The notes under the pieces are model-generated. The model saw nothing but the letters and a program-made list of their open reading frames with translations. It was not told the origin of the DNA and searched no databases. This document shows, piece after piece, positions 1 to 64,000 of a DNA stretch of 64,000 nt (positions are counted from its first letter, which is position 1; the number at the start of each line of letters is the position of its first letter). The stretch covers positions 248,001 through 312,000 of the forward strand of contig BPHB01000001.1 of NCBI GenBank assembly GCA_026003335.1. Reading direction: 5' to 3'. The stretch comes from Chitinophagales bacterium. Lineage in GTDB: Bacteria; Bacteroidota; Bacteroidia; Chitinophagales; CAIOSU01. Position numbers and translations under genes: made by a program.

Positions 1-3000
1 TGAGCCCCCCTGATTGCCCCCTCCTACTCCAAAGTCTGAAAAGGATGTAAGGTTTTTCCTGAAGGCATAACCATGCTCCACCAGTCTACCTTCACCGTTG
101 TTGTTGCTTAATGTTCCGCCTCCGGTGGACCAATCAGAGGTAGAAGTGCTTCCGGTTGGGCGTTTAAGGGGAGCAAAGCTATTGTCTGTCAGGCCACTCA
201 TATTGGTTATGTACAGTTTGATAGCATAAGAACCCGCTGCAGGTTGAGCATCCGGTTCCAGTTCCCATACACCGGCATTGTTAATCGTGGTATATTGAAG
301 AAAGCCGTGTTCCCATGTGTCTGCTACGGAAAGAGAATCGTCATGATGATTTGTGAGCGGTTTAAACCGCGCGTCTATATAGCTGATGCCGCTAAGGTTG
401 TTATTAACCAGGTCTGCCCGAAAATAATTGGTAGCTGCTGTACCGTTGCCAATCGGAAAGGCGTAGGTGAAGGTATTTGTAGCGATATACCTGCGCAGGT
501 TTCCATTGATGAAACTTGCCGAGCTGTAACCGGTGATTGCTCCGGGAGCGCTGGAAGCGACAATCACCCGGTTTTCAGGGCCTGTTGTGATAACCCCATC
601 GGTGAGGGTCAGCACATTGGTTACGGTCAGGTCATTGTTGAGAAGAATGCCACTGCCGGTATTGACAATGGTTAGGTTATAAAAGGGACTGCCCCCGGCA
701 GAAATGGTTTGGGTTGCCGAGCCACTAAATGTAACGGTTTGGTTCTGGTGATTAAAAGCCCCTCCTGCATTGAGCCAGTTTCCCTGGATATTCATAGCAT
801 AACCAGCCGCATCCAGTGTGGCGCCACTACTGATGGTTAGGTTACCATTTACGGTAATATTGCCGGTAAGGTATTTGATCCCTGATCCGCTGATGGCAAG
901 ATTGCTGTAGGGAATGGGCGCAATATCCTGCGCACCGTTTTTTAAATATTCTATAGTTACGGAGGCACCCAGCTGGAGATTGCCAAAGTTTTTAATGCTT
1001 CCGTTACTAATAACCAGAGTACCGGAAGTCACTTCCACAGTGCCTCCTTCGGAGATGATGAGTTCTCCGATAGTGGTATTTGCTGAGAGGGTTATTGCAG
1101 AGTTGGAGGCAATTACAGCAGAGGCTGTGGGACCGGGGACCTGTCCTCCAAGCCAGGAAGTTGGGGAGTTGAAATTGCCGCTGATTCCTTTAGTAACATT
1201 GCGTGCACAGCCAAAGGTTACATAATCTCCGTCATTGCTGGTGATGCCGCTGACGGAGAAAGTGCTGCCTCCATCATATTCAAGGGCGAAAATTTTTGCA
1301 CCAGTAATAAAATCTCCGTCAGCATCAATCAGACAAACATACCCGTTATATCCGCTTACATGTGCCGGGAGCAGACTGGTATCCAATGTCAAAGTAATGG
1401 TTCCGGGATCACCGGTTAGATCAAAACGCCATTCCCGGCCAAGGCGAAGAATTTCCGCATTAGGAGATTCTGTAGCACTCCAATTGGCTACAGAGCCGTT
1501 GTCATGACCCAGCAGGAGGTAATCTCCGCTTTCCAAACTTGTGGCCCCACTCACCTTTAAAATGCCGGCTGATACTGCAGCGGTGTGAATGACTGGAATA
1601 CCCTGACTACCTATACCGGATACATCATACCCATGTGAGGATTCGTGGGCATATAAATCGTTAGGTATATTGAGATTATACTTAGCTCCCAGGTAATTTT
1701 CCACAAGAATACGCTGTACACCATTAAGTTTTTTATTTAAGATGATAGCTTCAGCTATAGCGCCATTAAACCATTTGCCATTGTTGTTCTGATTTGAGCC
1801 CAGTTTGGTTCTGTTATTGATTGCGCGTTGCGTGTAGGATAAGCCGCTTTGTGTCTGTGCTCCATTTACATAAATGGATGACCCGGCATCATCCAGTTCC
1901 CAATGCACAAGCATAGTGGAGGTACCGGTTATTTCTGTCCCTCGTGCCGTCCCATCGTTAAAGGCTCTATCTCCTCCTCCCTCATGGGGAATTATAATCC
2001 TGCCTGAGCGGGTGTCAAAAAGATATTGTGAACTGGTACTGGTTGTTCTGTAAACAAAGAAAAAACTGAAATCAGCTGCTGCCTGAGGGGTGAGTGCGTC
2101 CAGATCAAAGTAATCGTTAATACCGTCAAATTGCACTGTGGGCATGTTATTAAAGTTTGCATCAGATTGAATGTACACAGGACGATTAGCGGAAGCGTTT
2201 TGCACTGCGTTGGCTCCGTTGCCTGATTGATCTGTCCATACTGATATTTCGGAACCGTTACTTACTCCGGTGATTTTATCCGCTCTGAGCCAGAGGATAT
2301 TTGACTGCGCATCTCCAACACCGCCCGGTCCGGTTGCCCCCAGATTATCATTGTCGGTAATGGTCAAGGTATGTATGGAGTCTGTACCAAGCTGACCGTT
2401 ATGCGGATTCAATAAGCGGACAACTATAGTCTCCGCAGTCTCAATGTCCGAGTCATCCTGTATTAAGGGACTAATGATTCCCGATGCGTTTCCGGCAGGT
2501 ATAAACAGCGTATCGTTGTTTAATGTGTAGTCTACCCCATTTCCGCTTGCTGTTCCTCCGATAACTTCGTACAGCACAAAAATATCTTTTCCGGAAACCG
2601 TACTCAGTAAAACTGTCAACACAGGAGAAGATTCTCCCTCACTTACCGTAGATGCTGCATTCCAGAAGTGTATATAAGGGAGGGGATCATCATCTATTAT
2701 GGTATAGATAAAGCTGTCGTTTGTCCCTACATTGCAATTTGCACTGGACCCTGAAAGGGTAAGGATGATATGTTCATCGTCTTCGTCCATTATGTCATTG
2801 TTGATATTGATGGTAAAGCTGGTCATGGTGTCGCCCGGAAGAATTTTAGCAGTTCCGTTTGCGAGCAAAAAATCAACTCCTCCGTTTTGTGCTGTACCTC
2901 CGGATACCGTATAATTTACCGATGTGGTATCATTATCGTCTTTCAGATTGATTTTAATACACACCGTAACCAGTGTATCCGTTTCGGAGCCACTGCCGGT

Positions 3001-4575
3001 AGTGGTTGCAAACTGTATTTTCCTTAAGGCATCATTATCATTGATAATGCAGGTAAAAACACTGTCACTCCCGAGAGTGGTACCCACGGAGGGATTGCGG
3101 AGTGTAATGATGATTGTTTCATCGTTTTCTTCCAGCAAATCATCTGTTATGTTGATGTCGAAATAAGCCGTAGTTGCACCGGCAAGTATCGTCAGGCTGC
3201 TATCTGACCGTGTAAAATCAACTCCTCCACCGGTAGCGCTGCCGCCCGTTAGGGCAAATTGCACACTCACATCTGTCAGCAAGGCATAATTCAGCGTGAC
3301 GTTCACGGACAAAGAAGAGCTACTCTCTGACACGGATGCTGAAGTGCTGGAAAATCTGATTTCCGGTTGCATGATGCCCAGGGTTATGTAGCCTCCATCG
3401 GGAATGTTCAATCCGCTGACCTCATAGCGCCCTGCCTGTAATGAAAGTACATACTGAGAAGCCCCGCTTGAGAAATTGCCGTCATCATCAATCCAAAGCA
3501 CATATCGTGTATATCCTTGTGGCTTGACAGGCAGTAAAGCAGTGTCAATAGATATGGTAACTGTTCCTGCGTCTCCGGTTTCATCAAAGCGCCATTGCCG
3601 GGCTATTCTCTGCAGATTGCTGCCAGGCACATCTGAGGTAAGCCATTGGGCATAGCTCCCGTTGTCATGACCAAACAAAAGGAATTCACCATTATCCAAA
3701 CTGGATGGATTGCTTACGCGCAGGATATTGGCCGATTCTGCGGCCAGGTGCTGATTGGATGCATTCACCCGTCCGATGCCGGAAACGTTGTTACCATAAT
3801 CAGCATTGTAGCCATAATAGTTATTTGCAATGTTCAGGTCGTATTTGGCGGCAAGATAATTTTCCACAATGATTCTTTCGGCTGCATTCAGGGTGGTTTT
3901 AAAGATGATTGCCTCTGCTATGCTTCCTTGAAAAAACTGTCCGTTCCCCTTTTCATTTGAGCCCAGAGAAGTACTGTTATTGATAGCCCTCTGGGTGTAG
4001 GTTAACCCTGATTGTGTTTGTGTGCCATTTTCATAAATACTGGATCCGCTGTTGCTGAGCCACCAGGTTACCAGACGTGTGTTGGTGCCGGTGATTTCAG
4101 TGCCGCGAGCAGTACCGTCATTGTATGCCTTATCAGTAGTACCACCATAAACGGGAATCTTCAGTGTACCGGATTTCGTGTGTAACAGATATTGACGGGA
4201 GTTGCTCTCGGTTTTGTACACAAAGAAAAATGTATAGTTGCTGGCAGTGCTCATGCTTCCGTTGCCATAGTCAAGGAAATCGTTGGAGCCATCAAAGTTC
4301 ACAACAGGCCGGCTGTTAAAATCCGGGTGCGCGGCATACCAGCGTGGTTTCTTATCATTGTTGCTCTGACTAAATAAATTTCCATTGCCTGAAGCATCTT
4401 GCCAGACAGCAACACTGTTGCTGTCGGCAACTCCAGTAATGTTATCAGCTTTTAGCCAGAGAATATTATTACTGCTGTTGCCTACTCCACCGGGTCCGGT
4501 TTGCGCATACAGCCCATTGAAAAAGCACATCACGAGGCAGAAATAGATACTGCAATAAAATATTACGGTTCTCAC
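1..4575 (-). CDS. Giant LamG/Calx-beta surface protein, 3' end cut by window edge
   Basis: An open frame runs from a GTG at 4575 to base 1 without a stop, so at least 1525 residues are present and the C-terminus is missing. Residues 1-25 form a signal peptide ending in YAQ. Two copies of a module starting GPGGVG..NILWL(K/R)AD follow (about residues 27-300 and 745-1000). Each is a LamG-like jelly roll with VNFDGSNDFLDY- or VQFDGINDYFDL-type motifs plus a downstream conserved block. Between them lie three Calx-beta repeats (about 402-735), each closing with an acidic ITDNDN-like end. After residue 1130 the chain becomes a repetitive beta-rich region (GNFNSPTSWLGG..). The visible end, FGVGGGNQGGS, resembles the linker that in Bacteroidota usually precedes a PVELL domain and a T9SS sorting domain; this is inference because those bases lie outside. 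It probably acts as an adhesin on the cell surface. The GTG start is chosen because the signal peptide begins there and a stop lies upstream in frame. Confidence 0.85.
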   Translation of the reverse strand, partial: MRTVIFYCSIYFCLVMCFFNGLYAQTGPGGVGNSSNNILWLKADNITGVADSNSVAVWQDASGNGNLFSQSNNDKKPRWYAAHPDFNSRPVVNFDGSNDFLDYGNGSMSTASNYTFFFVYKTESNSRQYLLHTKSGTLKIPVYGGTTDKAYNDGTARGTEITGTNTRLVTWWLSNSGSSIYENGTQTQSGLTYTQRAINNSTSLGSNEKGNGQFFQGSIAEAIIFKTTLNAAERIIVENYLAAKYDLNIANNYYGYNADYGNNVSGIGRVNASNQHLAAESANILRVSNPSSLDNGEFLLFGHDNGSYAQWLTSDVPGSNLQRIARQWRFDETGDAGTVTISIDTALLPVKPQGYTRYVLWIDDDGNFSSGASQYVLSLQAGRYEVSGLNIPDGGYITLGIMQPEIRFSSTSASVSESSSSLSVNVTLNYALLTDVSVQFALTGGSATGGGVDFTRSDSSLTILAGATTAYFDINITDDLLEENDETIIITLRNPSVGTTLGSDSVFTCIINDNDALRKIQFATTTGSGSETDTLVTVCIKINLKDDNDTTSVNYTVSGGTAQNGGVDFLLANGTAKILPGDTMTSFTININNDIMDEDDEHIILTLSGSSANCNVGTNDSFIYTIIDDDPLPYIHFWNAASTVSEGESSPVLTVLLSTVSGKDIFVLYEVIGGTASGNGVDYTLNNDTLFIPAGNASGIISPLIQDDSDIETAETIVVRLLNPHNGQLGTDSIHTLTITDNDNLGATGPGGVGDAQSNILWLRADKITGVSNGSEISVWTDQSGNGANAVQNASANRPVYIQSDANFNNMPTVQFDGINDYFDLDALTPQAAADFSFFFVYRTTSTSSQYLFDTRSGRIIIPHEGGGDRAFNDGTARGTEITGTSTMLVHWELDDAGSSIYVNGAQTQSGLSYTQRAINNRTKLGSNQNNNGKWFNGAIAEAIILNKKLNGVQRILVENYLGAKYNLNIPNDLYAHESSHGYDVSGIGSQGIPVIHTAAVSAGILKVSGATSLESGDYLLLGHDNGSVANWSATESPNAEILRLGREWRFDLTGDPGTITLTLDTSLLPAHVSGYNGYVCLIDADGDFITGAKIFALEYDGGSTFSVSGITSNDGDYVTFGCARNVTKGISGNFNSPTSWLGGQVPGPTASAVIASNSAITLSANTTIGELIISEGGTVEVTSGTLVISNGSIKNFGNLQLGASVTIEYLKNGAQDIAPIPYSNLAISGSGIKYLTGNITVNGNLTISSGATLDAAGYAMNIQGNWLNAGGAFNHQNQTVTFSGSATQTISAGGSPFYNLTIVNTGSGILLNNDLTVTNVLTLTDGVITTGPENRVIVASSAPGAITGYSSASFINGNLRRYIATNTFTYAFPIGNGTAATNYFRADLVNNNLSGISYIDARFKPLTNHHDDSLSVADTWEHGFLQYTTINNAGVWELEPDAQPAAGSYAIKLYITNMSGLTDNSFAPLKRPTGSTSTSDWSTGGGTLSNNNGEGRLVEHGYAFRKNLTSFSDFGVGGGNQGGS

Positions 4576-4708
4576 AGGAACGGATAGTTTAATTTTCGGA
4601 TCACTACGATTATTTGCGTACTGTTGTACGAATTTTATTTATACTAGTTACGCATTTGTGGCTAAATTATATTTGTAAACAACATGGCACAGAAGCTCAA
4701 AAAAAACG

Positions 4709-4724
4709 TACGACTGCAGTCGTA
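4709..4724. promoter_or_regulatory. 16-bp perfect palindrome between adhesin gene and purL
   Basis: TACGACTGCAGTCGTA reads the same on both strands. It sits in the 227-base gap between the divergent adhesin gene and purL, 78 bases before the purL start. It could be an operator or a small hairpin. No regulator can be named from sequence. Confidence 0.4.
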
Positions 4725-4769
4725 ACACTTCATGCTCCGGAAAGTAAGGACGGGTACAAAACGAACCCT

Positions 4770-4777
4770 TAATTTTG
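4770..4777 (+). promoter_or_regulatory. Candidate -7 element of purL
   Basis: TAATTTTG fits the Bacteroidota -7 consensus TAnnTTTG and ends 25 bases before the purL ATG. No TTG is visible at the usual -33 distance, so support is partial. Confidence 0.35.
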
Positions 4778-4802
4778 TGCCTTCTTCATGTAATCACCGA
4801 TT

Positions 4803-7025
4803 ATGCAGACAGACAGTGCAGAACACACAGTCACCGTAAAGACCGCAACCGAGCTGGGTCTTTTGCCTGAAGAGTTTGACAGGATTCAGGAAATTCTCGG
4901 GCGTGTGCCCAACTTCACAGAGCTGAGCGTATTCTCAGTAATGTGGTCTGAGCATTGTTCCTACAAAAATTCTCTGCGGTGGCTTAAAACCCTGCCCCGT
5001 CAGGGAGACCGGCTACTAGCAGAAGCCGGACAGGAAAATGCCGGGCTGGTGGATATTGGCAACGGGCTGGCCTGTGCATTTAAAATAGAGTCACACAACC
5101 ATCCATCTGCCATAGAACCCTATCAGGGTGCTGCCACCGGTGTGGGAGGCATTCACCGCGATATTTTTACTATGGGCGCACGTCCTGTAGCCGCACTGAA
5201 TTCGCTGCGCTTTGGTAACCTGAAAAGCGAAAAAACCAGGCATCTGTTGCAGGGCGTAGTGAAAGGTATTGGTGATTACGGCAACTCCTTTGGCGTACCC
5301 ACCGTAGCCGGGGAAATCTATTTTGAAGACTGTTATGAGCATAATCCGCTGGTCAATGCCATGTCTGTAGGTATTGTGAGCACGGATAAGATTATTTCGG
5401 CAGCCGCTATCGGGGCAGGCAATCCGGTTTATATTGTAGGCTCGGCTACCGGTAAAGACGGTATCCATGGGGCCACGTTCGCTTCAGGCGACATTCATGA
5501 AGATTCGCATGAAGATTTACCTGCAGTGCAGGTTGGCGATCCTTTTCAGGAAAAACTCCTGCTGGAAGCCACACAGGAACTTCTGCATACGGAGGCTGTC
5601 ATCGGTATGCAGGACATGGGTGCTGCAGGCATTGCTTGCTCTACCTCTGAAATGTCTGCAAGGGGCAAACATGGCATGAGAATCTGGTTGCATAAAGTAC
5701 CCACCCGTCAGCCCAACATGAAACCGTGGGAAATTCTCCTTTCTGAATCGCAGGAGCGCATGTTGCTCGTAGTACGAAAAGGGCACGAGCAGGAAGTAGA
5801 AGCCATCTTTGACAAATGGGACCTGCATTGTGCCCTCATCGGGGAAGTTACTGACACGCAGATGCTGGAATATTACATGTATGATGAACTGGTGGCCTGC
5901 ATTCCTGCCGAGGCGCTTGTTGTAGGTGGCGGGGCTCCTGTTTATGAACGGGAGTTTAAGGAGCCTGCTTACTTCAGGCGCAGCAAAAGCTTTCACATTG
6001 ATCAGGTTCAGGAACCCACTGACCTGATAGCTGTTGCAAAAACACTTATCTCCTCCCCTAATATTGCTTCCAAGCGCTGGATTTATGAGCAGTACGATTC
6101 TATGGTGGGCATTGACAATATCTCCACCAATGCTCCCTCTGATGCTGCAATAATCCGGCTCAAACATTTTGAAAAAGCCCTTGCCCTTACGGTGGATTGT
6201 AACGCACGTTACGTATATGCCGATCCTTACAAAGGTGGCATGATTGCAGTGTGCGAAGCTGCTCGCAACATTGTATGCTCTGGCGGATTGCCGGTTGCTA
6301 TAACCAACTGTCTGAACTTCGGTAATCCTTACAATCCTGAGGTTTACTGGCAGTTTGTACACGCGGTAAGGGGAATGGGCGAAGCCTGCCGTAAGCTGGG
6401 TACTCCGGTAACGGGAGGCAATGTAAGCTTCTATAATCAGTCTGAGGAAGGCCCCGTTTACCCTACGCCTACCATCGGCATGCTGGGTATTTTGGATCAT
6501 GTGGAGCAGCGCATGACGCTACACTTTAAAAATCCGGGTGACATCATCTATATGTTGGGGCAACCGCTGAATGATATTAACTGCTCTGAATATCTGCAGC
6601 GATATCATCAAATCACTTTATCTCCCGCCCCTGCATTTGATCTGGAAGAAGAAATCCTGCTACATGAAATACTACACCTGCTTATAAAACAAAAAGCTAT
6701 TGTTTCCGCTCATGATGTTTCGGAAGGTGGTCTTTTTGCAGCCCTTGCCGAATCAGGGTTCCCTTTAGAGCTGGGTTTTGAAATAAACGTGCCCGCCAAT
6801 GTGCGCAGAGATGCTTTCCTCTTTGGAGAGTCTCAAAGCCGGGTTGTAGTGACTGTGACTCAAAGTCAGTGCGGCTTGTTTGAGCGCCTTGTGGCAGGCA
6901 GGTTCCCCGCTCTTAAACTAGGCACCGTAACTACCGGCACCATGCTTGTGGACGGTACACATTTCGGCTCTATCAGCGAGTGGAAACAGCTTTACGAAAC
7001 CGCCATTGAACGCTGTTTACTTTGA
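4803..7025 (+). CDS. purL: Phosphoribosylformylglycinamidine synthase, PurL subunit
   Basis: This is the ATP-dependent amidation enzyme of step four of purine synthesis, turning FGAR plus ammonia into FGAM. At 740 residues it is the short PurL form, which works with separate PurS and PurQ; neither is in the window. Family motifs are clear: [12 protein letters not shown] near residue 45, the [21 protein letters not shown] region near residue 97 (catalytic His and nucleotide site), [11 protein letters not shown] and GGNVSFYNQ in the second half, and HDVSEGGL near the C-terminus. It forms its own unit: a divergent gap lies upstream and a terminator follows directly. Cytosolic. Confidence 0.97.
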
Positions 7026-7037
7026 ATCTTTTTGAAT

Positions 7038-7077
7038 AAACCCGTTTGGTGCCCTATCAGCACCTGGTTTGTTTTTT
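7038..7077 (+). terminator. Rho-independent terminator after purL
   Basis: Inner stem GGTGC/GCACC (7048-7052 with 7060-7064) is extended by AAACC/GGTTT (7038-7042 with 7066-7070) across a small internal loop. GTTTTTT follows. It starts 12 bases after the purL stop. Confidence 0.6.
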
Positions 7078-7121
7078 AGCCTGGCAATTCCTTATCTTGC
7101 CGCCTTCAACGCATTGCACCT

Positions 7122-8657
7122 ATGCATCTGGGCTGGGTAGATATTATTTCCTTTGCAGCATTTCTTCTGGCCGTACTGGTGACATCTATGTATGCTTCGC
7201 GAAAGGAAGAAAACACCGATGATTACTTCCTTGCCGGCCGCTCTCTCTCCTGGTGGATGATTGGCATTTCCCTGATTGCTTCCAACATCTCTACGGAACA
7301 TTTTGTTGGCATGGCAGGTCAGGGTTTCCGGAAGGATATAGGCCTGGCTATCGCCAGCTATGAATGGATTGCCGCTTTGGCTCTTATTCTGGTAGCCTTG
7401 TTTCTCCTGCCACGTTTTCTGAAGGCAGGTATCTACACTATTCCTGAGTTTCTTGAATATCGCTACAACAAATGGCCCCGCACGATCATGAGTGCTGGTC
7501 TGCTTATTATGTACGCTACGGTTACTATGGCTACAGTTTTGTATGCTGGTGGTCTTGCTATTCATTCCATCTTCGGAATAGACATTCAGACAGGCGTATG
7601 GGGCCTTGGCATATTCACCGGACTGTACACGGTTTTCGGAGGCCTGAAAGCTGTTGTATGGACCGATGTCATTCAGGGGTCAGTGCTGCTCCTGGGAGGA
7701 GCGGTTGTTACCATATTGGCCTTGATTGAAGTTGGAGGTATTGACGAATTTATCAGACTTTCCGATGGCCGGCTACATACAGTATTACCTGCTGACCATC
7801 CGGAGCTGCCCTGGACGGCTGTTTTTATTGGGGGTATGTGGTTGCCAAACATCTTTTACTGGGGGCTGAACCAGTTTATTACACAGCGGGCATTGGGTGC
7901 GAAAAATCTGGAAGAAGGTCAAAAAGGCATTCTCCTCGGAGCTACAATCAAACTATTTATTCCTATGATTGTGGTTTTCCCGGGCATTATCGCCTACGAA
8001 TTATATGGCGACCAGATAACAACCGCAGACGCTGCTTTCCCCTTTCTGGCCAAACAACTGCTACCGGCGGGTTTAACCGGCATTGTGCTTGCTGCTCTGC
8101 TGGGTGCTACCATGAGTACACTGGACTCCCTGCTGAATTCAGCAGCTACCATTTTCACTATAGATTTCTATAAGCAGTTTTTTCGGCAGGAAGCAGCGCA
8201 AAAACATTTTATCCGGGTAGGGAGAATCACCACTGTCGTGCTGGTCATCATTGCTTGTCTGAGTACACGCTTTGTTGCCAGTTATACCGAAGGGCTTTAC
8301 AAGTTCATACAAATTTGGTGGGGCTGCATTCAGCCCGGTATAGTGGCGGCATTTTTTATGGGATTACTATGGAATAAAGTGCCTCCCATAGCCGCTGTTG
8401 TCGGTATGTTATTGAATATTCCGTTGTATCTGATTCTTCTGAGCACATGGAAAATTGCCTTTTTACATCACATGGCAATATGCTTCGTAACTATTTGCTT
8501 TGTGATGGGCATAATCACCCTATTCTACCCTATGCAAAGAGAAATCATCTATCCGGTACACCGGAATTTTTCAGACACCCGCTTATCTCCTGCTTTGAAG
8601 CTGTGGAGCGCTCTAATTGTCATGGCAACCATAGCCCTCTATTATATTTTCCGCTAA
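7122..8657 (+). CDS. Sodium:solute symporter (SSS/SLC5 family)
   Basis: A 511-residue polytopic inner-membrane protein with about 13-14 hydrophobic segments. The first runs from about residue 6 and is followed by the typical DDYFLAGRSLSWWMIG sequence. The stretch ISTEHFVGMAGQGF near residue 58 matches the substrate/Na+ region of SGLT-like carriers, and GATMSTLDSLLNSAATIF near residue 330 is the conserved TM8 sodium-site region. The best guess is a sodium-driven sugar carrier, but the substrate cannot be read from sequence. It lies 96 bases after purL (with a terminator between) and 62 bases before the his operon, whose promoter may lie inside or upstream of this gene. Confidence 0.9.
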   Translation: MHLGWVDIISFAAFLLAVLVTSMYASRKEENTDDYFLAGRSLSWWMIGISLIASNISTEHFVGMAGQGFRKDIGLAIASYEWIAALALILVALFLLPRFLKAGIYTIPEFLEYRYNKWPRTIMSAGLLIMYATVTMATVLYAGGLAIHSIFGIDIQTGVWGLGIFTGLYTVFGGLKAVVWTDVIQGSVLLLGGAVVTILALIEVGGIDEFIRLSDGRLHTVLPADHPELPWTAVFIGGMWLPNIFYWGLNQFITQRALGAKNLEEGQKGILLGATIKLFIPMIVVFPGIIAYELYGDQITTADAAFPFLAKQLLPAGLTGIVLAALLGATMSTLDSLLNSAATIFTIDFYKQFFRQEAAQKHFIRVGRITTVVLVIIACLSTRFVASYTEGLYKFIQIWWGCIQPGIVAAFFMGLLWNKVPPIAAVVGMLLNIPLYLILLSTWKIAFLHHMAICFVTICFVMGIITLFYPMQREIIYPVHRNFSDTRLSPALKLWSALIVMATIALYYIFR

Positions 8658-8719
8658 ATATTTCAAGCCCTGAGGGTTTTCGGTGTATGTAAAACATCGG
8701 AAGTTTGCAAACGAATTGC

Positions 8720-11047
8720 ATGCAACTTTATAAATATCCCGATCCCAAAATCTGGTTTTCTTTGTGCCAGCGCCCGGCTCATCAGGCATCGCATGTAGAG
8801 CAGCAGGTTGCTGCCATTATGCAGGCTGTGAGAATGCAGGGAGATAAGGCCTTGCGACAGTTTAACCGGCAGTTTGACGGCTATACAGGCAGGTCATTGC
8901 GTGTAAGCCCGTCAGAATATGCCGCAGCCGAAAAACACATTACTCCGAAACTAAAAAAAGCACTGGAAATTGCACGGGATAACATCTGGCGATTTCACGC
9001 TGCACAAAAGGAAAAGGAAAAAAAGATAACCACCTCACCAGGTGTGGTTTGCTGGAGAAAAAGCGTAGCCATAGAAAAAGTCGGGCTTTATGTGCCGGGG
9101 GGTAGCGCCCCCCTGTTTTCCAGCTTACTGATGCTGGGCATACCCGCCAGAATTGCCGGTTGCCGGCAGATAGTGGTTTGCACGCCTCCGGGCAAAGACG
9201 GCACCATTGCTCCGGAAATACTGTATGTGGCGCGGATGCTGCAGATCACTACTCTTTACAAGGTAGGTGGAGCTCAGGCCATCGCTGCCATGACCTATGG
9301 TACAGGCACCATTGCGCCGGTAGATAAAATTTTCGGACCCGGTAATCTTTATGTCACCACTGCCAAGATGTTGGCGCAGAAGGAGGGCGTTGCCATTGAC
9401 ATGCCAGCCGGACCCAGTGAAGTGCTCATTATAGCAGATCATACGGCTCAACCTGCTTTTGTGGCTGCTGATTTGCTTTCACAGGCCGAACACGGTGCCG
9501 ATAGCCAGGTGTTATTGGTTTCAGACAATGGCACAACCATTTCCCGTGTTATGAGGGAAGTGCGAACGCAATTAAACCGGCTTCCCCGAAAAAAAATCGC
9601 TGAAAAAGCCCTTAACAACAGCAAAGCTATTCTTGTTCGTAATCTTAAAGAAGCTGTTGCTTTCAGTAATGCTTATGCCCCCGAGCATCTTATTCTTGCA
9701 GTCGCTCAACCCGGGGAACTAGCGGAGCAGGTTACACATGCAGGCTCTGTTTTTCTGGGTCACTACAGTTGTGAGAGTGCAGGAGACTATGCCAGCGGCA
9801 CCAACCATACTCTGCCCACCCAAGGGTTTGCCCGCAGTTACAGTGGAGTATCGCTGGATAGCTTTGTAAGAAAAATTACCTTTCAGGAAATCTCCCAGGC
9901 CGGATTAGCCAATCTGGGGCCTGCCATTGAACAAATGGCTGCGGCAGAAAAACTCATTGCCCACAAGCAGGCGGTAACCGTACGTCTGCAAACCCTGACC
10001 AAGCAAAACCCGCAGCCTGCATTTTTATGGACGGTGCGTAATCATCTGCTACATGTGCGCCCTTACTCCAGTGCACGGGACGAATTTTCCGGCACAAATA
10101 AAATTTTCCTGGATGCCAATGAGAATCCCTTCCCATCAAGCTACAACCGCTACCCTGACCCGCATCAGCGTTTGCTGAAAGAGCGGATCTCCAAAATCAA
10201 AAGAATACCTGTTGAAAATATTTTCCTGGGCAATGGCAGTGATGAGGCCATTGACCTGCTCATTCGTGTATTTTGTCAGCCTGGTGAAGACCACATAATC
10301 GTTTGCCCTCCTACTTATGGCATGTATGAAGTAGCCGCCAATGTACACCAGGTGGATGTGGTAAAGGTGCCGCTACTTAAAAACTTTCAGCCCGACCGCA
10401 CACGTCTGCAGCAGATGCTGCAGACTTCGGGTTTAAAGCTTATCTTCCTATGCTCGCCCAATAACCCCACAGGCAATTTGATCCATAAAGACACCGTCAA
10501 AGCTCTTTGCACACAATTCCGCAATGGACTGATTGTGTTGGATGAAGCCTACATTGACTTTTGTCCATCAGGCTCATTGCTAAGGTCACTGCAACAATAT
10601 CCCAACCTCATCATTCTGCAAACTTTAAGCAAAGCATGGGGACTGGCCGGTATTCGGCTGGGGATGGCCTTTGCCCATAAGGATATTATTGCTTTACTGG
10701 ATAAGGTAAAACCTCCTTATAATATCAGTGCGCCCACACAGCAAATTGCCCTGGAAAGGCTTAGCGATGTGCAGCAGAAAAACCAAAATGTAATGATACT
10801 CTCCCGGGAGCGCGAAAAGCTGCGGAAAGCCCTACAATCGCTTAAAACGGTGGAGAGAGTTTACCCGTCGGATGCCAACTTTTTGCTGGTCAGGTTTGCC
10901 AGACCAAAAGAGGTTTATCAATATCTGTTACGGAACGGTATCGTAGTGCGCGACAGAACTTCCGCTGTAGCAGGTTGTTTGCGTATCACAGTCGGCACCC
11001 CCGAAGAAAATCAATTCCTGATAAAACTTCTCAGAGACAAATACTAA
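8720..11047 (+). CDS. hisDC: Fused histidinol dehydrogenase / histidinol-phosphate aminotransferase
   Basis: One uninterrupted frame holds two histidine enzymes. About residues 1-430 are HisD (histidinol to histidine, two NAD+-dependent steps): VGLYVPGGSAPLFSS, KIFGPGNLYVTTAK, the zinc/catalytic region LLSQAEHGADSQ, APEHL, and SAGDYASGTNHTLPTQG. From about residue 435 a HisC begins (HLLHVRPYSSARDE): DANENPFPS, NGSDEAIDLL, SPNNPTGN, DEAYIDF and the PLP lysine motif LSKAWGLAG. No stop or frameshift separates them; a GTG within the linker (WTVRNH) might allow separate HisC translation. The ATG at 8720 is preferred over the in-frame TTG at 8705. HisD and HisC are normally separate proteins. First gene of the his operon, 10 bases before hisB. 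Confidence 0.95.
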   Translation: MQLYKYPDPKIWFSLCQRPAHQASHVEQQVAAIMQAVRMQGDKALRQFNRQFDGYTGRSLRVSPSEYAAAEKHITPKLKKALEIARDNIWRFHAAQKEKEKKITTSPGVVCWRKSVAIEKVGLYVPGGSAPLFSSLLMLGIPARIAGCRQIVVCTPPGKDGTIAPEILYVARMLQITTLYKVGGAQAIAAMTYGTGTIAPVDKIFGPGNLYVTTAKMLAQKEGVAIDMPAGPSEVLIIADHTAQPAFVAADLLSQAEHGADSQVLLVSDNGTTISRVMREVRTQLNRLPRKKIAEKALNNSKAILVRNLKEAVAFSNAYAPEHLILAVAQPGELAEQVTHAGSVFLGHYSCESAGDYASGTNHTLPTQGFARSYSGVSLDSFVRKITFQEISQAGLANLGPAIEQMAAAEKLIAHKQAVTVRLQTLTKQNPQPAFLWTVRNHLLHVRPYSSARDEFSGTNKIFLDANENPFPSSYNRYPDPHQRLLKERISKIKRIPVENIFLGNGSDEAIDLLIRVFCQPGEDHIIVCPPTYGMYEVAANVHQVDVVKVPLLKNFQPDRTRLQQMLQTSGLKLIFLCSPNNPTGNLIHKDTVKALCTQFRNGLIVLDEAYIDFCPSGSLLRSLQQYPNLIILQTLSKAWGLAGIRLGMAFAHKDIIALLDKVKPPYNISAPTQQIALERLSDVQQKNQNVMILSREREKLRKALQSLKTVERVYPSDANFLLVRFARPKEVYQYLLRNGIVVRDRTSAVAGCLRITVGTPEENQFLIKLLRDKY

Positions 11048-11057
11048 ACTTCCATGC

Positions 11058-12179
11058 ATGAAAAAGCTCCTTTTTATTGACCAGGACGGCACCTTAATTC
11101 TTGAACCGGAAGACGAGAAACTGGATAGTTTTGAGAAGCTCCGCTTTCTGCCTGGAGTAATTACCTATCTTTCCCGCATAGCCACTGAGCTGGATTACGA
11201 CCTGGTACTGGTCACCAATCAGGATGGCTTGGGTACAGAGTATCTTACGGAGGAAGCCTTCTTCCCACCCCATAACAAAATGCTGGAAATACTAAAGGGC
11301 GAGGGGGTGATTTTCAGGGAGATATGTATAGACCGGCATTTCCCGGAAGATCAGTGTGATTGTCGTAAACCCGGCATCGGCATGCTCAGGCATTATCTCA
11401 CCGGTGACTTTGACATTGCCCGTTCTTTTGTTATTGGCGACCGTTTTACAGATGCTCTGCTTGCTCAAAATTTAGGGTGCAAGGCTATCCATATTCAATG
11501 TCACCTTTCCAAAAATCATGCGCATCACTGGAATGCTCACGAGGTAGTTCAGCTGCATGCTGCACACTGGAGGGAGATATATCAGTTTTTGAGAAATCTG
11601 CCGAGAACAATCACTGTAACCAAGAGCACTGAGGAAACACATATTGAAGTGCATTTGGTACTGGATGGTCACGGAACAGCTGATATCTCCACAGGCATTG
11701 GTTTTTTTGACCACATGCTTCAGCAATTGGCTAAGCACGCACAGTTAGACCTTCGTATCCGGGCTAAGGGGGATTTGCATGTAGATGAGCATCATACTAT
11801 AGAAGACACAGCCCTTGCACTGGGGGAGGCATTTCATCGTGCTTTAGGAAACAAAAAAGGCATTCAGCGTTATGGCTTTGTAATACCTATGGATGACAGT
11901 CTGGCGCAAGTAGCTGTGGACTTTGGAGGCCGTCCTTGGCTGGAATGGCAGGCCACCTTTACACGCGAAAAAGTCGGTGATATGCCCGCAGAGATGTTCC
12001 GGCATTTTTTTAAATCGTTTTCTGATGCCGCCAAATGCAATCTGCATATTCGCTGTGAAGGAGAAAATGAGCATCATAAGATTGAGGCCATTTTCAAGGC
12101 TGTGGCTTATGCTATCCGTATGGCTGTGGCAAGACAAGATGACCGGACAACAGTACCCAGCACCAAAGGCATGCTTTGA
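11058..12179 (+). CDS. hisB: Bifunctional histidinol-phosphatase / imidazoleglycerol-phosphate dehydratase
   Basis: A 373-residue two-domain HisB. Residues 1-170 are a HAD phosphatase: nucleophile motif DQDGTL (DRDGT in the E. coli enzyme), VTNQDG, a zinc-binding CDCRKP loop and GDRFTDALLA. Residues 180-373 are the manganese-dependent dehydratase: GIGFFDHMLQQLAKH, DEHHTIEDTALALGEA and EHHKIEAIFKAVA provide the His/Glu metal ligands. It catalyses the dehydration of IGP and the dephosphorylation of histidinol phosphate. The stop codon is followed at once by the hisH ATG (TGAATG), so translation is coupled. Cytosolic. Confidence 0.96.
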   Translation: MKKLLFIDQDGTLILEPEDEKLDSFEKLRFLPGVITYLSRIATELDYDLVLVTNQDGLGTEYLTEEAFFPPHNKMLEILKGEGVIFREICIDRHFPEDQCDCRKPGIGMLRHYLTGDFDIARSFVIGDRFTDALLAQNLGCKAIHIQCHLSKNHAHHWNAHEVVQLHAAHWREIYQFLRNLPRTITVTKSTEETHIEVHLVLDGHGTADISTGIGFFDHMLQQLAKHAQLDLRIRAKGDLHVDEHHTIEDTALALGEAFHRALGNKKGIQRYGFVIPMDDSLAQVAVDFGGRPWLEWQATFTREKVGDMPAEMFRHFFKSFSDAAKCNLHIRCEGENEHHKIEAIFKAVAYAIRMAVARQDDRTTVPSTKGML

Positions 12180-12758
12180 ATGGTAGCCGTGATAAAATAC
12201 AATGCCGGCAACATTCGCTCGGTCATGAACGCATTACACAGGCTGAATATGCCCTGTGTGCTTACAGATGATGCGGATGTCATTCAAAAAGCGGAAAAGG
12301 TAATTTTTCCTGGTGTAGGGCATGCCGGCAGCGCTATGCAGTATCTGAAAGAAAAAAATCTGCATACGCTCCTCCCGGCTCTGAAGCAGCCCTTATTAGG
12401 AATATGCCTAGGGTTGCAGCTCATGTGCTCTTTCAGCGAAGAGGGCCCTACCGAAGGGCTCAACATTTTCCCTGAACGGGTAACACATTTCCCCCCTGCC
12501 GGCAAGGTGCCGCACATGGGGTGGAACAGCCTCCGGGCACTTAAAGGTCCTTTATTTGATGGCATATTGGAAAATACAGATGTGTATTTTGTACACAGTT
12601 ACTATGCGGAATGCGGTCCGCACACCATAGCCGTTACAGATTATCAGGTATCCTTCAGTGCAGCCTTGCAGAAAGATAATTTTTTTGCAGTGCAGTTTCA
12701 TCCGGAAAAGTCGGCTCATGCCGGACAGCATATTCTAAAAAACTTTCTGAAGCTATGA
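12180..12758 (+). CDS. hisH: Imidazole glycerol phosphate synthase, glutaminase subunit
   Basis: A 192-residue class I glutamine amidotransferase that supplies ammonia to HisF. It shows the oxyanion/nucleophile motif GICLGLQLM (Cys near residue 77), PHMGWNSL, YFVHSYYAE and the catalytic pair VQFHPEKS near the C-terminus. The start codon directly follows the hisB stop and the last four bases overlap hisA (ATGA). Confidence 0.97.
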   Translation: MVAVIKYNAGNIRSVMNALHRLNMPCVLTDDADVIQKAEKVIFPGVGHAGSAMQYLKEKNLHTLLPALKQPLLGICLGLQLMCSFSEEGPTEGLNIFPERVTHFPPAGKVPHMGWNSLRALKGPLFDGILENTDVYFVHSYYAECGPHTIAVTDYQVSFSAALQKDNFFAVQFHPEKSAHAGQHILKNFLKL

Positions 12759-13480
12759 GAATAATACCTGCTATAGATATCATCAACGGACGCTGCGTGC
12801 GGCTGACTCAGGGTAGTTTTACTGAAAAGAAATCATATCATGAACATCCGCTGGATGTAGCACGGAAATTTGAAGATGCAGGCATACGTTATCTGCACCT
12901 GGTTGATCTGGATGGGGCACAAGCCGGTCATATTGTACATTATAAAATTCTTGAAAAAATAGCTTCTGCAACGAACCTCCATATTGATTTCGGGGGCGGA
13001 ATTCGCTCGGCGGAGGATCTGCGTATAGCCTTTGAATGCGGGGCACAACAGGTCACTGCAGGCAGTGTGGCTGTAAACAACCGAAATGCTTTACTCAACT
13101 GGCTGAAAGAGTATGGGTCCGAAAAAATCATTCTGGGGGCCGATGTGCGGCAGGATAAAATAGCTATTCAGGGCTGGCAGCAGCAAACCCTTACGGAGGT
13201 AACCGAATTCATCCGCGATTATTTTAGGGAAGGCATCCGATGGGTAATTTGCACGGATATTGAAAAGGATGGCATGCTGCAAGGACCATCCTACGCTTTG
13301 TATGAAAAAATTCAGAAAGAGGTATCGGAAATAAAACTGATTGCAAGCGGGGGTATTTCATCCACAGCCGATCTGGAGCGTCTGCAAGCGCTTAACCTGG
13401 AAGGGGCCATAATCGGCAAAGCACTTTATGAAGGAAGAATTAAATTGCGGGAACTGACTGCATTTACACAAGTACAGTGA
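12755..13480 (+). CDS. hisA: ProFAR isomerase
   Basis: A 241-residue (beta/alpha)8 barrel that isomerises ProFAR to PRFAR. The first catalytic Asp is in [16 protein letters not shown], the second in LGADVRQDK near residue 130; phosphate-binding loops are FGGGIRS and ASGGIS. It overlaps hisH by four bases, and its stop overlaps a possible GTG start of hisF. Length is normal for the family. Confidence 0.97.
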
Positions 13481-13491
13481 ACGCTATTGCC

Positions 13492-14274
13492 ATGCTGAAG
13501 AAACGCATTATTCCCTGTCTGGACGTAAAGAACGGTCGCACCGTAAAAGGGATAAACTTTATCAACCTGCAGGATGCCGGTGATGCTGTTTCGCTGGCAA
13601 AAGCTTATGCTGAACAAGGTGCCGATGAGTTGGTTTTTCTGGATATTACGGCATCGGTAGAAAAGCGGAAAACGCTTATTCCCCTGGTGGAAAGAGTAGC
13701 TCAGGAAATCAACATCCCTTTTACCGTTGGAGGGGGCATCAGTACAGTAGATGATGTAGCGGCATTGCTGCAGGCAGGTGCCGATAAAGTCAGCATTAAC
13801 ACAGCTGCGGTAAAACATCCGGAAATTATCACACAACTTGCTTCCCGCTTCGGGCGGCAATGTGTAGTAGTTGCTATTGATGCTTCACAGTTCAAAGGTC
13901 AGTGGAAGGTATTTATCCATGGCGGGCGCACACCAACCGACTACGAGGCCGTAAGCTGGGCAGTTGAAGCGGAAAAGCGGGGGGCCGGAGAAATACTACT
14001 CACATCTATGCTGCATGACGGTACCAAAAACGGTTTTGCCATTGAGCTTACACGTATGGTTGCCCGGTCTGTGAAAATTCCGGTGATTGCCTCTGGCGGT
14101 GCCGGCAAACCTGAGCATTTTACCGCTGTGTTTCGTGAAGGAGAAGCGGATGCTGCCCTAGCGGCCAGTGTTTTTCATTTTGCCCAGATTACTATCCCCC
14201 GGCTTAAGCAATACCTTCATGCACAAAATATACCTGTACGATGCAACTCAACTATGCCAAAGGAAACGGTTTGA
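13492..14274 (+). CDS. hisF: Imidazole glycerol phosphate synthase, cyclase subunit
   Basis: A (beta/alpha)8 barrel that turns PRFAR plus ammonia from HisH into IGP and AICAR. Motifs: [16 protein letters not shown] with the first catalytic Asp, [16 protein letters not shown] with the second Asp, [12 protein letters not shown] and [10 protein letters not shown]. The ATG at 13492 matches the usual family N-terminus; a GTG at 13477 that overlaps the hisA stop would add five residues (MNAIA) and remains possible. The 3' end overlaps hisIE by 34 bases in another frame. Confidence 0.95.
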
Positions 14275-14849
14275 TACCGGCAGTTGTGCAGCACTACCTT
14301 ACCGGGCAGGTGCTCATGCTGGGCTTCATGAATGAAGAGGCGGTGCAAAAAACCATCTCGGAAAAGAAAGTGACTTTTTTCAGTCGCAGCAAAAACAGGT
14401 TATGGACCAAAGGTGAAACCAGCGGCAATGTTCTCTTGGTAAAAGAAATCATCCCCGACTGTGATGAGGATACTTTGCTGATTAGAGCCGAACCTACCGG
14501 ACCGGTATGCCACACAGGAGCCCCCTCCTGCTTTGATGATAAGACGGCCAAAGGATTTTTATATGAGTTGGAGAATCTCATACACAGCCGGCAGGACCAG
14601 CTGCCCGATGGCTCTTATACGGCTAAACTGTTTGCCGAAGGTATCAACCGGATAGCCTGCAAAGTAGGTGAAGAAGCTATAGAGCTGATTATTGAAGCCA
14701 AGGATAGCAACCGCACCCTCTTCTTGAATGAAGCAGCTGATCTGCTGTATCATTTTCTGGTGTTACTGGCTGCAAAGCAATGTGCGCTGGCAGATGTAGA
14801 AGAGGTATTAAAGGCCCGCTCGCAACCACATCCTGAGGCTGACAAGTAA
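14241..14849 (+). CDS. hisIE: Bifunctional phosphoribosyl-AMP cyclohydrolase / phosphoribosyl-ATP pyrophosphatase
   Basis: A 202-residue fusion of HisI and HisE, steps two and three of histidine synthesis. The N-terminal half has [29 protein letters not shown] and the metal-binding [12 protein letters not shown] block. The C-terminal half has [21 protein letters not shown] and [14 protein letters not shown]. The start lies inside the end of hisF, a 34-base overlap, but [15 protein letters not shown] is a standard HisI start. Last gene of the operon; it converges on accD with a 12-base gap. Confidence 0.96.
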
Positions 14850-14861
14850 GAAAAAAGTTTC

Positions 14862-15719
14862 TCAACGCATCATGTCTATAAGGTCGGCAAGCATTTGCCG
14901 GAGGTTTTTCCGCTCCACAATTTTATCAATAAATCCATGTTCAAGGAGAAATTCGCTGCGCTGAAAGCCTTCCGGGAGGTCCCGTTTAATGGTTTCGCGG
15001 ATTACCCGCGGGCCGGCAAAACCAATAAGGGCTCCAGGTTCAGCCAGAATCACGTCACCCAACATAGCAAAGGAAGCCGTTACGCCACCAGTGGTAGGAT
15101 CTGTCAATACAGAAATATAAGGAATACCCGCATCAGACAATCTGGTCAGCTGGGCGGCAGTTTTGGCCATTTGCATAAGGGAATACGCGCCTTCCATCAT
15201 ACGGGCTCCGCCTGATTTGCTGATAATGACAAGGGGCCTTCTTTTCTGAATGGAATAGTTTATGGCGCGTGCCACCTTCTCGCCCACTACGCTGCCCATG
15301 CTTCCGCCAATAAAATCAAAATCCATGCAGGCTATTACCACGTATTTACCAATCAGTTTACCGGTTGCCACACTCATGGCTTCCCGTAGTCCGGTTTTTT
15401 GCTGGCTTTCGGCAATGCGCTCGGTGTAAGATTTCAGGTCAACAAATCCCAAGGCATCTTTAGGTAGCAGGTTACCGAAGAGTTCCTTCCATTTACTGTC
15501 ATCAAAAAGCAGATGAAAATATTCGTTGCTGCCGATGCGCGCGTGGTGATTACAGTGCAGACACACGTAAAAATTTTCCCGCAGCTGCTTCAGGGTGAGG
15601 GGCTCCTTACATCCCGGGCACTTGTACCAGATACCTTCCGGTATTTCTTTCTTTTCGCGTGTAGAGGTAAGTATGCCCTCTTTATCGCGTATAAACCACC
15701 CTACTTTAATATCTTCCAC
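14862..15719 (-). CDS. accD: Acetyl-CoA carboxylase carboxyltransferase subunit beta
   Basis: A 285-residue carboxyltransferase beta subunit, which with AccA moves carboxyl from carboxybiotin to acetyl-CoA at the start of fatty acid synthesis. The N-terminal zinc ribbon uses CPGC near residue 34 and CLHC near residue 53. The crotonase-like core has MDFDFIGGSMGSVVGEK, ISKSGGARMMEG, DPTTGGVTASFAMLGD and GFAGPRVI. Translation begins with GTG at 15719; no ATG fits the usual MEDIKVGWF-like start. Upstream 180 bases carry no gene and only a poor TATATTTTG promoter match. Confidence 0.96.
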   Translation of the reverse strand: MEDIKVGWFIRDKEGILTSTREKKEIPEGIWYKCPGCKEPLTLKQLRENFYVCLHCNHHARIGSNEYFHLLFDDSKWKELFGNLLPKDALGFVDLKSYTERIAESQQKTGLREAMSVATGKLIGKYVVIACMDFDFIGGSMGSVVGEKVARAINYSIQKRRPLVIISKSGGARMMEGAYSLMQMAKTAAQLTRLSDAGIPYISVLTDPTTGGVTASFAMLGDVILAEPGALIGFAGPRVIRETIKRDLPEGFQRSEFLLEHGFIDKIVERKNLRQMLADLIDMMR

Positions 15720-15899
15720 GGCAAGGCGTTTTTAGTAGCATTCTTAAACACAAAATATACAGCATTTATCGGGAGAATTATGCATTGATTGCCGACAATT
15801 TAGCATTTAGAGTGCATATTGTTTCTCCCTTTTTTCAAACGGAATGGTCAGCAACTATTGGGATACAGGCATTTTTTCCTGAGTCATCAAAACGCAGTA

Positions 15900-16976
15900 T
15901 CAAGCCAGATCAATCTCTTTACATAGGTAAACATCCTGAATGGCATGCAGGAGCTGAACACCTTCTTTCATTGGTTTCTGAAAAGCCTTCCGGCCGGAAA
16001 TCAAACCGCATCCTCCGGCTCGTTTGTTTATCACAGCCGTAGCAACAGCTTCGGCAAGGTCAGAAGCTCCTTTGGATTCGCCACCGGAATTGATCAGTCC
16101 CACACGTCCCATATAGCAGTTGGCAACCTGATAGCGGCATAGGTCAATGGGATGATCACTGGTAAGGTTACTGTATACCTTGTCATGGGTTTTGCCGAAC
16201 TTGAGGGCAGTGAACCCACCATTGTTTGTGGGGAGTTTTTGTTTTATCAGGTCAGCCTGAATAGTTACCCCAAGGTGGTTTGCCTGACCGGTGAGATCTG
16301 CTGCTGTGTGATAATCAGTGCCGTTATGCTTGAAGGCGCTGTTGCGCAGATAACACCACAATATAGTTGCCATGCCTAATTCATGGGCAGCTTCAAAAGC
16401 TACCGCTATTTCCTGAATCTGACGGGTAGCCTGATCAGAGCCGAAATAGATGGTAGCCCCGACAGCTACCGCCCCCATGTTCCAAGCGTCTTTTACCGTA
16501 CCGAACAAGATCTGGTCAAATTTATTCGGGTAAGTCAGCAGCTCGTTGTGATTAATTTTTACAATAAAGGGAATTTTATGAGCATACTTTCTGGCCACAG
16601 CCCCCAGCACACCATAGGTGGAAGCAACTGCATTACAGCCGCCTTCCATGGCCAGCTTTATAATATTTTCGGGGTCAAAATAGGCCGGATTGGGGGCAAA
16701 AGAGGCCCCTGCTGAGTGCTCAATGCCCTGATCAACCGGAAGGATGGAAAGGTATCCGGTACCAGCCAGGCGTCCATGATTATACAAGGCAGCTATACTG
16801 CGCAGCACCTGAGGAGTACGATTGCTGGATGCCCATATCCGGTCAATGAAATCGGGTCCGGGACGATGCAGGGATTCTTTGGGTATGGTAGTGCACTTAT
16901 GATTCAGCAGGTTGTCAGCCTGGTCGCCCAGCAGTTCGTGTATCCATTCGGTTGATGAAGCAGTTTTTACAGACAT
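15900..16976 (-). CDS. fbaB: Class I fructose-bisphosphate aldolase (DhnA/FbaB type)
   Basis: A 358-residue Schiff-base aldolase of the DhnA family, cleaving fructose 1,6-bisphosphate into two triose phosphates or running in reverse in gluconeogenesis. Seen: [15 protein letters not shown] near residue 78, [12 protein letters not shown] (family lysine region), [14 protein letters not shown], and a C-terminal phosphate-binding [13 protein letters not shown] with SGRKAFQKP. Neither its motifs nor its fold is that of the zinc-dependent class II enzyme. It lies upstream of accD in the same direction, 180 bases apart. Confidence 0.93.
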
Positions 16977-17010
16977 ATTTTTATGGGTTTGATGACAAAA
17001 TATACTATGG

Positions 17011-17018
17011 CAAAGGTA
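17011..17018 (-). promoter_or_regulatory. Candidate -7 element of the aldolase gene
   Basis: TACCTTTG on the minus strand matches TAnnTTTG and lies 34 bases before the aldolase ATG. No clear -33 TTG is present. Confidence 0.4.
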
Positions 17019-17038
17019 AATCAGCCAGCGCAGAAATG

Positions 17039-17845
17039 CTATACCCTAAGGATATTCAATTGATGTGCAAGCCGGTTAAAATAGTCAGCTGCCAGCACCA
17101 GTCGGCTGCCATACCAGGAAAACATCTCACCATCTACAAGCATAACCTGAGCTGAAGGATAAAGTTGATGGAATGCCGGAATATGCTTCTGTCTAAAAGG
17201 GAAGGGTTCGGACGAAAGCAGCATTACATCCGGTTTGGCTGCAGCAATATCCTCTGCTGTAACTTCCGGATAACGCTGTTGTCTTCCGGCAAAGACATTT
17301 ATCAATCCACAACGCTGCATCATGCCGTCAATGAATGTCCCGGATCCGGCAACCATATACGGTCGTTGCCATATAAAATAGCAAGCCCTAAGAGGACGTG
17401 CAGCCGGTGAAAGCTGAGCAAATTTGTCTTTGATAAGTCTCACAAGTTCTGTAGCCGCTTCCACCCTGTTGGTTAATTCTCCTACCTGAGTTATCATGGC
17501 TAAAGCTTCATCCAGGTTTTTGACATCGCTAATCCAAACCGGGGAACTGCCTGCCAGCTCCATAATTTGCTGACGGTCATTTTCTTCTTTATTGGCAATA
17601 ATCAGGTCAGGCTGAAGCTGCCGGATGACATCGGTTTTTAATTTTTTTGTTCCGCCTACTCTTGTTTTGGTTAAGTGCCATGATTCGGGATGTACACAAA
17701 AACGCGTAATGCCTACCACTTCATCCTGCAATCCCAGCCAGGCTAACAACTCGGTTTGTGATGGCACTACGGACACAATACGTCCGGGAGGAAAAGCTAC
17801 GCTAACTTTTCTTCCCAGTTGGTCAGTGAATTCTTTTACAGGCAT
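17039..17845 (-). CDS. BtuF-like helical-backbone metal/cobalamin receptor
   Basis: A 268-residue periplasmic-binding-protein fold of the BtuF/FhuD type (two lobes joined by one long helix). Seen: [17 protein letters not shown] near residue 23, [38 protein letters not shown], and C-terminal [17 protein letters not shown]. Such proteins hand vitamin B12 or chelated iron to an ABC transporter. No signal peptide or lipobox is visible: the chain starts [14 protein letters not shown]. That is odd for an exported receptor, and leaves a cytoplasmic or non-transport role open. No permease or ATPase gene is adjacent. Divergent from pyrG, 73 bases apart. Confidence 0.8.
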
Positions 17846-17870
17846 ATTTTCAAAAATTGCACTTTTTTAA

Positions 17871-19571
<1,701 letters not shown>

Positions 19572-19586
19572 CAATGAAAGAATGAG

Positions 19587-19614
19587 TTGCCTCACGGCAA
19601 AATCATTACTTTTG
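19587..19614 (+). promoter_or_regulatory. Candidate promoter of the glycosyltransferase gene
   Basis: TTG (19587-19589), 17 bases, TACTTTTG (19607-19614), in the gap after pyrG. The spacing is a little short. The transcript would have a leader of about 75 bases before the GTG start. Confidence 0.45.
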
Positions 19615-19693
19615 AAATCAGCGAAAGTGCAAACAGCATGTACGGTATTCTATGCCCTGATATCAAGTTTAACCTCTTTCTGATAACCTGTTC

Positions 19694-20434
19694 GTGAGCG
19701 ATCGTTTAGTCATTATACCTACCTATAACGAGAAGGAAAATATCACCGCCATCGTCCGGAAGGTGTTTTCGCTGCCACTTGAGTTTCACGTGCTTGTGGT
19801 GGACGATCAATCACCTGATGGGACAGCCAATCTGGTGAAAATGCTCATGCCTGAATATCCGGGTAAACTATTTCTGGAAGAGCGCAAAGGAGGCAAACAG
19901 GGGCTCGGCACCGCTTACCTTCATGGCTTCAGGTGGGCATTGCAACGCTCCTATCAATATATTTTTGAAATGGATGCCGACTTTTCACATAATCCCGATG
20001 ATCTGATCCGCCTGTTTAATGCTTGTGCCAATGACAATGTGGATGTAGTCGTGGGTTCCCGCTATGCCAGAGGCGGCAAGATTGTAAATTGGCCTCTGAG
20101 CCGGATTCTGCTTTCTTACTTTGCCTCTCTTTACGTTCGGATGATTACCTTCTTACCCTGCAAAGACACTACTGCCGGTTTCGTAGTTTATCGCAGAAAG
20201 GTGCTGGAAACAATAGATCTGGATAAAATCCGGTTTGTAGGTTATGCTTTTCAGATTGAAATGAAGTTTACGGCATGGAAGTATGGTTTCAGGATTGCAG
20301 AAATCCCCATTACCTTTGTAGACCGTAAGCTGGGAGTTTCTAAAATGAGCCTGGCTATAACAGAGGAAGCTATTAAGGGAGTGTTGCTGTTAAAGATAGA
20401 CAGTATATGTAGAAAATATAAGCGGAAACAATAA
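19694..20434 (+). CDS. Polyprenol-phosphate mannosyltransferase-like GT2 glycosyltransferase
   Basis: A 246-residue GT-A enzyme of the dolichol-phosphate mannose synthase group, which moves a sugar from a nucleotide sugar to a polyprenyl phosphate at the inner membrane. Seen: VIIPTYNEKENI at residue 5, VVDDQSPDGT at residue 36, GLGTAYLHGF, the metal-binding MDADFSHNPDD near residue 95, VVGSRYARGG, and FQIEMKFTAWKYGFRIAEIPITF in the C-terminal half. It has no C-terminal membrane anchors, so it is the soluble form. It starts with GTG. The product may feed glycosylation of exported or surface proteins. Confidence 0.88.
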   Translation: MSDRLVIIPTYNEKENITAIVRKVFSLPLEFHVLVVDDQSPDGTANLVKMLMPEYPGKLFLEERKGGKQGLGTAYLHGFRWALQRSYQYIFEMDADFSHNPDDLIRLFNACANDNVDVVVGSRYARGGKIVNWPLSRILLSYFASLYVRMITFLPCKDTTAGFVVYRRKVLETIDLDKIRFVGYAFQIEMKFTAWKYGFRIAEIPITFVDRKLGVSKMSLAITEEAIKGVLLLKIDSICRKYKRKQ

Positions 20435-20456
20435 AGACAAATAGCCTTTATTTTTT
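20430..20456 (+). terminator. Weak terminator overlapping the glycosyltransferase stop
   Basis: AATAAAG (20430-20436) pairs with CTTTATT (20446-20452) and runs into a T tract. The stem is AT-rich, and the stop codon lies within it. Confidence 0.4.
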
Positions 20457-20480
20457 GCTGAATTTAAAAAATGAACGAAG

Positions 20481-20933
20481 ATGCAAACCCTCCACATGAA
20501 AGCAGCACTGATAGCCTGTTGTGCATTGATCATTATCGCTGGATGCCAACGGAAAGGGGTAGCTCCGGCAGCGAGACAAACGACTCAGGAAAATACTGCA
20601 GGCCCTGAAAAGAAGGCGCTCCCCGAAAAATCAGCCCCGGTAAGCCGGGATGTGGCAAAGGCGCAGGTGGCCACACAAAAAGCGTCTGTGTTAGATTATA
20701 AATTGCTTTATGAACGAGGCACTCAAAAACATAACACAGGAGATTTTCAAGGGGCTATTAAAGACTTCAATCTTTGCATTGAGCTGAATCCGGATTTTGC
20801 CGAAGCGTATAACTTCAGAGGCCTGTCCCGTTACAAATCAGGTGATAAAACCGGAGCATGTGATGACTGGAACAAAGCTGCGGAGATGGGCTTATCCGTG
20901 GCACAAAACATGCTTGTGCAATACTGCCGCTAA
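20481..20933 (+). CDS. Lipoprotein with TPR repeat
   Basis: A 150-residue lipoprotein. A hydrophobic signal (KAALIACCALIIIAG) ends in the lipobox IIAGC, giving a lipid-anchored Cys near residue 22. Then comes a low-complexity spacer rich in Ala, Gln, Thr and Pro (about 25-70) and one to two TPR units: YERGTQKHNTGDFQGAIKDF and AEAYNFRGLSRYKSGDKTGA. TPRs mediate protein contacts; no partner can be named. The ATG at 20481 is used; an ATG at 20496 (MKAAL) gives a more typical signal start. It converges on the next gene with five bases between. Confidence 0.75.
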   Translation: MQTLHMKAALIACCALIIIAGCQRKGVAPAARQTTQENTAGPEKKALPEKSAPVSRDVAKAQVATQKASVLDYKLLYERGTQKHNTGDFQGAIKDFNLCIELNPDFAEAYNFRGLSRYKSGDKTGACDDWNKAAEMGLSVAQNMLVQYCR

Positions 20934-20938
20934 AGACT

Positions 20939-21496
20939 TTAATCAATGCCCTGCGCTCCCTTTAGTTTGAATCGCACTCTCTCGGAAAATTCAGGAATAT
21001 CCTTTGGTGGTACTTCAATGCTGATGCTTCTGCCGGGATAAAGAATATCTTTTATCTCATAGGTACTTTCCTTCAGAGGTGTTTCCCTTTTGTCAAGAAA
21101 CATCACTGTGATTTCAATGTCTTTGTAACGGGCAAACTGGGCTCTATTTGTAGCTTTAATAATCAGATATCTGCGCACCAGAGCGGACTCTTTTCTTTCT
21201 GTAAAGCCACCGGATATCTCAATATAAGCCAACGGATTTCCCAGCTCATCGTAAATCAGATTGAGATTAAACTGCTCGGATGCGCGCAGGGCAAACTCAA
21301 TTTTGGCAATACTATCCCGAAACTTATATCCTTCCTCAAAACCGATGGAATATCCCTGCTTGTAACCTGACGTATCAGCAAATATGGCACCTTCCTTAAA
21401 CCCGGCAGTATAGTATATTTTTTTACTGATAAAAAAAGCTGCTGCAGATGCTACAGCGATTAAAAAAATCCACAAGAGAGTTTTCCCGAAATGCAC
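20939..21496 (-). CDS. Unknown single-pass membrane protein
   Basis: 185 residues, not recognised. One N-terminal membrane helix (about residues 5-25, LLWIFLIAVASAAAFFI) is followed by Tyr/Gly/Glu-rich repeats of the type GxxxGxxxG (GFKEGAIF, GYKQGYSIGFEEGY) and a beta-rich C-terminal domain of about 110 residues with alternating charged strands. Such a layout suits a periplasmic or exposed domain held by a membrane anchor. Downstream of rarA in the same direction, 56 bases apart. Confidence 0.65.
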   Translation of the reverse strand: MHFGKTLLWIFLIAVASAAAFFISKKIYYTAGFKEGAIFADTSGYKQGYSIGFEEGYKFRDSIAKIEFALRASEQFNLNLIYDELGNPLAYIEISGGFTERKESALVRRYLIIKATNRAQFARYKDIEITVMFLDKRETPLKESTYEIKDILYPGRSISIEVPPKDIPEFSERVRFKLKGAQGID

Positions 21497-21552
21497 CTGT
21501 TTGATATCTGAAAGACTGCAATTTTAGGAAATGTAAACGGAAAAGGATAACC

Positions 21553-22836
21553 TCAGTAAGGATATTTACCCTCCCACCATTTTTTCAATCTCATCCTCAT
21601 TTTTAGTTCTTCTTCATTATCACCAGGCTCATAGAGTAAGGTATTTTTTAATTGATCGGGGAAAAATTCCTGGTGAACAAAATTGCCCTCATAGTCATGA
21701 GCATAGCGATAGTCTTTGCCATAGCCTAATTGATGCATCAAAGAGGTTGGGGCATTGCGCAAATGCAGTGGAACAGGTAGGCTGCCGGTTCGGCTCACCA
21801 GCTCTATGGCATTTTGAAAGGCCCGGGTGGCTGAATTGCTTTTGGAGGAAGCCGCCAGATACAGAGTCGTTTGTGAGAGTATCAATGCACACTCCGGATA
21901 TCCCACGGCATGTACGGCCTGAAAACAGCTATTGGCAAGCGTCAGAGCCTGGGGATTGGCGTTACCGATATCTTCGGATGCAAGAATAAGCAACCGCCTG
22001 GCAATGAAAAGCGGGTCTTCTCCGCCCTCTATCATTCTTGCCAGCCAGTAGACGGCTGCATTCGGGTCGCTGCCCCGGATAGCTTTAATAAAAGCGGAAA
22101 TAACATCATAATGTTGCTCACCGGATTTGTCATAAACTGGCATTTTCCGCTGCAATTGCTTCATTACCTGTTCATTGGTGATGTTCACCGGTTCTTCTTC
22201 CGCAGCATGAACAACCAGCTCCAGAGCGTTCAGTAGTTTACGGGCATCTCCACCGGAAAATTCCAGGATAGCATCTGTTTCAATAAGACGAATATTTTTT
22301 TGCTTCAGAATCTCGTCTTCCGAAATAGCCCGATGCAGCAGATGCAGTAGATCTTCTTTTTCCAGGCTTTTCAAAACATATACCTGGCATCGCGACAACA
22401 GCGCCTGTATAACCTCAAACGAAGGGTTTTCGGTTGTAGCACCGATGAGAGTAACCCAGCCTTTTTCCACTGCTCCGAGAAGGCTATCCTGTTGTGCCTT
22501 GTTGAATCTATGTATCTCATCAATAAACAGAAGAATATTGCCGCTTTTTCTTGCCAACTCAATTATTTCTCTTACTTCCTTCACCCCCGAGTTGATGGCG
22601 CTGAGAGTAACAAAGGTTTTGCCGGTTTCGGCAGCCAGAATGCGGGCAAGAGTTGTTTTGCCCGTACCCGGTGGCCCCCAGAAAATGATAGAAGGTATGT
22701 TACCAGAGCGGATTAGCAAAGGGATAATTTGTCCCTCCCCCACAAGGTGTTGTTGACCGATGAAATCTGAGAGCTTTTTCGGACGCATGCGCTCGGCCAA
22801 AGGAGGCAATAAGGTGTGTTGAAAAAGTGACGGCAT
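21553..22836 (-). CDS. rarA: Replication-associated recombination protein A (AAA+ ATPase)
   Basis: A 427-residue clamp-loader-like AAA+ protein (RarA/MgsA, WRNIP1 family) acting at stalled replication forks. Seen: LAERMRPKKLSDFIGQQHLV, Walker A WGPPGTGKTTLARIL near residue 54, Walker B ILLFIDEIHRFNKAQQD, sensor 1 LIGATTENPSF, sensor 2 FSGGDARKLLN, and the C-terminal tetramerisation domain with AVYWLARMIEGGEDP and RRLLILASEDIGNANP. Full length. Confidence 0.96.
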   Translation of the reverse strand: MPSLFQHTLLPPLAERMRPKKLSDFIGQQHLVGEGQIIPLLIRSGNIPSIIFWGPPGTGKTTLARILAAETGKTFVTLSAINSGVKEVREIIELARKSGNILLFIDEIHRFNKAQQDSLLGAVEKGWVTLIGATTENPSFEVIQALLSRCQVYVLKSLEKEDLLHLLHRAISEDEILKQKNIRLIETDAILEFSGGDARKLLNALELVVHAAEEEPVNITNEQVMKQLQRKMPVYDKSGEQHYDVISAFIKAIRGSDPNAAVYWLARMIEGGEDPLFIARRLLILASEDIGNANPQALTLANSCFQAVHAVGYPECALILSQTTLYLAASSKSNSATRAFQNAIELVSRTGSLPVPLHLRNAPTSLMHQLGYGKDYRYAHDYEGNFVHQEFFPDQLKNTLLYEPGDNEEELKMRMRLKKWWEGKYPY

Positions 22837-22930
22837 GACTAATCAAATAAACGGGGCATCGCTGCAATAATACCAGAAAATCTATCAAACTTTCAGCTAA
22901 TTAGCAGGCTTTTATATAGCTGAACACATG

Positions 22931-22938
22931 TAACTTTG
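22931..22938 (+). promoter_or_regulatory. Candidate -7 element of the DEAD-box gene
   Basis: TAACTTTG matches TAnnTTTG, 23 bases before the TTG start codon. The -33 position holds only a TTTT run. Confidence 0.45.
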
Positions 22939-22961
22939 AATAAAGTTTTAAAGGAAATACT

Positions 22962-24173
22962 TTGACATTTCGGGATTTTCATTTTGAGCCCGAGCTCATG
23001 GAAGGGCTTGAGGCTATGGGTTTTCAGACACCTACTCCCATTCAACAGAAAGCTATTCCCATTATTCTGAGCGGTAAAGATCTGATTGCGTGTGCCCAGA
23101 CGGGTACCGGTAAAACAGCAGCCTTTCTCTTGCCGGTAATCAACAAATTGATAAAAAGACCTACCGAAGGAGTGAATACCCTTATCATTGTGCCCACGCG
23201 AGAGCTGGCCATGCAAATTGATCAGGCTTTGCAAGGACTTGCTTACTTCGCTCCTGTGAGCAGTATCGCCATTTATGGCGGCACCGGAGGAGAGGCTTTT
23301 GAACGGGAAAAAAAGGCACTTGTCACCGGAGTGAACATCGTTATAGCCACTCCCGGCCGGCTGATTGCGCATCTCAATATGGGGTATGTAAATATGAACC
23401 ATCTGGAGCATCTCATATTGGATGAGGCCGATCGTATGCTGGATATGGGTTTTAGCGAAGATATCTATCGGATATTGAAGTATCTACCTGAGCAGCGCCA
23501 AACACTGTTGTTTTCCGCAACCATGCCACCGGCAATCCGCACACTGGCCGGGAAAATTCTCCGGCAACCTGAACAAATCAATATTGCAGTTTCCAAACCG
23601 GCTGCAGGTGTAATCCAGGGTGCTTATATAGTGCGTGATGCACAGAAGCCGGAATTACTCAGGCTGTTGCTGCAGGGGAAGAAGATAGATAGCATTTTGA
23701 TTTTTGCTTCTACAAAAGAAAAGGTGAAGCAACTGGGTCGCATGCTCAGCAAGGAAGGATTTGATATTGCTGCCATGCACTCTGATCTGGAGCAGTCAGA
23801 ACGCAATGAAGTCCTCAGACAATTTCGCAATAAGTCTTTACAGATTGTGGTTGCTACGGATGTGTTATCACGAGGCATTGATATTGACTCCATCGGATTG
23901 GTGATTAACTATGATGTACCTTCTGATGCAGAAGATTATGTGCATCGTGTAGGGCGCACGGCCCGTGCCTCTTCCACGGGTGTGGCCCTGACCTTTATCA
24001 GCGAGCAGGAGCAACGAAAATTTCAAAAAATTGAACAGCTCATAGAAATGACAGTGCGCAAATTGCCCTTGCCACCCCAGCTCGGGCAAGCTCCGGAGTA
24101 TAATCCTGATAAGGAGACTTCTCGCAGCCGCCAACCTGCAGGGGAAACCTCAAAAAGACGTTCTGTGCATTAA
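22962..24173 (+). CDS. rhlE: DEAD-box ATP-dependent RNA helicase (RhlE-like)
   Basis: A 403-residue two-domain RNA helicase with every family motif: Q motif (FEPELMEGLEAMGFQTPTPIQ), Walker A AQTGTGKTAAF, PTRELAMQ, TPGRL, DEAD (LILDEADRMLDMGF), SAT, and in domain two ATDVLSRGIDID and HRVGRTAR. A short basic tail replaces longer C-terminal extensions. Translation starts at TTG (22962), giving MTFRDFHFEP, which matches family N-termini; no ATG or GTG is available between the upstream in-frame stop and the Q motif. Likely roles are RNA remodelling, ribosome assembly or cold adaptation. Confidence 0.94.
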   Translation: MTFRDFHFEPELMEGLEAMGFQTPTPIQQKAIPIILSGKDLIACAQTGTGKTAAFLLPVINKLIKRPTEGVNTLIIVPTRELAMQIDQALQGLAYFAPVSSIAIYGGTGGEAFEREKKALVTGVNIVIATPGRLIAHLNMGYVNMNHLEHLILDEADRMLDMGFSEDIYRILKYLPEQRQTLLFSATMPPAIRTLAGKILRQPEQINIAVSKPAAGVIQGAYIVRDAQKPELLRLLLQGKKIDSILIFASTKEKVKQLGRMLSKEGFDIAAMHSDLEQSERNEVLRQFRNKSLQIVVATDVLSRGIDIDSIGLVINYDVPSDAEDYVHRVGRTARASSTGVALTFISEQEQRKFQKIEQLIEMTVRKLPLPPQLGQAPEYNPDKETSRSRQPAGETSKRRSVH

Positions 24174-24206
24174 CACCGGCGTTTCCCTTCATAGGTAGAA
24201 GGAGGA

Positions 24207-25299
24207 TTATTGTCCAACAGCTGTTTTGCTCATCAGATAGGCTTTTATGAAATCATCCAGCTCGCCATCCAGAACAGCCTGAGCATTAGAGGTTTCGTAA
24301 CCGGTACGCAGGTCCTTTACCAGTTTATAAGGATGCAACACATAGGAGCGTATCTGAGAACCCCATTCTATTTTCATCTTGGAGTTTTCCAGCTTCTCCC
24401 GTTCTTCGTTTTTCTTGCGCAATTCCAGTTCATAAAGCTTGGATTTCAGCATCATGAGTGCCTTTTCACGATTCTGATGCTGGGAGCGGGTTTCCTGGCA
24501 TTCTACCACAATGCCGGAGGGCAGGTGCCGAACGCGGACGGCAGTTTCCACTTTGTTTACATTCTGACCGCCCTTGCCACTCGAGCGATAAGTATCCCAT
24601 TCCAAATCAGCCGGGTTGATGGTGATTTCTATCGTGTCATCCACCACCGGATAGACAAACACCGAAGCAAAGGATGTATGCCGTCTTTGGTTGGCATCAA
24701 AAGGAGAAATTCGAACTAGGCGATGCACGCCATTTTCACCTTTCAGATAGCCATAGGCAAACTCCCCGTCAATCTGCAGGGTTACAGATTTAATGCCAGC
24801 CACTTCACCGTCCTGCCGGTCTATCTGAGTTACTTTGTAGCCATGTTTTTCAGCCCACATCACGTACATGCGCATGAGCATTTCAGCCCAGTCGCAACTT
24901 TCGGTTCCTCCTGCCCCGCTGTTTATCTCAATCAGGGCACTTAACTGGTCTTCAGGATTGTTGAGCGTAGATTTGAATTCAAGGTCTTCGATGTGTTTTG
25001 CAGCAGAGTGATATTGCTGGTCCACCTCTTCGGGGGAAACTTCTCCTTCCTTGAAAAAATCGTACAATACCCCCGTATCCTCTACGGCACGCTGAGCCTT
25101 ATGGAATTCCTCAAGCCAGAATTTGTTTTGCTTGATGGTTTTCAGAATTTCCTGAGCGCGCGCAGGATTATCCCAGAATCCGGGTTCTGTTGTGAGCTTT
25201 TCTTTTTCGCGATTTTCTATCTGCCGGCTGTCAATGTCAAAGATACCTCCTTAAAGAGGCCAGTCGCGCTTTGATGTCTTTTAGTTGTTCCTGAGTCAT
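24207..25299 (-). CDS. prfB: Peptide chain release factor 2, with programmed +1 frameshift
   Basis: RF2 recognises UGA and UAA stop codons. The gene is in two frames: ATG at 25299 starts [20 protein letters not shown] and ends at an in-frame TGA (25239-25237). A +1 shift at CTT-TGA-C continues as [15 protein letters not shown] into the main frame. The body has the RF2 selectivity tripeptide SPF ([12 protein letters not shown]) and the peptidyl-tRNA hydrolysis motif GGQ ([12 protein letters not shown]). Low RF2 levels stall at UGA and favour the shift, so the factor regulates its own synthesis. Calling only the main frame would lose the N-terminal exon. Convergent with the DEAD-box gene. Confidence 0.95.
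25236..25251 (-). promoter_or_regulatory. RF2 programmed frameshift site
   Basis: On the minus strand AGGAGG (25251-25246), TAT, CTT (25242-25240), TGA (25239-25237), C. The Shine-Dalgarno-like AGGAGG lies three bases before the slippery CTT, as in E. coli prfB (AGGGGG-TAT-CTT-TGA-C). Confidence 0.92.
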
Positions 25300-25366
25300 G
25301 TTTTTAGGGGGTATTTCAAATAAAGCTTTACAAAACTAAGCATTAATCTTCTGCAGGCAGCAGCAT

Positions 25367-26332
25367 TCAATTCAGCGATGGCACATTGAACAGTGAATCC
25401 ACAAATGCATCTTTATTGAACAGCTGCAGATCTTCCTTTTTCTCGCCAATGCCGATATACTTCACCGGAATCTTAAACTGGTCAACGATACCCAGTACGA
25501 CACCACCCTTGGCTGTTCCGTCCAATTTGGTTATGCACAGGGCGTTGACATCGGTAGCTTCGGTGAATTGTCGTGCCTGCTCAATAGCATTTTGTCCGGT
25601 AGAAGCATCCAGCACCAGCAGAATTTCGTGAGGTGCATCGGGCAACAATTTTTGCATTACACGCCTGACCTTGCTGAGTTCGTCCATCAGGTGCTTTTTG
25701 TTATGCAAGCGACCAGCCGTGTCAATGATGACTATATCCATATCTTTGGCCAAAGCAGACTCCAGCGTATCGTAAGCTACGGATGCCGGATCTGCACCTT
25801 GTTGTTTTTTCACCAGAGGTACACCTACGCGTTCTGACCATATCTGCAGTTGGTCTACTGCTGCCGCGCGAAAAGTATCTGCTGCTCCGAGCATGACCCT
25901 TTTACCTGCATTTTTAAATTGCCACGCCAGTTTGCCAATAGTGGTAGTTTTACCTACGCCATTTACACCAACTACCATAATGACATAGGGCTTTGTTTTC
26001 GCAACAGAAGCAAAGTCCGTGTACTCTCTATTAGTGGCGGATGTAAGGATGCCCGAAATTATATCTTTGAGTGTTTTGTGTAATTCTTTAGTATTCAGGT
26101 ATTTATTTTCAGCTACTTTTTGTTCAAGGGCATGGATGATTTTCACTGTTGTGCTTACACCTACATCTGAAGCGATGAGGGCCTCTTCAATTTCATCCAG
26201 GGTTTCACTGTCTACCTGCGATTTGCCTGCCACCGCCCGCGCAATACGTGAAAAGAAACCCTCTTTGGTCTTTTCCAACCCTTGATTAAGTTTTTCTTTA
26301 TTCTCTTTAGAGAAAAATCCCAAAAGCCTCAT
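25367..26332 (-). CDS. ftsY: Signal recognition particle receptor
   Basis: A 321-residue SRP GTPase that docks SRP-ribosome complexes at the membrane for SecYEG insertion. The N domain occupies about 1-100; the acidic A domain is almost absent. The G domain shows VGVNGVGKTTTIGKLA (G1), ADTFRAAAVDQLQ, IIDTAGRLHNK (G3), ITKLDGTAKGG (G4) and the closing YIGIGEKKEDLQ. It follows the ribosomal protein cluster in the same direction, with a terminator between. Confidence 0.97.
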   Translation of the reverse strand: MRLLGFFSKENKEKLNQGLEKTKEGFFSRIARAVAGKSQVDSETLDEIEEALIASDVGVSTTVKIIHALEQKVAENKYLNTKELHKTLKDIISGILTSATNREYTDFASVAKTKPYVIMVVGVNGVGKTTTIGKLAWQFKNAGKRVMLGAADTFRAAAVDQLQIWSERVGVPLVKKQQGADPASVAYDTLESALAKDMDIVIIDTAGRLHNKKHLMDELSKVRRVMQKLLPDAPHEILLVLDASTGQNAIEQARQFTEATDVNALCITKLDGTAKGGVVLGIVDQFKIPVKYIGIGEKKEDLQLFNKDAFVDSLFNVPSLN

Positions 26333-26351
26333 AAGCCTTGTTTTCTATTTT

Positions 26352-26389
26352 AAAAAAAAGGCTTCCCCGCCAGTTAGAGAAGCCTTTTT
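26352..26389 (-). terminator. Terminator of the rpmB-rpmG-DUF4295 cluster
   Basis: GGCTTC (26360-26365) and GAAGCC (26379-26384) form a stem with a 13-base loop, flanked by A and T runs, so it can act in both directions. On the minus strand it follows the DUF4295 stop and precedes ftsY. Confidence 0.7.
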
Positions 26390-26410
26390 CTTCATTGGGC
26401 CAAGGAGTGA

Positions 26411-26575
26411 TTACATTTCGTTCAATGCTTTATCCACGTTGTCCTTATGTACCACTCTTTCTTTGAAGGTATAAGCTCCGGTTTTCGGGCTTTTTACGGC
26501 CTTAATCACCTTTACCATATCCTTCCCTCCCTGCTGCCCGCGATGTACCCGGGCGTTTTTACTAACCTTAGCCAT
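26411..26575 (-). CDS. DUF4295 family small basic protein
   Basis: A 54-residue Lys-rich protein, MAKVSKNARV to DKALNEM, with the conserved core VKSPKTGAYTFKERVV. The family is Bacteroidota-specific and typically follows rpmG. It starts six bases after the rpmG stop, so it is cotranscribed with rpmB-rpmG. Small, basic and ribosomal-operon-linked: a ribosome-associated role is likely but unproven. Confidence 0.85.
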   Translation of the reverse strand: MAKVSKNARVHRGQQGGKDMVKVIKAVKSPKTGAYTFKERVVHKDNVDKALNEM

Positions 26576-26581
26576 GTGTTC

Positions 26582-26770
26582 TTATTTTATTTCTTTATGT
26601 ACGGTTACGCGCCTAAGTATAGGATTATATTTCCTGAGTTCCAGCCTGTCAGGGGTATTTTTTTTGTTCTTGAAGGTAATGTATCTGGAAGTGCCCGGCA
26701 AACCGCTTGCTTTCATTTCGGTGCACTCCAGTATAACCTGCACACGATTTCCTTTGCTTTTCTTTGCCAT
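26582..26770 (-). CDS. rpmG: 50S ribosomal protein L33
   Basis: 62 residues, [18 protein letters not shown], with the family core [21 protein letters not shown]. It sits near the ribosomal E site. Only one Cys is present, so it is the zinc-free form. It lies ten bases after rpmB and six before the DUF4295 gene. Confidence 0.96.
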
Positions 26771-26780
26771 AACTTTCGGT

Positions 26781-27023
26781 TTAATTCAGTTTAAGTTCGC
26801 CTTTGTCTTCCAACTCTTTAAGACAATTGTAAAGACCTTTCTTGTTGATAGTACGCAAAGCTGATGTGCTTACCCGTAAAGTCATCCATTGACCGGTTTC
26901 CGGCACAAAAAAACGCTTTTTTATCAGGTTGGGCAAAAACCGCCTTTTGGTTTTCCTGTTTGATTTGGATACATGGTAACCGGTTAGGGGTTTTTTACCG
27001 GTAATCTGACAAACCCTTGCCAT
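26781..27023 (-). CDS. rpmB: 50S ribosomal protein L28
   Basis: 80 residues starting [15 protein letters not shown], with [15 protein letters not shown] and the C-terminal [13 protein letters not shown]. The ATG at 27023 fits the conserved N-terminus; an upstream in-frame ATG (27050) would add nine atypical residues (MPFNKIPKA). First gene of a ribosomal protein unit with rpmG and DUF4295. Confidence 0.96.
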
Positions 27024-27112
27024 TGCTTTTGGGATTTTATTGAACGGCAAAAATCGTTAAAAAAAACCGAGTCGGCAAAAGAAATTTTTTCTTTGTTCTG
27101 CAACACTATTCC

Positions 27113-27556
27113 TCAAGTCTGATCATGCTTTTTCCCGTAAGGGATGCGATTCCATAATCGCTCGTGGATATAAAACAAAACTATTTTGGTAAACAATTCG
27201 GTAAGCCCGATGGTAGATGCCTGAAAAACGGCTGGTACTTTAAGCGGGTCACTACGGTTCAAAAATGTGATCACAAGAAATGAGATGACGATAGTATCCA
27301 GTGTGCCAATGATTCTCCAGCTAATGGCTTTAGAAAGGCTCTTCAACCGGGAATTGGGGTCTCGCAGCTTTATCATCAGCCAGACCCGTTCATGCAGAAA
27401 GAAAAGGATGGTTTTGGTTACTACTTCTAAACCACCTATATGCAGAGCTTTTTCTACACTGCCGGTAATCAGCCAGGAAAGCATGATGGTATCGGCTGTA
27501 CCGACAACACGCCAGCTTATTCCTTTAACAAGGCTTCTGGTTTTGGTCTCCTGCAT
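27113..27556 (-). CDS. Tandem DUF2061 membrane protein
   Basis: 147 residues made of two related halves of about 65 residues, each beginning (S/K)xx(K/S)(G/A)ISWR(V/I)(V/I)GTxDTI and ending (K/T)K(T/I)(I/V)LF(F/Y)(L/I)HER(V/L)W. The halves start near residues 7 and 73, each with about two membrane helices. DUF2061 proteins are inner-membrane proteins of unknown function, often near sulfur-assimilation genes; here a transsulfuration enzyme lies 650 bases away on the other strand. Confidence 0.85.
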   Translation of the reverse strand: MQETKTRSLVKGISWRVVGTADTIMLSWLITGSVEKALHIGGLEVVTKTILFFLHERVWLMIKLRDPNSRLKSLSKAISWRIIGTLDTIVISFLVITFLNRSDPLKVPAVFQASTIGLTELFTKIVLFYIHERLWNRIPYGKKHDQT

Positions 27557-27607
27557 ATGTGGCCCAAAGATAATAGAAGATACTCATGATTTGTCTACCG
27601 GGCATTA

Positions 27608-28063
27608 TCAACGGTAATAGCCGTAATACACGATAAGGAGGCCAACCCAGAAGAGTAAAAGCACCTGGGCCGTAAGCAGTGCATTAAACCAAAAGCCCCA
27701 GAAAGTATATATAACTGCCCGCGATGGATTATGCTTTTTGTAAGCAACCCTTACTTTTTGTCCTTTACTAAGAGGCACATTAGCTGCTCCTGTGAAAGTA
27801 TATGTGCGGTCCTGTGCTGTAAACGTGACTACAGGATGAATGTCTCTTGCCCGGATATTACGACCATATTGCAAACCGGTTACTACTCCTTCGGTAAAAA
27901 CAGCTCCTATCAGGAACGTACAACGAATGCCCATCACCAAGCCTAATATTACCAGATAACCGGCAACAAGAAGCATCAGCAGCTTACGAGAACTTATGCG
28001 CTGTTTCTTCCCGATTAAACGAAAACGGGGAAAATGGCTGTCCGATGGAGGGCGGGGGAACAT
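27608..28063 (-). CDS. DUF3592-like membrane protein
   Basis: 151 residues: a basic N-terminus, a membrane helix at about 27-55 (KLLMLLVAGYLVILGLVMGI), a beta-rich extracytoplasmic part (HPVVTFTAQDRTYTFTG, GQKVRVAYKKHNPSRAVI) and a second helix at about 125-150. This helix-beta-helix layout with the 'V.Y....P..A' strand is typical of DUF3592. Function unknown. Divergent from the transsulfuration gene. Confidence 0.7.
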   Translation of the reverse strand: MFPRPPSDSHFPRFRLIGKKQRISSRKLLMLLVAGYLVILGLVMGIRCTFLIGAVFTEGVVTGLQYGRNIRARDIHPVVTFTAQDRTYTFTGAANVPLSKGQKVRVAYKKHNPSRAVIYTFWGFWFNALLTAQVLLLFWVGLLIVYYGYYR

Positions 28064-28177
28064 GTGCTATGCAAGCTAATTATGAATAAATATATATCAG
28101 AAACCCTTACCGAAGTAAAGAGCAATATACAAAAGCCAGAGGGTCGGGAATTCGGCTACGCTGGGGGAAATTACATT

Positions 28178-28185
28178 TATATTTG
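28178..28185 (+). promoter_or_regulatory. -7 element of the transsulfuration gene
   Basis: TATATTTG matches TAnnTTTG and ends 15 bases before the ATG at 28201. It overlaps an in-frame TTG (28183), which therefore cannot be the start codon. Confidence 0.5.
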
Positions 28186-28200
28186 CCCAAATTTCTGACT

Positions 28201-29349
28201 ATGAAGTTTGACACGTTAGCCGTACATGCCGGCATGCATCCTGATCCTGTTACAGGAGCCATATTGCCTCCCATCTATCAAACAGCCACCTATGTGCTGG
28301 ATGCAGTTGGTCAGGGTAAAGGATACGATTACACCCGCTCCTCTAATCCCACCCGCAGTGTTTTAGAGAAGCATCTGGCTGCCCTGGAAGGTGGTCAATA
28401 TTGTGTGGCCTATGCCTCAGGTATGTCGGCTGTGGATGCTGTGCTGCGTCTGTTTAATCCGGGCGATCATATTATTTGCAGCGATGACGTGTACGGGGGC
28501 GTTTCGCGACTCTACAACCAGATATTGAGCCGCTATGGGTTGGAATTTACTTATGTAGACACCTCCTTTCCTGAACGGGTATCCAGCGCTGTTCGAAAAA
28601 ACACCCGTATGATCTGGGTGGAAACGCCCACTAACCCCATGCTGAAGATTACCGATCTGGCAGCCATATCCAAAATCGCAAAAAAGCACAACCTGTTTTT
28701 TACGGTGGACAATACTTTTGCTACGCCTTACCTACTGCGTCCCTTTGAATATGGAGCTGACATTATTGTACACAGCACCACCAAATATCTCAGCGGCCAT
28801 AATCAGATTATCGGAGGAGCCGTAATTGTGAATGATGCCAGGATGTATGAAGACCTGCGTTTCATCCAGAAAAGTGTGGGTGCGGTACCCAGCCCGTTTG
28901 ACTGCTGGCTTATTCTGCTGGGCGTCAAAACCTTGCCGTTGAGAATGCAACGTCATTGCTCCAATGCTATGCAGGTAGCCCGCTACCTGGAAGGTCATAA
29001 AAAAGTAAAGCAGGTCATTTATCCCGGGCTTAAAAGCCACCCCCGACACACCATCGCACGCAGGCAAATGAAAGGCTACAGCGGCATGATTACTTTTGAA
29101 CTGAAAGGCAGCATTCAGGCCGGTATTGACCTGATGAACAACGTACGCCTATGTGCTCTTGCGGAGAGTTTAGGAGCTGTGGAAACCATGATTACGCATC
29201 CGGCTTCCATGACCCATGCTTCTGTCCCCAAAGAGGATCGCGAAGCTCGTGGCCTTACCGATGGCATTGTGCGCTTGTCGGTGGGTATTGAGGACCCTGA
29301 AGATATCATTGCTGACCTGGAGCAGGCACTGAAGAAGGTAAAGGTATAA
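28201..29349 (+). CDS. Cystathionine gamma-synthase / gamma-lyase family PLP enzyme
   Basis: A 382-residue Cys/Met-metabolism PLP enzyme. Seen: FDTLAVHAGMHPDP, the YDYTRSSNPTRSVLE substrate loop, ASGMSAVDAVL (PLP phosphate site), WVETPTNPMLKITD, DNTFATPYLLRP and the Schiff-base lysine motif HSTTKYLSGHNQIIGG. The C-terminus has the typical ESLGAVETMITHPASMTHAS. MetB and MccB activities are not separable by eye; the sequence near the C-terminus (LTDGIVRLSVGIEDPEDI) fits both. Role: making cystathionine from cysteine, or releasing cysteine from cystathionine. Start at the ATG, not the upstream TTG. Confidence 0.92.
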   Translation: MKFDTLAVHAGMHPDPVTGAILPPIYQTATYVLDAVGQGKGYDYTRSSNPTRSVLEKHLAALEGGQYCVAYASGMSAVDAVLRLFNPGDHIICSDDVYGGVSRLYNQILSRYGLEFTYVDTSFPERVSSAVRKNTRMIWVETPTNPMLKITDLAAISKIAKKHNLFFTVDNTFATPYLLRPFEYGADIIVHSTTKYLSGHNQIIGGAVIVNDARMYEDLRFIQKSVGAVPSPFDCWLILLGVKTLPLRMQRHCSNAMQVARYLEGHKKVKQVIYPGLKSHPRHTIARRQMKGYSGMITFELKGSIQAGIDLMNNVRLCALAESLGAVETMITHPASMTHASVPKEDREARGLTDGIVRLSVGIEDPEDIIADLEQALKKVKV

Positions 29350-29394
29350 AATAAATACGTCCCGTATTTCCACAGAAATGCACCCCATTTCACA

Positions 29395-29422
29395 AAAATG
29401 CCTTACCGGATAACGGTAAGGC
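29395..29422 (-). terminator. Terminator overlapping the stop codon of the SprB-repeat gene
   Basis: On the minus strand GCCTTACCG, loop TTATC, CGGTAAGGC, then ATTTTTG: a perfect 9-bp stem. The right arm contains the gene's TAA stop, so the last codons (LTVIR) are part of the hairpin. Confidence 0.75.
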
Positions 29423-32400
29423 TGCCTTTCTTGTGTTCCTTCCAGTTGAGGGGTTCAATACCCTGCTCAAAGTCAGCATCCACGTTATAGACGTAAACGC
29501 CCGGATTGACCGGTTTGCCTCTGAAAGTCCCGTCCCATCCTACATTCGGATCACGGGTTTCAAAAATCTTTTCTCCCCAGCGGTCAAAGATGGTGAGTTT
29601 GAAATACGTGTAGCCCCATATGACGACATAGTAGGTGTCATTTATCCCGTCATTATTTGGAGAAAAGGCATTGGGAACATAAATACCCGTTCTTGGACGC
29701 GTCAAGGTATCCACAGCTATGATTACATAACCGGAGTCTATACATCCCTGCGAAGAAGTTACCGTCACCTGATACATTACACTGTTTTCAGGGGTGGCTA
29801 TCGGGTTCGGACAGTTGATGCATGTAAGCCCCTCCACCGGCGACCAACTGTAATTTACCAGTGTTACACCGGGGCTTGTGGTGGTATTGATGTTGACCGA
29901 CTCTCCGCGTAGAATACGCGTAGTATCAGGAGGAGTCACTACCAGGCCGATATCCGGATAAAATCCCAATTGGGTGTACACAATGCTGTCGCAACCTCCT
30001 GTAGCCGTTAATACCTCTCTAAACGAGCCGGGAGAAGCATAGCTATTGTTTCCGATACGGAACGTGTCACCATAACACAAGGTTGTGTCTAAACTAATGA
30101 CAAATGAATCCAGCAGAGCCAGCGTGGTCAATAGCACGCTATCGCAATTCTGATTGTTGGTAAAGGTGTCTGCATATACTCCGGCTTGGGTCTGCACTGC
30201 TCCGCCCACAAAAAAGCTGCTGCCCCGGCATATTTCTACTGTTCGGGAAGCAGTTATCAACGGGGGTTCAGTAAGGTTAACGCTTTCGGTTGCGGTGCAT
30301 CCGTCATTATCCGTAACTGTTACAGAATAACTACCCGCCATAACATTACGCAGGTTTTGTTGAGTGGAATTGTCACTCCACAGGTAATTATAGGGTGCCG
30401 TGCCACCGTTAACAGTGAGATCCGCCCCGGCAAAAGGCTTTCCGAAACAAGGCGAATGAAGAGCAGTAATGTTCAGCTCCATGGGAGCAGGCTCAGTGAT
30501 TACGGCAGTATCCGTTATCTCACAGAAATTGGAATCTGTCACTGTCACAATATAGCTGCCGGCAGCTAAACCGGTAACCAGAGCCGTAACAGGCCCGTGC
30601 TGCCATGCATACGTATATGGCGGAGTGCCTCCATGGGGAATCACTTCTGCTGAACCAGTGGGGTTGCCGCATGCGATATTGGTAATATCCAGCTCCAGAT
30701 AGAAAGAATCGGGTTCATCAATGACGATGGTATCTTCCAGGGCACAATTGTTAAAGTCATAAACACGGATATAGTAAGTGCCTCCGGCAAGTCCACTGCG
30801 GGAGAAGGATGTTTCCAAGGTATCATCATACCAATAAACTCCCAAGGGAGCAACTCCTCCTGAGGGAGTAACTGTAATAGTGCCGGATGTATGACCAAAG
30901 CACAGCAAGTCAAGATGGGTTTCGGTTACCGAGAGAGGTGGAGGTTGGTTGAGCGTGATACTGTCCACGGCAGTACATCCGGAAGCATCCGTTACCGTAA
31001 CCGTATAGGTACCTGCATAAAGAATACCGAGCGTGTCAATCAACGGCAATATCCCAAGAATATCAGTAGTTGAATTTGCGGGATCATTCCATTGATAGGT
31101 ATACGGTGGATTGCCACCTGTTGCAGTTACCTGAACCCATCCATCGTTGTTGCCATAACATCTGATTTCATACCCGTTGTAGTCATAGGCGAAGAGCGAA
31201 AGGCTTATTGGAGGGTATGTAACCAGCGTAACTGCATCTGTGAAAGTACAGTTATTCAAATCGGTAACAGTAACTGAATAGGTCCCTGCAGCTAATCCGC
31301 TAAGGTCCTCGCTAGTGGCACCGCCTGTCCACAGGTAAGTGTAAGGCGGTGTTCCTCCGGAAACTTCCAGGTCAATACTGCCCTGCCCGTTGTTACCGCA
31401 ATACGGATGCACTACATCCAACGTGTGCGACAGTGAATCTCTTTCATTCACCACCGTCTGCATAAAGGGAGTCTGACAGTTATTGGCATCAAAGATTCTT
31501 ATCTGATAGGTGCCAGGGCAAAGATTATTCACCGTAGCGGATGACCCTCCGGGCAAGGGCGCTCCGTTGAGGTCACGCCAGTCATAACTATAAGGTGGTG
31601 TTCCTCCGGACGGCACGGTTGTTACGCTCCCATCACAAAAACCATAGCAGGAAGGTAAAGCAGCCGACACTGACTGGCTCAGAGCCGATGGCTGTGTGAC
31701 TGTAACCGGAGGTAAGGTAACCGCACAACCGGTGTTATCCGTTATTTGAACCGTATAGGTGTCTGCGCACAAGCCGGTAATAATCCGGTTATTTCCTGAA
31801 CTTACCACATTGCTGCTGCCATCCGTCACCGTGAAGGTGTATGGTGCATTGCCTCCGTTGGCAGTGATGGAAATTACACCGGAGCAATCTCCGTTGCACC
31901 GAATGGGAGTAACTGTAGCTATTCCCGTTAAGTTATACCCTTGTACTGTAATGGTGTCTCTTAGCTGACATCCTTGCTGGTCGGTGACGACAAAAACATA
32001 ATCACCCGGGCAAAGGGAGGTCATAGTTAAGGTGTTCAGAAGCGGAGTACCGCTTATATCATACCACTGGGTTGTATAGGAAGGCGTTCCTCCGGATACG
32101 GCAGCTGTAACCTGACCATCACACTGACCATTGCAACTGATGCCTGTGGAGGAAAGATTCACGGAAAGCGGATTAGGAACGGCAATGGTTGTAGTGGCAA
32201 AGCCCACACATCCCAGTGCATTGGTAACCTGCACGGTATATTGTCCCGGACACAGGCCTGTAATGTTTTGATTTGAACCAATCACATTTCCTACGGCATC
32301 TTTCCATTGGAAGCTACAAGGCGGATTGTTACAGGTCACATTAGCCGTAGCCGACCCCGTGCAGGTGCCCGCACATACGACATTGGTGGGCGTAATGGTA

Positions 32401-34094
32401 ACATTGGGGCCACCCACATTGCCCACATTGACTGACAGCCATTTGCTGCAGGCGGGCTCAAGCTGGTCAGTAATCTGCACGACATAGGTCCCCGCGCACA
32501 AACCTGTAGCAGTAGCCCCCGTCTGTGGCGGGGAGGTATTCCAGGAAAATGTAAAGCCACCACCCAGTCCACCGGAAGGTATCACGGTGGCGCTTCCATT
32601 GCAGGAGCCGCAATTGGCCGCTACTACGTTAAATGTGCCGGTAATTTCAGGTGGCTCGGTGATTACAGCCACATCGGTGTACTGGCAGCCGTTGGCATCC
32701 GTAACGGTTACAGTGTAAGTGCCCGGGTAGAGGTTCGTATTGTTATTGGATGTATAACCGTTTGACCACAAAAAGTCGGTATAATAGGGATATACAATAG
32801 ACTGTGGCGTACCCCCGGTAAGCGATAAAATAGCCGAACCCGTATTCCAGCCATGACAGGTTATTTGTTCAATGGTCATGGTACCATTCCAAGCGGGTGG
32901 TTCATTGACTGTTACAGTGGCAGAACCGGTGCAGCCATTGGCATCCACGGTGGTGATGGTATAGGTACCTGCACATAAATTACTTACCGTGGTGGTAGTA
33001 TAACCGCCCGGTGTCCAGTTCAGGCTGTAGGGTGCAGTTCCACCTGTTGGTGATACGGTTACTACCCCGCTGCACTCTCCGGGGCAGAGGGCATGAGTAA
33101 CGTTGGCTGTATTGATGGCCACACAGTAAACTGTAGCAACGGTATCCAGAATATTGGTACACCCACGGGTGTTGGTAAGCTCAAGCTGCACGCTGTTGAT
33201 ATAGGGAGGACAATTCGTGAAAGTAAAAACGGGGTCTTCCACCGTACTTGTGGTGCCGCCTGCAAAGGTGTATTGAAAACTAGTAATGGAGTCATGTGGG
33301 GTAAAGTTGAATTGTGTGGGGTCACCTATGCATACTGCATTCATGGAAAAAGCGCTGAAGCTTTCATAGATATAAGGTTCGGTTTTGCCTAAAGCATTAG
33401 AGTGCTCTTCAGGAGGACAATTCACAAAAACGCGTTTTACAATAGTATCATATCCCGTATTGGGACAACAAAGGGTCTGGGCACTGATTATCAATTTCAC
33501 GTCATAGGCTCCACAGCTGTCAAAAACATGGGTAGGATTGGCTACGCCTGAAGAGGTATGACCATCTCCAAAGTCATAAAAGAAATTCTGATTAATCGTA
33601 CCGGGCATCAGGGACAGGTTGGTAAAGGTTGTAGGCTGCCCCAGGCACACCGTATCGGCCCGAAAGTTGGCTTCAAAAGTGGGAGGAGCTCCTACTGTAA
33701 TGGTCTGCGTTTTGGTACAACGGGCCGTACGGGTATATGCCCCGAAGAGTCCAAATATAGAGCCCTGGTCATCCTGATGACATTTACCTTCAATAACCAG
33801 TGTGGCCGTCCATGTGCCAGGGGGATAGGAATGGCAAGGAAGTGTGCTGTTCGGGCTAAAGGTGATAGGTGGAGAGCCATCTCCCCAGTTTATGGTCAAC
33901 CGGGTTACTTCATCGCAATCACTTATGAATAAGGCATTTCCATATCCTCCACATAGCTGATAGCACCCGCAGAAAGGCGCATAGGTCAATGTGAAACTAG
34001 AACCGGTGCACCCATTTGCAAACGCAAATTGAGATATACTTCCGGCAAGAACACCGGTAAGTATAAGTAAGCATCGGTTGAGCATGGTATGCAT
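29403..34094 (-). CDS. SprB-repeat, PKD-domain surface protein with T9SS type B signal
   Basis: A 1563-residue exported protein. A signal peptide (LILTGVLAGSISQFAFA) is followed by a Cys-rich head, two PKD-like domains (about 140-330, with FYDFGDGHTSSGVANPTHVF), then twelve repeats of about 75-80 residues (328-1255). Each repeat has a pattern like C.G.C.G......GG..PY...W......(L)C.GTY.V.VTD..GC. These match SprB repeats of gliding adhesins. The end (about 1472-1563) is a type B T9SS sorting domain: YVPNAFSPNNDGINDTYYV, FDRWGEKIFET, GWDGTFRGK, PGVYVYNV. Likely a long extracellular adhesin. An ATG nine bases downstream (MLNRCLL) is an equally plausible start. Confidence 0.92.
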   Translation of the reverse strand: MHTMLNRCLLILTGVLAGSISQFAFANGCTGSSFTLTYAPFCGCYQLCGGYGNALFISDCDEVTRLTINWGDGSPPITFSPNSTLPCHSYPPGTWTATLVIEGKCHQDDQGSIFGLFGAYTRTARCTKTQTITVGAPPTFEANFRADTVCLGQPTTFTNLSLMPGTINQNFFYDFGDGHTSSGVANPTHVFDSCGAYDVKLIISAQTLCCPNTGYDTIVKRVFVNCPPEEHSNALGKTEPYIYESFSAFSMNAVCIGDPTQFNFTPHDSITSFQYTFAGGTTSTVEDPVFTFTNCPPYINSVQLELTNTRGCTNILDTVATVYCVAINTANVTHALCPGECSGVVTVSPTGGTAPYSLNWTPGGYTTTTVSNLCAGTYTITTVDANGCTGSATVTVNEPPAWNGTMTIEQITCHGWNTGSAILSLTGGTPQSIVYPYYTDFLWSNGYTSNNNTNLYPGTYTVTVTDANGCQYTDVAVITEPPEITGTFNVVAANCGSCNGSATVIPSGGLGGGFTFSWNTSPPQTGATATGLCAGTYVVQITDQLEPACSKWLSVNVGNVGGPNVTITPTNVVCAGTCTGSATANVTCNNPPCSFQWKDAVGNVIGSNQNITGLCPGQYTVQVTNALGCVGFATTTIAVPNPLSVNLSSTGISCNGQCDGQVTAAVSGGTPSYTTQWYDISGTPLLNTLTMTSLCPGDYVFVVTDQQGCQLRDTITVQGYNLTGIATVTPIRCNGDCSGVISITANGGNAPYTFTVTDGSSNVVSSGNNRIITGLCADTYTVQITDNTGCAVTLPPVTVTQPSALSQSVSAALPSCYGFCDGSVTTVPSGGTPPYSYDWRDLNGAPLPGGSSATVNNLCPGTYQIRIFDANNCQTPFMQTVVNERDSLSHTLDVVHPYCGNNGQGSIDLEVSGGTPPYTYLWTGGATSEDLSGLAAGTYSVTVTDLNNCTFTDAVTLVTYPPISLSLFAYDYNGYEIRCYGNNDGWVQVTATGGNPPYTYQWNDPANSTTDILGILPLIDTLGILYAGTYTVTVTDASGCTAVDSITLNQPPPLSVTETHLDLLCFGHTSGTITVTPSGGVAPLGVYWYDDTLETSFSRSGLAGGTYYIRVYDFNNCALEDTIVIDEPDSFYLELDITNIACGNPTGSAEVIPHGGTPPYTYAWQHGPVTALVTGLAAGSYIVTVTDSNFCEITDTAVITEPAPMELNITALHSPCFGKPFAGADLTVNGGTAPYNYLWSDNSTQQNLRNVMAGSYSVTVTDNDGCTATESVNLTEPPLITASRTVEICRGSSFFVGGAVQTQAGVYADTFTNNQNCDSVLLTTLALLDSFVISLDTTLCYGDTFRIGNNSYASPGSFREVLTATGGCDSIVYTQLGFYPDIGLVVTPPDTTRILRGESVNINTTTSPGVTLVNYSWSPVEGLTCINCPNPIATPENSVMYQVTVTSSQGCIDSGYVIIAVDTLTRPRTGIYVPNAFSPNNDGINDTYYVVIWGYTYFKLTIFDRWGEKIFETRDPNVGWDGTFRGKPVNPGVYVYNVDADFEQGIEPLNWKEHKKGSLTVIR

Positions 34095-34125
34095 GTCAGA
34101 CTGAGTATATTATTCTTCCAATGGT

Positions 34126-35595
34126 TTACAAATTGCAAATATTTTTTTCTCTTAAGGTTCGGTTATAGGGCTTTAGTGTGCCTATTTCCGTGCGTTTGAT
34201 ATTCGCAGGCAGCTTACCTGGTTGCACCGGTTCCCACGTAGATTGCTCCACCCTTTTCATTGTAACAGCCATGTTTTTCACTGCGATGCTTTGCACCGTT
34301 TTTCCCAGGCAGCCTGCATCACCCTTGGCGATATCTGCCTTGAACAGAAGCACATCCAAACTTTCGGTCCCCATACCGGCTTCTCCTGTCATGATCACTT
34401 CATTGCCATATAGCACGGCTTTAGAGGCAAAATCTATATCTTCTGTACCATAGGTCTTTGCCCATTGGATGTTTCCGTTGTTGTCCGTCTTGATTAAAAG
34501 CACGTCCGTAAAATCTGCCCCGAAACTGCGCGTGTCGGCATAAAGAATAAAACCCTTATCCGGGGTTTGCAACACGTTGCCCGCAGATTCATTATCCGGG
34601 CCGCCATAGGTTTTTGCCCATTGCACTTTTCCGTTTTCATCCAGGCTAATAAGGAATAGGTCTGCATTGTTGGCATTGTCAGTAAAACAGTTGCCGGCAA
34701 CCAAAAAACCGCCTTCCCTTTTTTCAATTACTGATAGTCCCATCATAGCCACTAAAGATTGATATTCATGTACCCATAGGAGGCCGGCATTCGGATCAAC
34801 CTTTGCCGCCAGCATGTTTAGGGTTGCCCCTTTGTTTCCGGATGCACCTTCTTTGTCTTTCTCCGTATGTGTGTTGAGCCTGCCGATGTTGCCTGTAACA
34901 AGGAAGGCTCCATCGCGTGTTAAGGTCATGTCAGCACCCAGCAAACTGGCTTCCGGAACACTCAGTTTGCGGGACCAGAGTTTTTCTCCCTGCTGATTGA
35001 CCTTTAACATATAGAGAGCCTGCGGATTTCTTTGACTATAAAAAGCATCCGCAGCCGGAGATAGCTCCCGGGTCATACCCGCTATGATGAAGTTGCCATC
35101 TGGTGTGGGCTGTATGGAAAAGCCTTCGGTTTCGTTGCCTCCGTCATCATGAATCTTCTGCCATTGCAGGTTACCTTGCCGGTCTGTTTTCAGCAGAAGT
35201 AAAAACTCCCCTGCTACATTTTTGGGAAGATATTTCTCAGCTAGAATGAGAAAGCCGCTGTCAAGGGTAAGCACGATATCATTTATTACTTCGCGCTCGG
35301 GAGTTCCGAACAACTGAGCCCACCCCAGTTTACCCGTAGCATCTACATGCATCAGCAACAAATCAAATTCATCGGTCTGGTAATTGCTGGCATTGCCACC
35401 AATAAGCAGGCTGCCGTCCGCCAGAACTTTCACAACTGTGCCGGCCTCATAGAGTTCAGTGCCATATGCTTTCTGTAATGATTGGGCGTGCAAGGTGGCA
35501 GAAAAACAAACCACCATTATAATGCCCAGTATGCTTCCTCCAGCTAATGGTCTTGTGGAGCACACCTGAGTCCTTGATATAAACCTAAACCTCAT
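34126..35595 (-). CDS. Exported beta-propeller-like repeat protein
   Basis: 489 residues from the ATG at 35595 (MRFRFISRTQVCSTRP), chosen because a signal peptide (GSILGIIMVVCFSATLHAQ) begins there. A longer frame from 35679 would add 28 residues before it. The body holds about seven repeats of 50-60 residues of the form (D)LLLMHVDATGKLGWAQLFG....(E)..NDIV.T.D.GF.I.A, as in PQQ-like/YncE-like propellers. No T9SS domain is seen; the tail ends PYNRTLREKNICNL. It lies 31 bases after the SprB-repeat gene start in transcription order and may be cotranscribed with it. Function unknown. Confidence 0.8.
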   Translation of the reverse strand: MRFRFISRTQVCSTRPLAGGSILGIIMVVCFSATLHAQSLQKAYGTELYEAGTVVKVLADGSLLIGGNASNYQTDEFDLLLMHVDATGKLGWAQLFGTPEREVINDIVLTLDSGFLILAEKYLPKNVAGEFLLLLKTDRQGNLQWQKIHDDGGNETEGFSIQPTPDGNFIIAGMTRELSPAADAFYSQRNPQALYMLKVNQQGEKLWSRKLSVPEASLLGADMTLTRDGAFLVTGNIGRLNTHTEKDKEGASGNKGATLNMLAAKVDPNAGLLWVHEYQSLVAMMGLSVIEKREGGFLVAGNCFTDNANNADLFLISLDENGKVQWAKTYGGPDNESAGNVLQTPDKGFILYADTRSFGADFTDVLLIKTDNNGNIQWAKTYGTEDIDFASKAVLYGNEVIMTGEAGMGTESLDVLLFKADIAKGDAGCLGKTVQSIAVKNMAVTMKRVEQSTWEPVQPGKLPANIKRTEIGTLKPYNRTLREKNICNL

Positions 35596-35983
35596 AAGTA
35601 AGAAAGAGATAGAATTTTGGACGCTGAAGGTAATATTTTTCGTAAATATAGCTTTTTGCATAGAAAAATTTATCCACAAGAATATCCACGAATCTTCTCA
35701 TTTGCAAATGAAATACAGATTTATCGGTCATGCTGAAATGGTTCTCAACATAAGGGCCCGAAATATTGTTGGTGCGCTCATGTCGGCCACAGGGTTTGTT
35801 TTGCAAACCATGTTATTTAGTTCGGAAGACAGATACAGGTATTGGCACGGAGTATATCAAATAATGCAAAAGAAATATGATTACCAATTTTAGATCACCA
35901 GCATTAGCCCCTTTATGCAGCGCAGATGTAAGTTAAGTGTGTCATGAAAACAATTTATTTCTACTTTTGGCAAAAAATATCCT
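35596..35983. other. Divergent intergenic region with palindromes and a DnaA-box match
   Basis: No convincing gene. It holds a perfect TTATCCACA 9-mer (35670-35678), the 14-bp palindrome TCATTTGCAAATGA (35698-35711) and a hairpin GGTTTG/CAAACC around 35792-35808. A single 9-mer match is expected about once in two windows of this size by chance. Small open frames here lack codon support. Confidence 0.4.
35962..35969 (+). promoter_or_regulatory. Candidate -7 element of the downstream T9SS protein gene
   Basis: TACTTTTG matches TAnnTTTG and ends 14 bases before the ATG at 35984. No matching -33 TTG is seen. Confidence 0.4.
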
Positions 35984-37063
35984 ATGCAAAAGATATACAG
36001 TGTTTTATTTGCAACGCTCTCCATGATGTTGCTTACCGCTACTGCTGAAAGCCAGACTTGCCGGATTATTCGCAGTGATTCTACCAGCGGTTCGGGGGCC
36101 GGCAGTTATACTGATTATCTGTACACTACGGGCACTCAGTTTGCGCTTGCTTCGCATGTGTCGTCTATGGGGGTAACCACTTCCCAGGATATTGCCTATT
36201 ACAACGGCTCCGGTAATCTGGAGCAGATACAAACTTTTTCCACTACCGGTACGCCTACATTGTTGCAAACCATCCGGTATTTTTATCCTGCTGCTCCAGC
36301 GCCCCAGCGTGTAACCCGCATTTCCGTATGGGGCAATGATGCGGGAGGTTTCTTTCGTACATCGCATGATATCTCTTATGATGCCAATGGAAAAGTACAG
36401 TCCATTACGTTAATACCTGACAGTCTGCAGGGTAATCCCAAAGGTTTTGACGCCACCCTGAGCAATATAACCTGGCAAAACGGAAATATCTCTTCTATGA
36501 ATCTGGAGATTGGTGGCATTACCATAGCGCTGGAACTATCATTTGATGATAAGAATAACATTTACAGGAAACTGTTGAATAACGAAGATGCCCTTAGGTT
36601 TTTACTTGAGCAGACTCAAAACAATATCCTGACCATTCGCACCAGAGATAGCGTATCTATCGGTGGGCAAACCATTCCCGCTAATACTGCATTGTTTCAG
36701 CGCAGCTATACGTATAATGCCAACAATGATGTGATAACTATGACAGAGAGCCCCACATTTTTTGTGACTAATTCCTACACGGTAAGCTTTACCTATGATT
36801 GCCAGACAGGTATTGACAGGGTCAACTCTGCCGGGCTGCAAATCTATCCCAATCCGGTTGCCGGGCAGGTGTATATAAAAGGCACTACGGCCGGTGCACA
36901 ACTGCTTATTTATGACACGCAGGGTGCCGAGGTGTTCAAAACCCTTTTGTCAGCAGATGAAAGCGCAATAGATGTCCGTACTTTGAGGCAGGGTCTTTAT
37001 TTTGTTGAGGTGGTGAGTCCGAAAGCTGTACAGCACTGCACTTTTATAAAACGAAGTTATTAA
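35984..37063 (+). CDS. T9SS type A sorted protein of unknown function
   Basis: 359 residues. Signal peptide MQKIYSVLFATLSMMLLTATAESQ; a beta-rich body with YDANGKVQSI, YDCQTGI and YNANNDVITM, resembling the YD-like strands of Bacteroidota exported proteins; and a C-terminal type A sorting domain from about residue 285: LQIYPNPVAGQVYIKG, IYDTQGAEVFKT, LRQGLYFVEVV. The chain is therefore sent through the outer membrane by T9SS and cleaved or attached at the surface. No enzymatic motif. It meets the mltF-like gene tail to tail with five bases between. Confidence 0.85.
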   Translation: MQKIYSVLFATLSMMLLTATAESQTCRIIRSDSTSGSGAGSYTDYLYTTGTQFALASHVSSMGVTTSQDIAYYNGSGNLEQIQTFSTTGTPTLLQTIRYFYPAAPAPQRVTRISVWGNDAGGFFRTSHDISYDANGKVQSITLIPDSLQGNPKGFDATLSNITWQNGNISSMNLEIGGITIALELSFDDKNNIYRKLLNNEDALRFLLEQTQNNILTIRTRDSVSIGGQTIPANTALFQRSYTYNANNDVITMTESPTFFVTNSYTVSFTYDCQTGIDRVNSAGLQIYPNPVAGQVYIKGTTAGAQLLIYDTQGAEVFKTLLSADESAIDVRTLRQGLYFVEVVSPKAVQHCTFIKRSY

Positions 37064-37068
37064 GCCGC

Positions 37069-38511
37069 TTAGGTTGGAATCCGTTGCACATAGTGGCGAT
37101 AGCGGTTCAGTACATCGGTTACATAACGTATCACGCTGCTTCCTCTGCAAAAGCCGGCTGAAACAACCGGGTCATTGTAATAGCGCGGATTAGATTTTAA
37201 AAGCATAAACCGCTCTACGTGGTTTTTCCATGTACACGGATCCGCGTGAAATTTTTCAGCCAGGCGTACAGCATCGCGCACGTGGGTTTCACCGGCATTG
37301 TAGGAAGCCAGAATAAAATAAATTCTCTCAGAGCTGTCTATGTCCGCCCAATGGCTGTCCAGCCATTGCAGATAAGCTACTCCGGCCCGGATATTTTGTT
37401 CCGGATCAGAGAGGTCATACGCTCCAAAACGCAAACCGGTCAGGGGCATAATTTGCATGAGGCCTTCAGCTCCAGCCCAGGAGCAGGAAGACGGGTCAAA
37501 ACCTGATTCCTCATAAATGAGCGCTGCAAGCAATCTCCAGTCCCACCCGATAGTGACGGCATATTTGCGCATAAGCGAATCATAAGGCGAAATCATACCA
37601 CCGGTAACGGAGAAGTAATCGCTTTGAGCCCAACGAGTGATTTGCTTGGGGTTTTTAAAATACTTTTTATACACCAGATTATACTCCATGCTTTTGCGTG
37701 TTTGAACTATCCACTCATTAAGGCTTTCGTAAAGCAAGGGTGCGTTTTTTCTTACTACCCACACCACACCTTGGGGAGCACTAAGGGTTGTAGCCACATC
37801 TATATTCGGATAATACGTGCTTCCCAGCAAAGCAATATTTTCATCCGTGATGGTGTAATCAATTTCTCCTTCGGCTACCATACGTATCAGGTCATCTTCA
37901 GTTATATCCCAACCTACCGGAATAATATCCAGGGTAATATTGTTTTCCTCTATCAGCTTAAATAAGTGATCTGCCTGGGATGAACTCATACGCACATGCA
38001 CCTGTTTGCCGGCAAGATCGGTAAAATCGCGTATGAGCTTTTTTTCTATTTCGTCATCAGGCATCTTCTCCCATCCCAATGGTTTGCGCTGCACCAGCAC
38101 CTGATGTATTTCCATTATCGGCACCGTAAACCGGGCCTTTTTTCTGTCGGTTTTTTTTATGTCCATCCGGTAAGCTGCTATGTCGCCTTTTCCAGTGTTT
38201 AAATAATGATAAATACTATCAGGATCGGAAACTACTCTTACATGCAACTGCACACCCAGATAATTGGCGAACATCTGAAGCAATTCAAAATCATACCCCA
38301 TGGGCTCACCCCGATAAATGAAATAACTCAGCGAATTATAGCCCAACAAGGCTTCGAGGGTACCCCGCTGACGAATTTCTTCCAAGTCAATATACACACG
38401 CGGACGATCTTCTCCGGTGTACCTGGTAGTTTCAGTATGGCCCTGACTACACCGAAAGGCAGGACATAAAAGCCATAATACAAGCAAAACAATAGTGCCG
38501 CTTTGTTTCAT
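37069..38511 (-). CDS. mltF: MltF-like lytic murein transglycosylase
   Basis: A 480-residue exported enzyme. An N-terminal hydrophobic signal (IVLLVLWLLCPAF) lacks a good lipobox (RC). A periplasmic solute-binding-like domain (SBP_bac_3, about 45-285: GYDFELLQMFANYLGVQL, GDIAAYRMDIKKTDRKK) precedes an SLT lysozyme-like domain (about 315-460). That domain has the catalytic Glu in LIYEESGFDPSS, GAEGLMQIMP and ASYNAGETHVRDA. MltF cuts the glycan of peptidoglycan, giving 1,6-anhydro ends; the N-terminal domain regulates it. Divergent from phoH. Confidence 0.92.
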   Translation of the reverse strand: MKQSGTIVLLVLWLLCPAFRCSQGHTETTRYTGEDRPRVYIDLEEIRQRGTLEALLGYNSLSYFIYRGEPMGYDFELLQMFANYLGVQLHVRVVSDPDSIYHYLNTGKGDIAAYRMDIKKTDRKKARFTVPIMEIHQVLVQRKPLGWEKMPDDEIEKKLIRDFTDLAGKQVHVRMSSSQADHLFKLIEENNITLDIIPVGWDITEDDLIRMVAEGEIDYTITDENIALLGSTYYPNIDVATTLSAPQGVVWVVRKNAPLLYESLNEWIVQTRKSMEYNLVYKKYFKNPKQITRWAQSDYFSVTGGMISPYDSLMRKYAVTIGWDWRLLAALIYEESGFDPSSCSWAGAEGLMQIMPLTGLRFGAYDLSDPEQNIRAGVAYLQWLDSHWADIDSSERIYFILASYNAGETHVRDAVRLAEKFHADPCTWKNHVERFMLLKSNPRYYNDPVVSAGFCRGSSVIRYVTDVLNRYRHYVQRIPT

Positions 38512-38598
38512 TCTATAAAATTATTCAACAAAAGAGGAAATCAGCTGGGAAGAAGGCTTAATGTTGATGCTGTTTGCTTCTTGTATGATATCAGTTGC

Positions 38599-38682
38599 TG
38601 TGCATAAAATTTTTGCACACAACACTTCTGATGTGCATAAGTAGGCCGATTATGAATAGACGGAGGATGTAAATTTTGCACA
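38599..38682. repeat. Cluster of four DnaA-box-like 9-mers
   Basis: In the 269-base gap between the mltF-like gene and phoH: TGTGCATAA at 38599-38607 and 38632-38640 (TTATGCACA on the minus strand) and TTTTGCACA at 38611-38619 and 38674-38682. All fit the relaxed DnaA-box consensus TTWTNCACA. The first two form a near-palindrome of 21 bases. A CCGAAA/TTTCGG hairpin (38687-38703) follows. It could instead be the operator of a palindrome-binding regulator. Confidence 0.5.
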
Positions 38683-38780
38683 AACACCGAAAATACATTT
38701 CGGCATCAGCGGTCCGAAAAAAAATGAATAACCCAACTTCCTCTCACAGAAAAAATTTTGAATGAAAACACTACGAGCGC

Positions 38781-40136
38781 GTGAAAGAAAAAGTATCAGC
38801 TTCCCCCGGTGACAGGAAAATTTTCGTTCTTGACACCTCTGTAATTCTGTATGATCATAATGCTATTAAAAACTTTGAAGAGCACGATATCGTCATTCCG
38901 ATTCAGGTGCTGGAAGAGCTGGATCATTTCAAAAAAGGCAATGACACCCGAAATTTTGAAGCTCGTGAGTTTATCCGCCTGATTGATGACATCTCTAAAA
39001 ACAATCTGCTGAATGAATGGATACCTCTTAACGGACCCACAAAAGGCAGATTCAGGATTGCCGTAAATGAGAATGGCATTGAGCCGGAGAAAGATGCAGT
39101 GCGCCTGTTTGGGAACGACAAGAATGACCACAAGATTTTGAATGCCGCTCTGTCATTGCAGAAAAAGTATGCAGATAAAAAAGTCATTCTGGTTACCAAA
39201 GACACCTGCCTGCGCCTGAAAGCTAAAGCTCTGAACATCCGTGCGGAAGACTATGAGACCGGTAAAATACACGATGTAGATAAGCTATACACCGGAAAAA
39301 CCGTGCTGCAACAGGTCAGTGACGAAGCAATCGGTCTATTATATGAAAAAGGAGCCGTCAGCCCCGAACAACTGGGCCTCACAGAGGTAAAAGAAAACGA
39401 GTATTTTATCATTTCGGCCCCGGAAAAGCCCCTGCTGGGATACTATAACGCGCAAAGCAGACTGATAGAGCGCATTCACTGGCAGGAAGTTTACGGGGTC
39501 AGCCCACGAAATGCTGAGCAGGCCTTTGCTATTCACGCATTACTGAATCCCCGGATTAAGCTGGTTACCATTCAGGGGGTAGCCGGCACGGGCAAAACAC
39601 TGCTGGCAATGGCCAGCGCTTTGCAGCAGCGCAGAAATTACCGGCAAATTTTTATTACCTGCCCTGTCATACCACTTAGTAACCGGGATATCGGCTTCTT
39701 GCCCGGTGATATAAAATCAAAGCTTGACCCGTATCTGCAGCCCTACTGGGATACACTGAGTTTCATCAAAGATCTGCACGGCAATGAGGATAAAAACGGC
39801 AAACGGATTGATGAAATGCTGGAGTCGGAAAAAATTGCCATAGCCCCTCTCGCCTATATTCGCGGGCGAAGCTTCTCAAAGGTTTTTTTCATTATTGATG
39901 AAGCCCAAAACCTGACTCCGCACGAAGTAAAAACCATCATATCCCGAGCCGGGGATGATACCAAAATGGTGTTTATGGGAGATATTCACCAGATAGATAC
40001 CCCCTATCTGGACGCAGAGAGCAATGGTCTCTCTTACCTGATTGACCGTATAAAAAATAATCCTTTGTTTGCCCATATCACCCTGGAGAAAGGTGAGCGT
40101 AGTGCTCTGGCCAATCTGGCTAATCTTTATTTATAA
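38781..40136 (+). CDS. PIN-domain PhoH-family ATPase
   Basis: A 451-residue fusion of a PIN nuclease-like domain (about 12-150: IFVLDTSVILYDHNAI, the acidic VLEELDHFKKG, NDKNDHKILNAAL, VTKDTCLRLKA) and a PhoH ATPase (about 220-451). The ATPase has Walker A GVAGTGKTLLAMA and Walker B FFIIDEAQNLTPHEVKTII with MGDIHQID. This PhoH2-like pairing occurs in many bacteria, and PhoH2 proteins are linked to RNA unwinding and cleavage. Starts with GTG; an ATG 19 bases upstream is in another frame and soon stops. Confidence 0.93.
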   Translation: MKEKVSASPGDRKIFVLDTSVILYDHNAIKNFEEHDIVIPIQVLEELDHFKKGNDTRNFEAREFIRLIDDISKNNLLNEWIPLNGPTKGRFRIAVNENGIEPEKDAVRLFGNDKNDHKILNAALSLQKKYADKKVILVTKDTCLRLKAKALNIRAEDYETGKIHDVDKLYTGKTVLQQVSDEAIGLLYEKGAVSPEQLGLTEVKENEYFIISAPEKPLLGYYNAQSRLIERIHWQEVYGVSPRNAEQAFAIHALLNPRIKLVTIQGVAGTGKTLLAMASALQQRRNYRQIFITCPVIPLSNRDIGFLPGDIKSKLDPYLQPYWDTLSFIKDLHGNEDKNGKRIDEMLESEKIAIAPLAYIRGRSFSKVFFIIDEAQNLTPHEVKTIISRAGDDTKMVFMGDIHQIDTPYLDAESNGLSYLIDRIKNNPLFAHITLEKGERSALANLANLYL

Positions 40137-40202
40137 TTTATAAAAGAAAGAATATTGCTCTTAATTTGCAAAGTCGTAATACCGAATAATTTTCATCCCC
40201 CC

Positions 40203-40553
40203 ATGCGATTGCTTAGTATCTTTTTAGCGCTCCTTGTTGCCTGTTTTACGGGGTGCAAGCAACCAACGGCATGCCTGACAACCGAACGTACTACTGTGTC
40301 CATAATGGATACTCTTACCATACAGAATTGCAGCACGGATGCTGATCGGTACATCTGGCATACGGATGGTGCCACTCGCGTAGAAAAAGTAGCCGTAAAC
40401 AACTGCTCGGATTCCATAGTGATCTACTATCAGAGTCCGGGTGTTTACACGGTAACCCTTGAAGCCGGAATTTATGATGGCCCCCCTGCAAATTGCATTG
40501 TGCCCACGCTGCGTAAAAGCGATAAAGCCTCACTTATCATTACCGTCAACTAA
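40203..40553 (+). CDS. Small PKD-like lipoprotein
   Basis: 116 residues from the ATG at 40203 (MRLLSIFLALLVACFTGCKQ). A lipobox CFTGC predicts a lipid-anchored Cys near residue 18. The rest is a single beta-sandwich of about 90 residues resembling a PKD domain: DTLTIQNCSTDADRYIWHTDG, YYQSPGVYTVTLEA. No function can be inferred. An earlier in-frame TTG (40155) would put 16 extra residues before the signal, so it is rejected. It converges on the M43 protease gene, seven bases apart. Confidence 0.72.
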   Translation: MRLLSIFLALLVACFTGCKQPTACLTTERTTVSIMDTLTIQNCSTDADRYIWHTDGATRVEKVAVNNCSDSIVIYYQSPGVYTVTLEAGIYDGPPANCIVPTLRKSDKASLIITVN

Positions 40554-40560
40554 CTTCAAT

Positions 40561-42000
40561 TCAAAAACCAGGAGTGATAATAAACGGTTTGGTTTGGGTT
40601 GCATCACCCGCCACAGCAGAAAAGGAATAAACTCCGGGAGCCAGATCAGCTACATCCACCCACCCGCCAGGTGAACCCTCCAGCTGTTTAACGTGCTGTC
40701 CCAAAGAGTTGACTATTGTAATAAAAAATCTTTCTGAGCGGCTATTTGGGAAGATGGAGTAATACAGTAGATTGGCAACCGGGTTGGGGTATATGTTTAA
40801 TAAAAAACTTTTGCTCGGCATCGCAGTAAAGGCAGCAGTGTGTAACGTATCGTAAGGGTTTCCGATATTGACTCCATTTACAACATAATCCGGCAGCAGT
40901 GGACGCGCCAGTTTCAGCATTTCCCGCATGAGAGCTACCTGCTGATGGGTAAACAGATTCTGACAGCTCTCTTTGGAGTAGTCCATGTAGTTTTCCCACA
41001 TATCGGGTAAATCGTTTTGAGGATCCTGGCAGGTGTTGGTGTTGATGTTACAGCCTTGGGCTGTGAATGCCGCTGTTTGGGAATTCATGCCGGAGTTGGG
41101 TGTATCATCCAAACCATCATCTACACTGCAATCAGGAATTAAAATGCTTAAAGGACCATCGCCCCAGATATGCCGCAAACCCAGATAGTGGCCGATCTCA
41201 TGTGTAGCCGTACGACCGCGGTCGGCAAGACTGAATATCTGACCAGTAGCGCGCGGGTTGGCACGCCCGAAAACCTTGTAATGAATTACCACCCCATGCA
41301 GGTTGCTATTGGGCTGCATGGTATCCATGGGCCAATGTGGTGCCCCGTCAGGGGGATAAGCCACGCCCAGCACAAGGGCAAACGGATTGGCCGGATCTTC
41401 CAGATTGCACACCCAGATATTCAGATAACGTTCCGTATCCCACGCATTTACTCCACCTGTGCTGTCTGACTTTACTTCGTCAGCACCAATGCTGCTGCCC
41501 GAAAAAATATCACCCAATCCGGAAAAGTATTCCCGTTGGGTATAGATGCGGTTGATACCGGTAGTGGGATTGCCCTGCGGATCCCGGGTAGCCAGATAAA
41601 ATTCAATGCCCGCATCAGCGGCCAGCGGTTTAAAAATGGAACGGGTATTTGCCGAATCAGGGTTTTTTCTGCGATAATCCTGATTAAGCACCTCAATCTG
41701 ATTATAGATGAGGGAGTCTTCAATGTTTTCCGAAGAGTCGTGATACACCACATGCACCACCACGGGAATGCGGAAAATAGTATCCCAGGTCTGCGGAGCT
41801 TTTTGAACGGAGGAGGCTTTTGCCCGCGCCAGCGCTTTTTGATACATCTGTTCCACGGCAGCATTATAAACAGGATACTTAGCGGCATTCAGCAAAAACT
41901 GTTCGTGCGTGGCGCAACGGTGTATGAATTGTCCGGAGGCTTCCGTCATTAGGGCCAGCAGACACAGCAAAAAGAAGGCATATTGCATAGCAGATGACAT
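40561..42000 (-). CDS. Secreted M43 (pappalysin-like) zinc metalloprotease with T9SS signal
   Basis: 479 residues. A signal peptide (MQYAFFLLCLLALMTEASGQ) is followed by a prodomain-like stretch. The catalytic domain has VVVHVVYHD, the zinc motif HEIGHYLGLRH around residues 265-275, and a Met-turn NYMDYS. A type A T9SS domain ends the chain: LLNIYPNPVANLLYY, IVNSLGQHVKQLEG, LAPGVYSFSAV. M43 enzymes cut proteins outside the cell. The ATG at 42000 gives MSSAM; a second ATG four codons later is a plausible alternative. It is not part of the aceBA unit: 330 bases separate them. Confidence 0.92.
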   Translation of the reverse strand: MSSAMQYAFFLLCLLALMTEASGQFIHRCATHEQFLLNAAKYPVYNAAVEQMYQKALARAKASSVQKAPQTWDTIFRIPVVVHVVYHDSSENIEDSLIYNQIEVLNQDYRRKNPDSANTRSIFKPLAADAGIEFYLATRDPQGNPTTGINRIYTQREYFSGLGDIFSGSSIGADEVKSDSTGGVNAWDTERYLNIWVCNLEDPANPFALVLGVAYPPDGAPHWPMDTMQPNSNLHGVVIHYKVFGRANPRATGQIFSLADRGRTATHEIGHYLGLRHIWGDGPLSILIPDCSVDDGLDDTPNSGMNSQTAAFTAQGCNINTNTCQDPQNDLPDMWENYMDYSKESCQNLFTHQQVALMREMLKLARPLLPDYVVNGVNIGNPYDTLHTAAFTAMPSKSFLLNIYPNPVANLLYYSIFPNSRSERFFITIVNSLGQHVKQLEGSPGGWVDVADLAPGVYSFSAVAGDATQTKPFIITPGF

Positions 42001-42330
42001 TTGCTTTTAAAGATAGGTGAAAAATAAAGTAGTTGAAACGGCATCGTGGTTGTCCTGCTCAAACCTGCCGAGAAGTCTTTCATGCTGAGTTTTCATTGTC
42101 TGCAACACGCAGCACTGTTATCTTTTTTTAAGCACCAGCATCCGACTACTACTCCTCATCTCCATAATCTTCCTGCAGTTTTGTTTTCAGTTCAGGAGCT
42201 GATGAAAACAGCCTGAGTGCGGGTACTCCTCATGTGTTACCCTCTATAAGGTAAGAGGGCCGATACGATTACCCTGCCGTGTATAACGGTAGATAAATTA
42301 ACCCTAAAGCGGTTAGCTGTGTAAATCAGC
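42001..42330. other. Intergenic region between aceA and the M43 protease gene
   Basis: No gene or RNA recognised. Two inverted repeats are visible: TGTTTTCA/TGAAAACA (42182-42189 with 42203-42210) and CCCTCT/AGAGGG (42240-42245 with 42254-42259). The second lies downstream of aceA on the minus strand but has no T tract, so it is only a weak terminator candidate. Confidence 0.35.
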
Positions 42331-43611
42331 TCAGTGGTGAAACTGCTCGGCTTCCGTTGAGCCTTCCATAGCGGTGGTAGATGACTGTCCCTGCTGAATG
42401 GTGTTTTGAACAGCATCAAAATATTCAGTGCCCACGAATGACTGGTGCTTGACGGCTTTGAATCCTTCCTTAGCCAGCTGAAACTCGCGTTGCTGCAGTT
42501 CGGAATAGCCGGCCATACCGCGTTCTCTGTATGCTTTGGATAGTTCAAACATGGATGTATTCAGGGCGTGGAAACCAGCCAGCGTGATAAACTGGAATTT
42601 ATATCCCATTTCAGCCAGTCGTTCTCTGAAGGTTTCCATTTCAGACACTGTAAGTTTAGCGGCCCAGTTAAAGGAAGGCGAACAGTTGTAGGCAAGCATT
42701 TTATCCGGAAACTTTTCATGCACGGCATCGGCAAATTCTTTGGCATATCCGATGTCGGGATTGGAGGTTTCCATCCAGATCAGGTCTGCATACGGGGCAT
42801 AGGAAAGCGCCCTGTCAATACCCTGTTCAATGCCATTTTTTACATAATAAAATCCTTCTGAAGTTCTTTTGCCTGTGATGAACTTGCGGTCACGTTCATC
42901 AATGTCGGAAGTAAGCAGATTGGCTGCATCTGCATCAGTGCGAGCAATGAGAATGGTAGGTACTCCGCATACGTCTGCCGCAAGACGTGCAGCCACCAGT
43001 TTGTTGATGGCTTCCTGGGTGGGCACGAGTACCTTGCCACCCAGGTGGCCGCATTTTTTTGCAGAGGAAAGCTGGTCTTCATAATGTACACCGGCTGCTC
43101 CGGCTTCTATCATCGCTTTCATCAGCTCAAATGCATTGAGGTTGCCGCCAAAGCCGGCTTCCGCATCGGCCACAATGGGCACCATCCAGTCAATGTCACC
43201 ATCTTCATTCAGTGTTTGAATCTGATCTCTTCTCAGGAGAGCATTATTAATTCTTTTTACAACATAAGGAACAGAGTTGGCTGGATACAAGCTCTGGTCC
43301 GGATACATTTCACCGGCAAGGTTGGCATCGGCAGCAACCTGCCATCCGGATAGATAAATAGCCGGCAGACCTGCAGCCACTTCCTGTATAGCCTGGTTAC
43401 CTGTCAGGGCTCCTAACCCTGCAACCCAGGGACGTGTATTGAGCATGTGCCACAGCTTTTGTGCACCGTTGCGGGCCAGAGTGTATTCAATGCGTACCGA
43501 GCCGCTTAGCTTAACCACTTCTTCAGCCGTATAAGGGCGGGTAATGCCTTTCCACCTTGGGTTGGTTTGCCAGTCTTTAATCAGGGATTCAATCTTCTCC
43601 TGTTTGGTCAT
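42331..43611 (-). CDS. aceA: Isocitrate lyase
   Basis: A 426-residue enzyme that cleaves isocitrate to glyoxylate and succinate, the first glyoxylate-shunt step. The catalytic motif [13 protein letters not shown] near residue 188, [35 protein letters not shown] and YNCSPSFNW are all present. It lies 53 bases after aceB in the same direction; the two form one transcription unit. The Gln/Thr/Glu-rich tail ([18 protein letters not shown]) is typical of the family. Confidence 0.97.
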
Positions 43612-43664
43612 AAGATATGCGATTTTAAAATCCTTTGTAAATAAATATTTGGTTCAAGAAAATG

Positions 43665-45269
43665 TCAGTCAATTTTTTCGTAAGCCGGCAGGGTGAGAAA
43701 TTCAATAAACTCCTCGGAGGTAATTAACCGGTCAAAGATCTCCACAGCTTCGTTGAAACGTCCGTTCTTATACGCCTTATCTCCAACATACTTTTTTATT
43801 TTTTCCAATTCCTGTGGCAGCAGTTCTTTATACAATTGATAGGTAATTGTTCGTCCGTCATCCAGTTTGGCTTTATGATGTATCCATTGCCATACCTGGG
43901 CCCGGGAAATTTCTGCCGTGGCTGCATCTTCCATCAGATTGTAGAGGGCAGCACATCCTATTCCGCGGAGCCATGATTCAATATAGAGGATAGCTACATT
44001 GATGTTTTTTCTGAGTCCGGCTTCGGTAATTGTACCTTCGGGCACAGCAATGAGCTCTGCAGCAGTGATGTGCACATCTTCCAGCTTTTTGTGCAGCTGA
44101 TTGGGGGTAGGCATGTATTTATTAAACTGCTCCAAAGCAATCGGCACCAGACCCGGATGAGCTACCCAGGTGCCGTCATGGCCGTCCCGTGCTTCCCGTT
44201 CTTTGTCTTTTCTTACTTTTTCCAAAGCAATTTCATTTGCCTGCGGGTCGCTTTTAATCGGTATCTGGGCGGCCATACCTCCCATGGCGTGCACATTTCT
44301 GCGGTGACATGTTTTAATAACCAGCAGCGAATAAGCCCGCATAAAAGGAACAGTCATAGTTACCTGGTCACGGTCAGGAAGAATAAAGCCGGGATGTTTT
44401 CTGAAGCGTTTTATATAAGAGAAGATATAATCCCACCGCCCACAGTTGAGGCCTGCAGAGTGTTCTCGCAATTCATACAGAATTTCATCCAGTTCAAAGG
44501 TTGCCAGAATGGTCTCTATCAGCACAGTAGCCTTGATAGTACCCTGAGGGATGCCTAATTCATTCTGCGCGTAAACGAACACATCATTCCAAAGCCGTGC
44601 TTCCAGATGACTTTCCATTTTGGGGAGATAAAAATACGGGCCTGTACCTTTTGCAATAAGGTTTTTGGCGTTGTGAAAAAAATAGAGACCAAAATCAAAC
44701 AGGGAGCCTGATACGGGTTCCCCATCTACCAGCACGTGTTTTTCAACGAGATGCCACCCGCGTGGGCGCACAAGCAGAGTAGCAATTTTATCATTGAGCT
44801 TATAAAATTTGCCGGAAGCCGGATCTTCATAGGTGATGGTTCGGTTTACCGCATCGCGCAGGTTAATTTGCCCCTGTATATTGTTATACCAGGTAGGTGA
44901 ATTGCTGTCTTCAAAGTCGGCCATAAAGACTTTGGCTCCGGAATTGAGGGCATTGATAATCATTTTACGCTCAACGGGGCCTGTAATTTCCACTCTGCGA
45001 TCCAGAAGATCCATAGGCAAAGGGGCTACCGTCCATTCGCTTTCACGTATGCTGCGGGTTTCGGGAAGAAAATCGGGGAATTTGCCGGCATCTAATTCTT
45101 TCTGGCGCACCTGCCTTTTATCCAGAAGCTCTTTTCTGCGTGCATTAAATTTACGATGCAGTCCAGCTACAAATTCCAAGGCTTGAGGAGTTAGGATTTC
45201 AGCAAACTCAGGGGTTACTTCGGCTTTTATTTCAACTCCTTTAACCGTAGATACTGTGTTTGAGTCCAT
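43665..45269 (-). CDS. aceB: Malate synthase A
   Basis: Condenses glyoxylate with acetyl-CoA to malate. The ATG at 45269 ([18 protein letters not shown]) gives about 534 residues, the usual MSA length; an upstream in-frame start would add 24 residues that overlap the leader. Motifs: [15 protein letters not shown] near residue 115, [47 protein letters not shown]. First gene of the aceBA unit. Together with aceA and fbp this supports growth on C2 compounds or fatty acids. Confidence 0.97.
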
Positions 45270-45310
45270 CCGATTGCAGTTATTATTAATTGTAATGTTA
45301 AAATGTCCGG

Positions 45311-45341
45311 CAAAATTACTAAGGATATACGGTAATAGCAA
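45311..45341 (-). promoter_or_regulatory. Promoter of aceBA
   Basis: On the minus strand TTG (45341-45339), 20 bases, TAATTTTG (45318-45311), ending 41 bases before the aceB ATG. Both elements and spacing fit the Bacteroidota promoter. Confidence 0.6.
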
Positions 45342-45481
45342 TCAAAGAGTGCTAAAGCTTTCTGTTTTTTACAGCCTGCACGCGCAATGTGCCCCTTTAA
45401 TTTAGGAGCAAGCCATTTTCCTAATAAAACAATGTAGAGTGTCAATATCAGCGCTGGAGGGAGCGTATAGGCAGATAAAGC

Positions 45482-45513
45482 CGGGGCTTTACGCGCTCGC
45501 GCGTAAAGCCCCG
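45482..45513 (-). terminator. Strong 14-bp hairpin after the cobalamin-controlled gene
   Basis: CGGGGCTTTACGCG (45482-45495), loop CTCG, CGCGTAAAGCCCCG (45500-45513): a perfect 14-bp stem, 22 bases after the propeller gene's stop. No T tract follows, so it may be a 3' stabiliser or a Rho-aided terminator rather than a classic one. Confidence 0.6.
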
Positions 45514-45535
45514 ATACCTATACTGTTAAAATGTA

Positions 45536-46840
45536 TTATTCCTTGATAAACGTACGAAACGCCCTTTCACCGCTACGTGCCTTCACTACAATCTGGTAGT
45601 ATCCGGAAGGCAGATGTTGTACGTTTAACTCCTGCCGGTTGCCACTTTCATGCATGAGTAGCTTGCCTGTCAGGTCATACACCTCAATCTTTTCCACCTC
45701 CGCAGGAATATTCAGGTTCAGGATTTCCCGGGCCGGATTGGGGAAAACTGTAAAATGCTGTTCCGCAAGTGCGTCTTTTCCTATGGCTGTGGTCTTACGA
45801 ATGTCAAAAGCAATATTGCCGGCTGCTACTCCCACTGCAAATGAATCCACCAAGGCATAGCTGGCGTCATAAACGTAGGCAGTTCCGGTAGATACGTAAT
45901 CGGTGCTGGTTGCATAAATGTAATTGTTTACCGTGTCCACCTCCAAGCCATAAAAGCTTTTCTGAAAATCAAAAGAATCAGAAATCTGCTGTGTTGCAGG
46001 GTTGAAGGCAAAAAGCTTCTGGCTGCTGTAATGCTGATACCATACACGGCTAAGGAAAAAAGTAGAGGTACCACAGCCACTGGAGACATTAGCCAGATTT
46101 GTAGTAATAACAGGGTTATTTCCGGTAGGGTCAATCATGGATACAGAGCTCCCGGTGAAGTCTTTATTATTCAGCGTGTAGAAAGTGTTGCCTTCCAGCA
46201 TCAGATTATCAGGGTTCAGACCGTCAGGGCCCAGATCATACTCCAGCACGTAGGTTTTGGTATTTAAATCTACAACACCCACCAGGCCTTTGAGGTTGCT
46301 CCAGTCAAAACCGTTATTAATAATAAAGTAAGCCTTATCATTCTGAATAATGATATCCTGAGCGGCATATTGCGGTCCGTCAGCTGGTGTAAGCTCGTAA
46401 TCCAGACTTAAATCCGACTGATTGTACACCTGAAAGTAGGAGGGTAATCCGCCTATTTCACCGCGGGTAACAATTACTTTATCATTCCATGCCGCAATGC
46501 CCCGAATGCCGGGAACAGAGCGGGCGCCTAATCTTTGCAAGCTGTAGCGGTCATATTTGACCAACAGGGTGTCAGCAGCTACAAAAATGAATTGACCCGC
46601 AACGATCACCTGCGTTGCGAAGCGAGCTCCGGAGATAGTGTCAAAAACAGCGTATGTTTTGGTTGCCGGATCGTACCATGCGGCTGTTACCGGCACTACC
46701 TGCTGGCTGGAAGAATAGTCATAATAGCCTTCATTTACAAAAATGACCCGATGAACATAATCTCCGGCTATCAAGCTGAAAGAAATACTTTGCAACAAGC
46801 ACAAAGCAACGACAACGGATTTAAGAAAACTGGTTCCCAT
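45536..46840 (-). CDS. Cobalamin-riboswitch-controlled T9SS-sorted beta-propeller protein (BtuG-like)
   Basis: 434 residues. The signal peptide (FLKSVVVALCLLQSISFSLIAG) has no lipobox. About residues 28-350 form a YncE/DUF5074-like beta-propeller: VTAAWYDPATKTYAVFDT, KYDRYSLQRLG, GLVGVVDLNTKTYVLEYDL, LFAFNPATQQISDSFDF, GLEVDTVNNYIYATSTDY. A type A T9SS domain closes the chain: FTVFPNPAREILNLNI, VYDLTGKLLMH, PSGYYQIVV. The only regulatory RNA upstream is a cobalamin riboswitch, so expression should fall when B12 is plentiful. In Bacteroides the surface lipoprotein BtuG, also a propeller, captures B12; by analogy this is likely a B12 binder exported by T9SS. The B12 role is inference; the fold, the sorting signal and the riboswitch are visible. 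No btuB-type receptor is adjacent. Confidence 0.82.
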   Translation of the reverse strand: MGTSFLKSVVVALCLLQSISFSLIAGDYVHRVIFVNEGYYDYSSSQQVVPVTAAWYDPATKTYAVFDTISGARFATQVIVAGQFIFVAADTLLVKYDRYSLQRLGARSVPGIRGIAAWNDKVIVTRGEIGGLPSYFQVYNQSDLSLDYELTPADGPQYAAQDIIIQNDKAYFIINNGFDWSNLKGLVGVVDLNTKTYVLEYDLGPDGLNPDNLMLEGNTFYTLNNKDFTGSSVSMIDPTGNNPVITTNLANVSSGCGTSTFFLSRVWYQHYSSQKLFAFNPATQQISDSFDFQKSFYGLEVDTVNNYIYATSTDYVSTGTAYVYDASYALVDSFAVGVAAGNIAFDIRKTTAIGKDALAEQHFTVFPNPAREILNLNIPAEVEKIEVYDLTGKLLMHESGNRQELNVQHLPSGYYQIVVKARSGERAFRTFIKE

Positions 46841-46952
46841 GGTTTTTGTTTTTTAAGGTTAAAGAATAAATAAATCAAAAACCGGGAAAATGCTGGAGTT
46901 ACAGTGAACTGTAAACATTCCTCGCCTTTCTTCCCGAAAGCTAAGAATGAAT

Positions 46953-47123
46953 GACTCAGGCAGGTCTTCTGGCTTACCTCTTCATCCGGCTGCCTTCCCA
47001 TCTGCCCGGGCAGACAGTGGCTTCATTGCCGAAAAACAACGAGGATCACAGCAGCGGGTACTGCTCCCGATTTACACGGGATTCCCTTTTGGTCATTCAC
47101 AATAGTGAATGCACACCTGAATC
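46953..47123 (-). ncRNA. Cobalamin (B12) riboswitch
   Basis: On the minus strand the order is GATTCAGG (P1 5' arm), AAAAGGGAATCCCGTG, AATCGGGAGCAGTACCCGC, TGCTGTGATCCTC, GAAGCCACTGT, GATGGGAAGGC, AAGCCAGAAGACCTGCC, then CCTGAGTC (P1 3' arm). These are the conserved blocks of the B12 aptamer, including the B12 box. Its 3' edge lies 112 bases before the propeller gene. A TTACAG/CTGTAA hairpin (46899-46914) in between may belong to the expression platform. Confidence 0.93.
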
Positions 47124-47140
47124 ATCAAAGAGCTTCGGGG

Positions 47141-47169
47141 CAAAAGTAATAAGGAATTTTCAAATCCAA
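47141..47169 (-). promoter_or_regulatory. Promoter of the cobalamin riboswitch leader
   Basis: On the minus strand TTG (47169-47167), 18 bases, TACTTTTG (47148-47141), ending 17 bases before the riboswitch P1 stem. It directly follows the stop of the transporter gene, so the riboswitch transcript is its own unit with a leader of roughly 290 bases. Confidence 0.6.
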
Positions 47170-47175
47170 TTAGCA

Positions 47176-47991
47176 TTAGCTGGTACGAAGCGCATAATCT
47201 TTTAGTTCATTAGCCAGCTCTTCGCCAAGAAAGGTATCAATGATGTAATGCAGCAGATAAATTACCGGAGTCATGATTATTGCCATCATGAATTTATAAA
47301 TGTAGTTTACAACCCCGATAGCCAGCACCAGAGAAAAGCTCCAACCAGCGCCCACATAGAAAGCAATAAACAACACTACGAAACTGTCAATAAATTGTGA
47401 AACCAGAGTAGATCCTGTTGCGCGCAACCAAATCTGTCTTTCACCGGTAAGCAGTTTAATGCGGTGAAAAACCATTACATCTATCAGCTGGCCTATAAGA
47501 AAAGCTACCAGCGAACCTACAATAATCCATAACCCCTGGCCAAAAACCAACCGGAAGGCATAATCGTAGTCTCCGACTTTCTCCCTTATTGCCTGCTGCA
47601 CATCAGCCGGAAGGTCAGCGCGAATATGCGACTGGGGCCAGAATGAGGCGGGCTCCAGGTTGATGCCCATGTAAAACATCAAAAAGGCGTAGGATATCAA
47701 GGCTGCCGCCAGAAATGAGAGCAACCGAACCCCCCTTTTACCAAAATATTCATTGATGATGTCTGTGAGTACAAAGACAAAAGGCCACAACAACACTCCT
47801 GTGGTAAGATTGAATGACAGTCCTTCCACACCAAAAAGTTTAAGGTTAAGCGGCTCCATCCCCAGGGTTTTTTCCAGAGAAAAAATTTTTACCCCGATGA
47901 ACTCCGCTATGAGTGCATTGGCAATAAAAAAGCCGCCCAGAATGACAAACAGGCGGCTGGCCTTGTTGTGAACCACATGCATGTTTTCCAT
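47176..47991 (-). CDS. yhhQ: Queuosine-precursor transporter (VUT/YhhQ family)
   Basis: A 271-residue inner-membrane protein with about six hydrophobic segments. Characteristic are GVLLWPFVFVLTDIINEYFGKRG near residue 66, GQLIDVMVFHRIKLLTGERQIWLRATGSTLVSQFIDSFVV, and the C-terminal NYIYKFMMAIIMTPVIYLLH. YhhQ-type proteins import preQ0/preQ1 for tRNA queuosine synthesis. A possible alternative start is the fourth codon (MHVVHNK). Divergent from rnhA, 34 bases apart. Confidence 0.9.
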   Translation of the reverse strand: MENMHVVHNKASRLFVILGGFFIANALIAEFIGVKIFSLEKTLGMEPLNLKLFGVEGLSFNLTTGVLLWPFVFVLTDIINEYFGKRGVRLLSFLAAALISYAFLMFYMGINLEPASFWPQSHIRADLPADVQQAIREKVGDYDYAFRLVFGQGLWIIVGSLVAFLIGQLIDVMVFHRIKLLTGERQIWLRATGSTLVSQFIDSFVVLFIAFYVGAGWSFSLVLAIGVVNYIYKFMMAIIMTPVIYLLHYIIDTFLGEELANELKDYALRTS

Positions 47992-48012
47992 AAACGCAAA
48001 ATAGCTAAATAT

Positions 48013-48020
48013 TACTTTTG
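48013..48020 (+). promoter_or_regulatory. Candidate -7 element of rnhA, leaderless layout
   Basis: TACTTTTG ends only five bases before the rnhA ATG. With Bacteroidota start sites usually lying several bases after the -7 element, the mRNA would begin at or very near the start codon. No clear -33 TTG. Confidence 0.4.
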
Positions 48021-48025
48021 CCGAA

Positions 48026-48487
48026 ATGCACGTGGAAATTTACACAGACGGAGCTGCTCAGGGTAATCCCGGCCCGGGTGGTTATGGGGTTATTCTGAAA
48101 TATGGCGACAAGGTTAAAAAGCTAGCAAAAGGATTCAGACTTACCACCAACAACCGGATGGAACTTATGGCAGTCATTGCAGGCCTTGAGGCTCTTAAAA
48201 AAAATGGTCTTGATGTAGAGGTGATATCGGACTCCCGCTATGTGGTAGATGCGGTGGAAAGAGGATGGCTGTCCGATTGGGTGAAAAAAAACTTCAAAAA
48301 CAAAAAAAACCGTGACCTCTGGGAACGCTTTCTTCAGGCGTCAAGCAAACACCGGGTAAAGTTTAAATGGATTAAAGGTCACAATGACCACCCCTACAAC
48401 GAAATGTGCGACCGCATGGCTGTTGAGGCAGCCTCCTCTCCTCCCCTCGCAGTGGATACGGGTTATGAAAGCGGATTGTATAACTGA
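48026..48487 (+). CDS. rnhA: Ribonuclease HI
   Basis: A 153-residue RNase HI that cuts RNA in RNA-DNA hybrids. The four carboxylates are visible: Asp in IYTDGAAQGNPGPGGYG, Glu in TTNNRMELMAVIAGLEAL, Asp in VISDSRYVVDAV, and Asp in NEMCDRMAVEAA, with the catalytic His in WIKGHNDHPYNE. A basic handle (KKNFKNKKNRDLW) is present. The end converges on fbp with a 7-base gap. Confidence 0.97.
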   Translation: MHVEIYTDGAAQGNPGPGGYGVILKYGDKVKKLAKGFRLTTNNRMELMAVIAGLEALKKNGLDVEVISDSRYVVDAVERGWLSDWVKKNFKNKKNRDLWERFLQASSKHRVKFKWIKGHNDHPYNEMCDRMAVEAASSPPLAVDTGYESGLYN

Positions 48488-48494
48488 ACATGTC

Positions 48495-49514
48495 CTATGC
48501 GCCTACCGTTTCATATCTTTCAATAAAGCGCTCAGCAGTTTTTACCATTTCTTCCGAGCCGATAAAAATAGGTGTGCGCTGATGCAGTTCAGTGGGCTGA
48601 ATTTCCAGAATGCGCCTGTGTCCGTCTGTTGCACGGCCACCAGCCTGCTCCACAATAAACGCCATAGGATTGCATTCATATAAAAGCCGAAGCTTGCCGC
48701 TGGGAGCATCTGAAGTAGCAGGATACATAAATATGCCTCCCTTGATAAGATTACGATGCAGATCGGCTACCATGGAACCAATGTAGCGCAAAGAATAGGG
48801 TTTGGATGGTTCATCTCTGGATATACCCATGCAGTAGTCTACATAGGCCTTTACGCCTTCGGAAAATTTCGCATAGCTTCCCTGATTTACCGAATAGATT
48901 TTTCCGACTTTGGGTATGGTTATATTGGCATGCGAAAGACAAAACTCCCCGATAGAGGGGTCTAAGGTAAAACCATTAACACCATAGCCCGTAGTGTAAA
49001 CCAACATAGTTGAAGATCCATAAATGATGTATCCGGCTCCCATAAGATCCATACCCTTTTGCAAAAAATCTTTTTCCGAACAGATATCGTCCAGATTTTT
49101 TCTCCGATAAATGGAAAAGATGGTCCCAATAGAAACATTCACATCAATATTGGAGGAGCCATCAAGCGGATCAATGCATACCACATATTTAGCCTTGTTA
49201 TGCCCGTCAACCAGTATGATGTTTTCATTTTCTTCAGAAGCTATACCGGCACACAGCCCGCTGAGCGAAAGAGAGGAGATAAATTCCTTGTTGGCAAACT
49301 CATCCAGTTTCATGACGTCTTCGCCCTGAATATTGGTTCGGCCTATGGATCCCAGAATATCCACAAGTCCGGCTGCATTGACTTCTCTGTTGACAATTTT
49401 TGCCGCCACGCCAATATTTCTCAGTATTGCAGACAAATCGCCTGTGGCCCGGGGAAATTCCTTCTGCTTCATGGCGATATATTCATCCAGTACGATAACC
49501 TTTTTTTCTCCCAT
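48495..49514 (-). CDS. fbp: Fructose-1,6-bisphosphatase, class I
   Basis: About 339 residues from the ATG at 49514 ([13 protein letters not shown]); a start at 49538 would add eight residues that overlap the promoter. Hydrolyses fructose 1,6-bisphosphate in gluconeogenesis. Motifs: [10 protein letters not shown], the metal-binding [38 protein letters not shown], and the C-terminal [21 protein letters not shown]. With aceBA and the aldolase it completes a gluconeogenic theme in the window. Confidence 0.96.
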
Positions 49515-49535
49515 ACAATCGTTTTTTAGTCTGAA

Positions 49536-49543
49536 CAAAAATA
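49536..49543 (-). promoter_or_regulatory. Candidate -7 element of fbp
   Basis: TATTTTTG on the minus strand, ending 21 bases before the fbp ATG at 49514. It lies back to back with the -7 element of the acetyltransferase gene. Confidence 0.45.
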
Positions 49544-49549
49544 CTCAAT

Positions 49550-49557
49550 TATCTTTG
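49550..49557 (+). promoter_or_regulatory. Candidate -7 element of the GNAT gene
   Basis: TATCTTTG matches TAnnTTTG, 58 bases before the ATG. The -33 region carries only a TTTT run. Confidence 0.4.
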
Positions 49558-49615
49558 CCCACTTCGTGTTCAGCCAGATCCAATTTATTAAAACCCTATT
49601 GCAAATGCAACAGTT

Positions 49616-50116
49616 ATGACGGCTAATGAACAGCCATTCGTTTTGATCAGAGATGCCCGAAAAAGCGATTTGCCAGCCATTCTGGCGCTGATAAAAGAGC
49701 TTGCTGAATTTGAAAAGGCTCCCAACGAAGTTTCCGTAACCCTTACTGAGCTTGAAAACGATGGCTTTGGGGACAAACCTTTGTTTCGCTGTTTTGTCGC
49801 GGAGCTGAACCTTGAAGTTGTAGGAATGGCTCTTGCCTATATCGGATATTCTACCTGGAAAGGAAAATTGCTTTATCTGGATGACATTATCGTTACCGGC
49901 CGGCATCGTAACAGGGGCATTGGGAAGTTGCTGATGGATAAGGTGATAAATCTGGCGATTGCTGAAAACGCTAACATGCTGAAGTGGCAGGTTCTGCGAT
50001 GGAATACAGATGCCATCCGCTTTTATAAACGTTTGAAAAATGTGGTTTTTGATGATGAATGGGTGGACTGTAAAATGTTTAAATCTGCACTGAAGCCTTT
50101 TGAACAGGCCGGATAA
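49616..50116 (+). CDS. GNAT-family N-acetyltransferase
   Basis: A 166-residue acetyl-CoA-dependent transferase. RDARKSDLPAILALIKELAEFE (strand 1/helix 1), a VVGMALAYIGYSTWKGKLLYLDDI core, the acetyl-CoA pyrophosphate loop RHRNRGIGKLL near residue 100 and the NTDAIRFYKRL helix are present. The overall pattern (E-F-E-K-A-P-x-E-V near residue 35, YSTWKG, LYLDD) resembles spermidine/thialysine acetyltransferases, so a small amine is a plausible substrate. The end overlaps no gene; lysC begins 46 bases later. Confidence 0.88.
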   Translation: MTANEQPFVLIRDARKSDLPAILALIKELAEFEKAPNEVSVTLTELENDGFGDKPLFRCFVAELNLEVVGMALAYIGYSTWKGKLLYLDDIIVTGRHRNRGIGKLLMDKVINLAIAENANMLKWQVLRWNTDAIRFYKRLKNVVFDDEWVDCKMFKSALKPFEQAG

Positions 50117-50162
50117 TGGATGTAACCCCTCTGTAGCTCCAATTTACTCAAATGCTTTTACT

Positions 50163-51428
50163 ATGAAAGTTTTCAAATTCGGAGGAGCCTCTGTAAAGGA
50201 TGCTCCTGCAATGAGAAATGTGGCTTCCATTATTAGTCGCTACAACGGGCAACCCCTGCTTGTAGTAGTTTCTGCGCTTGGTAAGACTACCAATGCCCTG
50301 GAAGACATTGCCCGAGCCTTTTTTGACAAGCAGGCTGATGTAGCTGCGGAAAAAATTGATGCTCTGGAAAAACAACACCAGGCTATTGCCGCTGAACTTG
50401 TGGGCGGCAATCACCCTGTATTAAACGAACTCAGGAAATTATTTACCCATCTGCGCCAGGTTCCAGAATTATACCGAACAGGAACCTTTGACTTTCTCTA
50501 TGATCAGGTGGTTTGTATGGGTGAGTTGTTCTCCACGCACATACTTTCGGCCTATATGCAGCATATTGGCCTGCCGGTACAATGGATGGATGCCAGAAAC
50601 GTCATTAAAACGGATGCGGCCTACCGCGAGGCTAAAATCAACTGGCCTGAAACCCGGGAGCGTGTTCATGATGCAGTGAAACCTTTACTGCTGAAGCATA
50701 TTATCGTGATTACGCAAGGATTTATCGGCAGCACTTCTTCCAATCACAGCACGACATTGGGCAGAGAAGGATCAGATTTCACCGCTGCCGTATTTTCCAA
50801 CATCCTGCATGCCCAAGAGCAGGTGATCTGGAAAGATGTGCCGGGTGTGCTCAATGCCAATCCTGCTCTCTTTCCTGATGCAGTAAAAATTGATCAGCTG
50901 CCTTACGAAGAAGCCGTGGAAATGACCTACTACGGAGCACAGGTGATTCATCCGAAAACAATTAAACCGCTGCAGAACAAAAATATCCCTTTGCACGTAC
51001 GCTCCTTCATTGACAGCCAACAACCCGGAACGCTTATCGGCAATTTTCCGCTTCCCCAAGACATTCCTCCCATCATCGTATTCAAAAAAAACCAGGTACT
51101 GCTCAATTTTTCAACCCGTGATTTTTCTTTCATGGCTGAAGAAAGTCTGGGCCGCATTATTGACGGGTTTGCACGCCTGCGCATCAAAACCAATATCATG
51201 CAAAATGCTGCTATCAGCATGTCAGTGTGTATTGATCATAATGAAACCAAACTCGGAGAGCTCATTCCCTTTTTGGAACCTCACTTCAACATTCGCTTGG
51301 AACCGAACGTGGAAATGCTCACCATCCGGCATTACAATGAAAAAATAGTGCATGAATTAACCCGAAACCGCAACATTATCATTACCCAGAAAACCCCGGA
51401 TACGATACAGTTTGTAATGAAAGGCTGA
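50163..51428 (+). CDS. lysC: Aspartate kinase
   Basis: About 421 residues from the ATG at 50163 (MKVFKFGGASVKD); an earlier in-frame start at 50100 lies within the acetyltransferase gene and would add 21 atypical residues. Phosphorylates aspartate, the first step to lysine, threonine and methionine. Seen: VVVSALGKTTNAL, GRGGSDFTA equivalent LGREGSDFTAAVF, DVPGVLNANPALFPDA, EMTYYGAQVIHPKTIKPL. Residues after about 310 form a regulatory ACT-like part. Monofunctional: no homoserine dehydrogenase domain. Confidence 0.95.
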   Translation: MKVFKFGGASVKDAPAMRNVASIISRYNGQPLLVVVSALGKTTNALEDIARAFFDKQADVAAEKIDALEKQHQAIAAELVGGNHPVLNELRKLFTHLRQVPELYRTGTFDFLYDQVVCMGELFSTHILSAYMQHIGLPVQWMDARNVIKTDAAYREAKINWPETRERVHDAVKPLLLKHIIVITQGFIGSTSSNHSTTLGREGSDFTAAVFSNILHAQEQVIWKDVPGVLNANPALFPDAVKIDQLPYEEAVEMTYYGAQVIHPKTIKPLQNKNIPLHVRSFIDSQQPGTLIGNFPLPQDIPPIIVFKKNQVLLNFSTRDFSFMAEESLGRIIDGFARLRIKTNIMQNAAISMSVCIDHNETKLGELIPFLEPHFNIRLEPNVEMLTIRHYNEKIVHELTRNRNIIITQKTPDTIQFVMKG

Positions 51429-51547
51429 TACACAGATATATTTTGCAACATGATTTTAAGCACAGACTGTTAATAATCTCTGTGGTTAATTTCTGAATAT
51501 TGCATGAAGTAGCCTTTTTTATTTTCTAAAATTCGGTGTAAAAGCAG

Positions 51548-51577
51548 TTGAATTAGACGTACTGTTATTTTACCTTG
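51548..51577 (+). promoter_or_regulatory. Candidate promoter of the giant T9SS protein gene
   Basis: TTG (51548-51550), 20 bases, TACCTTG (51571-51577), one T short of TAnnTTTG. It overlaps the first in-frame TTG (51575) and so favours the later TTG start at 51629. Confidence 0.4.
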
Positions 51578-51628
51578 TTGTCGTCCGAACCACTGTGTTT
51601 TTCATTTACCAAGCCTAAACTCTCCACC

Positions 51629-54600
51629 TTGAAGAAAAATTCATTACGGTATCTCCTGCTCTTGTTTTTAGGTTTTCCGGGACTTCCCTCCTTCGCTCAA
51701 ACGGTGAGCTTCACTACCAGTCAGCTGGCCGGTGAAAGTCTGTATAATCCTACTTCCCTGCAGTTTGGTCCTGACGGTAGGCTCTATGTATCGCAGCAAA
51801 ACGGTTTGATATACGCCTACACTATAGTACGCTATGGCCCTAATGATTACCGGGTAACTGCCACAGAAGCTATTACACTCATTCAGCAAATTCCCAATCA
51901 TAATGATGACGGCTCACTGGCCCCTAATGTGAACACTCGTCAGGTTACCGGTATTCTGGTAACCGGAACTCCAGCGAACCCCGTCATTTATGTCAGCTCC
52001 AGTGATCCACGCATCGGAGGGGGCTCCGGCGCTACAAATAAAAATCTGGATACCAACTCCGGAATTGTTTCCCGGTTAACCTGGAACGGCAGCCAATGGG
52101 AAAAAATAGACCTGGTGCGAGGCCTGCCCCGTTCTGAAGAAAATCATTCTATCAACGGCATGCAGCTTGACCCGGTGAATCAGATCCTTTATTTGGCTCA
52201 GGGGGGCAATACCAATATGGGGGCACCTTCCAACAACTTTGTTTTTCTTCCGGAATATGCCTATTCCACAGCCATCCTGGCTATCCACCTGAATCAGATT
52301 GGCAATACCACCTACGATTTACCTACCTTGGATGATGAAACCCGGGTCAATGTAAGTTCCACCCCTGGTTACACCGACCCCAATGACCCTTTTGGCGGAA
52401 ATGATGGGAAAAACCAGGCTATGCTGGAAACGGGAGGACCGGTGCAGATATACTCCCCGGGATGGCGTAATAACTATGATCTGGTAATTACACAATCCGG
52501 CAAAATGTACAGCCCTGATAACGGCCCTAACTCCGGTTGGGGCGGGCCTCCCACTGCCTGCAGCAATAATGTATCCGAACCCGGCTCAGGTGTCTGTGAT
52601 GTATTGCACTGCGTTACACCGGGATACTATGCAGGTCACCCCAACCCCACCCGCGCCAATCGCAGCAATACCTTTAACTCAGGTGCCAATGCCCAAACTC
52701 CTGTTCCTCCCGGTATGGAAAACCCTGTTGAATGCACTTATATGCCCTCCAACTCCCGCCCCGGTGCCCTCGTTTCCATCTGTGCCTCCACCAATGGTAT
52801 TTGCGAATACAAAGCCTCTAATTTTAATAACGCCATGAAGGGTGACCTCCTGCTGGCTTCCTTTAATAATAAAATCTATCGTGTCAAGCTTAATGCAACC
52901 GGGGATGCCTTAGTGCCAGGTGGACTGACTACCCTTGCTTCCAATTTTGGCAGCACTCCGCTGGATGTTATAGCTCAGGGAGATAACGACCCCTTCCCCG
53001 GTACAATCTGGATTGTGACTTATGCCTCACACGATATCATCATTCTGGAACCCAACGATCTGACGTCCTGTACAGGTGATATCTACAGCTTTGCTCTGGA
53101 TTCAGACGGTGACGGATTTACCAATGGAGATGAAACAGCAAATGGCACCGACCCTTGCTCCCCAGCCAGCAAACCATCGGATGCCGATGGCGACCTGTTA
53201 TCTGACCTCGTAGATGCCGATGATGACAATGATGGTATCCCCGACACTCTAGATCGCTTTGCCCTGGATCCTTTCAATGGATACAACACTACCATTCCGG
53301 TAAATTATCAATTTGACAACTCCAATGACGGAGGTATACTTGGCTGGGGCTTCACCGGGCTGATGACCAACGGCAGCACAGACTATCTGCAATTGTTTGA
53401 CCCCGGCAAAATGACCGTGGGTGGGGCGGCCTTAAAATTCACGGTAGGACAGGTTCCTTCCGGAGATGCTTATCAAAACCTGAATGATCAACATTATGCC
53501 TTTCAGTTTGGACTGAACACCTCTGCGGCTCAGTGGCCCTTTGTGGTTCGTACCAGGGTTTATGGTCCCTTCGCAGGATTTATCCCTTTGGATTACCAAT
53601 CTATGGGCCTGTTTATCGGAACTGGTGATCAGGACAACTATTTGAAAATTGTGTGTGCAGCCAATGGAGGCGCAGGCGGTATTGAAATAGCAAAAGAAGA
53701 AGCGGGTGCCTACTCTTCTTCCTCCTACAACATATCTATCCTGAATAAAAGCTATGTAGACCTCTTTCTCCACATTAATCCATCTACTCGGCAAGTGCAG
53801 CCCCGCTATGCTCTGGAAGGCGGCACGGAGTACAACCTAGGCCCCGCTATAGTAGTTCCGCCAAACTGGCTTAACGGCATTCTGGCTGTAGGCATTATCT
53901 CCACATCACGCGGATCGGGTCAGGTATTCCCGGCTACGTGGGACTTCATACGGGTTGATTATGACCCCTCCTCCGTTTTGGGACAATGGTATCAGATCCC
54001 TTCAGCGAACTCACCGGTTGCCAGACATGAGTGCAGTTATGTGCAGGCCGGCAACAAATTTTATCTGATGGGTGGACGCGGAAACAGGCCGGTTCAGTCC
54101 TACAATCCTGCAGACAGCACCTGGACCACTGAAGCAAGTAATCCTATTGAAATGCACCACTTTCAGGCCGTGGAATACAATGGACTCATTTATGTTATGA
54201 GTGCTTTTACGGGGAGCTTTCCTCACGAGACTCCTTTACCCAATATCTATATTTATGATCCGGTAGCAAAGCAGTGGAATGTAGGCCCCCTCATACCTGC
54301 TAACAGACGCAGGGGGGCTGCCGGCTGTGTGGTGTATGATAATATGATTTATGTAGTGTGCGGCATCCAGGATGGTCACTCATCCGGATGGGTCCCTTGG
54401 CTTGACCGTTATGATCCGCAAACCAACACGTGGACGCAGCTGCCTGACGCCCCGCGTGCACGCGATCATTTTAATGCCATAGTTGCTAACGGAAAAATCT
54501 ATTGCATCGGAGGACGTCTCAGCGGTTTTAACGGCAATACCTTTAAATATGTAGTGCCGGAGGTGGATGTCTATGACATAGCCTCTCAGACATGGACCAC

Positions 54601-57600
54601 TCTGCCAGCGGTAAATAATATCCCTACACCACGTGCTGCCTGTGCCACTGCCCTGCTGGAGGAAGAAATTCTGGTTATCGGAGGTGAAATAGAAACCAGC
54701 CTAACGGCCCTCAACGTAACCGAAGCATTCAATTACTCCAACCATGCGTGGCGCACCCTGACTCCGCTTATCACCGGAAGGCATGCCACCACAGCCATTT
54801 CTTCTAACGGAGGCGTTTATGTGGTCTGCGGAAGCGGCAACCGCGGTGGTTCTCCCGAACTGAGCACACAAGAGGTATTTTACTTCTTCAATCCTACTCC
54901 GCCTCAAGGCAATCAGATTGTTAAAGGTACACTTACCCCCGATTCCAAGGGTCGTTACTTCGGACCGCTCTTACTGTCTGACACCTCAACCAAATCCTTT
55001 ACACTCAGCAACCTGAACGGTAACCAAGTTATCATGATTAGCAGTTTATTGCTGACTGATTCGCTAAACTTTAGCGTGAATTTTCCATATAGTTTTCCTG
55101 TATTGCTAGGTGTGCATCAAACTCTTGCCTTTGAGGTAAAAGCTCACCCGGCAGCCCCTGGCATACAGGATGCAGCTCTTCACATCCATCACAACGGCAT
55201 CAACAATCCTCTTGAGCTTGCCTTGCAGGTAGAAGGCATAACCAGCTCATGCCAGGGCAACTGCACGCCTCAAAAGTGGTTCCCTGATGTGGATGGTGAC
55301 CTCTTTGGCTATCCTTTTGATTCGGTGATCTCTGCACTACAGCCAACGGGTTTTGTTTTGAATAATGCCGATTGCGATGATGACAATAACACCATCTATC
55401 CCGGAGCCCCAGAGCTGCCCGATAGCCTGGATAACAATTGCAACGGAGTAGCGGATGAAGGTTTTGGCCCCAAAAAGGTGCTCTTTGTGACAGGAAATAC
55501 CAGCCTTTCTCCCTCAGATGCCTTTATCAAAACCAGAATGGAACAGCTGGGGTATCAGGTCACTGTGGTATCGGATGCTTCTGTTGCAACCAACCATGCC
55601 ACAGGTATGGATCTGATTTTCATTTCCTCTACAATAAACTCCGGAAATGTGGGAAATAAATTCACTTCAGTAGCATTGCCGGTTATAAACTGCGAGCCCT
55701 ACATCTTTGACGATATGAAAATGACCGACAACAGCACTTCCAACTACGGTAATATTTACACCCAGACTCAGATAAACATTATCAACAACAGCCATCCGCT
55801 GGCCGCTGGTCTTTCTGCAGGTAATAAGACGGTTTATAACTCTTCCGACCGGCTGGTATGGGGCAATCCTGCCTCTTCTGCTATCAAGATTGCCACGGCT
55901 GTGGGAAACAGCAGTCAGTATGTGTTGTTTGCTTATGAAACGGGAGCAACCATGTTCGGTATGACAGCACCAGCACGCAGAATAGGGTTTTTCCTCTATG
56001 ATACCGGTGCCGAAAAACTCAACAGCAATGGTGTAGCCCTGCTGGAAGCTGCCCTGCAATGGGCTACCAACGCCCTGCCTCAACCCCAGATTAGCATCAC
56101 TGCACCAGCCAATGGAGCCACATTTAATGAGCCGGCAACCGTAAACGCTGCTGCCACCGCTTCCATTTCCATGGGACAGATTGTTCGTGTACAGTTTTAC
56201 CTCAATAATACTGTGATACATACCGATAGCACAGCCCCTTATAACTATACGCTTACTAATCTTACTTCAGGTAGCTATACTCTTCATGGAGTAGCCTTTG
56301 CCGACAACGGCCTCTCGGCTACTTCTGCTCCGGTAACATTCAGCGTGAGTGCGTCTCCCCCGCCACCTCCTCCGCCTATCGGTGGTGGTCAGGTGTTGTT
56401 TGTTGTAGGCAACACCAATCTGAATTCCGGTGACCAGGCCATTTACAACCGCCTGAGCAATGCGGGATACAATGTAACCATTAAATCGGATATTGCTTCT
56501 TCACCCGCTGACGCTTCCGGGAAAAATCTGGTAATTATTTCTTCTACTGTTCTCTCAGGAAATATGGGTAATAAGTTTACCAACACCACGATACCTGTGC
56601 TTGTTTATGAGCCCAGTCTTTTTGACGATATGAAGATGACCGGCAATAATGCCACCAACTATGGTGCAGTGCAAAATATGAATAATATTACAATCATCAA
56701 CAATACACATCCCCTGGCGGCCGGTTTATCCATCGGAAATACGGTTATTTTCAATTCCTTAGATCGCATTACTTATGGTAATCCATCCTCGTCTGCCATT
56801 AAAATAGCTACCCTACCCGGCTCTTCAACCCAGTATGCCCTGTTTGCCTATGAAAACGGAGCCACCATGTCTGGCCTGAATGCTCCTGCCCGAAGAGTGG
56901 GCTTCTTCCTCTATGATGATGGTCCAGCGAAATTAACTACAGCTGGATGGCAACTATTTGATGCAGCAATCACCTGGGCTGCTCCGTCAGTTATGGACTG
57001 CCACGGTGATATGGGTGGATCGGCCTTTATCAACTCCTGTGGTACTTGCGTTGGCGGCAATAGCGGCCTGGAGCCCAATGCAGGAAAAGATTGCCATGGT
57101 GAGTGCGGGGGAACAGCCTATATCAATGCTTGTGGAATATGCGTGGGGGGTAACACCGGTCTGCCTGATAGCGCTGGTATTGACTGCACAGGAGGTTGCG
57201 GATCTGCAGTTGTCAATACATGCGGCTTCTGCGTAGGTGGTAGTACGGGCCTGCCGTTAGATTATGGAATAGATTGCAATAATGTATGTGGCGGAACAGC
57301 TTTTCTGGATAGCTGTGGCATCTGCTCAGGGGGTAACACAGGGCATATCCCTAATAGTGACCTGGATTCCTGTGGGGTGTGCTTCGGGGATGGTTCTTCG
57401 TGTGCTGTAATCCCCTGTGTTCAGCTGGAGGTAGTTTCCTTTACCCTCATGGGGGAGGGAACTTCCGGAGAAATAGGCCCCCTCACCAACGGCATTGCCA
57501 TTAACCTTGCCACAACAGGCAACTTCACCATCCGGGCTAATGTGTGCAACGATCCGGTGGGAAGTGTAAAATTCATACTCAATGGCAGCACCTATAGAAT

Positions 57601-58672
57601 TGAAAATACTCCTCCTTACGCACTTAATGGCGATAACCCTCCAGGCAACTTTGTCAAATGGAATGCCGCCCCGGGTAATTATACCTTGACAGCAATACCT
57701 TACTCTTTATCCGGAGGAAAAGGAACCGCTGGCATCGCTGAAACCGTAACCTTTACGATAGTGAATCAAAACAATGTACAAGACTGTAATGGCGACATCG
57801 GGGGTACAGCCATTGTAAATAGTTGCGGAATCTGCGTAGGAGGTAATACCGGTCATGACATGAATGCGGGTAAAGATTGCCAGGGCGTGTGTAATGGCAC
57901 CGCTTTTATTGATGACTGCGGTATCTGTTCAGGAGGAACTACCGGGCATACTCCAAACTCCGATAAAGATGCCTGCGGCATATGTTTTGGTAATGGCTCC
58001 ACCTGCCTGCCATGCCAGCCGCTTCAGGTGACAGCCCTTACCATCATGCACGCTGGTACGGCAGGAGAAATAGGACCTTTTGTCAATGGAATGACCTTAA
58101 ATAAAAGCACCCTGGGCAGCTTCAGCCTTCGTGCTGATTTATGTGATGAGGATGCAGCCGGCAGTGTGAAATTTGTGCTCAATGGCAGCACCTATAGAAT
58201 TGAAAATGCAGCTCCTTTTGCCATCAATGGAGATAGCCCTGCCGGTAATTATAATGCATGGAATGTCAACCCCGGAAATTATACGCTCAGCGTAATTCCG
58301 TATTCCGGTAAATATACCTCTGGTACAGAAGGCATCCCATTACATGTACAATTCACCGTCATTGAATCCGCCCCAAAAACTCTGAGCCCTTTTGCACCTG
58401 AGCTGTCTGAGGCATCTCAGGCTATTGAAGTGCATATTTACCCCAATCCTACCCGAGAGCGATTCTACCTGAACGGATATGTGCCGGTTAAACAACACCT
58501 CTCTATCCGGTTATTCAACCATATGGGACAGCTGCTTACTCATTTTGAAAAAGAACTGTTCAGCGGTGAACTGTCTGAATCATTTTCTTTGAAAGGGCAG
58601 CCTGCGGGATTATATTATCTTCAGATTGCAGGCAGTTCCACTGTTATAAACAAAACCATAGCCCTGCATTAA
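51629..58672 (+). CDS. Giant multidomain exported protein with type A T9SS signal
   Basis: About 2347 residues from TTG 51629 (signal peptide KKNSLRYLLLLFLGFPGLPSFAQ). The frame opens at TTG 51575, from which residues are counted. In order: a glucose/sorbosone-dehydrogenase-like propeller (45-500); thrombospondin type-3 calcium loops (509-569, DSDGDGFTNGDE, DADDDNDGIPD); a jelly-roll region (572-799); kelch repeats (801-1109, RYDPQTNTWTQLP); a DUF1573-like domain; a MopE motif (DDDNNTIYPGAPE); a Rossmann-like domain (1301-1500); an Ig-like domain; a proline linker (PPPPPPP); a second copy of the Rossmann-like domain (1606-1797); Cys-rich DCxGxxGGTA..CGICVGGNTG repeats alternating with two Ig-like domains (1808-2265); and a T9SS type A domain (2285-2365, IYPNPTRERFYLNG). 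Probably a large secreted or surface-bound carbohydrate-active or adhesive protein; catalytic activity unproven. Confidence 0.9.
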   Translation: MKKNSLRYLLLLFLGFPGLPSFAQTVSFTTSQLAGESLYNPTSLQFGPDGRLYVSQQNGLIYAYTIVRYGPNDYRVTATEAITLIQQIPNHNDDGSLAPNVNTRQVTGILVTGTPANPVIYVSSSDPRIGGGSGATNKNLDTNSGIVSRLTWNGSQWEKIDLVRGLPRSEENHSINGMQLDPVNQILYLAQGGNTNMGAPSNNFVFLPEYAYSTAILAIHLNQIGNTTYDLPTLDDETRVNVSSTPGYTDPNDPFGGNDGKNQAMLETGGPVQIYSPGWRNNYDLVITQSGKMYSPDNGPNSGWGGPPTACSNNVSEPGSGVCDVLHCVTPGYYAGHPNPTRANRSNTFNSGANAQTPVPPGMENPVECTYMPSNSRPGALVSICASTNGICEYKASNFNNAMKGDLLLASFNNKIYRVKLNATGDALVPGGLTTLASNFGSTPLDVIAQGDNDPFPGTIWIVTYASHDIIILEPNDLTSCTGDIYSFALDSDGDGFTNGDETANGTDPCSPASKPSDADGDLLSDLVDADDDNDGIPDTLDRFALDPFNGYNTTIPVNYQFDNSNDGGILGWGFTGLMTNGSTDYLQLFDPGKMTVGGAALKFTVGQVPSGDAYQNLNDQHYAFQFGLNTSAAQWPFVVRTRVYGPFAGFIPLDYQSMGLFIGTGDQDNYLKIVCAANGGAGGIEIAKEEAGAYSSSSYNISILNKSYVDLFLHINPSTRQVQPRYALEGGTEYNLGPAIVVPPNWLNGILAVGIISTSRGSGQVFPATWDFIRVDYDPSSVLGQWYQIPSANSPVARHECSYVQAGNKFYLMGGRGNRPVQSYNPADSTWTTEASNPIEMHHFQAVEYNGLIYVMSAFTGSFPHETPLPNIYIYDPVAKQWNVGPLIPANRRRGAAGCVVYDNMIYVVCGIQDGHSSGWVPWLDRYDPQTNTWTQLPDAPRARDHFNAIVANGKIYCIGGRLSGFNGNTFKYVVPEVDVYDIASQTWTTLPAVNNIPTPRAACATALLEEEILVIGGEIETSLTALNVTEAFNYSNHAWRTLTPLITGRHATTAISSNGGVYVVCGSGNRGGSPELSTQEVFYFFNPTPPQGNQIVKGTLTPDSKGRYFGPLLLSDTSTKSFTLSNLNGNQVIMISSLLLTDSLNFSVNFPYSFPVLLGVHQTLAFEVKAHPAAPGIQDAALHIHHNGINNPLELALQVEGITSSCQGNCTPQKWFPDVDGDLFGYPFDSVISALQPTGFVLNNADCDDDNNTIYPGAPELPDSLDNNCNGVADEGFGPKKVLFVTGNTSLSPSDAFIKTRMEQLGYQVTVVSDASVATNHATGMDLIFISSTINSGNVGNKFTSVALPVINCEPYIFDDMKMTDNSTSNYGNIYTQTQINIINNSHPLAAGLSAGNKTVYNSSDRLVWGNPASSAIKIATAVGNSSQYVLFAYETGATMFGMTAPARRIGFFLYDTGAEKLNSNGVALLEAALQWATNALPQPQISITAPANGATFNEPATVNAAATASISMGQIVRVQFYLNNTVIHTDSTAPYNYTLTNLTSGSYTLHGVAFADNGLSATSAPVTFSVSASPPPPPPPIGGGQVLFVVGNTNLNSGDQAIYNRLSNAGYNVTIKSDIASSPADASGKNLVIISSTVLSGNMGNKFTNTTIPVLVYEPSLFDDMKMTGNNATNYGAVQNMNNITIINNTHPLAAGLSIGNTVIFNSLDRITYGNPSSSAIKIATLPGSSTQYALFAYENGATMSGLNAPARRVGFFLYDDGPAKLTTAGWQLFDAAITWAAPSVMDCHGDMGGSAFINSCGTCVGGNSGLEPNAGKDCHGECGGTAYINACGICVGGNTGLPDSAGIDCTGGCGSAVVNTCGFCVGGSTGLPLDYGIDCNNVCGGTAFLDSCGICSGGNTGHIPNSDLDSCGVCFGDGSSCAVIPCVQLEVVSFTLMGEGTSGEIGPLTNGIAINLATTGNFTIRANVCNDPVGSVKFILNGSTYRIENTPPYALNGDNPPGNFVKWNAAPGNYTLTAIPYSLSGGKGTAGIAETVTFTIVNQNNVQDCNGDIGGTAIVNSCGICVGGNTGHDMNAGKDCQGVCNGTAFIDDCGICSGGTTGHTPNSDKDACGICFGNGSTCLPCQPLQVTALTIMHAGTAGEIGPFVNGMTLNKSTLGSFSLRADLCDEDAAGSVKFVLNGSTYRIENAAPFAINGDSPAGNYNAWNVNPGNYTLSVIPYSGKYTSGTEGIPLHVQFTVIESAPKTLSPFAPELSEASQAIEVHIYPNPTRERFYLNGYVPVKQHLSIRLFNHMGQLLTHFEKELFSGELSESFSLKGQPAGLYYLQIAGSSTVINKTIALH

Positions 58673-58947
58673 ATCTGCTCAGATAGCCGGCTGCACTGGT
58701 TATCTGTTTTCCCCTTGCAGAAATTAGTTGTCGGTAAAAGAAATTCTGTTTTATCATCCTTTTTATTCCGTAGCAGATCAGTATACCGGTATGCCTTTGT
58801 CGCGAGTTGAGCCCCTGGTGCAAGCCAGAAGGCTTTATGCGGGCTTTTTCGGTATATGACAAAAGTTTCATCCCGGAGAAACTGGCTGTAACAACTAAGT
58901 CTGTATATGCGTAAAAACATCCACCGGACTAACAAAAACCAAAACCT
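58673..58947 (+). terminator. Intergenic region with weak terminator after the giant gene
   Basis: No gene is seen. AAGCC (58822-58826) can pair with GGCTT at 58831-58835 or at 58842-58846, the latter followed by TTTC. It is a weak terminator candidate 150 bases after the stop. Confidence 0.35.
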
Positions 58948-59454
58948 ATGATAAGATTCAGAGTGCTATTCTTCATTGCAGGAATACTGTGTATTCTTCA
59001 CGCCACAGAAAGCAAGGCACAAACCATTGAGCGTGATGTAATAGCTACCGGAGGCGATTATTTCACCTCTCCGGTAATAAATGTAAGCTGGACATTGGGA
59101 GAGCCCGTAACCGAGACCGTAACGAATTATGACCTCACTTTAACCCAGGGTTTTCAACAGGGAGATCTGTTTAAAGTTACCGCCATTAAAGAACCGTTGG
59201 CTGAGCGTTTTGATATTAGTGTATATCCCAATCCTACCACGGATATTTTGAACATCAGCATGCAGAATCCGCTGGAGGAGCCTGTGCATGTATGTATTTA
59301 TAGCATGCAGGGAGAAAAGGTGTTTTCCGAAAAAACGCAAGGGAATCATTTCCGGATTGACCTCAGCGCGCTTTCTACGGCCAGCTATCTGCTCAGCCTG
59401 AGACGAATCAATGGCGAGCTGATAACAACCTACAGCATAAGTAAAATAAGATAA
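58948..59454 (+). CDS. Small T9SS type A sorted protein
   Basis: 168 residues. Signal peptide IRFRVLFFIAGILCILHATESKAQ; a short domain with ERDVIATGGDYFTSPVINVSWTLGEPVTETV and LTLTQGFQQGD; then a type A sorting domain (about 88-168: FDISVYPNPTTDILNI, IYSMQGEKVFSE, LSTASYLLSLRR). The 'ATGGDY..SWT.GEP...T....TQGF' pattern recurs in small Bacteroidota exported proteins encoded before fibre-like proteins, as here (38 bases before the next gene). Likely a partner or anchor of that protein; inference only. Confidence 0.82.
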   Translation: MIRFRVLFFIAGILCILHATESKAQTIERDVIATGGDYFTSPVINVSWTLGEPVTETVTNYDLTLTQGFQQGDLFKVTAIKEPLAERFDISVYPNPTTDILNISMQNPLEEPVHVCIYSMQGEKVFSEKTQGNHFRIDLSALSTASYLLSLRRINGELITTYSISKIR

Positions 59455-59492
59455 AACCCATAATCATTTTTAAAACAAAAACCATTTTCTGT

Positions 59493-61649
59493 ATGAAAAA
59501 GTATGCCTTCCTCTTTGCTCTTATGCTGGGCATGTGTATAAATCTGAAAGCACAAATGCCCGGAGCCTTTAAATATCAGGCTGTTGCCCGTGACGCTTTT
59601 GGTAATGTCATTACGGATAAAACCATGAGCGTGCGCATCAGCATTCTAAGCGGAGCTACTGTAGAATATTCTGAAGTGCACTCCGTAACCACCAACGCAT
59701 ACGGCCTATTTTCCATAGCCGTAGGCAACGGCAGCCCCGAACAGGGTGATTTCCTTTCTATCCGGTGGAACGAAAACAGCCATTCCCTGCGGGTTGAAAT
59801 TGACCCCGAGGGCGGAAGTAATTTCATGTTTATTGGAATGTCTGACATCCTTGCTGTACCCTACGCTATACATGCAGAAACTGTAACCTACAACGATGAT
59901 GCAGACGCTGATCCGACCAATGAAATACAGGACCTGAGACTGGTTGGCTCTATTCTACGCATTACCGGGCACCCCTCTCCTACTTATATTGATTTATCTA
60001 CGGTAAATACCGATAATCAGATGCTGTCTTACGATGCAGATAATTACATGCTTCATATTCAAAACGGCAACTCTGTGAATCTGTCTACTTTAAAAGAGGA
60101 TGCAGATGCCGATCCTACCAACGAGTTGCAAACCGTTACCCAAAACGGAGCTATCGTAACCCTTTCTCATAACGGAGGCTCCTTCAGCATTGAAGACGGT
60201 GACCCCAGTCCCACTAACGAGGTACAGACCTTATCTATGACCGGAAATACCATTACTCTTTCACACGGTGGCGGCAGTGTTACCGTTGTGGAGACAGATG
60301 GTGATCCTGCCAATGAAATTCAGGATTTGGCTTTTAACAACAATTTCCTGTATATCACAAACAACCCCAGTGCTACAGTCATTGACCTGAATCCCTTTAT
60401 GGATAACACAGATAATCAGCAACTGGCTTTTGATGAACAAACCGGCATACTTGCCATTCAATATGGAAATGCAGTTGACCTCTCCGCATTGATTGATGAT
60501 GCCGATGCCGACCCGGCTAACGAACTGCAAACTATTTCGCGCGATGGATATGAAATCGTACTTTCTCATGGAGGCGGTGCGGTGGATGTGCGCGATGATG
60601 ACGCTGACCCCAATAATGAAATTCAAACCCTGTCTCAAAACGGTACGGTGGTAACCCTTTCACACGGTGGCGGCACTATAAGCATTGCGGATGACGACAG
60701 CAACCCGATGAACGAAATACAGGATCTGGCTCTGATCAATGATACACTGGTAATCAGCGGTAATCCCTTTGCCACACCTATTGATCTCAACCTGTACAGA
60801 GATAATACTGATAACCAGACACTCTCTTTAAGCAACGATTCGCTGCTCATCTCAGGCGGCAATGCTGTAGACCTCAGCGGGTATCTGGATAATACCGATA
60901 CGCAAACCCTTGCCCTCTCGGGCACCAACCTGAGCATCTCCGGTGGCAACACCATTGACATCGCCTCCGTCAACACCGATGCCCAGACGCTGAGCCTCAC
61001 CGGCAATACCCTGGCTATCTCGGGCGGCAATGCCGTGGACCTCAGCAGCTATCTGGATAATACCGATGCGCAAACCCTTGCCCTCTCGGGCACCAACCTG
61101 AGCATCTCCGGTGGCAACACCATTGACATCGCCTCCGTCAACACCGATGCCCAGACGCTGAGCCTCACCGGCAATACCCTGGCTATCTCGGGCGGCAATG
61201 CCGTGGACCTCAGCAGCTATCTGGATGCAGATAATATGGGCAACCACACTGCTACACAGAACATCCGGATGAACGGCTTTTACCTCTCCAATGACGGAGA
61301 TAACGAAGGCATCATGGTATTGACCAACGGAAACGTCAACTCTACCGGTGATTTCTTTGTGGGCAATACCGCTGCCTCCAACCGCGATCTGTGGATTTCA
61401 GCCAAAGTCATTGACTGGGATAACAGCAGCTATTATGTGGATCCTGCTTTTAAAAGCAACCTGGTAGACCTGACGGTGGACACCAAAATGACCGTTAATG
61501 GAACCCTACAGGTTAGGGATAGTGATGCATTCTACTTTGGTGACCCAGCAGTAGATGGCACTTGGCGCATTGTACGGAATGGCTCCAATCTCAGCTTTGA
61601 GCGCAAAGAATCTGGCGTTTGGGTGCAAAAAAGCGTTATGGCCCCTTAA
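59493..61649 (+). CDS. Repeat-rich fibre-like exported protein
   Basis: 718 residues. Signal peptide MKKYAFLFALMLGMCINLKAQ; an N-terminal domain common in Bacteroidota fibre-like proteins (MPGAFKYQAVARDAFGNVITDKTMSVRISIL... ILAVPYAIHAETV, about 22-130); then about 420 residues of short repeats: (D)DADADPTNE(I/L)Q(D/T)L and LSHGGG.. alternating with LSGTNLSISGGNTIDIASV and TLAISGGNAVDLSSYLD. The final 140 residues (NMGNHTATQNIRMNGFYLSNDGDN) resemble tail-fibre C-termini. No T9SS domain or chaperone Asp motif is seen. Probably a trimeric beta-solenoid-like surface fibre. Confidence 0.85.
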   Translation: MKKYAFLFALMLGMCINLKAQMPGAFKYQAVARDAFGNVITDKTMSVRISILSGATVEYSEVHSVTTNAYGLFSIAVGNGSPEQGDFLSIRWNENSHSLRVEIDPEGGSNFMFIGMSDILAVPYAIHAETVTYNDDADADPTNEIQDLRLVGSILRITGHPSPTYIDLSTVNTDNQMLSYDADNYMLHIQNGNSVNLSTLKEDADADPTNELQTVTQNGAIVTLSHNGGSFSIEDGDPSPTNEVQTLSMTGNTITLSHGGGSVTVVETDGDPANEIQDLAFNNNFLYITNNPSATVIDLNPFMDNTDNQQLAFDEQTGILAIQYGNAVDLSALIDDADADPANELQTISRDGYEIVLSHGGGAVDVRDDDADPNNEIQTLSQNGTVVTLSHGGGTISIADDDSNPMNEIQDLALINDTLVISGNPFATPIDLNLYRDNTDNQTLSLSNDSLLISGGNAVDLSGYLDNTDTQTLALSGTNLSISGGNTIDIASVNTDAQTLSLTGNTLAISGGNAVDLSSYLDNTDAQTLALSGTNLSISGGNTIDIASVNTDAQTLSLTGNTLAISGGNAVDLSSYLDADNMGNHTATQNIRMNGFYLSNDGDNEGIMVLTNGNVNSTGDFFVGNTAASNRDLWISAKVIDWDNSSYYVDPAFKSNLVDLTVDTKMTVNGTLQVRDSDAFYFGDPAVDGTWRIVRNGSNLSFERKESGVWVQKSVMAP
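60883..61218 (+). repeat. Two 168-bp tandem repeats inside the fibre gene
   Basis: Bases 60883-61050 and 61051-61218 are the same apart from one base that I could find (A at 60900, G at 61068). The unit is 56 codons, so the frame is kept. The near identity, third codon positions included, shows a recent duplication or gene conversion. Confidence 0.9.
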
Positions 61650-61675
61650 TACATTTTTAATTAAAATCCGAAAAT

Positions 61676-61710
61676 GAGGCTGTCTCAAAAGGGCAGCCTC
61701 CTTTTTCTTT
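61676..61710 (+). terminator. Rho-independent terminator after the fibre gene
   Basis: GAGGCTG (61676-61682), 11-base loop, CAGCCTC (61694-61700), then CTTTTTCTTTT. It follows the stop by 26 bases. Confidence 0.85.
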
Positions 61711-61839
61711 TGGGATAAAACGCTTATAAGCCCCCAAAACACCCAATACTGCATTAGCCCATGTGCATTTCCCCCTGCAGGCCGCCAGGAAATTACAGCC
61801 AACAACAGCACCTTTTCGGAAAAAACAACGGCCAAGGTT

Positions 61840-61868
61840 TTATATCCATATCTATGATGTGGATATAA
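61840..61868. other. Hairpin in the 61.65-62.0 kb gap
   Basis: TTATATCCA (61840-61848) and TGGATATAA (61860-61868) form a perfect 9-bp stem with an 11-base loop, followed by TTT. The rest of the 347-base gap holds only the terminator before it and a promoter after it. Confidence 0.45.
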
Positions 61869-61905
61869 TTTACTGTAAATCAATCTAATAATACAATCCA
61901 ACTAG

Positions 61906-61938
61906 TTGACTTCCGGAGGTATATAAATTTTAATTTTG
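61906..61938 (+). promoter_or_regulatory. Promoter of the caspase-like gene
   Basis: TTG (61906-61908), 22 bases, TAATTTTG (61931-61938), 58 bases before the ATG. Spacing is at the long end of the usual range. Confidence 0.45.
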
Positions 61939-61996
61939 GCGATTTTTACCGCTTATTTTTAGGTGCTTATTTAAGACCAGACTACGCTCGGCATTT

Positions 61997-62566
61997 ATGA
62001 AGTTTTCACGTCATTATGTAAAGTATATCTTCTGCCTGGAGGGAGATTGGACGCTTGACCTGCGCAAAAAAGCCAGTATCCGCTCTTCGCTTCAATTTCT
62101 CAGTGACAACTCCAACATCAACTACATCCACCGGACTTGTTCCACCCGGGAAGAACTTCAGTTTCGCATAGAGCAGTTTACCCGCAAACGCTACGAGCTG
62201 TATAGCATCTGTTATCTGGCTTTTCATGGTCTGGAAAACGGCATCAAAGTAGGGAGCGACTTCATTACCCTTGACGACCTGGCCGACATGGCTGAAAACA
62301 AACTGCATGATAAAATTATCCACTTCGGTAGTTGCAAAGCTCTTGGTCTGGATAAGCGCCATGTAAAAAGATTTCTAAAGAAGACCAATGCCCTTTGTGT
62401 GTCCGGTTACCGGGATGATATTAACTTTTTACCCGGAACGGTGTTTGATATGCTGTATTTTGAAATCTGCCAGAAATACAGAGACATTCGCTGTATTGAA
62501 CGCGACATGTATTCCTACTATGGGCGCCTGGTCAAAGAGCTTCAGTTCTCCATGCATTATTTATAA
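61997..62566 (+). CDS. Caspase/CHAT-like small protein (possible DUF6642)
   Basis: 189 residues, cytosolic (no signal or membrane helix). Features of the caspase/CHAT fold: YIFCLEGDWTLDL near residue 10, a His in ICYLAFHGLENG (H77) and a Cys in IIHFGSCKALG (C113), each at the end of a hydrophobic strand, as in the His-Cys pair of clan CD peptidases. A ..VSGYRDDINF.. strand follows. The length is about that of a bare catalytic domain, without TPR or sensor domains. It may be a protease or an inactive relative. The assignment to DUF6642 is from memory and less sure. Own promoter; the neighbour is an exonuclease on the other strand, four bases apart. Confidence 0.65.
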   Translation: MKFSRHYVKYIFCLEGDWTLDLRKKASIRSSLQFLSDNSNINYIHRTCSTREELQFRIEQFTRKRYELYSICYLAFHGLENGIKVGSDFITLDDLADMAENKLHDKIIHFGSCKALGLDKRHVKRFLKKTNALCVSGYRDDINFLPGTVFDMLYFEICQKYRDIRCIERDMYSYYGRLVKELQFSMHYL

Positions 62567-62570
62567 CCGG

Positions 62571-63320
62571 CTAAAGGGTATTTACACTGTTGTCAGCATA
62601 CAAGATATCTTCCGGCTTCAACAGAGGCAACCCCTTGAATTTTAAAAAAAGCTGTGCCACCGCTATCACATCTTTCTGACAATAATGGACAATGCGTGCA
62701 AGATCATTCTCTTTCCAAAACACACGAGCCACATCGCTGCCGTCAATATCATCTTTGGGCGTGGGCAGATTAAAGACGGTTGCCAGCAGCTTAAGGGAAG
62801 TATAATTCTTAACATCTCCAAACTTCCAAAGCTGCATGGTGTCCACATGTTGTACTTCCCAGGGCTTGCGTCCGGCAAGATCCAGAATTTTAGGCAGCTC
62901 CAGACCATTAATCAGCATCCTGCGGCAGAGGTACGGCACGTCAAACTCTTTGATGTTATGACCGCAAAGAGCATGTTTTTCCGGCATATTGTAAGAGCGG
63001 TCAAGAAGCTCCTTAAATTCCGTAAGTACCTGCTTTTCCACACGCGAAGCAAAAGACTTTACTTTGAAGGTAAGCCGTCCTTCCTGTTCGGATTTTCTGA
63101 AAAACCCCGCTGAAATACATACAACCATACCAAATTCCGCATAGATGCCGGCTTTTTCGAAATAATGCTCAGCCAGATCCTCGCCTTCTCCCAGCATTCT
63201 GCGCACTTTTTGCCCCCATAGCTCCTGCATATCGCCCGGCAGGCTCTTAAAGTCGTCTGTCTGAGGAACTGTTTCAATATCAATAACCAGTAAATTCTCT
63301 AAAGAAACATTATCCAACAT
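62571..63320 (-). CDS. PolB-type 3'-5' exonuclease (DnaQ-like fold)
   Basis: A 249-residue RNase H-fold exonuclease of the predicted PolB-exonuclease-related family (PF10108-like). The acidic catalytic motifs are LVIDIETVPQ (Exo I, D14/E16), CGHNIKEFDVPYLCRRM (Exo II) and a YCQKDVIAVAQLFLKF helix (Exo III). Length is normal. It would trim single-stranded nucleic acid ends; the actual substrate is unknown. Divergent from the coiled-coil gene. Confidence 0.88.
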   Translation of the reverse strand: MLDNVSLENLLVIDIETVPQTDDFKSLPGDMQELWGQKVRRMLGEGEDLAEHYFEKAGIYAEFGMVVCISAGFFRKSEQEGRLTFKVKSFASRVEKQVLTEFKELLDRSYNMPEKHALCGHNIKEFDVPYLCRRMLINGLELPKILDLAGRKPWEVQHVDTMQLWKFGDVKNYTSLKLLATVFNLPTPKDDIDGSDVARVFWKENDLARIVHYCQKDVIAVAQLFLKFKGLPLLKPEDILYADNSVNTL

Positions 63321-63406
63321 GTGGTTTTTGCATTTACCCCTATTATTCTTATTTTAAGCACACCCGAAACATAATCCGGTGTAGCGAAATATATGAAAAT
63401 ATATAT

Positions 63407-63414
63407 TAGCTTTG
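63407..63414 (+). promoter_or_regulatory. Candidate -7 element of the coiled-coil gene
   Basis: TAGCTTTG matches TAnnTTTG, 37 bases before the ATG. No -33 TTG is seen at the expected distance. Confidence 0.4.
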
Positions 63415-63451
63415 GCGCAAAATTTTACCAAATCAAAATCCCGCATTTCAG

Positions 63452-64000
63452 ATGGCATCCCAAGATAGTAAGAAAACCTTCTATATAGTTCTCATTGTCA
63501 TACTCATATTTCTAAATGGTTTTTTTGCCTATAATCATTGGAAGGCAAGCCAGCTCAACACTAAGCTGGAAGAAGAAAAAACGCAACTTACAGCTGAGCT
63601 GGACAGCGTGGATGCCGAGCTCAAGGAAACCACTGCCATGTTGGATTCTATTTACGCTCTCAACACAGAAATCAGCGCTGATCTGGAAGCAGTAAAAAAG
63701 GAACTGGAAGAAAAACGCAAACAGATTGAAGCTCTACTGCGCGATAAAAAGGAACTGGATAAAGCACGCGCTCTGATAAAATCACTCAAAGCAGATGCCC
63801 AAAAATATATGGCGCGGATTGATTCGCTGAATGCTGCTCTCGCAGCGCTCAGCGACACGGTAAAAGTAAAAGAAGAAATTACGCGGAAGCTACAGTCTGA
63901 AAACCAGCAATTGCTTAGTGAAAAAACACGGCTAACTCAAAAAGTTGAATTAAGTTCACTACTCATTCCGGAAAACATTCAGGCAACGGGAGTATTCCTG
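63452..64000 (+). CDS. Membrane-anchored coiled-coil protein, 3' end cut by window edge
   Basis: At least 183 residues with no stop before the window end. A short cytoplasmic N-terminus (MASQDSKKT) is followed by one membrane helix (FYIVLIVILIFLNGFFAY), then a long heptad coiled coil of alternating Leu/Ile and Glu/Lys from about residue 33 to 160 (KLEEEKTQLTAELDSVDAEL). After that the sequence becomes globular (LSSLLIPENIQATGVF). Such single-helix coiled-coil proteins are common in Bacteroidota; no function can be assigned. The ATG at 63452 directly precedes the anchor. Confidence 0.75.
   Translation, partial: MASQDSKKTFYIVLIVILIFLNGFFAYNHWKASQLNTKLEEEKTQLTAELDSVDAELKETTAMLDSIYALNTEISADLEAVKKELEEKRKQIEALLRDKKELDKARALIKSLKADAQKYMARIDSLNAALAALSDTVKVKEEITRKLQSENQQLLSEKTRLTQKVELSSLLIPENIQATGVFL

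Follow-up and report, generated by a model that had tools for sequence, protein, structure and literature searches.

The window analyzed here is a stretch of 64,000 bp (C1:248001-312000) in a 3.9-Mb draft genome of 24 unordered contigs. In its right half, a gap of 269 bp separates two divergent genes, one for an MltF-like lytic transglycosylase and one for a PIN-PhoH protein (phoH2), and at 38599-38682 this gap holds four exact TTWTGCACA 9-mers, 99-182 bp upstream of the phoH2 start and all fitting the DnaA-box form TTWTNCACA. In other bacteria this word is bound by DnaA, the protein that starts replication. The Bacteroidota promoter -7 word is TAnnTTTG, and two words resembling it lie before phoH2. 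The features of the locus are as follows:

37069..38511, minus strand: MltF-like lytic transglycosylase gene (SBP_bac_3 and SLT), divergent neighbor of phoH2
38599..38607, minus strand: box 1, TTATGCACA, left arm of a 21-bp near-palindrome
38611..38619, plus strand: box 2, TTTTGCACA, forming the right arm of that near-palindrome; a 3-bp gap separates it from box 1, and the TTWT ends face each other
38632..38640, minus strand: box 3, TTATGCACA (TGTGCATAA on the phoH2 coding strand)
38670..38678, plus strand: TAAATTTTG, one mismatch to TAnnTTTG, candidate phoH2 promoter
38674..38682, plus strand: box 4, TTTTGCACA, overlapping the promoter-like word at 38670-38678
38694..38701, plus strand: TACATTTC, possible alternative -7-like word
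38781..40136, plus strand: PIN-PhoH gene, starting with GTG, for a phoH2-like RNA helicase that has a PIN domain (PF02562 and PF13638)

The PIN-PhoH protein scored 255.8 bits against NF053827, below the cut-off of 680. The pairing of mltF with phoH was found in none of 42 loci (L020-L061) beyond our own genome and in none of 29 loci from the wider class. Elsewhere in the window, an ORF of 1563 aa (29403-34094) contains many repeats of the type TYTVTVTDANGC, and by eye its C-terminus resembles a gliding-motility/secretion tail.

The sequence-only reading had reported four DnaA-box-like 9-mers, two on each strand, and their positions, strands and sequences proved to be exactly as claimed. Boxes 1 and 2 do form the near-palindrome described there (TGTGCATAAA-A-TTTTTGCACA, 21 bp), with arms that are 90% complementary. 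The boxes alternate in strand (-,+,-,+) with gaps of 3, 12 and 33 bp, and position 5 is G in all four. From one start to the next the distances are 12, 21 and 42 bp, which approximate whole turns of the helix; in a test devised after the spacing had been seen, 1% of randomized layouts were equally well phased. Across the whole genome there are 87 occurrences of TTWTGCACA, and more than two fall within 1 kb only at the phoH2 cluster. From the density of boxes in 1.62 Mb of the genome (215), a Poisson estimate gives ~0.8-1.1e-4 clusters as tight as this one per whole genome. The window overall is not enriched (11 TTWTNCACA versus 7.44 by shuffling), and its unusual feature is the clustering of the boxes, not their number. 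A genome-wide scan for such 9-mer pairs, one of the checks that had been proposed, found inverted pairs with a gap of at most 30 bp at three places and direct pairs at five, the phoH2 cluster being in both lists.

The place of the cluster on the chromosome was assessed by GC skew, by a search for dif and by gene orientation. On C1, sampled GC skew stays positive as far as ~260 kb and is negative over the remainder of the contig beyond ~290 kb, and the cumulative skew of contiguous C1:200-360 kb has a flat maximum at 262-272 kb, ~18 kb from the box cluster. Between listed ORFs at C1:239692-239719 lies a dif-like 28-mer, TTGTCCCATAATTTATATTATGTTAAGT, whose score of 18.7, from a profile built on only three known sites, is the best in the ~1.5 Mb of the genome that was scanned (next, 17.2; best within the box cluster, 6.1). 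Because this site is ~47 kb away and the skew peak ~18 kb away, the cluster is near the terminus. The cumulative skew of contiguous C2:780-1124 kb has its minimum at 1068 kb, and there the intergenic region between nadA and nadD (C2:1068267-1068640) contains a run of many box-like words, which are nearer to TTATCCACA and unlike those of the phoH2 cluster. This region does not adjoin dnaA (C1:1558 kb); on its sequence, it is the probable oriC. The orientation of rpoB and rplB on C2 is that demanded by a G-rich leading strand, that is, by the conventional sign of the skew. A 16S gene, sought as an rRNA orientation marker, was not found in the assembly. Genes near the window point away from the box cluster, as they would at an origin, but this bias weakens within ~250 kb. 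In two relatives (G008:C1 and G002:C10), each sampled in ten stretches, no clear skew switch was seen at PhoH.

Relatives of the PhoH protein were collected by similarity (14 loci; 27 of 60 genomes; 41 of 298 genomes of the order, many of them the same; 162 of 247 genomes of the class, with upstream regions taken from the best 69 of the 162). TTWTNCACA occurs 15 times in 40 non-duplicate regions before phoH2, versus 2.9 times in shuffles of 400 bp and 1.8 in shuffles of 250 bp. For the order set we also ranked every XXXXNXXXX word over the 250 bp that precede phoH2, using 52 regions that fell into 40 clusters; our own locus (L034) was left out, and so were L061 and those PhoH matches in G362 and G369 that are partial, with the start missing or cut. 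The form was picked because of the DnaA box, and every competing word had the same form. TTATNCACA was the most enriched gapped 8-mer (11 of the 40 clusters versus 0.84 expected) and ranked first of the 245 words present in at least four clusters, with p 4.8e-10, uncorrected for how many words were compared. In the noncoding flanks of these loci there are six copies in 25.6 kb (~2.4 in 10 kb), which means that intergenic location alone does not explain the excess. Position 5 of the relatives' boxes is A, C, G or T. One relative that is in culture, Cryomorpha ignava (L022), has TTATTCACA at -145 of phoH2.

It was on this enrichment that the earlier suggestion of DnaA control of the PIN-PhoH gene gained ground, whereas it gained little from a second draw and none from the wider class. 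Of 12 further members of the order, two carried TTWTNCACA, and one of the two is closely related to a row included earlier. In the class regions, from the best 69 of 162 matching genomes, TTWTNCACA was found in 1 of 29 and 7 of 40, and TTATNCACA in 2 of 51 clusters, outside the top ranks, so that the enrichment is absent there. Six genomes of our own family provided seven PhoH loci (one partial), only one of which has TTWTNCACA. No four-box array was found in the order set, the second draw or the class regions, in which the maximum was two boxes.

In a PhoH tree of 74 rows, our protein falls in a clade of eight with support of 98/91, although its exact place is unsure given long branches. TTWTNCACA precedes the gene in seven of these eight rows, six with TTATNCACA and the seventh with TTTTGCACA; two rows represent a single locus, and our own genome accounts for one row. 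Over the whole tree, the presence of TTATNCACA requires 7 changes versus 13.9 in shuffles. Our PhoH (38781-40136) matches that of a genome from another family (G016) at 68% versus 55-57% for its own family, a pattern hinting at horizontal transfer or hidden paralogy.

Because the word also stands ahead of this gene in distant relatives, the cluster is most likely a switch for phoH2, and the PIN-PhoH gene is likely the regulated one. In orientation, box 3 agrees with the boxes of the relatives L020-L023; it lies 29 bp upstream of the TAnnTTT promoter-like word, as compared with 30 bp for the box of L020 and L035. A fixed spacing between box and TAnnTTT was considered and is not claimed: gaps of 30, 37, 38, 39 and 41 bp occur in the relatives, and others do not fit.

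The genome encodes a single DnaA match, with a full DNA-binding domain (PF08299). The E. coli DnaA box is given as TTATnCACA (extracts of PMC5742627), and because n stands at its fifth position, the variable position 5 of the relatives' boxes counts in favor of DnaA. As described in parts of PMC11317965, the genes under DnaA control in E. coli belong to replication, repair and RNA metabolism, the last an area to which a PIN-PhoH target would also belong; the protein prefers pairs of boxes 2-3 bp apart, with the double box modelled in tandem. The double-box promoters treated in those parts (purH, nrdA and mioC) share with the phoH2 cluster TTWTNCACA boxes upstream of the gene and a pair with a 3-bp gap. 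In contrast to them, the pair in the phoH2 cluster (boxes 1 and 2) is inverted rather than tandem, the boxes number four, and the target is PIN-PhoH in a member of the Bacteroidota. The G at position 5 of every box, set against words nearer TTATCCACA at the skew minimum, appears to count against binding by DnaA.

On balance, we consider it an even chance that DnaA binds the cluster, in the promoter region shared by the divergent mltF and phoH2, and that the cluster serves as a regulatory site for phoH2. Box 3 would correspond to the DnaA box that several related families have ahead of phoH2; our own lineage would have gained three more boxes, nearly aligned on one helical face, and one of these overlaps the candidate phoH2 promoter. 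DnaA, as the presumed binder of these boxes, would tie the transcription of phoH2 to the level of DnaA, the complex formed on them being expected to touch RNA polymerase. As to the sign of control, repression through box 4 would be our guess as the most likely.

The main rival to DnaA control is a single-copy operator of another regulator. An unrelated dimeric protein would have the 21-bp palindrome TGTGCATAAAATTTTTGCACA as its main site and boxes 3 and 4 as in-phase half-sites, and would control only mltF and phoH2. The near-perfect palindrome, the divergent promoters, the helical phasing of the boxes and the G that all four share at position 5 are consistent with such an operator. Set against these, the palindrome is unique in the genome, neither neighboring gene encodes a regulator, and the single TTATNCACA words of the relatives, with any base at position 5, are left unexplained; we regard this explanation as unlikely, if still a serious competitor. 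Its wider form, in which the same palindrome stands upstream of several genes of one regulon, was ruled out, since exact TGTGCAN9TGCACA occurs at one place genome-wide, the phoH2 cluster.

A site for DnaA titration or nucleotide exchange near the terminus, of the datA or DARS kind, would account for the presence, outside the origin, of four boxes within 84 bp, and like E. coli DARS1 and DARS2 the phoH2 cluster is a noncoding group of boxes away from the origin. It differs from them in the order and gaps of its boxes and in its location near the terminus. According to extracts of PMC5742627, box I of the E. coli DARS core is opposite to boxes II and III, whereas the strands here alternate; in DARS2 of K-12, with which the layout was compared, the words taken as the core are separated by 5 and 3 bp, versus 3, 12 and 33 here. 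No DARS1 boxes turned up in the stretch used for that comparison. The reactivation site that had been suggested is thus not borne out, the three boxes at fixed spacing of the E. coli core not being found here. In a datA site, DnaA boxes surround a site for IHF, and DnaA-ATP is hydrolyzed. A terminus-proximal datA works badly in E. coli (parts of PMC4585315), and the same genome has a better candidate at C1:1026405-1026611, so that we judge a titration or exchange site at phoH2 improbable. That other region has seven DnaA-box-like words in ~200 bp, six of them on one strand, including two tandem pairs with 2-bp gaps and two perfect TTATCCACA. It lies at the 3' end of an M1-peptidase-like gene and extends into the end of a convergent ORF, and the starts of its words (with one two-mismatch word added) are mostly in helical phase. 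By its sequence, it resembles a DnaA control site located away from the origin, of the datA or DARS type.

Slightly less probable still is that the cluster has no function and is a chance run or a relic of boxes. The four-box array is indeed not conserved in the genomes searched, none of which is congeneric, but only ~1e-4 such clusters are expected per genome, and this one precedes the one gene at which relatives carry the same word.

A chromosomal replication origin, with which the intergenic clustering of DnaA-like boxes (as in oriC-type arrays), the nearby GC-skew switch and the genes locally pointing away would agree, is rejected as extremely improbable because that switch is a cumulative maximum (C1:262-272 kb), the dif-like site is found at C1:239692, the orientation of rpoB and rplB agrees with the conventional sign, and the skew minimum, which the earlier reading had named as decisive if it lay elsewhere with a better box cluster, falls on another contig (C2:1068 kb), at the box-rich nadA-nadD region, a separate candidate origin.

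Taken together, the sequence comparisons indicate that the cluster is real, is not an origin and most probably serves phoH2 as a regulatory site of the DnaA type. A broader proposal, which we advance as somewhat less probable than DnaA control at this locus, is that in Chitinophagales-like Bacteroidota and some neighbors DnaA directly controls the RNA helicase/nuclease PIN-PhoH and would link RNA turnover to replication status, with the link reinforced here, close to the terminus, by an array of four boxes in helical phase. In the literature that we searched, no paper joined PhoH with the DnaA box, the DnaA regulon with Bacteroidetes, or PhoH with the replication origin and Bacteroidetes. If the proposal is true, phoH2 would be a DnaA target gene in Bacteroidota, the control of which would be testable in a cultured relative, and the site may offer a cue to when the little-understood PIN-PhoH proteins act.

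Follow-up and report, generated by a model that had tools for sequence, protein, structure and literature searches.

The window, a stretch of 64,000 nucleotides from a Chitinophagales bacterium, carries on its minus strand a single gene preceded by a cobalamin riboswitch. The gene encodes a propeller with a tail for the type IX secretion system (T9SS). The features of this unit are:

47141..47169, minus strand: predicted Bacteroidota-type promoter, by sequence match to TTG-N17-23-TAnnTTTG
46942..47135, minus strand: cobalamin riboswitch aptamer with P1 arms 47116-47123 and 46953-46960, by RF00174
46884..46935, minus strand: candidate expression-platform hairpin, GGGAAGA...UUUUCCC then GGUUUUUG, between the aptamer and the start codon
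45536..46840, minus strand: gene for a T9SS-sorted BtuG-like propeller of 434 aa, by domain matches and BtuG homology
45481..45514, minus strand: terminator-like hairpin closing the single-gene unit, with a 15-bp stem and a T-poor tail

We searched the minus strand for the riboswitch with the Infernal model. RF00174 matched at 47135-46942 (-) with 106.4 bits (cmscan, E 1.3e-25), above the gathering score of 31.5 and over the full model (1-189), confirming the complete cobalamin riboswitch that the first-pass annotation had proposed. The 3.9 Mb genome contains no other RF00174 match. A chance match was ruled out by the 106 bits and by the presence of the same element in 22 of 30 relatives. The P1 arms had also been placed correctly: GATTCAGG (47123-47116) pairs with CCTGAGTC (46960-46953), with one G-U. 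Promoters of Bacteroidota follow the pattern TTG-N17-23-TAnnTTTG. Directly before the riboswitch, a TTG (47169-47167) is followed after 18 nt by TACTTTTG (47148-47141), which fits this pattern and agrees with the proposal that the unit has a predicted promoter of its own. The leader (46841-46960) folds with -26.4 kcal/mol (z -2.6) into a hairpin and then a U-run. Together, hairpin and U-run plausibly form the expression platform of the riboswitch, a mechanism that we infer from the fold. In several relatives, too, the leader folds into a hairpin behind a TTTCGG-like motif.

The 434-aa protein consists of a signal peptide (residues ~1-26), a propeller (~28-350), and a T9SS type A tail (365-433). 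Por_Secre_tail is its only Pfam family (residues 365-425, 45.6 bits, cut-off 27), and the TIGR04183 type A sorting domain matches at the C-terminus with 40.9 bits (cut-off 23). The protein is thus a predicted type A T9SS cargo by both models; ~60 further matches at T9SS-tail positions lie elsewhere in the genome. The N-terminus, MGTSFLKSVVVALCLLQSISFSLIAG, reads by eye as a Sec-type signal peptide, and the relatives are consistent with this. Its only Cys belongs to VALC and has a Leu at position -1; hence there is no lipobox. The protein therefore has a T9SS tail instead of the lipobox, Cys and lipoprotein export signal of BtuG, and the earlier description of a signal peptide without lipobox and a type A T9SS domain in place of a lipid anchor proved right throughout. 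The propeller had been called YncE/DUF5074-like. None of the propeller models in Pfam and NCBIfam, DUF5074 and YncE included, matches the 434-aa protein, but its resemblance to BtuG-type proteins by profile comparison (see below) is strong. Like that of BtuG2, the propeller is acidic (pI 4.5). We found no second full propeller of the same kind in the window genome.

A strong hairpin (45481-45514, -28.4 kcal/mol, z -5.4) lies between the propeller gene and the malate synthase gene. The propeller gene is thus a monocistronic unit, and riboswitch control of malate synthase was rejected because this hairpin stands in between. From their sequences, we take the genes past the hairpin to be malate synthase (43665-45341) and isocitrate lyase (42331-43611). 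On the other side lie a Vut_1 gene (47176-47991, minus strand) and then an RNase HI gene (48026-48487, named from sequence). Vut_1, of the queuosine precursor transporter type, immediately precedes the riboswitch unit both in the window and in five loci of family f3 (L055, L056, L058, L061, and L131, the last without a detected riboswitch). A different Vut_1 member lies upstream of a riboswitch gene unit in an f5 locus (L074, 12292-13038, minus strand).

What might such a protein do? Excerpts from PMC6143338 describe BtuG as a Bacteroides surface lipoprotein with femtomolar affinity for B12, and those from PMC10404256 describe it as a lid on BtuB. The identity of the window protein to BtuG2 (BT1954; PDB 8BAI, 8BMX) is only 17%. 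Nevertheless, a profile of T9SS propellers aligned with a profile of lipoprotein BtuGs at 98.9% probability (hhalign, E 1.2e-17, residues 29-346), showing homology over the whole propeller. The lipoprotein-BtuG profile, built from operons of the relatives, matches the solved BtuG structures with E ~1e-96, and the T9SS-propeller profile alone matches BtuG structures in the last blade (E 2e-6). The best PDB profile match, the designed propeller SAKe6AE (E 1.7e-7), was set aside as repeat similarity. Given the window protein alone, AlphaFold2 reached a pLDDT of 38 for the whole protein and 46 for residues 28-350. When this pLDDT-46 single-sequence model was compared with 350,542 PDB chains by Foldseek, the first eight matches were all BtuG (E 2e-6 to 2e-5), a ranking that we count as support only, weak by itself, because the model is weak. 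The structure comparison suggested by the first-pass annotation thus pointed to BtuG through a poor model, and the relation to BtuG that it had claimed is borne out by the profile comparison and by BtuG matches in the PDB from both profile and Foldseek searches.

We compared the binding pocket using the BtuG2 residues named in excerpts from PMC10404256. BtuG2 Asn54, with which the Asn54-Thr64 clamp loop starts, corresponds to N36 of the window protein, Tyr316 to Y297 and Tyr335 to Y315 (Y or F in the relatives). In contrast, Trp272 aligns with a Cys, and Trp194, in a poorly aligned stretch, falls on an Asn and lacks an aromatic counterpart. As aligned here, the B12-binding pocket appears only partly conserved relative to BtuG2.

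The first-pass annotation regarded the capture protein as a possible BtuG with another anchor. We built a maximum-likelihood tree of 46 propellers (unrooted, with some long branches). A branch with 100/100 support separates the T9SS propellers from the lipoprotein BtuGs, Bacteroides BtuG2 among the latter; one row on the T9SS side, L147, is labelled as a lipoprotein by its length because its contig ends early. The window protein falls within a T9SS subclade of 17 rows (99/96) and not inside the BtuG clade. Moreover, T9SS propeller and lipoprotein BtuG coexist in one locus in five families (f1, f9, f13, f14, f20). Because both kinds share a locus, the T9SS propeller is a paralogue, in a family sister to lipoprotein BtuG, and not a re-anchored BtuG. 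An ordinary lipoprotein-type BtuG with merely a changed anchor would share the propeller family and the riboswitch, as is the case here. This explanation is nonetheless contradicted by the separate 100/100 clade, with BtuG2 on the other side, unless long branches mislead, and by the presence of both kinds in one operon; we consider it highly improbable.

We then surveyed the order with profile A1, an alignment of eight T9SS-tailed propellers. Propeller relatives (E<=1e-20) occur in 30 of 299 genomes. The riboswitch lies directly upstream of the propeller in 22 of these 30, spread over 10 families (f1, f3, f9, f10, f13, f15, f17, f19, f20, f21). All 7 genomes of the window genome's own family have exactly one cobalamin riboswitch, and in 7/7 it precedes the T9SS-tailed propeller. 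Within the available sequence, the other 8 of the 30 relatives have no riboswitch beside the propeller: two f13 genomes, with BtuB downstream; two at contig ends (an f7 gene starting near one and an f3 gene that is cut); and one f3 and three f19-g61 genomes. The f7 genome (G012, L150 1-1318) has its propeller gene in two separate frames close to the contig edge. A riboswitch upstream of the T9SS propeller is a conserved arrangement, not a chance one.

Neighbouring genes tie the relatives to B12. Four f15 genomes (G047, G059, G069, G035) have the order riboswitch, T9SS propeller, BtuF, BtuC, BtuD; in G047, BtuF is identified by PF01497 and BtuC by PF01032, with BtuC as the best NCBIfam match. 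In sister genera of f1, the window's own family, and in f9, f13, f14 and f20, the propeller has both a BtuB-type TonB receptor and a DUF5074 lipoprotein BtuG in its locus, and in many cases an FGE-like and a small T9SS protein as well. The FGE-sulfatase-like protein (~495 aa) stands beside the T9SS propeller in f1, f10, f13, f14 and f20, often with a small T9SS protein bearing a GGxGDG-like motif (L009 5732-7213, minus strand; L136, L137, L142-L145, L069). A lone propeller, as in the window, is found in f3 (five genomes read around the riboswitch) and f17. In another f3 genus (G041, G029), a TonB receptor, not a propeller, lies downstream of the riboswitch. The B12 role of the window propeller is well supported, because the riboswitch precedes the gene in 22 of 30 relatives, the protein is homologous to BtuG, and relatives form operons with btuFCD or btuB.

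Other proteins behind these riboswitches also carry T9SS tails. DUF4465 (BtuJ-family) proteins with such a tail follow a riboswitch in f9 (L067 10736-11986, minus strand) and f22 (L038 389-1381, minus strand); propellers are thus not the only B12 proteins under riboswitch control to bear a T9SS tail. The BtuJ/DUF4465 B12-binding proteins, of which excerpts from PMC13398666 give an account, resemble the propeller as accessory B12 proteins in riboswitch loci, but their jelly-roll domain is unrelated to it. Behind the riboswitch of f6 lies a gene for a protein of 659 aa that has internal repeats and a weak T9SS tail; we found no further Pfam match for it (L064 7620-9599, minus strand; L037 1723-3189).

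Taken together, these results suggest that the window encodes a riboswitch-controlled T9SS surface propeller, of a family sister to BtuG, that captures corrinoids and passes them to an outer-membrane receptor, a reading to which we give a probability of roughly 0.72. When B12 in the cell is low, the riboswitch would permit expression of the propeller gene, and B12 would down-regulate it. Sec would export the propeller, which the type IX secretion system would then carry across the outer membrane, where it would stay on the surface or be partly released. There, the acidic propeller would bind corrinoids much as BtuG does and hand them to some outer-membrane receptor. Counted against this reading are the 17% identity to BtuG2, the pocket Trp residues that are not kept, the lack of a usable structure model, and the 8 of 30 relatives with no riboswitch beside the gene in the available sequence.

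We wondered which partners the window genome offers. The bacterium needs B12, as computed from its B12-dependent proteins: Pfam identifies MetH (L094) and an IcmF-type protein (L099), and a methylmalonyl-CoA mutase (L093) was identified from sequence. CbiC, for corrin synthesis, is absent from this genome, and was found in 0/15 genomes searched. The genome is estimated to be 100% complete. A FecCD/BtuC permease was not found in it, while the search control was positive in 13 of 14 genomes. Likewise, FecCD was missing from lone-propeller genomes of f3 (five) and f17 (one), and is present in the tested f15, f9 and g3 genomes. The first-pass annotation had noted that no BtuB adjoins the propeller. 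Indeed, the neighbours are Vut_1 and malate synthase, and moreover the operon-type BtuB profile gave <=27 bits across the window genome. In the remaining genomes searched from the subclade (f3, f17, f15, f19-g61) it reached <=42 bits, against >300 bits in four genomes with the other T9SS subtype (G003, G057, G086, G284), so we rejected the idea that an operon-type BtuB lies at some other place in the window genome. The TonB-B12 model had no match over its cut-off in this genome. Other TonB receptors are present, so the receptor could be of another type. Two adjacent frames of 366 and 460 aa (G000:C1:478793-480857) each match a separate part of the TonB-B12 model and may be a TonB receptor that is split or broken. 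Without BtuC and an operon-type BtuB, the window genome has no known protein to take B12 from the propeller, which counts against the capture reading.

The propeller could be made under B12 starvation without binding B12, as a surface scaffold or lid with the receptor, or for another ligand. The pocket is only partly conserved, and a true BtuG in the same locus in five families could do the binding. However, there is no operon-type BtuB for such a scaffold in the window genome or in the tested f3, f17 and f15 genomes, the window genome is without a second full propeller of this kind, and in f15 the propeller replaces BtuB/BtuG before btuFCD; a non-binding role therefore seems unlikely. Type A T9SS cargo can be released. 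The propeller might thus leave the cell as a secreted B12 carrier ('cobalophore') or serve as an extracellular B12 store, as would suit a lone propeller without BtuC or operon-type BtuB in the window genome, f3 and f17. Yet a carrier requires a receptor and none is linked, and the f15 linkage with btuFCD points to ordinary uptake. We regard release as distinctly less probable than a non-binding role.

Capture at the surface, our preferred reading, differs from the known systems in several ways. With BtuG, the window protein shares the propeller family, the cobalamin riboswitch, the acidic propeller, and the Asn54/Tyr316/Tyr335 positions. It differs from BtuG in having a T9SS tail and no lipobox or lipoprotein export signal, in its own sister clade, in the absence of BtuB both next to it and, as the operon type, genome-wide, and in not keeping Trp194 and Trp272. 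E. coli-type BtuBCDF is likewise a B12 uptake system, and BtuFCD lies downstream of the propeller in f15, but the window genome has neither a FecCD permease nor a TonB-B12 match over the cut-off. In Flavobacterium psychrophilum, excerpts from PMC9723704 place a cobalamin riboswitch before another outer-membrane component of a Bacteroidota, the TonB transporter THC0290_1776, which is a receptor, unlike the T9SS-sorted propeller of the window.

Some Bacteroidota may even take up B12 through extracellular capture by a T9SS propeller as the only riboswitch-controlled component, without the known BtuB type or BtuC and with another receptor and inner-membrane step. We offer this tentatively, as the less likely outcome. 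It fits the window genome, which has B12-dependent enzymes and lacks CbiC, FecCD and operon-type BtuB; it also fits the missing FecCD in five f3 lone-propeller relatives and one of f17, and the missing operon-type BtuB in every lone-propeller genome tested from f3, f17 and f19-g61.

Excerpts from PMC6143338, PMC8941943 and PMC13398666 describe BtuG, BtuH and BtuJ, the known proteins that capture B12 at the surface of Bacteroidota, as lipoproteins from gut species. In the titles, abstracts and passages searched, mostly open-access and outside bioRxiv, we found no description of a T9SS-sorted BtuG form. A sister family with T9SS sorting and the same riboswitch would extend B12 capture to many lineages of the order and to another export route. 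Genomes that need B12 and lack the known BtuB and BtuC types directly raise the question of how the vitamin enters, and the lone propeller gene would be a simple experimental handle on it.
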